Below, piece after piece: positions 1-35,176 of a DNA stretch of 35,176 nucleotides. Made by a program: the position numbers and the translations under genes. Positions within the stretch are counted from its first letter, which is position 1, and the number at the start of each line of letters is the position of its first letter. The notes beneath the pieces were generated by a model, which was given only the letters and a program-made list of their open reading frames with translations, was not told where the DNA came from and made no database searches. Where the stretch lies: assembly GCA_028710135.1 (NCBI GenBank), contig JAQUSS010000014.1, positions 1 to 35,176 on the forward strand, in the 5' to 3' direction. The stretch is from Gemmiger sp. Lineage in GTDB: Bacteria; Bacillota; Clostridia; Oscillospirales; Ruminococcaceae.

Positions 1-81
1 TTTTTTGGGGGGGCGTTTGCCGTTACCATTGGCCGCAGGCCGGGCGCAAGTATCCCAGTAGGCCCAGGCAAGGCAAGGTTC

Positions 82-190
82 GGCAAGAGCAGAGCCCTTG
101 CCCTACGGCGGTAAAGTTAGGTTGCGGCGGGCAGGTGAGGGTTGCGCCGGTGTTTCCCCCGCACTGTAGGGCAAGGGCTCTGCTCTTGCC
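82..190. repeat. MITE-like element with 25-bp perfect inverted repeats
   Basis: Positions 82-106 and 166-190 are exact reverse complements over 25 bp, separated by 59 bp without coding potential. Each arm can itself fold (GGCAAG pairs with CTTGCC), so the transcript could form either two small hairpins or one long stem. The element lies downstream of the stop of the minus-strand metalloregulator gene, where it could serve as its transcription end, but no clear T-run follows the stem. No second copy was seen in this window. The arrangement (short, non-coding, terminal inverted repeats, intergenic) fits a MITE or REP-like interspersed repeat. The class is inferred; the inverted repeat is directly visible. 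The rest of 1-294 shows no gene. Confidence 0.6.
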
Positions 191-294
191 GGCCGGGGTT
201 TGCGGTGCCGGTACATTCCCTTAAACACCCGGGGCCCGCGGTTCGGCGCTTGGGGGGCTGGCGTTTGCCATCGGCCAACCGCGCGGTTACCCCC

Positions 295-672
295 TTACAC
301 CTCGCCCAAACCGCGCAGGGCGTGGGCCTTAATTTTTTCGTAGGTTTCCTCGCTCAAATCGTGCTCAATTTTGCAGGCATCCAGGGCGGCGGTTTCCTGG
401 CTGACGCCAAGGCTGACCAAAAAATGGGTCAGCAGGCGGTGGCGCTCGTAAATGGCGGTGGCAATGGCAAGGCCCGGCTCCTTGAGGGTGATGTACCCAT
501 CGGCATCCATATCAATATACCCGTTTTCCCGCAGCTTTTTCATCGCAATGCTGATGCTGGGCTTGCTAAAATTCAGCTCGTTCACAATATCGATCGAGCG
601 CACCTCACCCTTGCGCTCCCGTATCATCAAGATCGCTTCCAGGTAATCCTCGGCGGATTGGTGGATATTCAC
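295..672 (-). CDS. DtxR/MntR-family metal-dependent transcriptional regulator
   Basis: About 125 aa, the short MntR-like form: N-terminal winged helix followed by a dimerisation/metal-binding helical domain and no SH3-like domain. The HTH is preceded by the AEDYLEAI motif, whose Asp and Glu are metal ligands in MntR. RHRLL supplies the conserved His, and DACKIEHDLSEE supplies the C-x2-E-H ligands. The Cys there matches DtxR/IdeR (MntR has Glu), which hints at iron rather than manganese; this is inference. Start: the Shine-Dalgarno GGAAAGG at 682-688 directly abuts an ATG at 681, but has good spacing to the GTG at 672, which is preferred here; a TTG at 693 is also in frame. It is transcribed away from the exporter operon and probably controls it through the palindromes in the 694-1148 interval. 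Confidence 0.85.
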   Translation of the reverse strand: MNIHQSAEDYLEAILMIRERKGEVRSIDIVNELNFSKPSISIAMKKLRENGYIDMDADGYITLKEPGLAIATAIYERHRLLTHFLVSLGVSQETAALDACKIEHDLSEETYEKIKAHALRGLGEV

Positions 673-894
673 GGTTATCATCCTTTCCGGCAAAAAAATG
701 TTTTTTATACTAGTTGTATTTCACGTTGCCTCAAGCAGCCCCCCCCGCCTTAACGTTTCGCACGCGGCGTGGCGGGTTCGGCTGCCCGTGCGGCAACAAG
801 CACGCAGTTTAACTAGTATTAGACTACCACGAACAGGTAGTTTGCGCAAGCCCCCGCCGCCCAACCGGCAAGGCCGCCGTTTTTAGGCTTCGGC

Positions 895-923
895 TTGACA
901 ATTGTTGGAAAGCCAGGTACTAT
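895..923 (+). promoter_or_regulatory. Sigma-A promoter of the exporter operon
   Basis: A perfect TTGACA (895-900), a 17-bp spacer and TACTAT (918-923). Transcription would start near 930, inside the inverted repeat at 924-955, leaving a leader of about 220 nt before the first gene at 1149. Confidence 0.8.
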
Positions 924-955
924 AAGCAAGTGTTAGTGAAAGCTAACACTTGCTT
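924..955. promoter_or_regulatory. 13-bp inverted repeat over the transcription start, candidate operator
   Basis: Arms 924-936 and 943-955 are perfect reverse complements around the 6-nt centre TGAAAG. The repeat begins directly after the -10 box, so a bound dimer would block initiation. Its core GTTAG-N6-CTAAC recurs as GTTAG-N6-CTAAT at 1107-1122. If transcribed, the RNA would be a strong hairpin with a GAAA tetraloop closed by a U-G pair. The neighbouring DtxR-family protein is the obvious candidate ligand, but this is inference. Confidence 0.6.
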
Positions 956-1067
956 TGCATTGCCCCCCCGCCAATGTTGGGGGAAGCAAATAAGGCAACC
1001 GGCCAAAACCGGCCCCGGGGCTATTTTTCAACCAAACCACAGCAATGGCTTGCGGCAAACATAGAAT

Positions 1068-1122
1068 TTTTTAGGGCACGGCAGTGCCCTAAAAAGCAGC
1101 CGGAAAGTTAGCCAAAACTAAT
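1068..1122. promoter_or_regulatory. Two further inverted repeats in the operon leader
   Basis: 1068-1079 and 1084-1095 are perfect 12-bp complementary arms around GGCA, with ends of TTAGG...CCTAA type that recall DtxR-box termini although the spacing is wider. 1107-1122 reads GTTAG-CCAAAA-CTAAT, repeating the core of the 924-955 palindrome with the same 6-bp spacing. A TATAAT at 1123-1128 adjoins it but has no convincing -35. The remainder of 694-1148 is non-coding; a 9-bp motif ATACTAGTT at 707-715 recurs inverted at 811-819. Confidence 0.5.
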
Positions 1123-1148
1123 TATAATGGTAAAGGAAGTACCCGCCT

Positions 1149-3032
1149 ATGATGATCAACAAACGGCTGATTGCCGTGGTGCCGGAAAGTACACGCTACA
1201 TTGCGGCCAACGTGGCGTTCCAGTGGGCATCGCTTGCCGCCAACATCGGTATGGTTCTATCGGTGGCAAATTTGCTGGAGCGGCTGTACCAAAAAACCGC
1301 CACCCCCAAAATGCTGGCGGCCACGGCGGCCGGGATGCTGGCCTGCGCCCTGGTTCGGTTTTTCTGCGTTAAAGGCGCTGCCGCCATGAGCTACCACGCC
1401 GCCAAAACCGTAAAAGGCACCCTGCGGCAGCGCATTTACGAAAAACTGCTGCGCCTGGGCCTTCGCTACCAGCAAAAGGTTTCCACCGCCGAGGTCGTGC
1501 AGGTGGCGGTGGAGGGGGTTGACCAACTTGAAACCTACTTTGGCTCCTACCTGCCCCAGTTTTTTTACAGTATGCTGGCCCCGCTTACCCTGTTTGCCAC
1601 CCTATGCTTTATCAGCGTACCGGCGGCGGTGGTGCTGCTGCTTTGCGTGCCGCTGATTCCTATCACCATTGCGGCGGTGCAAACCTTTGCCAAAAAGCTG
1701 CTGGCACGCTATTGGGGCGAATACACGGCCCTGGGCGATACCTTCCTTGAGAATTTGCAGGGGCTTACCACCTTAAAAATTTACGGGGCCGATGCCCACC
1801 AGCAAACGGTGATGAACGCCCAGGCCGAGCGGTTCCGCAAAATTACCATGAAGGTGCTGACGATGCAGCTCAATTCCATTGCGCTGATGGATGCGCTGGC
1901 CTATGGCGGGGCGGCGCTGGGGGTGCTGCTTGCCGCAAGCGGGCTGCACGGCGGCGGGGTATCGCTGGGCGGGGCGCTGGCCATCATCCTGCTCTCGGCT
2001 GATTTTTACATCCCCATGCGGCTTTTGGGCAGCTTTTTCCACATTGCGATGAACGGCATGGCGGCAAGCGATAAAATTTTCCGCCTGCTGGATACCCCCG
2101 AGCCGCCCTGCCGCGGCACCAAGGCCTTCCCCACCGGCTGCACCATCTGCTGCCAAGATTTGCGTTTTTCGTACCCCGAAGGCCCCGAAAGCCCCGAAGG
2201 CCCCAAACGCCCCAAACGCCCCAAACGCCAAGAACGCCAAGCAAGCCAAAAAAGCCCCGAAGGCCAAAACGGCCAAAACAGCCAAGCGGGCCGCGAGATT
2301 TTGCACGGAATATCGGTTTGCTTTGCGCAGGGCAGCTTCACCGCCATTGTGGGGGAATCCGGCTGCGGCAAATCCACCCTGGCCGCGGTGCTGATGGGGC
2401 GCGGCAGCGGCTACACCGGGCGCGTTACGGTGGGCGGCGTGCCCCTGCCCGAAATTGCGGAGGATAACCTACTACAGGGCATCACCTACGTGGGCTTTGA
2501 GAGCTACCTTTTTAAGGGCACCGTGCGCGAAAACCTGCAAATGGCGGCCCCCGCCGCCACCGACAAAGCCCTGTGGCAGGTGCTGGAACGGGTGCGCCTG
2601 GCGGAATTTTTGCGCGGTGCGCAGGGCCTGGATACCATTTTGGCCGAAAGGGGCGGCAATTTTTCCGGCGGGCAGCGGCAGCGCCTTGCCCTGGCCCGGG
2701 CGATACTGCACGATAGCCCGGTTTATATTTTTGATGAAGCCACCTCCAACGTGGATGTGGAGAGTGAGAATGCCATTATGGCCCAGATTGAGGCCCTGGC
2801 AGCCACCAAAACCGTTATCCTGATTACCCACCGGCTTGCCAACGCCCAAAACGCCGGCTGCATCTACGCCATGGCCGAAGGTACGGTGCAGGAGCAGGGC
2901 ACCCACGCCGAATTGCTGGGGCGTGGTGGCTGCTACGCGCGGCTGTGGAACGCGCAGGCGCGTGTAATGGATGTTGTGGATTTGGGGCATTTGGCCGCGC
3001 CGGTGCCCGTTGCAAAGGAGGCCCAGGCATGA
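1149..3032 (+). CDS. ABC exporter half-transporter 1 (CydD-like, TMD-NBD fusion)
   Basis: 627 aa, first half of a heterodimeric type IV ABC exporter. An N-terminal six-helix membrane domain (about residues 20-310) is followed by a nucleotide-binding domain with Walker A GESGCGKST (~401), signature FSGGQRQRLALARA (~504), Walker B VYIFDEATSN (~524) and an H-loop ITHR. The family includes CydDC, which exports thiols/haem-related compounds across the cytoplasmic membrane; the substrate here is not known. Residues 343-381 (nt 2175-2291) form a low-complexity insertion of 13 tripeptides (PEG, PKR, QNG types) within the first strands of the NBD, absent from normal family members. RBS AAGGAAG at 1133-1139 precedes the ATG at 1149. 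The stop overlaps the next start (ATGA at 3029). Confidence 0.88.
   Translation: MMINKRLIAVVPESTRYIAANVAFQWASLAANIGMVLSVANLLERLYQKTATPKMLAATAAGMLACALVRFFCVKGAAAMSYHAAKTVKGTLRQRIYEKLLRLGLRYQQKVSTAEVVQVAVEGVDQLETYFGSYLPQFFYSMLAPLTLFATLCFISVPAAVVLLLCVPLIPITIAAVQTFAKKLLARYWGEYTALGDTFLENLQGLTTLKIYGADAHQQTVMNAQAERFRKITMKVLTMQLNSIALMDALAYGGAALGVLLAASGLHGGGVSLGGALAIILLSADFYIPMRLLGSFFHIAMNGMAASDKIFRLLDTPEPPCRGTKAFPTGCTICCQDLRFSYPEGPESPEGPKRPKRPKRQERQASQKSPEGQNGQNSQAGREILHGISVCFAQGSFTAIVGESGCGKSTLAAVLMGRGSGYTGRVTVGGVPLPEIAEDNLLQGITYVGFESYLFKGTVRENLQMAAPAATDKALWQVLERVRLAEFLRGAQGLDTILAERGGNFSGGQRQRLALARAILHDSPVYIFDEATSNVDVESENAIMAQIEALAATKTVILITHRLANAQNAGCIYAMAEGTVQEQGTHAELLGRGGCYARLWNAQARVMDVVDLGHLAAPVPVAKEAQA
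2175..2291 (+). repeat. 13 x 9-bp degenerate tandem repeat inside the ABC gene
   Basis: Thirteen in-frame 9-bp units of CCCCGAAGG / CCCCAAACG / CCAAAACGG type encode consecutive tripeptides PEG PES PEG PKR PKR PKR QER QAS QKS PEG QNG QNS QAG. The array lies just after the FSY of the NBD and before REILHGISV. Unit length is a multiple of 3, so changes in copy number keep the frame. Confidence 0.85.
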
Positions 3033-4690
3033 AAAAAAGAAGCAACCTCGGCGTGTGCATCCGGCTGATGGGGCTGGTAAAACCGCTGGCCGGGTTTATG
3101 GTTTTGGCGGTTGCGCTGGGCCTTTTGGGGCACCTGTGCGCGGTGCTGATCCCCGTTTTGGGCAGCCTTGCCCTGCTGGATATTTTGGGGGTTACCACGC
3201 ACGGCACGGCAAACACCATTTTTGTTTTGGTGGTGGTTTTTGCGCTGCTGCGCGGCATTTTGCGCTATGGAGAGCAATATTGCAACCACTTTATCGCGTT
3301 TAAGCTGTTGGCCCTTATCCGAGATTCTGTTTTTACGGCCCTGCGCCGCCTTTGCCCCGCCAAGCTGGACGGCAAAGAAAAGGGCAACCTGATTGCGGTG
3401 ATTACCGCCGATATTGAGCTGCTGGAGGTGTTTTACGCACACACCCTCTCCCCCATTTTGATTGCCGTGTTGATGGCACTGTGCATGGGTGCCCTGCTGG
3501 GCCACCTGCACCCGCTGCTTGCCGGCATTGCCTGGGCAGCCTACCTGGCCGTGGGGGCGGTTATCCCGCTGGCGGCCACCGCCGCCACCGGCGCGGGCGG
3601 GGCGCGCCTGCGCGGGCAGGCGGGGGCGCTTAGCGCCTTTGTGCTGGATAGCCTGCGCGGCCTTGCCGAAACCCTGCAATATGGCCAGGGCGAACACCGC
3701 CTGGGCGCGCTGCTGCAAAAAACCGAAGCGCTGGCCACCAGCGAGAAAGCGATGAAGGCCCGCGCCGGTACCACCGCCGCCGTGACCCAAAGCGTTATTT
3801 TGCTTTTTGATACGCTGATGCTGGTTGGCGCGGCCACCCTGTATGGCCGGGGCAGCATCGGCTTTGCGGGGGTGCTGGTGGCCGTGGTGGCGCTGATGAG
3901 CTCCTTTGGGCCGTTTGTATCGCTGGCAAACCTTGGCGCCGGCCTGCAAAACACCTTTGCCGCCGGGAACCGCGTGCTGGATATTTTGGATGAAACCCCG
4001 GCCACCGAGGAGATTACCGGCCAGCCCGAAGTTACCTTTAACGGTGCAAAGGCCGAAAACCTAAGCTTTTCCTACGGTGGCAAGGCGGTTTTGCAGCAGG
4101 TTTGCGCCGAATTTCCGCAGGGGCAGGTGGTTGGCATTGTGGGCAAAAGCGGCAGCGGAAAATCCACCCTGCTCAAGCTGCTGATGCGCTTTTGGGCCGC
4201 GCAGGGGGGCAGCATCACCATCTCAGGGCGGCAGGTGAACGAGATAAACACCGCCAACCTGCGCGGGATGCAAAGCTACCTAACGCAAGAAACCCATTTG
4301 TTCCACGATTCCATTGCCAACAACCTGCGCATTGCCAAGCTGGATGCCACCCAGCAAGAGCTGGAAGCCGCCTGCCAAAAAGCGGCAATCCACGAATTTA
4401 TTAGGGGCTTGCCCCAGGGGTACGATACCCCGGTGGGTGAGCTGGGGGATACCCTTTCGGGCGGGGAGCGGCAGCGCCTTGGCCTTGCCCGCGCCTTTTT
4501 GCACGATGCCCCCTGGCTGCTGCTGGACGAGCCGACCAGCAATTTGGATAGCTTGAACGAAGCCTTAATTTTAAAATCCATCGCGGCGCAGCGGGGCAGC
4601 AAAACGGTTGTTTTGGTATCCCACCGGGCCTCCACCATGCGCCTGGCAAGCCGGGTGTACAGCGTTGAACGCGGAAGGCTACACGGATGA
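3029..4690 (+). CDS. ABC exporter half-transporter 2 (CydC-like, TMD-NBD fusion)
   Basis: 553 aa, partner of the upstream half-transporter. Membrane helices occupy roughly residues 1-290; the NBD carries Walker A GKSGSGKST, signature LSGGERQRLGLARAFL, Walker B LLLDEPTSNLD with the catalytic Glu, and H-loop SHR. Both NBDs keep canonical catalytic residues, so neither site looks degenerate. Start: ATG at 3029 with AAAGGAGG at 3014-3021; it overlaps the previous stop as ATGA, implying translational coupling and 1:1 production. An in-frame extension to 2945 is possible but lies inside the upstream gene. Ends with another ATGA overlap into the YgbA_NO gene. Substrate unknown; CydDC-type thiol or haem-related export is the closest family precedent. 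Confidence 0.87.
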   Translation: MKKRSNLGVCIRLMGLVKPLAGFMVLAVALGLLGHLCAVLIPVLGSLALLDILGVTTHGTANTIFVLVVVFALLRGILRYGEQYCNHFIAFKLLALIRDSVFTALRRLCPAKLDGKEKGNLIAVITADIELLEVFYAHTLSPILIAVLMALCMGALLGHLHPLLAGIAWAAYLAVGAVIPLAATAATGAGGARLRGQAGALSAFVLDSLRGLAETLQYGQGEHRLGALLQKTEALATSEKAMKARAGTTAAVTQSVILLFDTLMLVGAATLYGRGSIGFAGVLVAVVALMSSFGPFVSLANLGAGLQNTFAAGNRVLDILDETPATEEITGQPEVTFNGAKAENLSFSYGGKAVLQQVCAEFPQGQVVGIVGKSGSGKSTLLKLLMRFWAAQGGSITISGRQVNEINTANLRGMQSYLTQETHLFHDSIANNLRIAKLDATQQELEAACQKAAIHEFIRGLPQGYDTPVGELGDTLSGGERQRLGLARAFLHDAPWLLLDEPTSNLDSLNEALILKSIAAQRGSKTVVLVSHRASTMRLASRVYSVERGRLHG

Positions 4691-5025
4691 ATTTGCAAAC
4701 AAAACGCGCGCGGGAAAAAGAACTGGTAAGCGAGATGATCGCTTTGTATTGCCGCAAAAAGCACCACACAAAAAGCACCCTTTGCCCCACCTGCGCCGCG
4801 CTGAACCGCTACGCCCGGCAGCGGAGCGACCAATGCCCGTTTATGGAAACCAAAACCTTTTGCTCCAACTGCAAGGTACACTGCTACCAAGCGGATAAAC
4901 GGGCGCAAATACGGGAGGTTATGCGGTTTGCGGGGCCAAGGCTTTTCTTTATCCACCCGGTGGTGGCCCTGCGCCACGTAATCGAAACCAAAAAGGAGCA
5001 ACGAATGCTGGAGAAAACGCGATGA
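4687..5025 (+). CDS. YgbA_NO (nitrous oxide-stimulated promoter) family protein
   Basis: 112 aa, matching the YgbA_NO family (E. coli YgbA, an NsrR-controlled NO-response gene). It is cysteine rich: LYC, LCPTC, QCPF and FCSNCKVHCY give eight cysteines in the first 70 residues, arranged as if to hold a metal or Fe-S centre; the C-terminal part contains the conserved GPRLFFIHPVVALRH stretch. No signal peptide or membrane helix. It overlaps both neighbours by four bases (ATGA at 4687 and 5022), so it is made together with the exporter. The conserved pairing suggests a role in protecting or repairing metal centres, which is inference; the biochemical activity is not known. Confidence 0.85.
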   Translation: MNLQTKRAREKELVSEMIALYCRKKHHTKSTLCPTCAALNRYARQRSDQCPFMETKTFCSNCKVHCYQADKRAQIREVMRFAGPRLFFIHPVVALRHVIETKKEQRMLEKTR

Positions 5026-5426
5026 AAAAAATAATTTACATTGCCCTTGGCTGCCTGGGCGTGGGCCTGGGTGCTTTGGGCGCGGCCCTGCCGCTGCTGC
5101 CCGCCTTCCCGTTTTTGATGATGGCGGCGTTCTGCTTTGGCAAAAGCTCTGACCGGCTCAACCGCTGGTTTACCGGCACAAAGCTTTACAAAAATAACCT
5201 CGAATCCTTTGTGCAGGGCAAGGGGATGACCCTTAAAACCAAGCGGCGCATCATGCTGGTTGTCACGGCCACCATGGCCGTCGGCTTTTGGATGATGCAC
5301 CGTGTTCCGGTAGGGCGGGTGATTTTGGCCCTGGTGTGGGGGTTCCACATCCTCTACTTTATTTTTGGCATCAAAACCATCCCCGAAAAAGCCGAGCAGC
5401 CCCCGCCGGATGCCGATGCCGAATAA
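5022..5426 (+). CDS. YbaN/DUF454 family membrane protein
   Basis: 134 aa with three hydrophobic segments (about residues 4-24, 27-42 and 75-115) and the family hallmark LPLLPAFPFLMMAAFCFGKSSDRLNRWF. DUF454 proteins are small inner-membrane proteins of unknown function. It is the last gene of the coupled operon, starting within the stop of the YgbA_NO gene. The downstream 14-bp hairpin probably ends the transcript. Co-translation with the ABC exporter and the cysteine-rich protein suggests a shared process at the membrane; nothing in the sequence shows an enzymatic motif. Confidence 0.85.
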   Translation: MKKIIYIALGCLGVGLGALGAALPLLPAFPFLMMAAFCFGKSSDRLNRWFTGTKLYKNNLESFVQGKGMTLKTKRRIMLVVTATMAVGFWMMHRVPVGRVILALVWGFHILYFIFGIKTIPEKAEQPPPDADAE

Positions 5427-5452
5427 AAAACAGGCCACCAGCCGTGGCCGCA

Positions 5453-5520
5453 GGGCGGTTGCCGCCATCCTTTATCGCCGCAAGGCAAAAAAGGGGCGGC
5501 AACCGCCCCTTCTTTTCCGC
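5453..5520 (+). terminator. Operon terminator with 14-bp stem
   Basis: Arms 5453-5466 and 5495-5508 are perfect 14-bp complements with a 28-nt loop, followed by a T-rich tail CTTCTTTTCC. It lies 26 bp after the YbaN stop. The long loop makes it less certain than a compact terminator. Confidence 0.6.
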
Positions 5521-5564
5521 CCTTCTTTTCCCCCTCTTTTATTTTCCCCCCTCTCCCCCCTACC

Positions 5565-5593
5565 TCGACTACAGCCCTTGCCTGTGCTATACT
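5565..5593 (+). promoter_or_regulatory. Promoter of the GTPase-Rae1 gene
   Basis: TCGACT (5565-5570), 17-bp spacer, TATACT (5588-5593). Start of transcription would be near 5600, about 95 nt before the ATG at 5694. Upstream 5509-5562 is an almost pure pyrimidine tract. Confidence 0.6.
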
Positions 5594-5693
5594 AAAAATA
5601 CGCATCAAAATGTGCCACACCCCGGGCCGCTGCGCGGTAACCGGGGCAAACGGCTTAAAAAACAGCTGCTCAATAGGCGGGCAGGGGGAACAA

Positions 5694-8369
5694 ATGGAAC
5701 CAACAAAACATCTCTGTGCGGGGCTGCTGGCCCATGTCGATTCCGGCAAAACGACCTTATCGGAGGCACTGCTCTACCGTGCAGGGGCCATCCGCTCGCT
5801 GGGCCGGGTAGACCATCAAAACGCTTTTTTGGATACCGATTCGCTGGAAAAAGCGCGCGGCATCACCATATTTTCAAAGCAGGCGGTGCTTGCCCTGCCG
5901 GGGGTATCCCTCACCCTGTTGGATACCCCCGGCCATGTCGATTTTTCCACCGAGATGGAGCGGGTGTTGCAGGTGCTGGATTATGCCATTTTGGTGGTAA
6001 GCGGCACCGAGGGGGTGCAAAGCCACACCGAAACCCTGTGGCGGCTGCTGCGGCGGTACCACCTGCCCACCTTTGTGTTTATCAATAAGATGGATTTGCC
6101 CGGGGCCGACCGCGCCGCGCGGATGGCGGAGTTTGCCCGCCGCTTTGGCACCGGCTTTGTGGATTTTGGGGCCGATATCCCCCCGGCTGACCGGCAGGAG
6201 GCCCTTGCCATGGCCGATGATACCCTGATGGAGCGCTTATTATCGGATGGCAAGCTGGAGGATGCCGATCTTGTTGCGGCCATTGCACGGCGGCGGGTGT
6301 TCCCCTGCTGGTGTGGCTCCGCCTTGCGGCTGGACGGGGTAGATGGGCTGCTGCAAGGGCTGGCCCGCTACACCCGCACCCCGGCCCGCCACCGCAGCTT
6401 TGCGGCCAAGGTGTTTAAAATTGGGCAGGACGAGCAGGGCAACCGGCTAACCTACCTAAAGCTTACCGGCGGCGCGCTGGCGGTCAAGGCTGTGGTAGAG
6501 GGCAGCGATGCCGCCGGCCCCTGGGCCGAAAAGGCCGATGGGCTGCGGGTATATAACGGTGCCAAATACACCGCCGTGCAAACGGCCACCCCCGGCATGG
6601 TGGTTGCCGTTACCGGGCTAACCCGGGCCGTGGCGGGCCAGGGCCTTGGTGCCGAGCCGGATAGCGAGCCCCCGGTGCTGGAGCCGGTGCTTTCCTGCCG
6701 GGTGGAGCTGCCGCCCGAGGCCGACCCGGCCACCGCCCTTGCCCAGCTGCGCAGCCTGGAGCAGGAGGACCCCCAGCTCCATGTGGTGTGGAACGCCCTG
6801 CTGGGCGAAATTCACCTGCAATTGATGGGCGAGGTGCAGCTTGAAATTTTAAAAAGCCTGCTACAGCAGCGGTTTGGCCTGGCGGTAAATTTTAGCCAGG
6901 GGCATATTTTGTACAAAGAAACCATCACCCAACCCGGCGAGGGGATTGGCCATTACGAGCCGCTGCGCCACTACGCCGAGGTGCATTTGCTGCTGGAGCC
7001 GGGCGAGCCGGGCAGCGGCCTGGTGTTTGCCACCGATTGCCGGGAAGAAATTTTGGATAAAAACTGGCAGCGCCTGGTGCTGACCCACCTTGCCGAAAAG
7101 CCCCACCGGGGCGTGTTGGCCGGTGCCCCCCTGACCGATGTAAAAATCACCCTGATTGCGGGGCGGGCGCACATCAAGCACACCGAAGGGGGCGATTTCC
7201 GCCAGGCCACCTACCGGGCTGTGCGCCAGGGGCTGCGCCGGTTGCAGGCACGCGGGGCCGTGGCCCTGTTGGAGCCGATGTACACCTTCCGGCTGGAGCT
7301 ACCCGCCCCGCTGGTGGGCCGCGCCATGACCGATTTGCAGCGGATGGGTGCCACCTTTGCCCCACCCGAAACCGCCCCCACCGGCGAAACCGTGCTGCTG
7401 GTGGGGCGCGGCCCGGTGGCCACCCTGCGGGAATATCCACGCCAGGTAACGGCCTACAGCCGGGGCCTGGGGCGGCTGGCCTGCCTGCCCGCCGGGTATG
7501 CCCCCTGCCACGATGCCGAGGCCGTGGTTGCCGCCGCCCAATACGACCCTGACCGTGATTTGGACAATTCGGCAGATTCTATTTTTTGCGCGCACGGGGC
7601 GGGGTATCTTGTACGCTGGGATGAGGTGGAGGCGCATTGCCAGGTGGAAAGCGGCTACGGCAAGCCGAGCGAGGCCGAGCAAACCCAAAACCGCGCCCGC
7701 GCCGCGGCCCGCCCCGCCGTGCGGTACCAGGGCACCCTGGCCGAGGATAAGGAGCTGCTTGCCATTTTTGAGCGCACCTATGGGCCGGTAAAAAACACCG
7801 GCCCCGGCGGCAAAAATGCGCTGCACACCCGCCGCAGCCCCGCTGTGCCCGGCAATGCAGGCAATGCAGGCAATGCGGGCAACGCGGGCAATGCGGGCAA
7901 TACCGGCAGCGCAAGCAGCATACCGGCCCCGCCGCCCACCGGCCCCGAGTACCTGCTGGTAGATGGCTACAACATTATTTTTGCCTGGCAGGAGCTAAGT
8001 GCCCTTGCCCGCGAAAACCTGGATGCCGCCCGGCGGCGGCTGATGGATATTTTGTGCAACTACCGCGGCTTTTGCCGGTGCGAGGTTATTTTGGTGTTTG
8101 ATGCCTACAAAATCAAAGGCAACGTGGGCAGTGTGGAGCAATACCACAACATTAGCGTGGTGTACACCAAGGAGGCCGAAACCGCCGATATGTATATTGA
8201 AAAGGTAACCAACCGCATCGGCAAGGAGCACCGGGTGCGGGTGGCAACCTCGGACGGGATGGAGCAAATTATTATTTTGGGCCACGGCGCGCTGCGGGTA
8301 TCGGCCCGGGCCTTTGAGCAGGAGGTTGCCGCGGTTGAAAAAGAAATTCGCGGGTATCTGGGCGGGTAA
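5694..8369 (+). CDS. TetM/EF-G-like ribosomal GTPase fused to a Rae1 (NYN_YacP) endoribonuclease domain
   Basis: 891 aa. Residues 1-~690 form a translation-factor GTPase of the ribosomal-protection (TetM) type: G1 AHVDSGKTT (13-21), G2 RGIT, G3 DTPGHVDF, G4 NKMD, then domains II-V. The domain IV tip reads KHTEGGDFR where TetM has its tetracycline-displacing loop, so resistance should not be assumed. A Gly-Asn-Ala repeat linker follows, then residues 752-891 match Rae1/YacP: VDGYNIIFAW, VILVFDAYK, TKEAETADMYIE and ATSDGMEQ hold the conserved acidic residues. In Bacillus subtilis Rae1 cleaves mRNA in the ribosomal A site; both halves therefore act at the same place on the ribosome. Start: ATG 5694 with AGGGGGA at 5683-5689; an in-frame extension to 5610 lacks an RBS. 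Single-gene transcript. Confidence 0.87.
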   Translation: MEPTKHLCAGLLAHVDSGKTTLSEALLYRAGAIRSLGRVDHQNAFLDTDSLEKARGITIFSKQAVLALPGVSLTLLDTPGHVDFSTEMERVLQVLDYAILVVSGTEGVQSHTETLWRLLRRYHLPTFVFINKMDLPGADRAARMAEFARRFGTGFVDFGADIPPADRQEALAMADDTLMERLLSDGKLEDADLVAAIARRRVFPCWCGSALRLDGVDGLLQGLARYTRTPARHRSFAAKVFKIGQDEQGNRLTYLKLTGGALAVKAVVEGSDAAGPWAEKADGLRVYNGAKYTAVQTATPGMVVAVTGLTRAVAGQGLGAEPDSEPPVLEPVLSCRVELPPEADPATALAQLRSLEQEDPQLHVVWNALLGEIHLQLMGEVQLEILKSLLQQRFGLAVNFSQGHILYKETITQPGEGIGHYEPLRHYAEVHLLLEPGEPGSGLVFATDCREEILDKNWQRLVLTHLAEKPHRGVLAGAPLTDVKITLIAGRAHIKHTEGGDFRQATYRAVRQGLRRLQARGAVALLEPMYTFRLELPAPLVGRAMTDLQRMGATFAPPETAPTGETVLLVGRGPVATLREYPRQVTAYSRGLGRLACLPAGYAPCHDAEAVVAAAQYDPDRDLDNSADSIFCAHGAGYLVRWDEVEAHCQVESGYGKPSEAEQTQNRARAAARPAVRYQGTLAEDKELLAIFERTYGPVKNTGPGGKNALHTRRSPAVPGNAGNAGNAGNAGNAGNTGSASSIPAPPPTGPEYLLVDGYNIIFAWQELSALARENLDAARRRLMDILCNYRGFCRCEVILVFDAYKIKGNVGSVEQYHNISVVYTKEAETADMYIEKVTNRIGKEHRVRVATSDGMEQIIILGHGALRVSARAFEQEVAAVEKEIRGYLGG
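7852..7914 (+). repeat. 9-bp tandem repeat encoding a GNA linker
   Basis: Seven in-frame copies of a GGCAATGCA-like unit encode GNAGNAGNAGNAGNAGNTGS-type sequence between the GTPase and Rae1 domains. Like the repeat at 2175-2291 it is a frame-preserving 9-bp array in a linker. Confidence 0.8.
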
Positions 8370-8386
8370 ACCCCGCCCATTTTTTG
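8360..8386 (+). terminator. Intrinsic terminator overlapping the stop codon
   Basis: GGGCGGG (8360-8366), loop TAAAC that contains the TAA stop, CCCGCCC (8372-8378), then a T-run at 8380-8385. Compact and convincing. Confidence 0.85.
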
Positions 8387-8394
8387 CGCCCTTG

Positions 8395-8530
8395 CTGCCC
8401 CACTTCCCCGTTTTATCCCATTTTCGGCCTATTCCCGGTTCACTTTCGGCCCACTTTCGGTTCACTTTCGGCCACTTTTGGCCCGTTTTTAGGCGGTTTT
8501 TGGCCACTTTTTTGGCGGGTTTTAACGCCA
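8395..8530. repeat. Degenerate ~11-bp tandem array
   Basis: The 8370-8704 interval has no gene. Between 8395 and 8530 a CACTTTCGG-like unit recurs, with clear starts at 8441, 8452, 8463 and 8473 and weaker copies on either side up to 8505. The T-tracts thus repeat about once per helical turn, as in intrinsically curved DNA. It lies just upstream of the nifS promoter. Confidence 0.55.
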
Positions 8531-8575
8531 AGGCAGCGCCAACCGTAACGCCGGGGCGGAAAAGTTTTCGATTCG

Positions 8576-8625
8576 CGCCTATATCCTATTGACATTGTAG
8601 GATATAGGCGTATAATATCCTATAG
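8576..8625 (+). promoter_or_regulatory. nifS promoter inside a 13-bp inverted-repeat operator
   Basis: TTGACA (8589-8594), 16-bp spacer, TATAAT (8611-8616). The -35 box is the spacer of a perfect inverted repeat, 8576-8588 with 8598-8610 (core ATATCCTA...TAGGATAT). A third copy of ATATCCTA sits at 8615-8622, over the -10 and start region. A repressor bound here would occlude RNA polymerase. Fe-S biogenesis operons are commonly controlled by Rrf2/IscR-type proteins; no such gene is in view, so the regulator is unknown. Confidence 0.8.
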
Positions 8626-8704
8626 AAACAGTATGATTTAAATGCTACTGCTTCCCACGTATTTTTAATTTTTCACACTTCACCAAAAACCAGGAGGCTT
8701 TTTT

Positions 8705-9892
8705 ATGATATATGCCGATAATGCGGCCACCACCAAGCCCAGCCGGGCCGCGCTGGATGCCATGATTCCCTGCTTGGAGGGGCAGTATGGCAACCCCTCC
8801 AGCCTATACACCCTGGGCCAACAAGCCCGCGAAGCGCTGGAGGATGCCCGCGCCCGCATCGCCAAAAATTTGAACGCCACCCCGCGGGAAATCACCTTCA
8901 CCTCGGGCGGCAGCGAGGCCGATAACCAGGCCCTGCGCAGCGCGGCGGCCATTGGCGCGCGCAAGGGCAAAAAGCACATTATATCGACCAAATTTGAGCA
9001 TCACGCCATCCTGCACACCCTGCAAGCGCTCGAAAAAGAGGGCTTTACCGTCACCCTGCTGGATGTGCACACAAACGGCATTGTTACCGCCGCGGAGGTG
9101 GAGACCGCCATCACCCCCGAAACCTGCCTGGTTACCGTGATGTACGCCAACAACGAGATTGGCACCATCCAGCCGGTTGCCGAGATTGGCGCGGTTTGCC
9201 ACCGCCACGGGGTACTTTTCCACACCGATGCCGTGCAGGCCGCCGGGCACCTGCCCATTGATGTGCAGGCCCAAAATATTGATTTACTTTCCCTCTCGGC
9301 CCACAAGTTCCACGGGCCAAAGGGGGTGGGGGTGCTGTATGCCAAAAAAACCATTCCCCTTACCAACTTAATTTACGGCGGCGCACAGGAGCGGGGCAAG
9401 CGGGCCGGAACCGAAAACCTGCCCGCCGTGCTGGGCATGGCCGCCGCCTTGGACGATGCCTGCGCCCACCTTGCCGCCAACACCGCCACGGTTACCCTGC
9501 TGCGCGATACCCTGATTGCGGGCCTTTCGGCCATACCCCATGGCGAGCTGAACGGCGATGCCACCCACCGCCTGCCCGGCAACGTGAGCTTTTGCTTTGA
9601 GGGGATTGAGGGCGAATCGCTTTTGCTGCTATTAGACCAAAAGGGCATCTGCGCGTCCTCCGGCTCGGCCTGCACCTCCGGCTCGCTTGACCCCAGCCAT
9701 GTACTGCTTGCCATCGGCCGCCCGCACGAGGTTGCCCACGGCTCCCTTCGCCTGACGCTCTGCGAGGAAAATACCCCGCGCGAGGTGGAGGAAATTATCG
9801 AAAGTGTTCGCCAGGTGGTAAGCTACCTGCGCGGGATGTCGCCCGTATGGCGCGATTTACAGGAAGGGAGAAAAAATTATGTTATACAGTGA
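8705..9892 (+). CDS. nifS: Cysteine desulfurase (NifS/IscS family)
   Basis: 395 aa, PLP-dependent enzyme that removes sulfur from L-cysteine and passes it as a persulfide to the scaffold encoded next. Visible motifs: N-terminal YADNAATTKP, SGGSEADNQA, the PLP lysine K201 in SAHKFHGPKG, RAGTEN, and the persulfide Cys323 in SSGSACTSG, the loop form of the group I IscS/NifS enzymes. RBS AGGAGG at 8692-8697 precedes the ATG. The last 14 bases overlap the nifU start, indicating coupling. Controlled by the palindromic promoter at 8576-8625. No iscR, isca or ferredoxin gene follows, so this is the minimal two-gene system usual in Clostridia. Confidence 0.95.
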   Translation: MIYADNAATTKPSRAALDAMIPCLEGQYGNPSSLYTLGQQAREALEDARARIAKNLNATPREITFTSGGSEADNQALRSAAAIGARKGKKHIISTKFEHHAILHTLQALEKEGFTVTLLDVHTNGIVTAAEVETAITPETCLVTVMYANNEIGTIQPVAEIGAVCHRHGVLFHTDAVQAAGHLPIDVQAQNIDLLSLSAHKFHGPKGVGVLYAKKTIPLTNLIYGGAQERGKRAGTENLPAVLGMAAALDDACAHLAANTATVTLLRDTLIAGLSAIPHGELNGDATHRLPGNVSFCFEGIEGESLLLLLDQKGICASSGSACTSGSLDPSHVLLAIGRPHEVAHGSLRLTLCEENTPREVEEIIESVRQVVSYLRGMSPVWRDLQEGRKNYVIQ

Positions 9893-10301
9893 AAAGGTTA
9901 TGGATCACTTCACCCATCCACGCAACGTGGGTGCCCTTGAAAACGCCGATGGCGTGGGCGAGGTTGGCAACGCCAAGTGTGGCGATATCATGAAAATGTA
10001 CCTGAAAATTAAAGATGGCACCATTGAGGATGTCAAATTTGAAACCTTTGGCTGTGGCAGTGCCATTGCCTCCAGCAGCATGGCCACCGAGCTGATTAAG
10101 GGCAAGCCCCTCAGCGAAGCCCTTACCCTGAGCAACCAGGCCGTGGCCGAGGCGTTGGACGGGCTGCCCGCCTACAAAATGCACTGCTCGGTGCTGGCAG
10201 AGCAAGCCATCAAGGCCGCTGTGAAGGATTACTACGATAAAAATAACATCCCCTACGACCATGAACAGTTTGCCGCCACCGCCTGTTGCCACGAGGAATA
10301 A
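9879..10301 (+). CDS. nifU: Fe-S cluster assembly scaffold IscU/NifU
   Basis: 140 aa, the IscU-type scaffold on which Fe-S clusters are built from sulfide supplied by NifS. The three conserved cluster ligands are Cys34 (AKCGD), Cys59 (FGCGSA) and Cys103 (MHCSVLAEQA). The C-terminal tail ends in ACCHEE, an extra vicinal Cys pair. Length fits a stand-alone IscU rather than the long NifU with extra domains. RBS AGGAAGGGAG lies inside the end of nifS; the genes overlap by 14 bp. Followed by a strong terminator. Confidence 0.94.
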   Translation: MLYSEKVMDHFTHPRNVGALENADGVGEVGNAKCGDIMKMYLKIKDGTIEDVKFETFGCGSAIASSSMATELIKGKPLSEALTLSNQAVAEALDGLPAYKMHCSVLAEQAIKAAVKDYYDKNNIPYDHEQFAATACCHEE

Positions 10302-10320
10302 CCCACCCCCACAAACCGCC

Positions 10321-10359
10321 AACCCCCGCCGGGCCCCACAAGCCCCCGGCGGGGGTTTT
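10321..10359 (+). terminator. Terminator of nifSU
   Basis: Arms 10321-10333 and 10345-10357 pair over 13 bp (AACCCCCGCCGGG with its complement) and end in TTTT at 10356-10359. Confidence 0.88.
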
Positions 10360-10413
10360 GCTGTGCCTACGCCCCTGTGGCGCATGGCCCCCCGCCGAAA
10401 TGCGCTGTTTTTA

Positions 10414-10442
10414 TTGCCACCGCGCGGGCGGGGTGGTATAAT
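10414..10442 (+). promoter_or_regulatory. Promoter of the hydrolase-ruvX-uppS operon
   Basis: TTGCCA (10414-10419), 17-bp spacer, TATAAT (10437-10442). Leader of about 90 nt to the ATG at 10541. Confidence 0.75.
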
Positions 10443-10540
10443 TGCCCTATAAAGTGGAAATTTGTATTTGTATCTTTCTATTATTTTTTCTATTGTTTTT
10501 ATATTCTGCTGCGCGCCACCCCACAACCAAAGGAGTTGCT

Positions 10541-11515
10541 ATGCCAAACCCCCGCTCCCCTGCCAGCCGCCCCCACAACCGCAAGGCCACCGCTGCCGCC
10601 GTGGCAGCCGCCTGCCTTGCGGCCATTATTTTTGTGGTGGCAGCCTGCCTGCGGCTGGCTGGCGGCCCCGCCAAGGCCCCCGCGCCCCAAATTGCCGAGC
10701 TGCTTATCCCCTCGGTTCGGGGGGCAAACATCCACGCCACCGCCACCCTGCCCGCGGACGGCAGCAACCCCGCCCTGGTGGTGCTGTGCCACGGCTTTAC
10801 CGGCAACCGCCAGGGGGACGGCCACTTTGCCCCATTGGCCATGGCCCTTGCCAGCCAGGGGGTTGCCGCCATTGCCCTGGATTTTGCGGGCAACGGCGAG
10901 AGTGAGGAGGATTTTACCGCCTACACGCTGGAAAGCATCTACGATGACATTGACACCGCCATTGCCTATATGGAAGAAACCTACCAAACCGACCCTGCCC
11001 GGGTGGGGCTGGTGGGCCACAGCATGGGCGGGCGGGCGGTAACACTGCATTTGAGCGAAAATATTGCCGCCGCCGCGTTGTGGAGCCCCGCCAACGGGGA
11101 CGGGCTGGATGGGCTGGAATTTCTTGACCACGACCCCGCCGGGCGGGAGGCCATCCGCACAGCGGCGGCCGAGGCGGGCAGCTACCCACTCCCGGGTTGG
11201 AACGTGGCCATCAGCACCGCCTTTGTGGAGCAGATGGCCGATAGCCACCCGCTGGATGCCCTGGCCGGGTACAGTGGGGCGTTGCTGGTGGCCTTTGCCG
11301 GGGGCGATACCGAGCTTTTGAGCCAGGGTACCATCGATGCCACCCTGCAAGCGGCGGCGGGGCGCGCCCAGCCCTTCACCGACCTTTCGGCTGGGTTTGC
11401 CGCCGCCACCCACAACTACGCCGCCCTTTCGGGCGATGAGGCCGAGGGGGCAGCGCTTGCCCAAAGCCTGGAAAGCCAAACCGCCAGCTTTTTGCTGGAT
11501 GCCCTGGCCGATTGA
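10541..11515 (+). CDS. Membrane-anchored alpha/beta hydrolase
   Basis: 324 aa. A single N-terminal hydrophobic helix (about residues 18-43) after a basic start suggests an anchored or secreted enzyme. The hydrolase fold shows the oxyanion-hole motif CHGFTGN, nucleophile elbow GHSMGG with Ser at about 161, an acidic residue in FAGGDTELL and His in ATHNYAAL. It resembles prolyl-oligopeptidase/DLH-type serine hydrolases and putative esterases; the substrate cannot be told from sequence. Start ATG 10541 is chosen because of AAAGGAG at 10529-10535; an upstream TTG at 10442 lies in the -10 box. First gene of an operon with ruvX 28 bp downstream. Confidence 0.82.
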   Translation: MPNPRSPASRPHNRKATAAAVAAACLAAIIFVVAACLRLAGGPAKAPAPQIAELLIPSVRGANIHATATLPADGSNPALVVLCHGFTGNRQGDGHFAPLAMALASQGVAAIALDFAGNGESEEDFTAYTLESIYDDIDTAIAYMEETYQTDPARVGLVGHSMGGRAVTLHLSENIAAAALWSPANGDGLDGLEFLDHDPAGREAIRTAAAEAGSYPLPGWNVAISTAFVEQMADSHPLDALAGYSGALLVAFAGGDTELLSQGTIDATLQAAAGRAQPFTDLSAGFAAATHNYAALSGDEAEGAALAQSLESQTASFLLDALAD

Positions 11516-11543
11516 CACCCCCAAAAAAGGAAGGAGCCTGCCC

Positions 11544-11993
11544 ATGAAGCTGCTTGCCGTTGATTATGGCGATGCCCGCACCGGCCTGGCCGAGTGCGAC
11601 CCCTCGGAGCTGGTGGTTAGCCCCATCACCCCCCAAATTGAGGAAAAAAGTATGAACAAGGTGGCCCAGGCGGTGGCCGATGCCGCCAAGGCCCGGGCCG
11701 TGGGGGCCGTGGTGCTGGGCCTGCCCCGCAATATGGATGGCACCGAAGGCCCCCGCGCCGCCAAAAGCCACCGCCTGGCCGATAAAATAGCCGAATATTC
11801 CGGCTTGCGGGTGGTGCTGTGGGATGAACGCCGCACCACTATATCGGCTGCGGCCATTTTATCGGCCAACGATACCTTTGGTGCCAAGCGGAAAGCCCGG
11901 CTGGATTCGGTTTCCGCCGCCGTTATTTTAGAAAGCTACCTTGCCTTTAGAAAAAACCACCCGGAGGAGGAAAAGAATAATGAACGAAAATAA
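11544..11993 (+). CDS. ruvX: Pre-16S rRNA nuclease / Holliday junction resolvase-like YqgF (RuvX)
   Basis: 149 aa with the RNase H-like fold of YqgF: start motif LLAVDYGDARTGLA, VVLGLPRNMDGTEGPRA, DERRTT and DSVSAAVILESYL, which hold the conserved acidic active-site residues. The family processes the 5' end of 16S rRNA in E. coli and has also been proposed as a resolvase. Start ATG 11544 follows AAGGAAGGAG; the open frame further upstream lies inside the hydrolase gene. The 3' end overlaps the prenyltransferase start by 14 bp. In many Firmicutes it stands next to a DUF1292 gene, which is found here at 13916 after an interruption. Confidence 0.9.
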   Translation: MKLLAVDYGDARTGLAECDPSELVVSPITPQIEEKSMNKVAQAVADAAKARAVGAVVLGLPRNMDGTEGPRAAKSHRLADKIAEYSGLRVVLWDERRTTISAAAILSANDTFGAKRKARLDSVSAAVILESYLAFRKNHPEEEKNNERK

Positions 11994-12717
11994 CACTGCC
12001 AATGCACAGCGGGTGCCCAAGCACCTTGCCCTGATTGTGGATGGGAACCGCCGCTGGGCGCGCGAGCGCGGCCTGCCCGCCAGCCTGGGCCACAAGGCCG
12101 GGTTTGACAATTTACGCGATATCATCCGCTATGCCGTGGGGGAGCGCGGGGTTGAGGTGCTGAGTATGTATGTATTCTCCACCGAAAACTTTTCCCGCGA
12201 TGCCAAGGAAGTTGATTTTTTGATGAACCTGTTCGTCAACAACTTTAAGGCCGATGCCAAGGAGATGAATGAGCGGGGCTTTAAAGTGCTGTTCAGTGGC
12301 CGGCGGGAGGGGCTTGGCCCCCGCCTGCTGGAAGCGATGGATTACATGATTGAGCTGACCAAAAATAACGATAAGGGCATGGTAAACTTTTGCCTGAACT
12401 ACGGCAGCCACGCCGAGCTTACGGATGGCATCCGCGCCTTGGCGCGGGAGGTGCAGGCCGGCACGCTGGCCCCCGAGGATATTGACGAGGCCGCCATTGC
12501 CGCCCACCTTTACCAGCCCCTGCCCCCGGTGGACCTTTTGGTGCGCACCAGCGGGGAGCAGCGCATCTCCAACTTTTTGCTTTGGCAAATCAGCTATGCC
12601 GAGCTGTATTTTACCCCCACCCAGTTCCCGGATTTTAGCCGCGCCTGCCTGGATGAAGCCTTTGCCGAGTATGCCCGGCGCGACCGCCGGATGGGCGGCG
12701 ACACCCAAAAGAAGTAA
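11980..12717 (+). CDS. uppS: Cis-prenyltransferase (isoprenyl diphosphate synthase, UppS family)
   Basis: 245 aa. Condenses isopentenyl diphosphate onto an allylic primer, giving the long cis-polyprenyl carrier of cell-wall synthesis. Motifs: HLALIVDGNRRWA with the catalytic Asp (bacterial UppS usually has MDGNGRWA), GHKAGFDN, STENFSRDAKEVDFLM, and LVRTSGEQRISNFLLWQISYAELYF. It is not next to cdsA/dxr/rseP, the common setting of the primary uppS, and instead follows ruvX with a 14-bp overlap and GGAGGAGG at 11963-11970. It could therefore be the only enzyme or a second one making a different chain length; the window cannot decide. The downstream terminator ends the operon. Confidence 0.9.
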   Translation: MNENNTANAQRVPKHLALIVDGNRRWARERGLPASLGHKAGFDNLRDIIRYAVGERGVEVLSMYVFSTENFSRDAKEVDFLMNLFVNNFKADAKEMNERGFKVLFSGRREGLGPRLLEAMDYMIELTKNNDKGMVNFCLNYGSHAELTDGIRALAREVQAGTLAPEDIDEAAIAAHLYQPLPPVDLLVRTSGEQRISNFLLWQISYAELYFTPTQFPDFSRACLDEAFAEYARRDRRMGGDTQKK

Positions 12718-12786
12718 GGCGGGGGCAAACTGCCCTGCTGCCCTGCCGCCCTGCTGCCCACCTGGCGCGCCCCAGCAAAAAATATA

Positions 12787-12840
12787 CCCCCGGTGTAAAC
12801 CGTGTGCAACACACACGGCCCACACCGGGGGCATTTTTTG
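12787..12840. terminator. Bidirectional terminator between uppS and the cyclophilin gene
   Basis: CCCCCGGTGT (12787-12796) pairs with 12822-12831, with an inner CCGTGTG/CACACGG stem; T6 follows at 12834-12839. On the other side AAAAAATAT precedes the stem, so it also gives a T-run on the minus strand for the convergent gene. Confidence 0.88.
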
Positions 12841-12958
12841 CAGTATTTTTTTGTTGGGAACAGCTTTTTCACAAGCAAAATCGGCCTTAGTTTTTTCGAC
12901 TATTTGGCGGGCCGCTGCATATACTATCGGTAACCCGGCGGCCAAGCGGCAACGCCCC

Positions 12959-13774
12959 TCAGCCCGCCGCGGCGGAGGAAGCGGGGTCAGCCGCCGCGCC
13001 GGATGCCGCAAGCTCCTCGGTGGTGGGGCCGGGGTAGTTGGCAATCGTCACCTTTTGGATGGTGATGGCCGCTTCCTCGGTGGGGCGGAAGGTATCGTTA
13101 CCCTCCTCGTCCTGCTGGGTATCCACGGCGGCCATCTTATCGGCCACCGCCATCCCCTCGTAAATTTGGCCAAACACGGTATCGGTATTATCCAGGTAGG
13201 GTAAGCCCCCGGCGGCGGCGTAGGCGGCAATTTGTTCCTCGGTATAGCCGCTGGCGCGCAGCTGCTCTTGCAGGGCGGTATCCACGCTGGTGGGCAGCGC
13301 CGTAACAAAGTAAAACTGGCTGTTGCCACTGGCGGTATCGCCCGGGGCCAGCGCGGTGCAAAGTGCCCCGGCGTAGTGGCGCAAACCGGTGGTAGCCTCC
13401 AGCGGGTAGGGCTCATTGCTCCAGATGGTGCTGCCGCCCGTGCCGGTGCCGGTGGCATCGCCCCCCTGCACGGCAAAGCCATACTCGGCCCGCCAGATGG
13501 TGGTGTTATCGTAGTAGCCGCTGCGGGCCAGGCCCACAAAATTGTAGACGGCCATAGGCGCGGCATCCGGGTACAGCACCGCCCGTATCTCCCCCAGCGA
13601 GGTTGTGAAAATGGCGATAAAATCCCCCTCGGCCGGGGTAGCAAACTGGCGCTCGGCTGTTTCGGCGGTGGCGCGGGTGGGTACCGGCTTGCGGGTAGCG
13701 CCCTTGCAGCCAAACAGCAAAAGCAGCCCGGCGCAAAGCAGCACCCCGGCAAGAAAGCGTTTTGGGTAGCGCAT
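12959..13774 (-). CDS. Cyclophilin-type peptidyl-prolyl isomerase lipoprotein
   Basis: 271 aa. A lipoprotein signal with lipobox LLFGC (Cys23) places it on the outer face of the membrane. Residues ~55-235 are a cyclophilin domain (TSLGEIRAVLYPDAAPMAVYNFVGLARSGYYDNTTIWRAEYGFAVQGGD, then NSQFYFVT, and DTVFGQIYEGMAVADKMAAV), which catalyses cis-trans isomerisation at proline in secreted proteins. Several active-site positions are altered: the usual FHR is IWR, although the Arg is kept. The C-terminus is an Ala/Ser-rich tail. Start ATG 13774 is preceded by AAAGGGGG; an in-frame ATG further out at 13798 lacks an RBS. Divergent from the DUF1292 gene. Confidence 0.9.
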   Translation of the reverse strand: MRYPKRFLAGVLLCAGLLLLFGCKGATRKPVPTRATAETAERQFATPAEGDFIAIFTTSLGEIRAVLYPDAAPMAVYNFVGLARSGYYDNTTIWRAEYGFAVQGGDATGTGTGGSTIWSNEPYPLEATTGLRHYAGALCTALAPGDTASGNSQFYFVTALPTSVDTALQEQLRASGYTEEQIAAYAAAGGLPYLDNTDTVFGQIYEGMAVADKMAAVDTQQDEEGNDTFRPTEEAAITIQKVTIANYPGPTTEELAASGAAADPASSAAAG

Positions 13775-13808
13775 GGGCAGCCCCCTTTCTAAAAACAAAT
13801 ATATTTAT

Positions 13809-13837
13809 AGTATACCACAGGAAAACTAGAATTGGTA
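13809..13837 (-). promoter_or_regulatory. Extended -10 promoter of the cyclophilin gene
   Basis: On the minus strand TGGTATACT gives an extended -10 (TATACT at 13809-13814); the -35 position (13832-13837) is poor (TACCAA), as is typical for extended -10 promoters. Confidence 0.55.
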
Positions 13838-13839
13838 GC

Positions 13840-13868
13840 TTGACGGCGGCCCCAAAAAACAGTACACT
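13840..13868 (+). promoter_or_regulatory. Promoter of the DUF1292 gene
   Basis: TTGACG (13840-13845), 17-bp spacer, TACACT (13863-13868). A small hairpin CGGGGC-TAC-GCCCCG follows in the 45-nt leader. Confidence 0.65.
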
Positions 13869-13915
13869 ATAGGTACAGTAACGGGGCTACGCCCCGATAA
13901 ACAGGGAGCAACATT

Positions 13916-14245
13916 ATGGCAGAAAACCTAACGCCCGATGTAGATTTGGAAGAAGGCCCCGATATCCTTACCTTGGAGGACGAGGACGGCAAGGAATGCA
14001 GCTTTGAAGTGCTGGATGCCACAGATGTGGACGATGTGCACTACCTGGCTGTGGTACCCTGCGTGGAGGAAGCCGAGGAGGAGCCCGAGGAAGCCGAGCT
14101 GATTATCATGCGTGTTGGCAAGGACGACGAGGGCGAATATATGGATATTGTGGACGATGATGAGGAGCTGTACCGCATTAGCAGCGTGTTTGAGGAGCGG
14201 CTACGCGCACAGTTTGACATTGACGACACCGAGCTGAAAAGCTAA
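13916..14245 (+). CDS. DUF1292 family protein (YrzB-like)
   Basis: 109 aa, very acidic, with the DUF1292 pattern: DILTLEDEDGKECSFEVLD, a central EEEPEEAELIIMRVG, and EYMDIVDDDEELYRISSVFEE. Members are small cytoplasmic proteins of unknown function, frequently encoded beside ireB and ruvX in Firmicutes. Here it has its own promoter and is 1.9 kb from ruvX, so the usual cluster has been broken up. RBS AGGGAG at 13902-13907. No enzyme motif is visible. Confidence 0.88.
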   Translation: MAENLTPDVDLEEGPDILTLEDEDGKECSFEVLDATDVDDVHYLAVVPCVEEAEEEPEEAELIIMRVGKDDEGEYMDIVDDDEELYRISSVFEERLRAQFDIDDTELKS

Positions 14246-14299
14246 ACCATCCGGCGAAAAAACACCGCACCCTGCGCGGTACGATTTGTTGTGGCTTTA

Positions 14300-14305
14300 T
14301 ATAAT
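14300..14305 (+). promoter_or_regulatory. -10 box of the non-coding RNA
   Basis: A consensus TATAAT at 14300-14305, 5-7 bp before the start of the structured RNA. No good -35 is found at 16-18 bp spacing, so this is a partial promoter assignment. Confidence 0.45.
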
Positions 14306-14310
14306 CCTAC

Positions 14311-14493
14311 TAATCAATCTTTGGGAACCCGTGTCCCCCACAGGACTGCAGACCTCCCGCTACGGCGGAAGTAGGGAGCGAGAATGTGTGGGTAGGATAC
14401 CCACCTGCCATTCGGTAGGTTTTGATTGGCTACAGACGGCCGAGCGGGGTATTTTTGGATATTTTTTACGGGCAGGCAACTGCCCGTTTTTTG
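14311..14493 (+). ncRNA. ssrS: Structured non-coding RNA, probably 6S RNA
   Basis: A ~180-nt non-coding interval runs from a -10 box to a strong intrinsic terminator. AATCAA near the 5' end pairs with TTGATT at 14420-14426 as a closing stem. In between lie a CCCACA/TGTGGG stem, a CTCCC...GGGAG arm around 14353-14378, the hairpin GTGGGT-AGGAT-ACCCAC, and CCTGCC-ATTC-GGTAGG, separated by unpaired stretches. Length, closing stem, large internal bubble and apical arm fit 6S RNA, the RNA that mimics an open promoter to sequester sigma-A RNA polymerase. No open frame with an RBS exists here. The class is inferred by eye; a covariance search would decide. It is not a recognisable riboswitch, SRP RNA, tmRNA or RNase P RNA. 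Confidence 0.5.
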
Positions 14494-14494
14494 G
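14469..14494 (+). terminator. Terminator of the non-coding RNA
   Basis: ACGGGCA-GGCAAC-TGCCCGT followed by T6: a compact 7-bp GC-rich hairpin with full T-run. Confidence 0.88.
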
Positions 14495-14576
14495 ATGTTT
14501 TTGTGGCGGCGGGTGCCAAGCGCCCACGCCCCACCCGGGCAACCGTGCATCCATTTTTTAAGGAAGGGGGCTCCCC

Positions 14577-15557
14577 ATGGGCCAAAAAATAACCGAGGGC
14601 CAGCGTATGCCCTTTTTCCGCTACGATACCCCTTACAGCAGCCAAAACAGCTTTCGGGCACTGGTGGGCGCCCATGCACCGCTGATTTTGGTATTTTTCA
14701 GCAACTTTGGCCACCCGGTTACCCGGCATTTTGTGCTGCGGTACGCCAAAAGCTGGGGCGGGCTGCAAAGCGGCGGGCTGGCGCTGGTTGTACGCTCGGA
14801 CCCCGGCAAGCTGGCCGCCAACATCCAGCCCGATACCCTGCCCTACCCCCTGCTGTGCGATGCGGCGGGCGTACTGTACGATTACTTAGATATCCCCCAA
14901 AAAAGCGGGGCGCTGTTAAGTTGCTCTCTGGATGGGTTAAAAATTTTGCGGGAGGCCAAAAAGCAGGGCTACCGCCCCGCCAAAAATGCCCCCCAGCAGA
15001 TGCCCTTAACCCTAATTTTGGATGCCGAGGGCACCGTGCTGTTTTGCCATTACGGCACCAGCCTGACCGATGTGCCCGAGGATTGCACCGCCATGGAAAA
15101 GCTGCTGGAATCGCTCGATTTAAATTTGGTTGCCCCGCCGGATGCCGATTTTGACCAAGACTTCAACCAAGCTTACGGCCAAGATTTTGCCCAAAGCGAC
15201 GGCCAAAACAGCAGCCAATACCCTGGTTTTGGCCCCGGGGCTGCGCCCGGGCAGGGCGCCGATGCCGATGCCTTCTCGGGTTTTGAACCGCTGGAGGAGG
15301 ATTTTTCGGTAGCTGCCCCCCTGCCCGAGGATGCCCCCGCCTTTGCCGCCGCCCACGGGGCAACGCCGCCCTACAGCGGCGCAGAGCCCACCGGCGAGGA
15401 GGAAGCCGATACCCACGAGTTCCCGGCGCGGCGGGGTGCCCCCCTTGGCCCGGCCAAGGGATACCCCCAACCGCTGACCCCCACCCAATACGATGCCGCC
15501 GCCCTAGAAAAAACTATGGAGCTTGGCTATTTTAACGACCCCTACGCCGAGGATTGA
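14577..15557 (+). CDS. Peroxiredoxin-fold (AhpC/TSA-like) protein lacking the catalytic cysteine
   Basis: 326 aa. Residues 1-~180 follow the thioredoxin/peroxiredoxin layout: PLILVFFSNFGHPVTRHFVLRYA where active enzymes have FxxxxCPxC, then GGLALVVRSDPGKLA, LPYPLLCDAAGVLYDYLDIP and PLTLILDAEGTVLFCHYG. The peroxidatic Cys position holds His-Pro-Val-Thr, so peroxidase activity is not expected. Residues ~185-300 are an acidic Asp/Gln/Ala/Pro-rich disordered tail with DF-x-Q repeats (DQDFNQAYGQDFAQ). No signal peptide. RBS AAGGAAGGGGG precedes the ATG. It follows the non-coding RNA and its terminator, and no promoter was found between them, so readthrough is possible. Function unknown; perhaps a redox-dead regulator or binding protein. 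Confidence 0.7.
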   Translation: MGQKITEGQRMPFFRYDTPYSSQNSFRALVGAHAPLILVFFSNFGHPVTRHFVLRYAKSWGGLQSGGLALVVRSDPGKLAANIQPDTLPYPLLCDAAGVLYDYLDIPQKSGALLSCSLDGLKILREAKKQGYRPAKNAPQQMPLTLILDAEGTVLFCHYGTSLTDVPEDCTAMEKLLESLDLNLVAPPDADFDQDFNQAYGQDFAQSDGQNSSQYPGFGPGAAPGQGADADAFSGFEPLEEDFSVAAPLPEDAPAFAAAHGATPPYSGAEPTGEEEADTHEFPARRGAPLGPAKGYPQPLTPTQYDAAALEKTMELGYFNDPYAED

Positions 15558-15584
15558 CCCCCTGCCGCCAGCCGCCCGGCCACC

Positions 15585-15706
15585 CGGCCATCCGCAAAGC
15601 GGCAATTGCCGCTTTGCGGATGGCCGCCAGCCAATTGCCAAAGGCCAACTGGCGATGGCCGATGACCCGTTTTTTGTTTTTTGCCCCCACGGGGGCTTAT
15701 TTTTTT
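15585..15706 (+). terminator. Composite terminator with a 42-bp perfect palindrome
   Basis: 15585-15626 is a perfect 42-bp palindrome with no loop. A second imperfect hairpin (15625-15660, CGCCAG/CTGGCG stem) is followed by T6-G-T6 at 15670-15682. A third, GCCCCCACGGGGGC at 15683-15696, is followed by TTATTTTTTT. The two T-runs lie on the plus strand and would stop transcription from the peroxiredoxin-like gene before the convergent AraC gene. Confidence 0.75.
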
Positions 15707-15741
15707 GCGCATTGTTAATGTTTTGGCCCGGCCATAAACGC

Positions 15742-16527
15742 TTACAAAAACATTTCGCCCTGGCGCAGGCGGCGGCTGGGGTGGGGGGCGGCACCCTCCC
15801 GCCAGGCGGCGGGGGTTAGCCCGGTTTCCTTTTTAAAAACCCGGCAAAGGTAATTGGCGCCCGAAAACCCACACAGGCGGGCAATGATATCCAGCCCGTA
15901 TTCCCGCTCGGCCAGCAGCAGCTTGGCGGCCTCAATGCGGGTCATGGTCAGGTACCGCCCCGGCGATACCCCCAGCTCGGCTGTAAACGCCCGAATCAGG
16001 TGGCATTTGGATACCCCCAGCTGTTCGCTCAGCTCCTCCACCCCGTACAGCCCCATATAATTGTCCCGTATGGCCTGCACGGCCTCGGCCACCAGGGGGC
16101 TTAGGGGGGGCGCGGCCTCATCGGCGTGGGCCAGCTCGCACAGCAGGGCGTAGGCCGTTTGGCTGGCATCGGCCCCCTGGCGGCTGCCATCGCAAAGGCG
16201 GGCCAGCAGCTCGGCGGCGGCGGGGCAGGCGGCGCTATCGGCAAAGCGGGGCTGGGGCAGCCCTGCGGCAAACGCATCGGCCACCACCCCCACCAGGCAG
16301 ATGGCCAGCAGGTGGCAGGGGGTAACGGGGCGCAGGGTAAAGGGGCCCTGCCCTAAGCACAAATCGCCCGAGTGGCCCACCGCCTGGGTGCCACCCGCCC
16401 CCTCCAGCAAGCACTGCCCGCTGGATAGCAGCCCGCACCACAGCCCCGCCCCCAGCGCCACCGGTGCATCGCCCTGTAGCTCCCGCGTTCCGGCGGGGGC
16501 CAGGCAGGTGGTACAATCAAAAATCAC
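15742..16527 (-). CDS. AraC-family transcriptional regulator
   Basis: About 261 aa. The C-terminal ~100 residues are an AraC double helix-turn-helix (AVQAIRDNYMGLYGVEELSEQLGVSKCHLIRAFTAELGVSPGRYLTMTRIEAAKLLL...IARLCGFSGANYLCRVFKKETGLTPAAWRE). The N-terminal part is a likely cupin-type sensing domain with no assignable ligand. Start: GTG at 16527, seven bases after GGGGGG; a TTG at 16542 is also in frame but has no RBS. It is divergent from msmX, with 147 bp between them, so it may control msmX, itself, or a distant sugar operon. No two-component receiver domain. Confidence 0.87.
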   Translation of the reverse strand: MIFDCTTCLAPAGTRELQGDAPVALGAGLWCGLLSSGQCLLEGAGGTQAVGHSGDLCLGQGPFTLRPVTPCHLLAICLVGVVADAFAAGLPQPRFADSAACPAAAELLARLCDGSRQGADASQTAYALLCELAHADEAAPPLSPLVAEAVQAIRDNYMGLYGVEELSEQLGVSKCHLIRAFTAELGVSPGRYLTMTRIEAAKLLLAEREYGLDIIARLCGFSGANYLCRVFKKETGLTPAAWREGAAPHPSRRLRQGEMFL

Positions 16528-16552
16528 AGCAAATCCCCCCAAATATCAATTA

Positions 16553-16608
16553 TTGGCATCCAGCATCAATAAAATGCTATTTCATTTCTTAGAATACCCT
16601 GTTATGAT
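16553..16608 (+). promoter_or_regulatory. Candidate promoters of msmX
   Basis: Two weak options: TTGGCA (16553-16558) with TGCTAT (16575-16580) at 16-bp spacing, and TTTCAT (16580-16585) with TATGAT (16603-16608) at 17 bp. An AGCAT/ATGCT inverted repeat lies at 16562-16579. The weak matches are compatible with an activator such as the divergent AraC protein. Confidence 0.35.
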
Positions 16609-16674
16609 TAGATTGTCAAGAAAATATGCCGTTTGGCGTATCAATAAACTACAACATACAGGAGGCTTACCACT

Positions 16675-17787
16675 ATGGCCAGTATTAGCTGCCGTCACAT
16701 CTACAAAATTTACCCCGGCAATGTTACCGCCGTCAAAGATTTCAACCTTGAAATCGAAGATAAGGAATTTATCGTTTTCGTCGGCCCTTCGGGCTGCGGC
16801 AAATCCACCACCCTGCGCATGATCGCCGGCTTGGAAGAAATTTCCAAAGGCGAAATGTACATTGGTGACCGCCTGATCAACGATGTTCCCCCGAAAGACC
16901 GCGACATCGCCATGGTGTTCCAGAACTACGCTCTGTACCCGCACATGACCGTGTACAAGAACATGGCCTTCGGCCTGGAGCTGCGCAAGATGCCCAAGGA
17001 CGAGATTGATACCCGCGTGCGTGATGCCGCCAAGGTTTTGGAAATTGAGCACCTGCTTGACCGTAAACCCAAGGCTTTGTCCGGTGGCCAGCGCCAGCGT
17101 GTTGCGCTGGGCCGCGCCATGGTTCGTAACCCGGCCGTCTTCCTTTTGGACGAGCCTCTTTCCAACTTGGATGCCAAGCTGCGTACCAGCATGCGTACCG
17201 AGATTATCAAGCTGCACAAAAAGCTGGCCACCACCTTCATCTACGTTACCCATGACCAGACCGAGGCCATGACCATGGGCGACCGGATTGTTGTTATGAA
17301 GGATGGCGTTATCCAGCAGGTGGATACCCCCCAGAGCCTGTACGATTTCCCCTGCAATATGTTTGTTGCAGGCTTCATCGGCAGCCCCCAGATGAACATC
17401 ATGGAGGGTGTGCTGAAAAAGAACGGCGACGTTTACTCGGTTGATTTGGCCGGCACCGATATTGCCCTGCCCGCTGCCAAAACCAAGGATGCCAAGCTGG
17501 ATGCCTATGTTGGCAAAACCATCAAGATGGGCATTCGCCCCGAGGACTTGAAGGACGACGACGAGTTCCTGGAGCGCCACCCCGGCACCCACATCCAGGC
17601 TGAGGTTGATGTTTCGGAGCTGATGGGCGCTGAAATTTACCTCTACCTGACCTATAAGGGCCAGAACCTGATGGCTCGTGTTGCGCCTACCTCCACCGCC
17701 CGCCACGGCAGCACCGTGACCATGGCCATGGATGCCAACAAGATTCACCTGTTTGACCCCGAAACCGAGCTGACCCTGCTCAACTAA
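16675..17787 (+). CDS. msmX: Multi-sugar ABC importer ATPase (MsmX/UgpC/MalK type)
   Basis: 370 aa. Cytoplasmic ATPase that drives CUT1 carbohydrate importers. Walker [10 protein letters not shown] (37-45), Q-loop [10 protein letters not shown], signature [15 protein letters not shown] (~135), Walker [13 protein letters not shown] (~155), H-loop VTHDQ, and a C-terminal OB-type regulatory domain (MGIRPEDL...). No permease or binding-protein gene adjoins it, as for B. subtilis MsmX, which serves several importers. The permeases at 33289-35176 lack an ATPase in view and are natural clients; this link is inference. Codon choice (more T-ending codons) differs from the neighbours, as in the highly expressed typA. 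RBS AGGAGG; ends in a strong terminator. Confidence 0.93.
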
Positions 17788-17800
17788 TTTATCACGCTTT

Positions 17801-17834
17801 AAAACGGCCCCGCCCAGCGGCGGGGCCGTTTTTT
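17801..17834 (+). terminator. Terminator of msmX
   Basis: Arms 17801-17813 and 17820-17832 pair perfectly over 13 bp, with a 6-nt loop and T6 at 17829-17834. Confidence 0.92.
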
Positions 17835-17872
17835 GTGGGCACAAAAATAACAAAAAAGGGGGGCGTAAACCT

Positions 17873-19822
17873 ATGCACATCACCCAACTGCTGCGGCCCG
17901 GCAGCATTTTGCTGGGGGCCGGCACCACCGATAAAGCCGCCGCCATCCACACCCTGGTGGGGTTGATGGCAAAAAGCGGCAACCTGGCCGACCCTGCCGC
18001 CTTTGAGCAGGCCGTGCTTGCCCGCGAGGCACAAAGCACCACCGGCGTGGGCGGCGGGCTGGCGATCCCCCATGCAAAATCGGCCAGTGTTACCGCGCCC
18101 GGCCTTGCCGCCTTAACCCTGCCCGCCGGGCTGGCGTACGGCGCGCTGGATGGTGCGCCGGTGCGGCTGCTGTTTTTGGTGGCCGCCCCCCAGGATGCCA
18201 ACAACCTGCATATTGAAGTGCTGGCCGAGCTTGCCCGGCTGCTGATGGAACCGGGCTTCCGCGAACGGCTTTTGGCCGCCCCCACCCCCGAAGATTTTTT
18301 GCAGGTGATGGCGGCGGCCACCGCCCCCGGCGATGCCCCCACCTTTCACCCAAGCCCTGCCCCGCCCCTGCCCGAGGTGGTGGCCGTTACCGCCTGCCCC
18401 ACCGGCATTGCCCACACCTACATGGCCGCCGAAGCCCTGCTGAACAAGGCGCAGGAGATGGGCATTTACCTAAAAGTAGAAACCAACGGTGCCAGCGGGG
18501 TGCAAAACGAGCTGACCCCCGCCGAGATTGCGGCCTGCCATGGGGTGATTGTGGCAGCCGATAAAGGGGTGGAGATGGCGCGCTTTCGGGGTAAGCCGGT
18601 GCTCTCGGTGCCGGTGTCCGAGGGGCTGCAAAACCCGGCCCGGCTGTTGCAGGCCGCCGTGGCTGGGCAAGCCCCCCTGTACCGCCCCACCACCCCGCCC
18701 GCCAGCAGCCGCCCCACCCCACCCGATGCCCCGGCGGTGCTGCCAAAAGAGAAGCCCTGGCACATTTTGTACAAGCAGTTGATGGGCGGGGTGGCCAATA
18801 TGCTGCCGCTGGTTATTGCGGGTGGCATCTCGCTGGCGCTGGCGTATCTGTTTGACCGTGCCAACCTTGGCACCACCACCTTTGGCAGCGGCAACCCGCT
18901 TTCGGCCTTTTTAAAAATGCTGGGCGATTATTCCTTCACCCTGATGTACCCGGTGCTGGCCGGGGGCATTGCCTACACGATTGCGGGGCGCACCGCCCTG
19001 CCCGCCGGGCTGGTGGGCGGCCTGCTGGCTGGGCTGGGCATGACCATGCGCGCCCAGCCCCACTGGGTTCCCAGCGGCTTTTGGGGGGCCATTTTGGCGG
19101 GCTTTGCCGCCGGGTATGGGATGCTGCTACTGCACAAGCTGTTAAGCCCCCTGCCCCAGGCGATGGATAGCCCCCGCACCGTGCTGCTTTACCCCACCTT
19201 GAGCGTGTTGCCGGTGGGGGCACTGATGGTATTTTGGGTCAACCCCTGGGTGGGGGCCTTCAACCAATGGCTGTATTTGCAGTTGAGCCTGATGGATAGC
19301 GAGCAAAAGCTGCTGCTTGGCTGCCTGCTGGGGCTGATGATGGCGGTGGATTTTGGCGGCCCGTTAAGCAAGGCGGCCTACCTGTTTGCCACGGCGGGGC
19401 TGGTTGCCGGCGAATACGGCATTATGGCCGCGGTGATGGCCGGGGGGATGGTGCCCCCGCTGGGGGTGGCGCTGGCCTGCACCTTTTTCAAAAGCCGGTT
19501 CAGTTACCGGGGCCAGCAAACCACCCTAAGCAACTATATTATGGGCCTTTCGTTCATCACCGAGGGAGTTATCCCCTTCGCTTTAAAAGACCCGCTGCGG
19601 GTCATCCCGGCCTGCATGGTGGGCTCCACCCTGGCGGGCGGGCTGACGATGGCTTTCCACTGTGGGTGCCCGGTTCCCCACGGCGGGGTGTATGTAGTGG
19701 GCTTAATGACGAACCCCCTGCATTTCTTGCTGGCCCTGGCCCTTGGCAGCGCGGCCACCATGCTGCTTTTGGCCCTGCTCAAGCCCCCGCTGACCCCCGC
19801 GCAGCAGGCCGAGGAGGACTAG
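17873..19822 (+). CDS. fruA: Fructose-type PTS enzyme EIIABC
   Basis: 649 aa in order IIA-IIB-IIC, as in Gram-positive FruA. IIA: active His67 in GLAIPHAKS. IIB: phospho-Cys175 in VTACPTGIAHTYMAAEAL. A Pro-rich linker (~265-290) leads to the IIC membrane domain (about 295-640) with GGPLSKAAYLFATAG and SFITEGVIPFALKDPLRVIPACM, typical of the fructose/mannitol IIC family. It imports and phosphorylates fructose-like sugars using phosphate from HPr. No 1-phosphofructokinase (fruK) or DeoR-type regulator is next to it, so substrate assignment rests on family only. RBS AAAAAAGGGGGG at ~17855; no promoter was recognised after the msmX terminator. Confidence 0.92.
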   Translation: MHITQLLRPGSILLGAGTTDKAAAIHTLVGLMAKSGNLADPAAFEQAVLAREAQSTTGVGGGLAIPHAKSASVTAPGLAALTLPAGLAYGALDGAPVRLLFLVAAPQDANNLHIEVLAELARLLMEPGFRERLLAAPTPEDFLQVMAAATAPGDAPTFHPSPAPPLPEVVAVTACPTGIAHTYMAAEALLNKAQEMGIYLKVETNGASGVQNELTPAEIAACHGVIVAADKGVEMARFRGKPVLSVPVSEGLQNPARLLQAAVAGQAPLYRPTTPPASSRPTPPDAPAVLPKEKPWHILYKQLMGGVANMLPLVIAGGISLALAYLFDRANLGTTTFGSGNPLSAFLKMLGDYSFTLMYPVLAGGIAYTIAGRTALPAGLVGGLLAGLGMTMRAQPHWVPSGFWGAILAGFAAGYGMLLLHKLLSPLPQAMDSPRTVLLYPTLSVLPVGALMVFWVNPWVGAFNQWLYLQLSLMDSEQKLLLGCLLGLMMAVDFGGPLSKAAYLFATAGLVAGEYGIMAAVMAGGMVPPLGVALACTFFKSRFSYRGQQTTLSNYIMGLSFITEGVIPFALKDPLRVIPACMVGSTLAGGLTMAFHCGCPVPHGGVYVVGLMTNPLHFLLALALGSAATMLLLALLKPPLTPAQQAEED

Positions 19823-19889
19823 CCGCCGCCCCCCCAGCCCGCACCGCGCCGTGGCCACACCCACCCCGGCCCCTCTTTATAAAAAAAAT

Positions 19890-19918
19890 TTGACAATCAC
19901 AACGATATGACGTACAAT
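19890..19918 (+). promoter_or_regulatory. Strong promoter of typA
   Basis: TTGACA (19890-19895), 17-bp spacer, TACAAT (19913-19918), with an A-tract UP-like element at 19880-19888. Start near 19925. The 10-bp direct repeat GTATCTAAAT at 19931-19940 and 19944-19953 lies in the leader. Confidence 0.85.
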
Positions 19919-19979
19919 TATCTTGTATGCGTATCTAAATTAGGTATCTAAATGGAATATTAAAGAGGTTTTGGGATTT

Positions 19980-21809
19980 ATGGTTAGAGAAAATCTTCGC
20001 AACATCGCAATTATTGCCCACGTTGACCATGGTAAGACCACCCTGGTTGATCAAATGCTGAAGCAGAGCGGTTCGTTCCGCGATAACCAGCAGGTGGCCG
20101 ACCGGGTGATGGACTCCGGCGATATCGAGCGGGAGCGCGGCATCACCATTCTGGCAAAAAACTGCTCCTGCGTTTATAAAGACGTTAAAATCAACATCGT
20201 GGATACCCCTGGCCACGCCGACTTCGGCGGTGAGGTCGAGCGTGTTTTGAAGATGGTGAACGGCGTGCTGCTCCTGGTGGATGCGGCCGAAGGCTGTATG
20301 CCCCAGACCCGTTTTGTGTTGCAAAAAGCATTGCAGCAAAACCTTTCGCTGGTAATTGCCGTCAACAAAATTGACCGCCCGGATGCCCGCATCCAGGAGG
20401 TTATTGACGAAATTTTGGAACTGCTGATGGACCTTGGCGCCACCGACGAGCAGCTGGATAGCCCGATGGTTTTCTGCTCCGGGCGCAACGGCACCGCCAG
20501 CTACGATTGGACCCACCCCGAGAAGGGCACCGACCTGCTGCCTTTGTACGACACCATTTTAAAGTACGTTGCCCCGCCCGAGGGCGAGCCGGAAGAACCG
20601 TTGCAGATGCTGGTTTCCAGCGTGGATTACAACGAGTTTGTGGGCCGGATGGGCGTTGGCCGCATCCAAAACGGCACGTTGAAGGTTGGCCAAAGCGTGC
20701 AGGTGTGCGATTGGCATAACCCCGATGTTCGCCTGACCGGGCGCATCACCAAGCTGTTTGACTTTAAGGCCGCCGGCCGCGCCCCCATCGAGAATGCCAG
20801 CGCGGGCGATATCGTGGCCTTTGCGGGCCTGCCGGATATCAACATCGGCAACACCGTTTGTGACCCCAGCAAGGTGCAGCCCCTGCCCTTTATCAAAATT
20901 AACGACCCCACTGTGGAGATGACCTTTGCCGTGAACGATAGCCCCTTTGCGGGCCGGGAGGGCAAATTTGTTACCTCCCGCCAGATTCGCGACCGGCTGT
21001 ACAAAGAGCTGCTCAAGGACGTTGCCCTCAAGGTGGAGGATTCCGCCACCAACGATTCCTTCCGGGTTATGGGCCGTGGCGAAATGCACCTGTCCATCCT
21101 GATTGAAACGATGCGCCGCGAAAACTACGAGCTACAGGTTTCGCCCCCCCACGTGTTGACCCACGAGGAGGACGGCAAAACCATGGAGCCTATGGAGCGG
21201 GTGGTTATCGATGTGCCGGAAATGTACCAGGGCAATGTTATGACGGCCCTTGGCTCCCGCAAGGCACTGCTGATGAATATGCAGCTGATGAACAGCCGCA
21301 CCCGGCTTGAGTTCCGTATGCCCAGCCGTGGCCTGTTTGGCTACCGCAGCCAGTTTTTGACCGATACCCACGGCGAAGGCGTGATGAACACCATTTTTGA
21401 TGGCTACGACGAGTGGCAGGGCGATATTTCGACCCGCTCCACCGGTTCGCTGATCAGCTTTGAAACCGGCGATGCCGTGACCTACGGGCTGTTTAACGCC
21501 CAGCAGCGCGGCGTATTGCTGGTGGATGCCGGCGAAAAGGTGTACGAGGGCCAGGTGGTTGGCTACACCCCCACCGGCGAGGATATTGCCGTCAACGTTT
21601 GCAAAACCAAACATCTGACCAATACCCGTGCCTCCGGCAGTGACGATGCCCAGCATTTGGTACCCGTAAACAAGTTTAGCCTGGAGGCCTGCCTGGAATT
21701 TTTGGCCCCGGATGAACTGCTGGAAGTCACCCCGAAAAACCTGCGTATGCGCAAGCGCATTTTGAACAACGATTTGCGGATGAAAGCATCCGGCAAGAAG
21801 AACAAATAA
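19980..21809 (+). CDS. typA: Ribosome-associated GTPase TypA/BipA
   Basis: 609 aa, full length. GTPase motifs AHVDHGKTT, RGITI, DTPGHADF and NKIDRPDAR; domain II and the EF-G-like domains III and V, and the BipA-specific C-terminal domain (ending FLAPDELLEVTPKNLRMRKRIL). TypA binds the 70S ribosome and assists 50S assembly and translation under stress. Start ATG 19980 after AAAGAGG at 19962-19968; a TTG at 19971 is in frame but too close to the RBS. Strong promoter and T-ending codons suggest high expression. Monocistronic, closed by the 21825-21865 terminator. Second translational GTPase of the window besides the Rae1 fusion. Confidence 0.96.
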   Translation: MVRENLRNIAIIAHVDHGKTTLVDQMLKQSGSFRDNQQVADRVMDSGDIERERGITILAKNCSCVYKDVKINIVDTPGHADFGGEVERVLKMVNGVLLLVDAAEGCMPQTRFVLQKALQQNLSLVIAVNKIDRPDARIQEVIDEILELLMDLGATDEQLDSPMVFCSGRNGTASYDWTHPEKGTDLLPLYDTILKYVAPPEGEPEEPLQMLVSSVDYNEFVGRMGVGRIQNGTLKVGQSVQVCDWHNPDVRLTGRITKLFDFKAAGRAPIENASAGDIVAFAGLPDINIGNTVCDPSKVQPLPFIKINDPTVEMTFAVNDSPFAGREGKFVTSRQIRDRLYKELLKDVALKVEDSATNDSFRVMGRGEMHLSILIETMRRENYELQVSPPHVLTHEEDGKTMEPMERVVIDVPEMYQGNVMTALGSRKALLMNMQLMNSRTRLEFRMPSRGLFGYRSQFLTDTHGEGVMNTIFDGYDEWQGDISTRSTGSLISFETGDAVTYGLFNAQQRGVLLVDAGEKVYEGQVVGYTPTGEDIAVNVCKTKHLTNTRASGSDDAQHLVPVNKFSLEACLEFLAPDELLEVTPKNLRMRKRILNNDLRMKASGKKNK

Positions 21810-21824
21810 GCCTTACCAATTGCA

Positions 21825-21865
21825 GCCTCCGGCCCGCCAGCTACCTGGCGGGCCGGGGGCTTTTT
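21825..21865 (+). terminator. Terminator of typA
   Basis: GCCTCCGGCCCGCCAG pairs with 21845-21860 (16 bp, one G-T), loop CTAC, T5 at 21861-21865. Confidence 0.92.
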
Positions 21866-21897
21866 ATGCCACAGCCGCCCTTTTGGGGGCAGCACAA

Positions 21898-21955
21898 AGG
21901 CGGCCGCCCACCCCCTAGGGGGCAGGCGGCCGCCTGTTTTGCTTTATTTTGCCAC
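21898..21955. terminator. Second hairpin between convergent operons
   Basis: Arms 21898-21908 and 21925-21935 pair perfectly over 11 bp, enclosing a smaller CCCCC/GGGGG stem. Plus-strand tail GTTTTGCTTTATTTT; minus-strand tail TTTGTG. It could act in both directions, closing the minus-strand M23 operon. Confidence 0.65.
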
Positions 21956-21980
21956 CGCCATAAACCCGGCGGGCTGGCTT

Positions 21981-24014
21981 TTACAGGTAGCGCACTGCAT
22001 CGCACTGGCCGCGCCAGATGGTTAGCGGCTCCACCGGCTGCGCCCCGATGCGGGCTTCGGCCAGCATGGTGGCGTTGGTTTTGCCAAGCGGCTGGCCCTG
22101 CACCACAATCTGCCCTTCCTCCACACTGAGGGAGCGCAGGTTGTAGAAGATGCTTTTCAGCCCCGCGCCATGCTCCACCACCACGGTGTTGCCCGCCGTG
22201 CCGCCCAAATCCTTGGCAAGCACCACGCGGCCATCGGCCGGGGTAATCAAATCTTGGTTGGCGGAGGTGGTGATCACCACATTGGTGAAGGTGCGCCCAC
22301 CGGCAATGCTTTGGTTTTTGGCCCGCTGGGCCGAGGTGCGGCCCACATACTCGGTCAACCCAAAATCATTTTTGACCGTGATGTTTGTTAGGAAGGGCTG
22401 CACAAAGCCGTTGGCCGTCCAGTAGACCTGTGGGTCAAAGATGGATAGAACGTTCTGCACCTCCTGCGGGGTATCTGCCAGCGCGAGGTAGGGCGAACTG
22501 AACTGCGATTGGCTGGTATAATCTTTAAAATTCCAGGTGCGGGCGCGCACGGTCAGCATCAGGGTTTCGGTGTAGCCGCCCGCGGCAACCTCAATGGGGT
22601 ACTCGCCCAGCTCCTGGTCGTACTTGACGGGCACAAAGGCCACCCAGCCGTTGGCGCTTTTGGCAAAAGCGGTTTCCGCAATATCACAGTGGAAGGTGGG
22701 TTGCTCCTCGGCTTGGTCGTCCGAAAGGCCGGTAACCCGCACCGCGGCCACGCCGCCCTGCTGCACCGCGTTGGTGTTCAGCCGGATGGTCGGCTTCATC
22801 AAAACCGAAAACTGCACCGCATATTCCTGCTTGCCGGTAACCAGCGCGTTGCTGGTTTCGCCGGGGTCGGTTTGGCGCAGCGAGAGGGTGGCGGTATAGT
22901 TATCGTTGGCGGCAAAGGCAAAATCTTTATATTCCTCCGCCGTGCCGGAAAATACCTCGGTGCCATCACCGTTTTTAATGGTCAGCGCGGTATCGTACCC
23001 GGCGGGGGAGATGCTCAAGGTGGGTTGGTCGGTTTCCAGCGGGGCATCCAGCAGGTTCACCGCCGCACTTTTTTCCGCCTTATCGGCAAAGGTGCGGCGT
23101 ATCCAGCTGCCCACCACCGGCACGTTCCACTCGTACTCCTTAGGTTCCAGGGTAACGCCGTTCAGCCGCACGGTAAAGGTAGGCACCGCGGCGGGGGTTG
23201 TTTTGTTGTACATCCAGGCAACGCCGCCCCCGGCAATCACCGCAATAAACAGCAGCACCAGCAACAGCCATTTGGCTAGGCTGATTAGACCGCCGCCCAC
23301 CCCCCGGCCAATTTTTTCCACCAGGGTGGGTTCGGGGGGCGCAGCGGGCGGGGCGGGCGGGGCATCCACCGTGGCTTCCTCGGTGGCCTCGCCGCTGCGC
23401 AGGGCCGCGCCCTCCAAAATTTTTTCAATCGAAAGCTGGGCCGTGCGGCTGATGGTTGCCACCCGGGCAAGCTCCTCGGGCGAAAGGTTTTCGTCCTCCC
23501 CTTCCAGCGATTGCTGGGGGGCGGGGGCCCCGGGCGCGGTTTCCGCACCGGGGTTTTGGGCCTTTGCCGCTTTTTCGGGCGTTTTGGGCTTTTCCGCAGC
23601 CTCGGGCGCTTCGGCTTTGGGCGCAGGGGCTACATCGGGGGTGTGCCCCCCCCGCTGCGCCGCTTCCTGCGCCGTTTCCTGCGCTTTAGGCTGTGTTTTC
23701 GCCTGCGTTGCCACCTTGGCGGGGGGCGCAGGCGGGGTTGCCGCCTGGCCGGGCAATTCCGGCTGTTTGGCCTCCTGCAAGGGTGCATATTCCGGTTGGG
23801 CCGGTTGGGCCGGCGGGGCCGCCTTGGCCACCCGCGCTGCTTTTTCGGCGGCGCGGCGGGCCGTATGCTCCTGCCCGGGCTGCTTGGGGCTTGTTTTTGC
23901 CTTTGCCGCCGGGCGGCGTTTGCTTTTTTTGCCCGCCGCCGCTTTTGTGGCCGCTGCTTCCCCGGCCACATCTGCCCGCTTTGCGGGATCACTGGTTGGT
24001 TTGTTGTTGCTCAT
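21981..24014 (-). CDS. Membrane-anchored degenerate M23 (LytM-like) protein, long paralogue
   Basis: 677 aa. Residues 1-~240 are an Ala/Pro/Lys-rich, mainly disordered cytoplasmic segment; 243-268 is a transmembrane helix (LISLAKWLLLVLLFIAVIAGGGVAWMY); the rest is extracellular. A motif LEPKEYEWNVPVVGSW and Ig-like strands precede an M23 beta-domain (about 560-677: TPADGRVVLAKDLGGTAGNTVVVEHGAGLKSIFYNL...). The zinc-binding HxH of LytM (HLHFE) is replaced by TMLAEAR and the first His-Asp motif is missing, so no peptidase activity is expected. Such domains serve as scaffolds or activators (compare EnvC, SpoIIQ). Start ATG 24014 with GGAGAAGG. Paralogue of the upstream gene at 24075-25325. Confidence 0.83.
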   Translation of the reverse strand: MSNNKPTSDPAKRADVAGEAAATKAAAGKKSKRRPAAKAKTSPKQPGQEHTARRAAEKAARVAKAAPPAQPAQPEYAPLQEAKQPELPGQAATPPAPPAKVATQAKTQPKAQETAQEAAQRGGHTPDVAPAPKAEAPEAAEKPKTPEKAAKAQNPGAETAPGAPAPQQSLEGEDENLSPEELARVATISRTAQLSIEKILEGAALRSGEATEEATVDAPPAPPAAPPEPTLVEKIGRGVGGGLISLAKWLLLVLLFIAVIAGGGVAWMYNKTTPAAVPTFTVRLNGVTLEPKEYEWNVPVVGSWIRRTFADKAEKSAAVNLLDAPLETDQPTLSISPAGYDTALTIKNGDGTEVFSGTAEEYKDFAFAANDNYTATLSLRQTDPGETSNALVTGKQEYAVQFSVLMKPTIRLNTNAVQQGGVAAVRVTGLSDDQAEEQPTFHCDIAETAFAKSANGWVAFVPVKYDQELGEYPIEVAAGGYTETLMLTVRARTWNFKDYTSQSQFSSPYLALADTPQEVQNVLSIFDPQVYWTANGFVQPFLTNITVKNDFGLTEYVGRTSAQRAKNQSIAGGRTFTNVVITTSANQDLITPADGRVVLAKDLGGTAGNTVVVEHGAGLKSIFYNLRSLSVEEGQIVVQGQPLGKTNATMLAEARIGAQPVEPLTIWRGQCDAVRYL

Positions 24015-24074
24015 AGCTTGCCTTCTCCACCTAAAATTGCTGGGGGCCATACCCCTATGGCCTTTTTCTACGCT

Positions 24075-25325
24075 CTACCCCAGGTTTTCTTTATATTGCA
24101 GGCCCCCGCCCGCAGCCACGGCCCCCGCCGGGTTTACCGATTTACTGCCGATGCGCAGCTCCCATATCAGGGCATGGGCGGCCCCCAACGTGCCAACGGC
24201 ATCGCCCTTGGAAAGGGTTTGCCCGCTTTGGGCCGATACGGTTTCCAGCCCAAACAGGTAGCTTTTTACGCCACAGCCATGGTCAATCACCACGGTGCCG
24301 CCCGTAAGCCCCAGGCTACCCGCATAAACCACCACCCCTGCTTGGGTGGCAGTAACGGCGGCATCCGGGGTGGAATAGTAGGTGATGCCCGTTGCGGTGC
24401 CATTGCGCTGGCCATCCACCATCAGCGCCGCACCGTAGGGGATGCGCGCCCCATTTTGGGTGGGCGGGGCAAAGGTGCCGCTCCACAGTTTTTCCAGCTT
24501 GCCGGGGGTGTACAGCGGCCAGATGGCGTTGCGGTATTCCTCGGCTGCACCGGGTATCTCGGCCTCGGCGGCCGTGGTGGCCGAGGGTACATCTTTTTTG
24601 GCCACCGTTAAAGTGGCATCCAGGGTTTGCGCACCCAGCGTCAACCCAATGGTATGCGCCCCACTCTCGGCATTATAACTGATGGGGATGTACCCCAGCC
24701 AGCCTCCCTCCACCGTGTGGAAGGTGATGGTTCCCAAATCGGTATCCGCCTGGGGCTGGGTGTTGGCATCGCCCAAAAAGCCGGTAATCAGCAGGGCCAC
24801 CACATCCCCCTGGCTGGCCCGCTCGGCACTCAAGGTAATTTGGGGGTTTAGGCCCAGGGTGTAGCTTGCCTGGTAGCGGCACCAGCCCTGGGCGTTGCTT
24901 GCCACCGGGTCGGTTTGCTGCCAAAGGGTAAGCGTTAGGCTATACTGGCCGTTTTGGGTGTAGGTGTAGCCCGCAAAATCCTCCGCTGTGCCCGCCAATG
25001 CCGTGGTGCCATCGGGCGCGGTAAGGGTTAGCTCGCTTTTGGTCACCCAATCGGGCAGGGTAAGGGCCGGGGCGGTATCCCACACCGCCCCCACCTTTTG
25101 CACCGTCAGGTTGGGGGCCTGGTAAAAGGGCTTTGCCAGCACATCCCCCAGCACCGGCACCTGCCAGTCGTACCCCACCGGCTCCAGGGGGGTATCCCCC
25201 AAACTTGGCTGCCCGGCGGGCAGCTTGGCTTCGCCGGTGGTGGCATACAACGCCCACCCCGTTCCGCCCACCAAAAGGGCCGCAAACAGGGCAACCATCA
25301 GCACCCAAAGCAACAGTTTTTTCAT
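24075..25325 (-). CDS. Membrane-anchored degenerate M23 (LytM-like) protein, short paralogue
   Basis: 416 aa. N-terminal transmembrane helix (about residues 3-26) with almost no cytoplasmic part, then the same layout as the next gene: LEPVGYDWQVPVLGD, Ig-like strands, and a C-terminal M23 domain (PDAAVTATQAGVVVYAGSLGLTGGTVVIDHGCGVKSYLFGLETVSAQSGQTLSKGDAVGTLG). HLHFEVR of active enzymes is ALIWELR, so both His ligands are gone, while the following SVNP is kept. Tandem duplication with divergence of the N-terminus is the simplest origin. Start ATG 25325 after GGGGAGGG. It sits 60 bp upstream of its paralogue in one operon. Confidence 0.83.
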   Translation of the reverse strand: MKKLLLWVLMVALFAALLVGGTGWALYATTGEAKLPAGQPSLGDTPLEPVGYDWQVPVLGDVLAKPFYQAPNLTVQKVGAVWDTAPALTLPDWVTKSELTLTAPDGTTALAGTAEDFAGYTYTQNGQYSLTLTLWQQTDPVASNAQGWCRYQASYTLGLNPQITLSAERASQGDVVALLITGFLGDANTQPQADTDLGTITFHTVEGGWLGYIPISYNAESGAHTIGLTLGAQTLDATLTVAKKDVPSATTAAEAEIPGAAEEYRNAIWPLYTPGKLEKLWSGTFAPPTQNGARIPYGAALMVDGQRNGTATGITYYSTPDAAVTATQAGVVVYAGSLGLTGGTVVIDHGCGVKSYLFGLETVSAQSGQTLSKGDAVGTLGAAHALIWELRIGSKSVNPAGAVAAGGGLQYKENLG

Positions 25326-25383
25326 TGCCCTCCCCCTGCGCGGGCCCCGCCCGCAGTGGGCAAATTGGCCACGCCACAAAATA

Positions 25384-25426
25384 GCCGGGCCAGGCGCACA
25401 GCCTTTGCGCTGTGGCCCCGCCCGGC
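25384..25426 (-). terminator. Weak terminator or attenuator between the small gene and the M23 genes
   Basis: GCCGGGC (25384-25390) pairs with 25420-25426; an inner CACAGC/GCTGTG stem stacks within. On the minus strand the tail is TATTTT. Likely partial termination or an mRNA stabiliser that lowers the downstream genes. Confidence 0.4.
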
Positions 25427-25436
25427 CAGAACAGAA

Positions 25437-25697
25437 TTACCCTTGGGCATCCGTGCCCGCTGCTTCGGCCGGGGTTACACCGGCGGCGGCAGCCTCGGGG
25501 ATGATGAACTCATCCTCCCCCATTGCCTCGGCATCCTCCTCGGCATCCATATCCTCGTAATCCTCGTTAAAAAGCAGCTTCTCGTATTCGTCCAGTTCCT
25601 TTTCGCGGTGGTGCAGGTATAGGGCGGCGGCGGTCAACGCGCCGGTAGCCGCTGCCAAAAAGGCAAGCGCCGCGCCAAAGGTAGATTTTTTCATCAT
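25437..25697 (-). CDS. Small single-pass membrane protein with acidic tail
   Basis: 86 aa, not assigned to a family. A basic start (MMKKS) precedes one hydrophobic helix (about residues 7-28), a short charged linker (HHREKELDEYEKLL) and an acidic tail (EDYEDMDAEEDAEAMGEDEF). The positive-inside rule and hydrophobic start suggest N-in with the tail outside, or an uncleaved signal anchor. RBS GGAGG lies 10 bp before the first of two adjacent ATG codons. First gene of the operon with the two M23-like proteins, so it may be a partner of them. Confidence 0.72.
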   Translation of the reverse strand: MMKKSTFGAALAFLAAATGALTAAALYLHHREKELDEYEKLLFNEDYEDMDAEEDAEAMGEDEFIIPEAAAAGVTPAEAAGTDAQG

Positions 25698-25719
25698 AAT
25701 TGGTAATCCTCCCTGTTAT

Positions 25720-25785
25720 GCCGCGCTAGTGTTTGCGCGGCGTTCTCCCCTGCCGGGTGGCAGGGGGTGGCACACCAGGGTGCCA
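25720..25785 (-). promoter_or_regulatory. Structured leader of the M23 operon
   Basis: Three successive hairpins lie between the promoter and first gene: GCCGCGC/GCGCGGC at 25720-25741, CCCCTGCC/GGCAGGGG at 25747-25766 and TGGCAC/GTGCCA at 25768-25784. None is followed by a T-run. No known riboswitch was recognised. Confidence 0.45.
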
Positions 25786-25803
25786 AAACCATATACTGCT
25801 TAT

Positions 25804-25832
25804 ATTATAACCGCCCCAGGGGCAGAATACAA
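25804..25832 (-). promoter_or_regulatory. Promoter of the M23 operon
   Basis: Minus strand: TTGTAT (25827-25832), 17-bp spacer, TATAAT (25804-25809); leader about 100 nt. Confidence 0.6.
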
Positions 25833-25932
25833 CCGCTTGGTTTGTAAAAAATCTTCGGCGGGCATTTCTTTTGGGTGCAAAGGTTGTCGTTTTGTGTGCA
25901 GTGTATCTTTTGTTACGATGGAACATCCTTTT

Positions 25933-26976
25933 TTATAAACAGAACCGGAAGGCGCTGGGCACCGCATATTGCCCGGCCAGCGCCGCGGGGCTGGCCCACA
26001 CAAACCCCTCGGGTGCGGGGGCCGGGGCCACCTGGCAGCGCCAGCCGCCCAGCGCCCATACCTTGTGGGTAAAAATATGCTTGCCCGCAGGCAACGGGGC
26101 CATGGCCACCACCGCAAGCCCCTGCCCTGCCAGCCAGCGGCGGGCCTCGGCCTCAGGCAGGGTGGCATCCTCCCAGGCGGGGGGCTGCCACAGCCCGGCC
26201 AGCAGGCCCTTGGCGGGCCGCTTTTGCAGCAAAATACCCGCCGGGCTTTCCACCCGCAGCACCGCCACCGGCAGCACCGGGCGCTGTTTTTTGGGGGGCT
26301 TTACCGGCAGCTGCAACAGCCGCGCGGCATCGCCGGTGGCATACCCGGCGCACTGCGCCGCCAAGGGGCACTGCGCGCAGAGGGGGGCGGCGTTGGGCAG
26401 GCAAATTAACGCCCCCAGCTCCATCAGCGCCTGGTTATAATCCCCGGGGGCATCGGGCGGCTGGTGGGCCATAACGAAGGCCGTAAACGCCCGCTTGGTG
26501 GCGGGCAGGGTGATATCTTCCCCGCTGTTGTAAAGCCGGGCAAACACCCGCAGCACGTTGCCATCCACCGCCGCCACCGGGATGCCAAAGCCCATGCTTG
26601 CCACGGCCCCGGCGGTGTAATCGCCAATGCCGGGCAGGGCGCGCAGGGCGTTATAATCGGCGGGCAGGTTGCCGCCGTACTCCCGGCAAAGTATCTGGGC
26701 CGCCTTGTGCAGGTTGGCCGCGCGGTGGTAGTAGCCAAGCCCCTGCCACAGCTTATGCAGGGTTTCCTCCCCGCAGGCAGCCAGGGCCGGGATATCGGGC
26801 AGGGCCGCAATAAACCGCTGGTAGTAGGGCACCGCCGCCGTCATGCGGGTTTGCTGTAGCATAATTTCGCTTACCCAGATATGATACGGCGTAGGCTCCT
26901 GCCGGAAAGGCAGGAGCCTACGGTTTTTATAAAACCAGGTGAGCAGCGGCGGCGCAAGCTGTTGCGGGCTGCCCAT
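25933..26976 (-). CDS. mutY: Adenine DNA glycosylase MutY
   Basis: 347 aa. Removes adenine mispaired with 8-oxoguanine. Motifs: catalytic Glu37 in SEIMLQQTRM, helix-hairpin-helix ALPGIGDYTAGAVASMGFG, catalytic Asp138 in AVDGNV, and the [4Fe-4S] ligands Cys192, 200, 203, 209; the first spacing is seven residues, one more than the common C-x6-C. The C-terminal NUDIX-like domain (~235-345) recognises oxoG. Its start shares a base with the asnS stop (TAATG at 26976), so it is translationally coupled to asnS. The first 35 codons contain a perfect 14-bp hairpin (26890-26922). No clear terminator follows. Confidence 0.95.
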   Translation of the reverse strand: MGSPQQLAPPLLTWFYKNRRLLPFRQEPTPYHIWVSEIMLQQTRMTAAVPYYQRFIAALPDIPALAACGEETLHKLWQGLGYYHRAANLHKAAQILCREYGGNLPADYNALRALPGIGDYTAGAVASMGFGIPVAAVDGNVLRVFARLYNSGEDITLPATKRAFTAFVMAHQPPDAPGDYNQALMELGALICLPNAAPLCAQCPLAAQCAGYATGDAARLLQLPVKPPKKQRPVLPVAVLRVESPAGILLQKRPAKGLLAGLWQPPAWEDATLPEAEARRWLAGQGLAVVAMAPLPAGKHIFTHKVWALGGWRCQVAPAPAPEGFVWASPAALAGQYAVPSAFRFCL

Positions 26977-28373
26977 TAAAACCCGCCGCAGGTGCGGGGG
27001 AAGGTTAGCACATCGCGGATGTTGGGGATGCCGGTAACATACATCAGCAGCCGCTCAAAGCCCAGGCCGTAGCCCGCGTGCTTTACGGTGCCAAAGCGGC
27101 GCAAATCCAGGTACCACTGGTAATCGTCCAGGGGCAAGCCCAGCTCCTGCATACGGGCCACCAGCACATCGTAGCGTTCCTCGCGCTGGGAGCCGCCAAT
27201 CAGCTCGCCAATGCCGGGCACCAGCATATCGGCGGCGGCCACGGTTTTGCCATCCTCGTTGGCGCGCATATAAAAGCTTTTAATTTCCTTGGGGTAATCG
27301 GTCACAAACACCGGCTTTTTGTATACCTGTTCGGTCAAATACCGCTCGTGCTCGGTTTGGATATCGGTTCCCCACTCCACTTTATACTGGAATTTATCGT
27401 TGTTTTTCATCAGGATTTCCACCGCATCGGTGTAGCTTACCCGGCCAAACTCGCTGCTGCAAACCAGCTCCAGCCGCTCCAGCAGGCCCTTATCAAAAAA
27501 CTGGTTAAAAAACGCCAGCTCATCGGGGCAGGTATCCAGCAGGTAGCGGATAACGTATTTGGTCATGGCCTCGGCGGTATCCATATAGGTGGCAAGGTCG
27601 GCAAAGGCCATCTCCGGCTCAATCATCCAAAACTCGGCGGCGTGGCGGGTATCGTAGCTTTTTTCAGCCCGGAAGGTTGGCCCAAAGGTGTACACCTTCC
27701 CCAGCGCCATGGCCATGGCCTCGGCCTCCAGCTGGCCGGATACCGTCAGGTTAACGGGGCGCTTGAAAAAGTCCTGGCTGAAATCCACCTTTCCCTCCTC
27801 GGTGCGGGGGACATCGTTGAGGTCGAGCGTGGTCACCTGGAACATTTCGCCCGCGCCCTCACAGTCCGACCCGGTAAAGATGGGGGTATGCACGTAGGTA
27901 AACCCGTTCTCGTGGAAAAACTGGTGGAGGGCAAAGGCCGCCTGCCCGCGCACCCGGAACGCCGCGTTAAAGGTGTTGGTGCGGGGGCGCAGATGGGTCA
28001 TGGTGCGCAGGTACTCCACGCTCATCTTTTTCTTTTGCAGGGGGTATTCGGGCCCGCAAGCGCCCAGCACGGTGATGCTATCGGCGTTAATTTCAAACGG
28101 CTGCTTGGCGGTGGGCGTTAGCACCACCCGGCCCTTGATGGCAAAGCTGGTGTACAGCCCCGCCTTGGCAATCTCGGCATAATTTTCCAGCTTGGCAGCC
28201 TCAAACACCACCTGCACCGGCTTATAGCAGCTGCCATCCGTCAGCGAGATAAAGCCGATATTTTTAGAATCGCGCACCGTTTTTGCCCAGCCGCACAGGG
28301 TAACGGCGGTGCCATCGGCGGGGGTTTGCCGGTAAAGCGCGGCAATTTCGGTTCTTTCCTTCATGGTTTCCAT
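26976..28373 (-). CDS. asnS: Asparaginyl-tRNA synthetase
   Basis: 465 aa class IIb synthetase that charges tRNA-Asn. N-terminal OB-fold anticodon-binding domain ([25 protein letters not shown]), motif 2 region [28 protein letters not shown], and motif 3 [28 protein letters not shown] near the C-terminus. Start: ATG 28373, nine bases after GGGAG; a second ATG at 28364 is possible, and frame upstream to 28454 lies over the promoter. Own promoter at 28471-28499; the 90-nt leader is too short for a T-box. Confidence 0.95.
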
Positions 28374-28470
28374 GGTTTTGCACTCCCTCACATTCCAAAT
28401 TGTCTTGCCAAATGGTTTTGAACAACCTTTTATTCGCATCCATATTGCTTCCATTAGAATAATACCCTAT

Positions 28471-28499
28471 ATTATAGCCGTTTTCCCCCGGTTTGTACA
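28471..28499 (-). promoter_or_regulatory. Promoter of asnS-mutY
   Basis: Minus strand: TGTACA (28494-28499), 17-bp spacer, TATAAT (28471-28476). Confidence 0.68.
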
Positions 28500-28525
28500 C
28501 CCCTTTTGCGGGGCCTGTGCGCCAC

Positions 28526-28581
28526 AAAACAAACGGCCTAAAAACAAGGCATTGGCAAAATGCGATGTTTTAGGCCGTTTG
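28526..28581 (-). terminator. Terminator of the LacI gene
   Basis: Arms 28530-28543 and 28568-28581 pair over 14 bp (AAACGGCCTAAAA type); on the minus strand TTTTG follows directly. It separates the LacI gene from the asnS promoter. The rest of 28374-28695 holds only the asnS promoter and leader and a short CTGCGG/CCGCAG repeat. Confidence 0.65.
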
Positions 28582-28695
28582 ATGTAAAAACCAAGTGGTT
28601 ACCCTGCCGTTTGGAAGCCCTGCGGGCGGCCGCAGGCAGGCGGCGGGCACGCGCAAAGCCACGCCACGGTATCCCCTTTGCCCAGCAAAGGAAAA

Positions 28696-29715
28696 CTACT
28701 CAGCCAGGGGCTGGCGGTAAATAATATCAGAGGCAATGTACGAAACCTCAAACGAGGCCGTGGGGTATTTTAGCCGGAACAGCAGCTTTTGAGCAAGGCG
28801 CTTGCCCAGGGTGGTGGTTTGCACATCCACACTTGTAATTTTTTCGGCAACATTTCCATATTCCATGCTGTTGTCAAAGCCGGTCAAAACCGGCATCGCA
28901 GCTTCGGCATCCCCCCGCTCCTCAAAATAGCGCTTTACGAAATGTGTGATAAAATCGCTTGCGCACACAATGGCATCGGGCATGGTTTTAATCGAATCCA
29001 AAAAGCTGCAAATCTCCTCGTAATGTGTGCTCAAGGGGATACTGTTTTTCAGGCAGATGCTCTCATCCACGGGCAGCCCGTGCTGCGCCAACGCATCGGC
29101 AAACCCCTCGTAGCGGTCGTAGTTGGTTTGCGCATACTGGATATCGCCCATAAAGCCGATGCGCTGCATCCCCTTTTCCAAAAGCTTGTTGGTGATGGTG
29201 CGGGTACAATCGCGCCCCTCCAGCAAAATTAAATCCCCGTTTAACGCATACGGGCTGATGGAGGGCACGGTATCCAAAAAGACCTTGGGCATGGCAAGCT
29301 GTGCAATGGCCTGGATGGCGTTCTCGTCATAAATGTTCAGCACAATAATCCCCTGCACGCTACCATCGGTAAGGCTTTGGGGCAATTTTTGATTTTTTTC
29401 AAAATGGGAGGGCAGGTAGGTATACATCAAATTGACGTTTTGCCGCGCAAGCTCCTTGGCAATTTGATGGATAATCTGCATCCAAAAGGCGGAAGATTCC
29501 GGCCTGGAAACCACAACCGATACCACACAGGCGGCCTCCGGCTTGGCTTCAATTTCCACACCCTCCGGCACCGGGTAGCCAATTCGGTGTGCCTGCTCCA
29601 AAATTTTTGTTTTGAGCTGGGTGGAAACGCCGGGGCGGTTGCTCATTGCCTTCCATATGGTGATGCGCGATACGCCCAAAGCGTCCGCGATGTCTTGCAG
29701 GGTTGGTTTGCTCAT
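28696..29715 (-). CDS. LacI-family transcriptional regulator of the sugar locus
   Basis: 339 aa. N-terminal LacI HTH (PTLQDIADALGVSRITIWKAMSNRPGVS) with hinge, then a periplasmic-binding-protein-like effector domain (VVSVVVSRPESSAFW...GIIVLNIYDENA...RIGFMGDIQYAQTNYDRYEGFADAL...AIVCASDFITHFVKRYF). Such proteins sense a sugar or oligosaccharide and leave or bind palindromic operators. Start ATG 29715 after AAAAGG; a GTG at 29724 is too close to it. Divergent from the DUF2264 gene; TTAACG-type palindromes in the shared region and before the GH88 and permease genes are likely targets. Confidence 0.93.
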   Translation of the reverse strand: MSKPTLQDIADALGVSRITIWKAMSNRPGVSTQLKTKILEQAHRIGYPVPEGVEIEAKPEAACVVSVVVSRPESSAFWMQIIHQIAKELARQNVNLMYTYLPSHFEKNQKLPQSLTDGSVQGIIVLNIYDENAIQAIAQLAMPKVFLDTVPSISPYALNGDLILLEGRDCTRTITNKLLEKGMQRIGFMGDIQYAQTNYDRYEGFADALAQHGLPVDESICLKNSIPLSTHYEEICSFLDSIKTMPDAIVCASDFITHFVKRYFEERGDAEAAMPVLTGFDNSMEYGNVAEKITSVDVQTTTLGKRLAQKLLFRLKYPTASFEVSYIASDIIYRQPLAE

Positions 29716-29763
29716 AAAAGTCACCTTTTCTCAAGTGGTGTGTTGGGTAATCCTTCTTTTCCT

Positions 29764-29792
29764 ATTATAAACAAAAACGAAAATAAAATCAA
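29764..29792 (-). promoter_or_regulatory. Promoter of the LacI gene
   Basis: Minus strand: TTGATT (29787-29792), 17-bp spacer, TATAAT (29764-29769). Confidence 0.75.
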
Positions 29793-29800
29793 CACTTTTG

Positions 29801-29823
29801 TTAACGCTGTAAATGCACGTTAA
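29801..29823. promoter_or_regulatory. Candidate LacI operator 1
   Basis: TTAACG (29801-29806) and CGTTAA (29818-29823) form an inverted repeat with an 11-bp gap, between the divergent promoters. Confidence 0.5.
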
Positions 29824-29876
29824 AATGGATTCTTTTTGAATTTTTGCCGCTAAAAAAGATAATTTTTATTTTTATA

Positions 29877-29905
29877 TTGAAAAACATTGCAAAAGTTGGT
29901 ATGCT
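29877..29905 (+). promoter_or_regulatory. Promoter of the DUF2264 gene
   Basis: TTGAAA (29877-29882), 17-bp spacer, TATGCT (29900-29905). Confidence 0.65.
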
Positions 29906-29946
29906 AAAGCGAAATAAACGTTGCTGTTTTTGTTGCGTTTTGTTAA

Positions 29947-29958
29947 TTTAACGTTAAA
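29947..29958. promoter_or_regulatory. Candidate LacI operator 2
   Basis: TTTAACGTTAAA, a perfect 12-bp palindrome with the central CG usual for LacI-family sites, placed downstream of the promoter and touching the RBS. AACGTTGC and TTGCGTTTT lie just upstream as partial copies. Confidence 0.65.
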
Positions 29959-29973
29959 GGTGAGGCAAAAGCT

Positions 29974-31680
29974 ATGTGGGCATTGCAAACGAAAGAAGAT
30001 TTTCAAAAACTGGCGTGGTCGCTTTTAAACCCTTTAAAGCCCTTTTACTCCGCAGGCGGGGCGCGGGTTGCGCTGGCGGGCGAAGGCGCTTGCTACGAGG
30101 AAAAAATCATGGAGATGGAGGCCTTTGCAAGGCCGCTGTGGGCGCTGGCCCCCCTGTGGAAGGGCGGTGCCGAGGGCGAGGATTTTGCCCAGACCTATCG
30201 GCGGGGCCTGGCCGCGGGTTGCGATGAAAGCAACCCCGAATATTGGGGCGACCCCGGCGAAAACCCGCAGCTTTTTGTGGAGATGGCATCCATTGCCTGT
30301 GCCATCCTGCTGGTGCCCGAAAAGGTGTGGCAGCCCCTTACGCAAGCGCAAAAAGAGCGCCTTGCCGCCTGGCTGAACACCATCAACCAGCACCCCATCC
30401 CGGAATGTAACTGGCTGTTTTTCCTTGTGCTGGTCAACCTGGCGCTGCGCGCGGTTGAAATGCCCTACAGTGCGGAAAAGGCATCGGCCGCCCTGGATAA
30501 AATTGATAGCTATTATGTGGGGGACGGCTGGTATACCGATGGCCCCGCCACCCAAAAGCCCCAAAAAGATTACTATGTGCCTTGGGCCATGCAGTACTAC
30601 GGCGTGCTTTACAGCGTGTTTGCCGCGCAGCTAGACCCTGTGCGCGCAACGCGCTTTCGGGAAAGGGCGCTTTTATTCGGAAAGCAATTTTGCTATTGGT
30701 TTGATGAAAACGGGGCCGCGCTGCCGTTTGGGCGCAGTTTAAGCTACCGCTTTGCGCAATCCGCCTTTTATTCCGCTTGTATTTTTGCCGGGATACAGCC
30801 GCTGCCGTTGGGCCAAATGAAGGGCATTGTGGTGCGCAATATCCAGTGGTGGATGGAAAAAGAGATTTTTAGCCCGGACGGTATCCTTACCGTTGGGTAC
30901 TGCTATGCGCAAATGTATATGGCCGAGCGGTACAATGCCCCCGGCAGCCCCTATTGGGCCATGAAAGCCTTTATCTTGCTGGCCCTGCCGGATACGGATG
31001 CCTTTTGGCGCACCCCCGCCGCGCCCCTGCTGGCGCTTGCGCCCTTAAAAAAGCTGCCCTGCGCGGATATGCTGATGCAGCGCCTGCCGGATGGGCAGGT
31101 GAACGGCTACCCCGCCGGCGTAAACGAATTGTACGGGCATGGCGTGTTCCCGGCAAAATACGCAAAGTTTGTGTACAACACAAGGCTTGGCTTTTCCGTT
31201 CCACGCTCGGGCATCAGCATCTGCGAAACCGCGCCCGACAGTATGCTGGCGTTTGAAATAGACGACCATATTTTTGTGCGGCGGGTAAGCCGCCGGTGTA
31301 CGGTGCGCGAGAACTCCCTGGTGAGTGTGTGGTCGCCCTTTGCCGGGATTGAAGTGGAAACCACCATAACCCTCACCGCGCAGGGCCACCGCCGGCAGCA
31401 CCTTGTAAAAAGCAAGTTTGCCTGCAAGGCGTACGATTGCGGGTTTGCTATCCCATGGTTTGAAAGTGGGTTTGAAAAGGGCACGGCGGAACGCGAAGCC
31501 TTTGCGCGCACCCACCAATACGCCTGCCATGTGCGGGGCAGCGGAACGCCGGTGGTGCTGGGCGTGGACCCCAACACCAGCCTCTATTTTAAAAATACCG
31601 TTTTGCCGGCCATCCTTTACGATATCCGCCCCGGGGAAACGGCCTTTGAAACCGAGATTTGTTCTTTTTGCAAGGCTTAA
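29974..31680 (+). CDS. DUF2264 family protein, carbohydrate-locus associated
   Basis: 568 aa, a DUF2264 member. The N-terminal two thirds look like an alpha/alpha-barrel of the kind found in glycoside hydrolases and lyases (ESNPEYWGDPGENPQLFVEMASIACAILL, NTINQHPIPECNWLFFLVLVNLALR, DGWYTDGPATQKPQKDYYVPWAMQYYG). The last part is beta-rich (about 400-565). No signal peptide, so cytoplasmic. No activity can be assigned from sequence. It commonly occurs near uronic-acid and other polysaccharide utilisation genes, and here it faces a GH88 enzyme. Starts at ATG 29974 after AAAGGTGAGG; regulated by the palindrome in its leader. Confidence 0.85.
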   Translation: MWALQTKEDFQKLAWSLLNPLKPFYSAGGARVALAGEGACYEEKIMEMEAFARPLWALAPLWKGGAEGEDFAQTYRRGLAAGCDESNPEYWGDPGENPQLFVEMASIACAILLVPEKVWQPLTQAQKERLAAWLNTINQHPIPECNWLFFLVLVNLALRAVEMPYSAEKASAALDKIDSYYVGDGWYTDGPATQKPQKDYYVPWAMQYYGVLYSVFAAQLDPVRATRFRERALLFGKQFCYWFDENGAALPFGRSLSYRFAQSAFYSACIFAGIQPLPLGQMKGIVVRNIQWWMEKEIFSPDGILTVGYCYAQMYMAERYNAPGSPYWAMKAFILLALPDTDAFWRTPAAPLLALAPLKKLPCADMLMQRLPDGQVNGYPAGVNELYGHGVFPAKYAKFVYNTRLGFSVPRSGISICETAPDSMLAFEIDDHIFVRRVSRRCTVRENSLVSVWSPFAGIEVETTITLTAQGHRRQHLVKSKFACKAYDCGFAIPWFESGFEKGTAEREAFARTHQYACHVRGSGTPVVLGVDPNTSLYFKNTVLPAILYDIRPGETAFETEICSFCKA

Positions 31681-31682
31681 AC

Positions 31683-31726
31683 AAACAGCCATGGCCGCGG
31701 TGGGTTCCGCGGCCATGGCTGTTTTC
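31683..31726. terminator. Bidirectional terminator between DUF2264 and GH88 genes
   Basis: Perfect 18-bp stem, 31683-31700 with 31707-31724, loop TGGGTT. TTTT follows on the plus strand and TTTGTTT on the minus strand, serving both convergent genes. Confidence 0.88.
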
Positions 31727-31792
31727 CTATCTAGCCCGTGCAGCTCGGCACCGCCGGCCCGGGTGTGCCAAGGCCCCCCCTGCCGCGCAGCG

Positions 31793-32953
31793 TTACCAGT
31801 AAAGGTTCCACGCCGGATTTACAAGGCGGGTCAGCGCTTCCATGTAATAATAATCGCCCCAGCTCGTACACTCGTCGATGCCCTCCGAAACGCAGGTGTT
31901 GTAGAGGGTGTGCTTGTTGTAGGTGCCGTGCAGCAGCTGCCCTGCGCCGGGCACAGGTGCCGGAACCGCATAATTTTTGCTGAGGGATTGCAGCATTTGC
32001 CGCGCCAGGGTTTCGTATTCGGCCGCTTTTTCGGGCGTGGCATATTTTTTGGCCTCCAACAGGCCGCAAGCCACAATCGCCGCCGAGGAGGAATCCCGCG
32101 GTTCGTCGGAGCCATCGGTAAACAGCATATCCCAGAAGGGAACCATATCCTCCGGCAGGTGAGAGAGGTAAAACCGTAGGGCTGTTTCAAATGTTTTTTG
32201 GTACTTTTCCTCCTTGGTGTAGCGGTAGCTCAGGATGCTGCCGTAGATTCCCCATGCCTGCCCGCGCGCCCAAAAGCTATCGTCGCTGTAGCCCTGGCAG
32301 GTAGCGCCATGGCTGGGGGTGCCATCCGGGTGCATAAAAAAGGTGTGGTGTACCGAGCCATCCGCCCGAAAAGAGTTTTTTAGGCAGGTGGTGATGTGGC
32401 TTTGCGCGATTTTTGCATAGTTCGCATCGCCGGTCACCTCGCTGGCCCAGTAAAGCAGGGGCAGGTTCAGCAAACAGTCAATGATAAAAAGGCGGTACTC
32501 CGCATCGCCGGTTTTGCCCCACGCCTGCAAAAACTGCCCTTTTTCGTGAAAGCGGGTAATCAGATGGTCCGCAGCTTTCAGTGCGGCAGCCTTCGCCCGC
32601 TCGTTGCCGGTAAGCTTGTACGCCGCAACGCAGGAGGGGCTGTACATAAAGCCAAGGTCGTGCGTATCAATCTCAATGCGGTTTTCAATACGGTCAACAA
32701 AGCTTTCCACCAGGGTTTGGCCCGCAGCTTCAAAGCAGGGCCGCCCGGTTCGCTCAAACGCCAGCCAAATTTCCCCGGGCCAAAAGCCGGTCGTCCACTT
32801 GTTGTTTGCGCAGGTTGGGTAAATGTTGTTAACACTGGAATTGTTTTGGCACTGGTGGGTATACAGCGGGAGGTTGATTTCCACCTGCGCAATTGTTTTT
32901 TGAAGCGCAGCGGCGGCTTCCTTGTCGGTAATGGGGGTGAGATTCCTTGCCAT
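31793..32953 (-). CDS. GH88 unsaturated glucuronyl hydrolase
   Basis: 386 aa, family-typical length. Hydrates and removes the 4,5-unsaturated uronic acid left at the non-reducing end by polysaccharide lyases, e.g. on chondroitin, hyaluronan or heparin disaccharides. The alpha6/alpha6-barrel motifs are present: NKWTTGFWPGEIWLAFE, catalytic Asp99 in THDLGFMY, Asp159 in IIDCLLNLPLLYWA, SDDSFWARGQAWGIYG and CTSWGDYYYMEAL. These Asp positions match Asp88/Asp149 of Bacillus UGL. No signal peptide, so it works inside on imported disaccharides. RBS AGGAGAG. Divergent from the permease genes, consistent with uptake and breakdown of the same sugar. Confidence 0.92.
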   Translation of the reverse strand: MARNLTPITDKEAAAALQKTIAQVEINLPLYTHQCQNNSSVNNIYPTCANNKWTTGFWPGEIWLAFERTGRPCFEAAGQTLVESFVDRIENRIEIDTHDLGFMYSPSCVAAYKLTGNERAKAAALKAADHLITRFHEKGQFLQAWGKTGDAEYRLFIIDCLLNLPLLYWASEVTGDANYAKIAQSHITTCLKNSFRADGSVHHTFFMHPDGTPSHGATCQGYSDDSFWARGQAWGIYGSILSYRYTKEEKYQKTFETALRFYLSHLPEDMVPFWDMLFTDGSDEPRDSSSAAIVACGLLEAKKYATPEKAAEYETLARQMLQSLSKNYAVPAPVPGAGQLLHGTYNKHTLYNTCVSEGIDECTSWGDYYYMEALTRLVNPAWNLYW

Positions 32954-33015
32954 AATGCACTCTCCTGTCTTTTATGGTATCAAACGGGGCGGATGTAATG
33001 GAAAACTATTGAACA

Positions 33016-33052
33016 TTAACGTCATTATAATTTCTTCTTGCATAAAAAGCAA
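33016..33052 (-). promoter_or_regulatory. GH88 promoter with operator-like TTAACG at the start site
   Basis: Minus strand: TTGCTT (33047-33052), 17-bp spacer, TATAAT (33024-33029), immediately followed by ACGTTAA (33016-33021 on plus is TTAACG). Another TTAACG is at 33080-33085. Confidence 0.65.
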
Positions 33053-33188
33053 CGGCGTTTTAACAACAATTAATTTAAGTTAACGGTTTTAAAAAGCGTA
33101 ATTTTATAATCATTCGATATATCGCATTATTTTATAGAATCCGTGCAGCTATACAATTTTCAATCCGCTTTTTTGGCAAAAACCACAA

Positions 33189-33217
33189 TTGACGAAAGTT
33201 AATCAAATGGTTAATAT
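33189..33217 (+). promoter_or_regulatory. Promoter of the permease operon
   Basis: TTGACG (33189-33194), 17-bp spacer, TAATAT (33212-33217). GTTAA occurs twice within the spacer. The 32954-33288 interval is AT-rich and otherwise holds no gene. Confidence 0.55.
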
Positions 33218-33288
33218 AATATTAGCTTAATCAAAACATTTGTAGTGCATGGCCGTTGGGCGTTATGCAAGAAAGGACAAGGGACAGC

Positions 33289-34260
33289 ATGAAAGAGAAA
33301 AAGACCGCTCCATCGCTGCAACAAAAAAAGCACCATAGCCGGTGGACAAGAGATGACACCGAGCTCACCTTGCTGGGGTTGCCCGCCGCTATTTGGTATA
33401 TGTTGTTCTCGTTTTTGCCGATGTTCGGGTTGATCATCGCTTTTAAAAACTACCGCATCACACCGGGCAAGGGCTTTTTTTACAGCCTTTTTAAAAGCGA
33501 ATGGGTAGGCTTTGATAACTTCATGTTTTTCTTTAAAAGCAACACCTTCACCCAGCTTTTAAGGAACACCCTGCTGTACAACCTTGTTTTTATTGTGTTG
33601 GGCATGACCATTGCGGTTACCCTGGCCATTTTAATCAAGGAAATTTACAACAAGTTTGCCTCCAAAGCCTACCAAACCATGATGTTTTTCCCCCACTTTT
33701 TGTCCTGGGTGGTCGTCAGCTACTTTGTGTTCGCCTTTTTAAACCCCGATAAGGGCCTTATGAATTCCATTTTGGGGATATTCGGGATAGAAAAGATACG
33801 GTGGTACACCGAACCACAGTACTGGCCCTTCATCCTGGTCATCATGCAGCTTTGGAAAACGGTGGGCTACAGCATGGTGGTGTACCTGGCCAGCATCACC
33901 GGGATTGACCGCACACTGTACGAGGCCGCCATGCTGGATGGTGCCTCCAAATGGCAGCAGGCAAAATATATTACCATCCCCTGCATCAAGCCCATCATCA
34001 TTATGATGTTCATTTTAAACGTAGGCAAAATTTTCTATTCGGATTTCGGCCTGTTCTACCAGCTTACACAGGGCGTTCCAAACTCGCTTGCCGGGGTGGC
34101 CAGCACGTTTGATACCTACATCTACAATGCGCTGCAAAGCAATGTGGCAATCGGCAAAACCGCCGCAGCGTCGATGTTCCAATCCATTTGCTGTTGCATC
34201 ACAATTTTGACCGCGAACTTTATCGTATCCAAAATTGACAGCGACAGCGCCATCATTTAA
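33289..34260 (+). CDS. CUT1 ABC importer permease, LplB type
   Basis: 323 aa, first membrane subunit of a carbohydrate importer. Six helices and the EAA loop EAAMLDGASKWQQAKYITIPCIKP (near residue 220), which docks the ATPase. The start LTLLGLPAAIWYMLFSFLPMFGLIIAFKNYRI and FFPHFLSWVVVSYFVFAFLN are typical of the LplB/YteP group for oligo-uronides and other complex sugars. Start ATG 33289 after AAGGG is preferred; ATG 33265 and TTG 33256 are in frame. It is 9 bp before the next permease. No ATPase is encoded in view. Confidence 0.9.
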   Translation: MKEKKTAPSLQQKKHHSRWTRDDTELTLLGLPAAIWYMLFSFLPMFGLIIAFKNYRITPGKGFFYSLFKSEWVGFDNFMFFFKSNTFTQLLRNTLLYNLVFIVLGMTIAVTLAILIKEIYNKFASKAYQTMMFFPHFLSWVVVSYFVFAFLNPDKGLMNSILGIFGIEKIRWYTEPQYWPFILVIMQLWKTVGYSMVVYLASITGIDRTLYEAAMLDGASKWQQAKYITIPCIKPIIIMMFILNVGKIFYSDFGLFYQLTQGVPNSLAGVASTFDTYIYNALQSNVAIGKTAAASMFQSICCCITILTANFIVSKIDSDSAII

Positions 34261-34269
34261 GGAGGAACT

Positions 34270-35176
34270 ATGAGCACTGCATCGAAAAAAATAAGCCCCC
34301 GGGAAGCCGAGAGCTGCGAACGCATAAACCGCGTCAAACCCTCCACCAACCGGTGGTTAAACCTGCTGTTTACCCTGCTATCCTTCTGCTGCCTCTTCCC
34401 CGTCGCTTTTGTTTTTATGATTTCCATTTCTTCCGAAGCCTCCATCAACAAAAACGGCTACGCATTTTTCCCAAGCGAATTTTCGTTTGCCGCCTACAAC
34501 TTTTTGTGGAACGAGCGCAGCACCATTTTTAGCGCGCTTCTCATCTCGGTTATCGTAACGGTTTTGGGCACAGCCCTGGGCGTGATGCTTACCACCATGC
34601 TGGGGTACGCACTCTCCCGCCCCACCTTCAAGCTCAAGGGCTTTTTTACCTGGATGGTGTTTATCCCGATGATTTTTAACGGCGGCATGGTGGCCGCGTT
34701 TGTGGTAAACACAAGCATCCTGCACTTAAACAATACCATTTGGGTGTTGATTTTACCACTGCTGGTTTCCAGCTTTAACGTGGTTATCTGCAAAACCTTT
34801 TTTAAAACCACCATCCCCAATTCCATTGTCGAATCCGCAAAAATCGATGGTGCCTCCCAGCTCACGATTTTTTCAAAAATCGTCATCCCTATCTCAACCC
34901 CTGTGTATGCCACCATCGCCCTGTTTTTAACCTTCACCTATTGGAACGATTGGTTTTTATCCTCCCTCTACATCTCCGATGCAAAGCTCACCTCCCTACA
35001 AGCACTTTTGAACAACATGATCAAAAATATCAATTATATCGCAAACAACCCCTCGGCAGGGTTAAGCCTACAGCAATATAAAAACCTGATGCCCTCGGAA
35101 TCCGTGCGGATGGCGATCGCCATTGTTATCGTTATTCCCATTGCCTGTGCGTACCCGTTTTTCCAGAAATATTTTA
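34270..35176 (+). CDS. CUT1 ABC importer permease, YtcP type (3' end cut by window)
   Basis: 302 codons are visible with no stop before the window end. The ATG at 34270 follows GGAGG at 34261-34265. The protein has the second-permease pattern: CCLFPVAFVFMISISSEASINKNGYAFFPSEFS, six helices, and EAA loop ESAKIDGASQLTIFSKIVIPISTP (near residue 195). The last visible residues YPFFQKYF are close to the usual C-terminus (…VKGLTIGAVKG in relatives), so only about 10-15 residues are missing. A binding-protein gene would be expected beyond the window. Confidence 0.9.
   Translation, partial: MSTASKKISPREAESCERINRVKPSTNRWLNLLFTLLSFCCLFPVAFVFMISISSEASINKNGYAFFPSEFSFAAYNFLWNERSTIFSALLISVIVTVLGTALGVMLTTMLGYALSRPTFKLKGFFTWMVFIPMIFNGGMVAAFVVNTSILHLNNTIWVLILPLLVSSFNVVICKTFFKTTIPNSIVESAKIDGASQLTIFSKIVIPISTPVYATIALFLTFTYWNDWFLSSLYISDAKLTSLQALLNNMIKNINYIANNPSAGLSLQQYKNLMPSESVRMAIAIVIVIPIACAYPFFQKYF

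Follow-up and report, generated by a model that had tools for sequence, protein, structure and literature searches.

A Rae1/YacP endoribonuclease domain fused to an EF-G/Tet-like GTPase in Clostridia, and its possible role on the ribosome

In the window analysed here (the whole 35,176-nucleotide stretch of DNA, from Gemmiger sp.), one polypeptide joins a translational GTPase of the EF-G/Tet type to a Rae1/YacP endoribonuclease domain. This fusion is real and conserved and, among the genomes sampled, nearly exclusive with standalone Rae1. The reading we prefer, with a probability of roughly 0.55 judged from sequence comparison, is that the fusion acts as the Rae1 of its lineage, a ribosome-dependent mRNA endonuclease that would be recruited by the fused GTPase, itself a member of a distinct EF-G/Tet-like subfamily.

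The activity proposed for Rae1 is cleavage of mRNA in the A site of paused ribosomes. EF-G/Tet factors use their domain IV to bind the region of the A site and, like Rae1, this domain is thought to enter the site itself. To our knowledge, how Rae1 is called to particular ribosomes is poorly defined. The fusion makes this recruitment directly testable: it supplies the GTPase, and its nuclease mostly lacks the tail to which a loss-of-function change maps in Bacillus. The architecture itself is already known and is not new. Atkinson 2015 (PMC4342817) noted a YacP domain on proteins classed as 'Tet' in ten clostridial species, and these Tet proteins with a YacP-like NYN RNase are very probably of the same architecture and lineage as the fusion. 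In a literature search of limited depth, this was the only paper found to treat the fusion, and no functional study of it was found.

Gene, domains and the Rae1 tail

The features of the gene and of its product are as follows.

5565..5593, +, promoter-like site TCGACT - 17 - TATACT with TG ahead of the second hexamer (consensus scan, 9/12 matches; weak)
5683..5689, +, Shine-Dalgarno-like AGGGGGA 5' of the ATG at 5694 (sequence reading)
5694..8369, +, fusion gene of 891 aa: translational GTPase, linker and Rae1/NYN_YacP (open ORF, Pfam, alignment, AlphaFold)
5706..6374, +, G domain, residues 5-227 (Pfam GTP_EFTU, E 1.2e-46; alignment; AHVDSGKTT, DTPGH and NKMD kept)
6681..6896, +, domain III, residues 330-401 (Pfam EFG_III)
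6903..7238, +, domain IV, residues 404-515 (Pfam EFG_IV, E 1.1e-17)
6942..6983, +, domain IV loop I, GIGHYEPLRHYAEV, residues 417-430, unlike Tet and EF-G (alignment)
7170..7202, +, domain IV loop III, HIKHTEGGDFR, residues 493-503, where Tet(M/O/W) have YYSPVSTPADFR (alignment)
7266..7514, +, domain V, residues 525-607 (Pfam EFG_C)
7515..7658, +, subfamily C-terminal extension with DSIFCAHGAGYLVRW, residues 608-655 (alignments, profile)
7665..7946, +, flexible linker, residues 658-751 (pLDDT <50 at 658-683 and 696-744; alignment)
7953..8351, +, Rae1/NYN_YacP domain, residues 754-886 (Pfam E 2.5e-48; PDB alignment)
8359..8379, +, terminator-like hairpin with T run (consensus scan)

Membership of the EF2 family of translational GTPases follows from the GTP_EFTU domain, domains II-V, intact G motifs and the catalytic histidine (H81, invariant), the Pfam match to domain II (EF-G_D2) being present at a score below its cut-off. 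An AlphaFold2 model built from 54 aligned sequences (mean pLDDT 84.1, pTM 0.60) predicts with confidence that the GTPase and NYN parts are folded, with an extension that reaches about residue 650 and a linker that is mostly disordered; within the linker are a predicted helix (682-696) with a conserved (E)LLAIFERTYG stretch and a GNA-rich tandem repeat (7849-7917). The 50 best Foldseek matches in the PDB were EF-G-type chains (TM-score by target 0.55-0.78, two at 0.38), and the short NYN domain was not among these 50.

When the C-terminus was searched against NYN_YacP, it matched at 164.7 bits (E 2.5e-48; curated cut-off 24.6) over profile positions 1-135 of 166. This part aligns with Bacillus subtilis YacP (PDB 5mq8, 5mq9), with which it has the NYN_YacP core and the key residues in common: D757, N760, D803, D832 and D854 take the YacP chain positions D7, N10, D53, D81 and D104, and they do not vary in either of two alignments, one of 35 fusions and one of 54 sequences. 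The initial annotation had read the acidic motifs of Rae1 as kept, and each is indeed in its place; its central claim, that a single polypeptide unites an EF-G/Tet-type GTPase with Rae1/YacP, was likewise borne out by Pfam, by the PDB alignment and by all 39 regions from other genomes described below. Unlike B. subtilis Rae1/YacP, the NYN domain of the fusion lies C-terminal to a GTPase, and the window copy is without the C-terminal tail. A pair of yacO (an rlmB homologue) and rae1 has been reported for Bacillus, whereas the fusion has other neighbours.

The tail sets most fused domains apart from standalone ones. A C-terminal h-x-x-h-R motif is found in 30/30 standalone proteins (mostly from the best-scoring matches, and including G479, discussed below) as against 26/118 fused proteins, a count that omits L184 and L208 (frame breaks) and L136 (contig end). 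The persistence of the motif in these 26 fusions speaks against the reading we prefer. The window protein ends in GYLGG, without the motif. Among the lower-scoring matches of the class sample, profile position 159 of 166 or beyond was reached by 44 of 45 of standalone length versus 8 of 53 of fusion length, and in a first count the mean net tail charge was +3.3 in 32 'standalone' proteins (a set that includes two broken fusions and G479) versus -0.5 in 118 fused ones. In the alignment, the counterpart of the motif in B. subtilis YacP is the terminal EKLRR, whose last Arg is chain position 166. The change R166P in B. subtilis Rae1 was isolated as an efp suppressor, and its authors interpret it, like other rae1 alleles, as causing loss of function (PMC6613710). 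We infer that the Rae1 tail binds the ribosome; its loss in most of the fusions examined suggests that the NYN domain depends on its partner GTPase.

The start codon at 5694 is favoured over an alternative in-frame ATG at 5610, which would add 28 residues, because of the alignment and of AGGGGGA just upstream. The gene is probably monocistronic, as it is preceded by a weak promoter-like site and a Shine-Dalgarno-like stretch of its own and has a terminator-like hairpin where it ends. Its leader RNA has no unusual structure (fold z-score -0.59), by which an attenuator-type leader was ruled out, and the sole Rfam match in the whole window is 6S RNA, far from the fusion gene. A PADLOC search at 1e-5 gave no match, so a known defence system was discarded as well. 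Among 113 loci, compared with flanks of up to about 5 kb, the most frequent neighbouring gene family accompanies the fusion in only 14. An operon partner was ruled out on this basis; the lack of a recurring neighbour family is what would be expected of a self-sufficient gene.

Distribution of fused and standalone Rae1

NYN_YacP is present in 249 of the 391 genomes of the class. With an open frame of at least 800 aa as a proxy for the fusion, 126 of these genomes have a fusion-length frame, 107 a standalone-length frame, 14 an intermediate one and 1 a weak match, and a single genome has both forms, as against about 35 expected under independence across the 391 (a statistic that ignores kinship). 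These counts indicate that the fusion normally replaces standalone Rae1, and it seems to have done so in many gut Clostridia. In the order to which the window belongs, NYN_YacP occurs in 78 of 245 genomes, 73 of which have it in a frame of at least 800 aa; in one of the other five (G107) the match lies at a contig end. Since 167 of the 245 are without NYN_YacP, the function is dispensable. The genome of the window (88% complete, 229 contigs) has NYN_YacP only as the fusion.

A few genomes depart from these patterns: a frame is cut by a contig end (G324), a standalone NYN lies in a long frame (G563), or an in-frame stop falls inside the GTPase (G458). Second NYN matches in three genomes (G377, G439, G478) are weak, partial and below the cut-off, and one genome (G374) has two fusion-length frames. 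In a phylum-wide sample, the hinge profile matches 22 of 299 genomes, which comprise 18 with fusion-length proteins, 2 unfused and 2 weak.

From other genomes, 39 regions were retrieved on the strength of a long NYN frame, and in every one a single ORF encodes the complete fusion; a fortieth region is a standalone copy, chosen as such. Named genomes were scanned with the search patterns H[FY]EPLRHY and KHT[EQ]GGDF, which gave at least 598 stretches, 595 of these being relatives. The best 80 of the at least 595, which by this choice lean to close relatives, include Gemmiger formicilis, Hungatella hathewayi, Dorea phocaeensis, Pseudoflavonifractor phocaeensis and Anaerovorax odorimutans. A fused ORF is present in 74 of these 80 loci, one of them open at a contig end; at another locus (L232) the frame is broken and the fusion continues beyond, and at five others (L184, L199, L208, L220, L238) the frame is broken, stops early or runs off the contig.

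The GTPase subfamily and its relation to Tet proteins

The best NCBIfam model of the GTPase is tet_protect, at 372.6 bits; its curated cut-off of 775 is not reached, nor does any other protein of the host genome (88% complete) pass it. The GTPase was aligned with Tet(M/O/W), an OtrA-like protein and an EF-G-like protein of the host. It shares with Tet(M), Tet(O) and Tet(W) the EF-G-like layout, the G motifs and about 28% identity, but differs from them in its domain IV loops, its C-terminus and a score less than half the cut-off. In the subfamily, loop I reads G-x-GH-x-EPL-x-HYAEV, loop III has KHTEGGDFR where Tet proteins have YSPVSTPADFR, and the C-terminal extension reads DSVFCAHGAG...W. 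The alignment thereby upholds the earlier statement that the domain IV tip is unlike that of resistance TetM. Residues H496, T497, G499, G500, D501, F502 and R503 are invariant in 35 fusions picked by their long NYN frame, and it is on this alignment that the tip claim rests; constancy of the tip in an alignment that includes the named loci would be circular, since the same patterns had selected those loci.

For the GTPase alignment (108 rows), one in three fused named-locus rows was kept and pieces with fewer than 500 GTPase residues were dropped; for the tree (68 rows, quick method), the fused rows were halved by skipping every second one, eight locus ids that were broken, cut or duplicate were taken out, and the window was added. 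The fused GTPases form one clade (SH-aLRT 100). Two unfused rows nest within it, of which L123 probably reflects a loss and L220 a break. Tet(M/O/W) and the OtrA-like protein form a separate clade at 99 with the fused rows outside it, as judged from four reference Tet proteins only. Identity as a Tet protection protein was ruled out by the score (372.6 versus 775), the lack of a YSPVST tip and this separate clade. In the NYN tree (67 of 102 rows, the fused rows halved after one-in-three thinning), the fused domains group at 98, and the group also holds the contig-end fragment L136 and one true standalone protein, G479, whose genome also encodes an unfused GTPase and which is likely a case of fission. 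When 36 fused NYN rows were held strictly together, the AU test gave p 0.0565; with this value and with G479 inside the group, strict monophyly of the fused NYN domains is not established. The comparison of fused and split genes that the initial annotation had proposed thus yields a single clade for the GTPases and stops short of strict monophyly for the nucleases.

Unfused members of the subfamily occur in several clostridial families as ORFs of 632-724 aa (a weak match in G009 excluded). Those aligned have the same tip and a DSVFC...G...W type of extension; they stop right after it, with no linker and no NYN. The hinge profile matches 88 genomes of the order, and 12 of these have only an unfused GTPase and no NYN_YacP (one of the matches being weak and EF-G-like), so the GTPase must be useful by itself. 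Conversely, of 63 genomes listed with a standalone-length frame, 62 were tested (G461 was left out): 14 have an unfused subfamily GTPase together with a separate Rae1 and 47 have no subfamily GTPase, so that Rae1 is not generally in need of it. That each part exists without the other suggests that each is able to work alone. The earlier description of the fusion as a self-contained system holds only in part, since unfused GTPases of the subfamily live in genomes without Rae1 or beside a separate one.

Proposed role and alternative explanations

A joint, ribosome-directed role of the two modules is likely, given that the catalytic residues are kept, the tip is not that of TetM, and the fusion is conserved and normally the sole Rae1. 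Frequent loss of the tail, taken with the replacement pattern, further suggests that the GTPase now does the recruiting. The initial annotation had envisaged that the protein recognises a stalled A site and then cuts, an order that left out how one module gives way to the other: simultaneous occupancy of one A site by domain IV and Rae1 is sterically unlikely, and for this reason a hand-over is proposed. In this scheme, for which we infer ribosome binding, the order of events, cleavage in the A site and the cause of the pause, the GTP-bound GTPase would dock at the factor site of a ribosome that has paused, and the unusual tip of its domain IV would probe or clear the A site; upon GTP hydrolysis domain IV would withdraw, and the Rae1 domain, tethered by a flexible linker of about 90 residues, would enter the vacated A site and cut the mRNA, after which the cut message and the ribosome would pass to decay and rescue. 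Alternatively to a hand-over, the nuclease might act on a neighbouring, collided ribosome. A wider proposal, which we regard as tentative and would not bet on, is that a widespread class of GTPase hands a tethered endonuclease into the A site, with GTP hydrolysis timing cleavage on paused ribosomes, and that this one-protein machine for quality control or drug response has displaced freely diffusing Rae1 in gut Clostridia.

The two functions might instead be independent, placed on one chain for co-production only and with no mechanical coupling. A long linker predicted to be disordered, unfused subfamily GTPases that occur without Rae1 and the likely fission in G479 would all suit this view, which is nonetheless unlikely, because the Rae1 tail has been lost in most fusions examined and the fusion has been kept across many families. 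A role in ribosome biogenesis or in maturation of rRNA or tRNA, in which the GTPase would bring the nuclease to ribosomal RNA, draws on the function proposed for the NYN domain, as stated in PMC4342817. Such a role is very improbable: the NYN domain here belongs to the Rae1 type, and two papers report that Rae1 cleaves mRNA in a ribosome-dependent manner (PMC10100781; PMC12320835). An artefact of assembly or annotation, which only the fragmentation of the genome into 229 contigs could favour, has a negligible chance: it is refuted by the same ORF in 39/39 other regions, some of them in single-contig genomes, and by the fused ORF in 74 of the 80 named loci (best of at least 595).

Antibiotic protection, with the GTPase dislodging a drug from the A site as Tet(M) does and the RNase adding a second action, has been suggested in print: in its treatment of these proteins, PMC4342817 files the fusions under Tet and proposes RNase-based resistance for proteins of the 'Tet' plus YacP type. 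TetO and TetM are also among the nearest solved relatives by sequence, and the copy of Agathobacter rectalis carries the name of the TetM/TetW/TetO/TetS family. We nevertheless consider this explanation rather improbable and read the fusion as a replacement of Rae1, since its GTPase falls in a clade apart from Tet(M/O/W) and the OtrA-like protein (four reference Tet proteins), scores 372.6 bits against the tetracycline-protection cut-off of 775, and has a nearly fixed, different tip in place of the YSPVST of Tet(M/O/W). The fusion is, moreover, widespread and without recurrent neighbours, and among the 1220 matching plasmid records just 2 cover at least 80% of the query; the two fusion-bearing plasmid records identified (Monoglobus, Agathobacter) are large and typed non-mobilizable. 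The protein may still protect from a drug other than tetracycline. For annotation, this means that at least one member, that of A. rectalis, bears in public records a tetracycline-resistance name that tip, score and tree do not support; another plasmid-record fusion is named 'translation factor GTPase family protein'.

Likely fission and likely loss of the nuclease

In genome G479 (loci L160 and L151), a standalone NYN clusters with the fused NYNs, and an unfused subfamily GTPase, related to the GTPase half of the fusion and without linker or NYN, is also present; this pair is likely the product of fission. At locus L123, from a close relative in the same family, the GTPase terminates shortly past the C-terminal extension that follows domain V in this subfamily (residues 608–655 of the fusion), and no NYN_YacP was found in the genome that carries it (G239), where the nuclease has likely been lost.

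Broken or overlapping frames

The fusion gene at L269 (genome G458, single contig) contains one in-frame stop within its GTPase part, which may reflect a pseudogene, recoding or an error. At L184 (5791–6384), the NYN frame overlaps the 3′ end of the GTPase frame, an arrangement that may represent a true split or a sequencing error.

Linker repeat and other features of the window

A tandem repeat with a 9-base unit (window 7849–7917, + strand) lies inside the linker of the window fusion and encodes a GNA-rich stretch, which is absent from the other 34 fusions in the alignment. The window further contains:

4687–5426, +, YgbA_NO and DUF454 genes, immediately upstream of the fusion gene
8589–8616, +, promoter match TTGACA-16-TATAAT (12/12; consensus scan)
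14266–14454, +, 6S RNA (RF00013; 57.5 bits, gathering score 46.4)
19971–21809, +, TypA/BipA, a second translational GTPase

The promoter match precedes an aminotransferase class-V (cysteine desulfurase-like) gene and a NifU_N gene.
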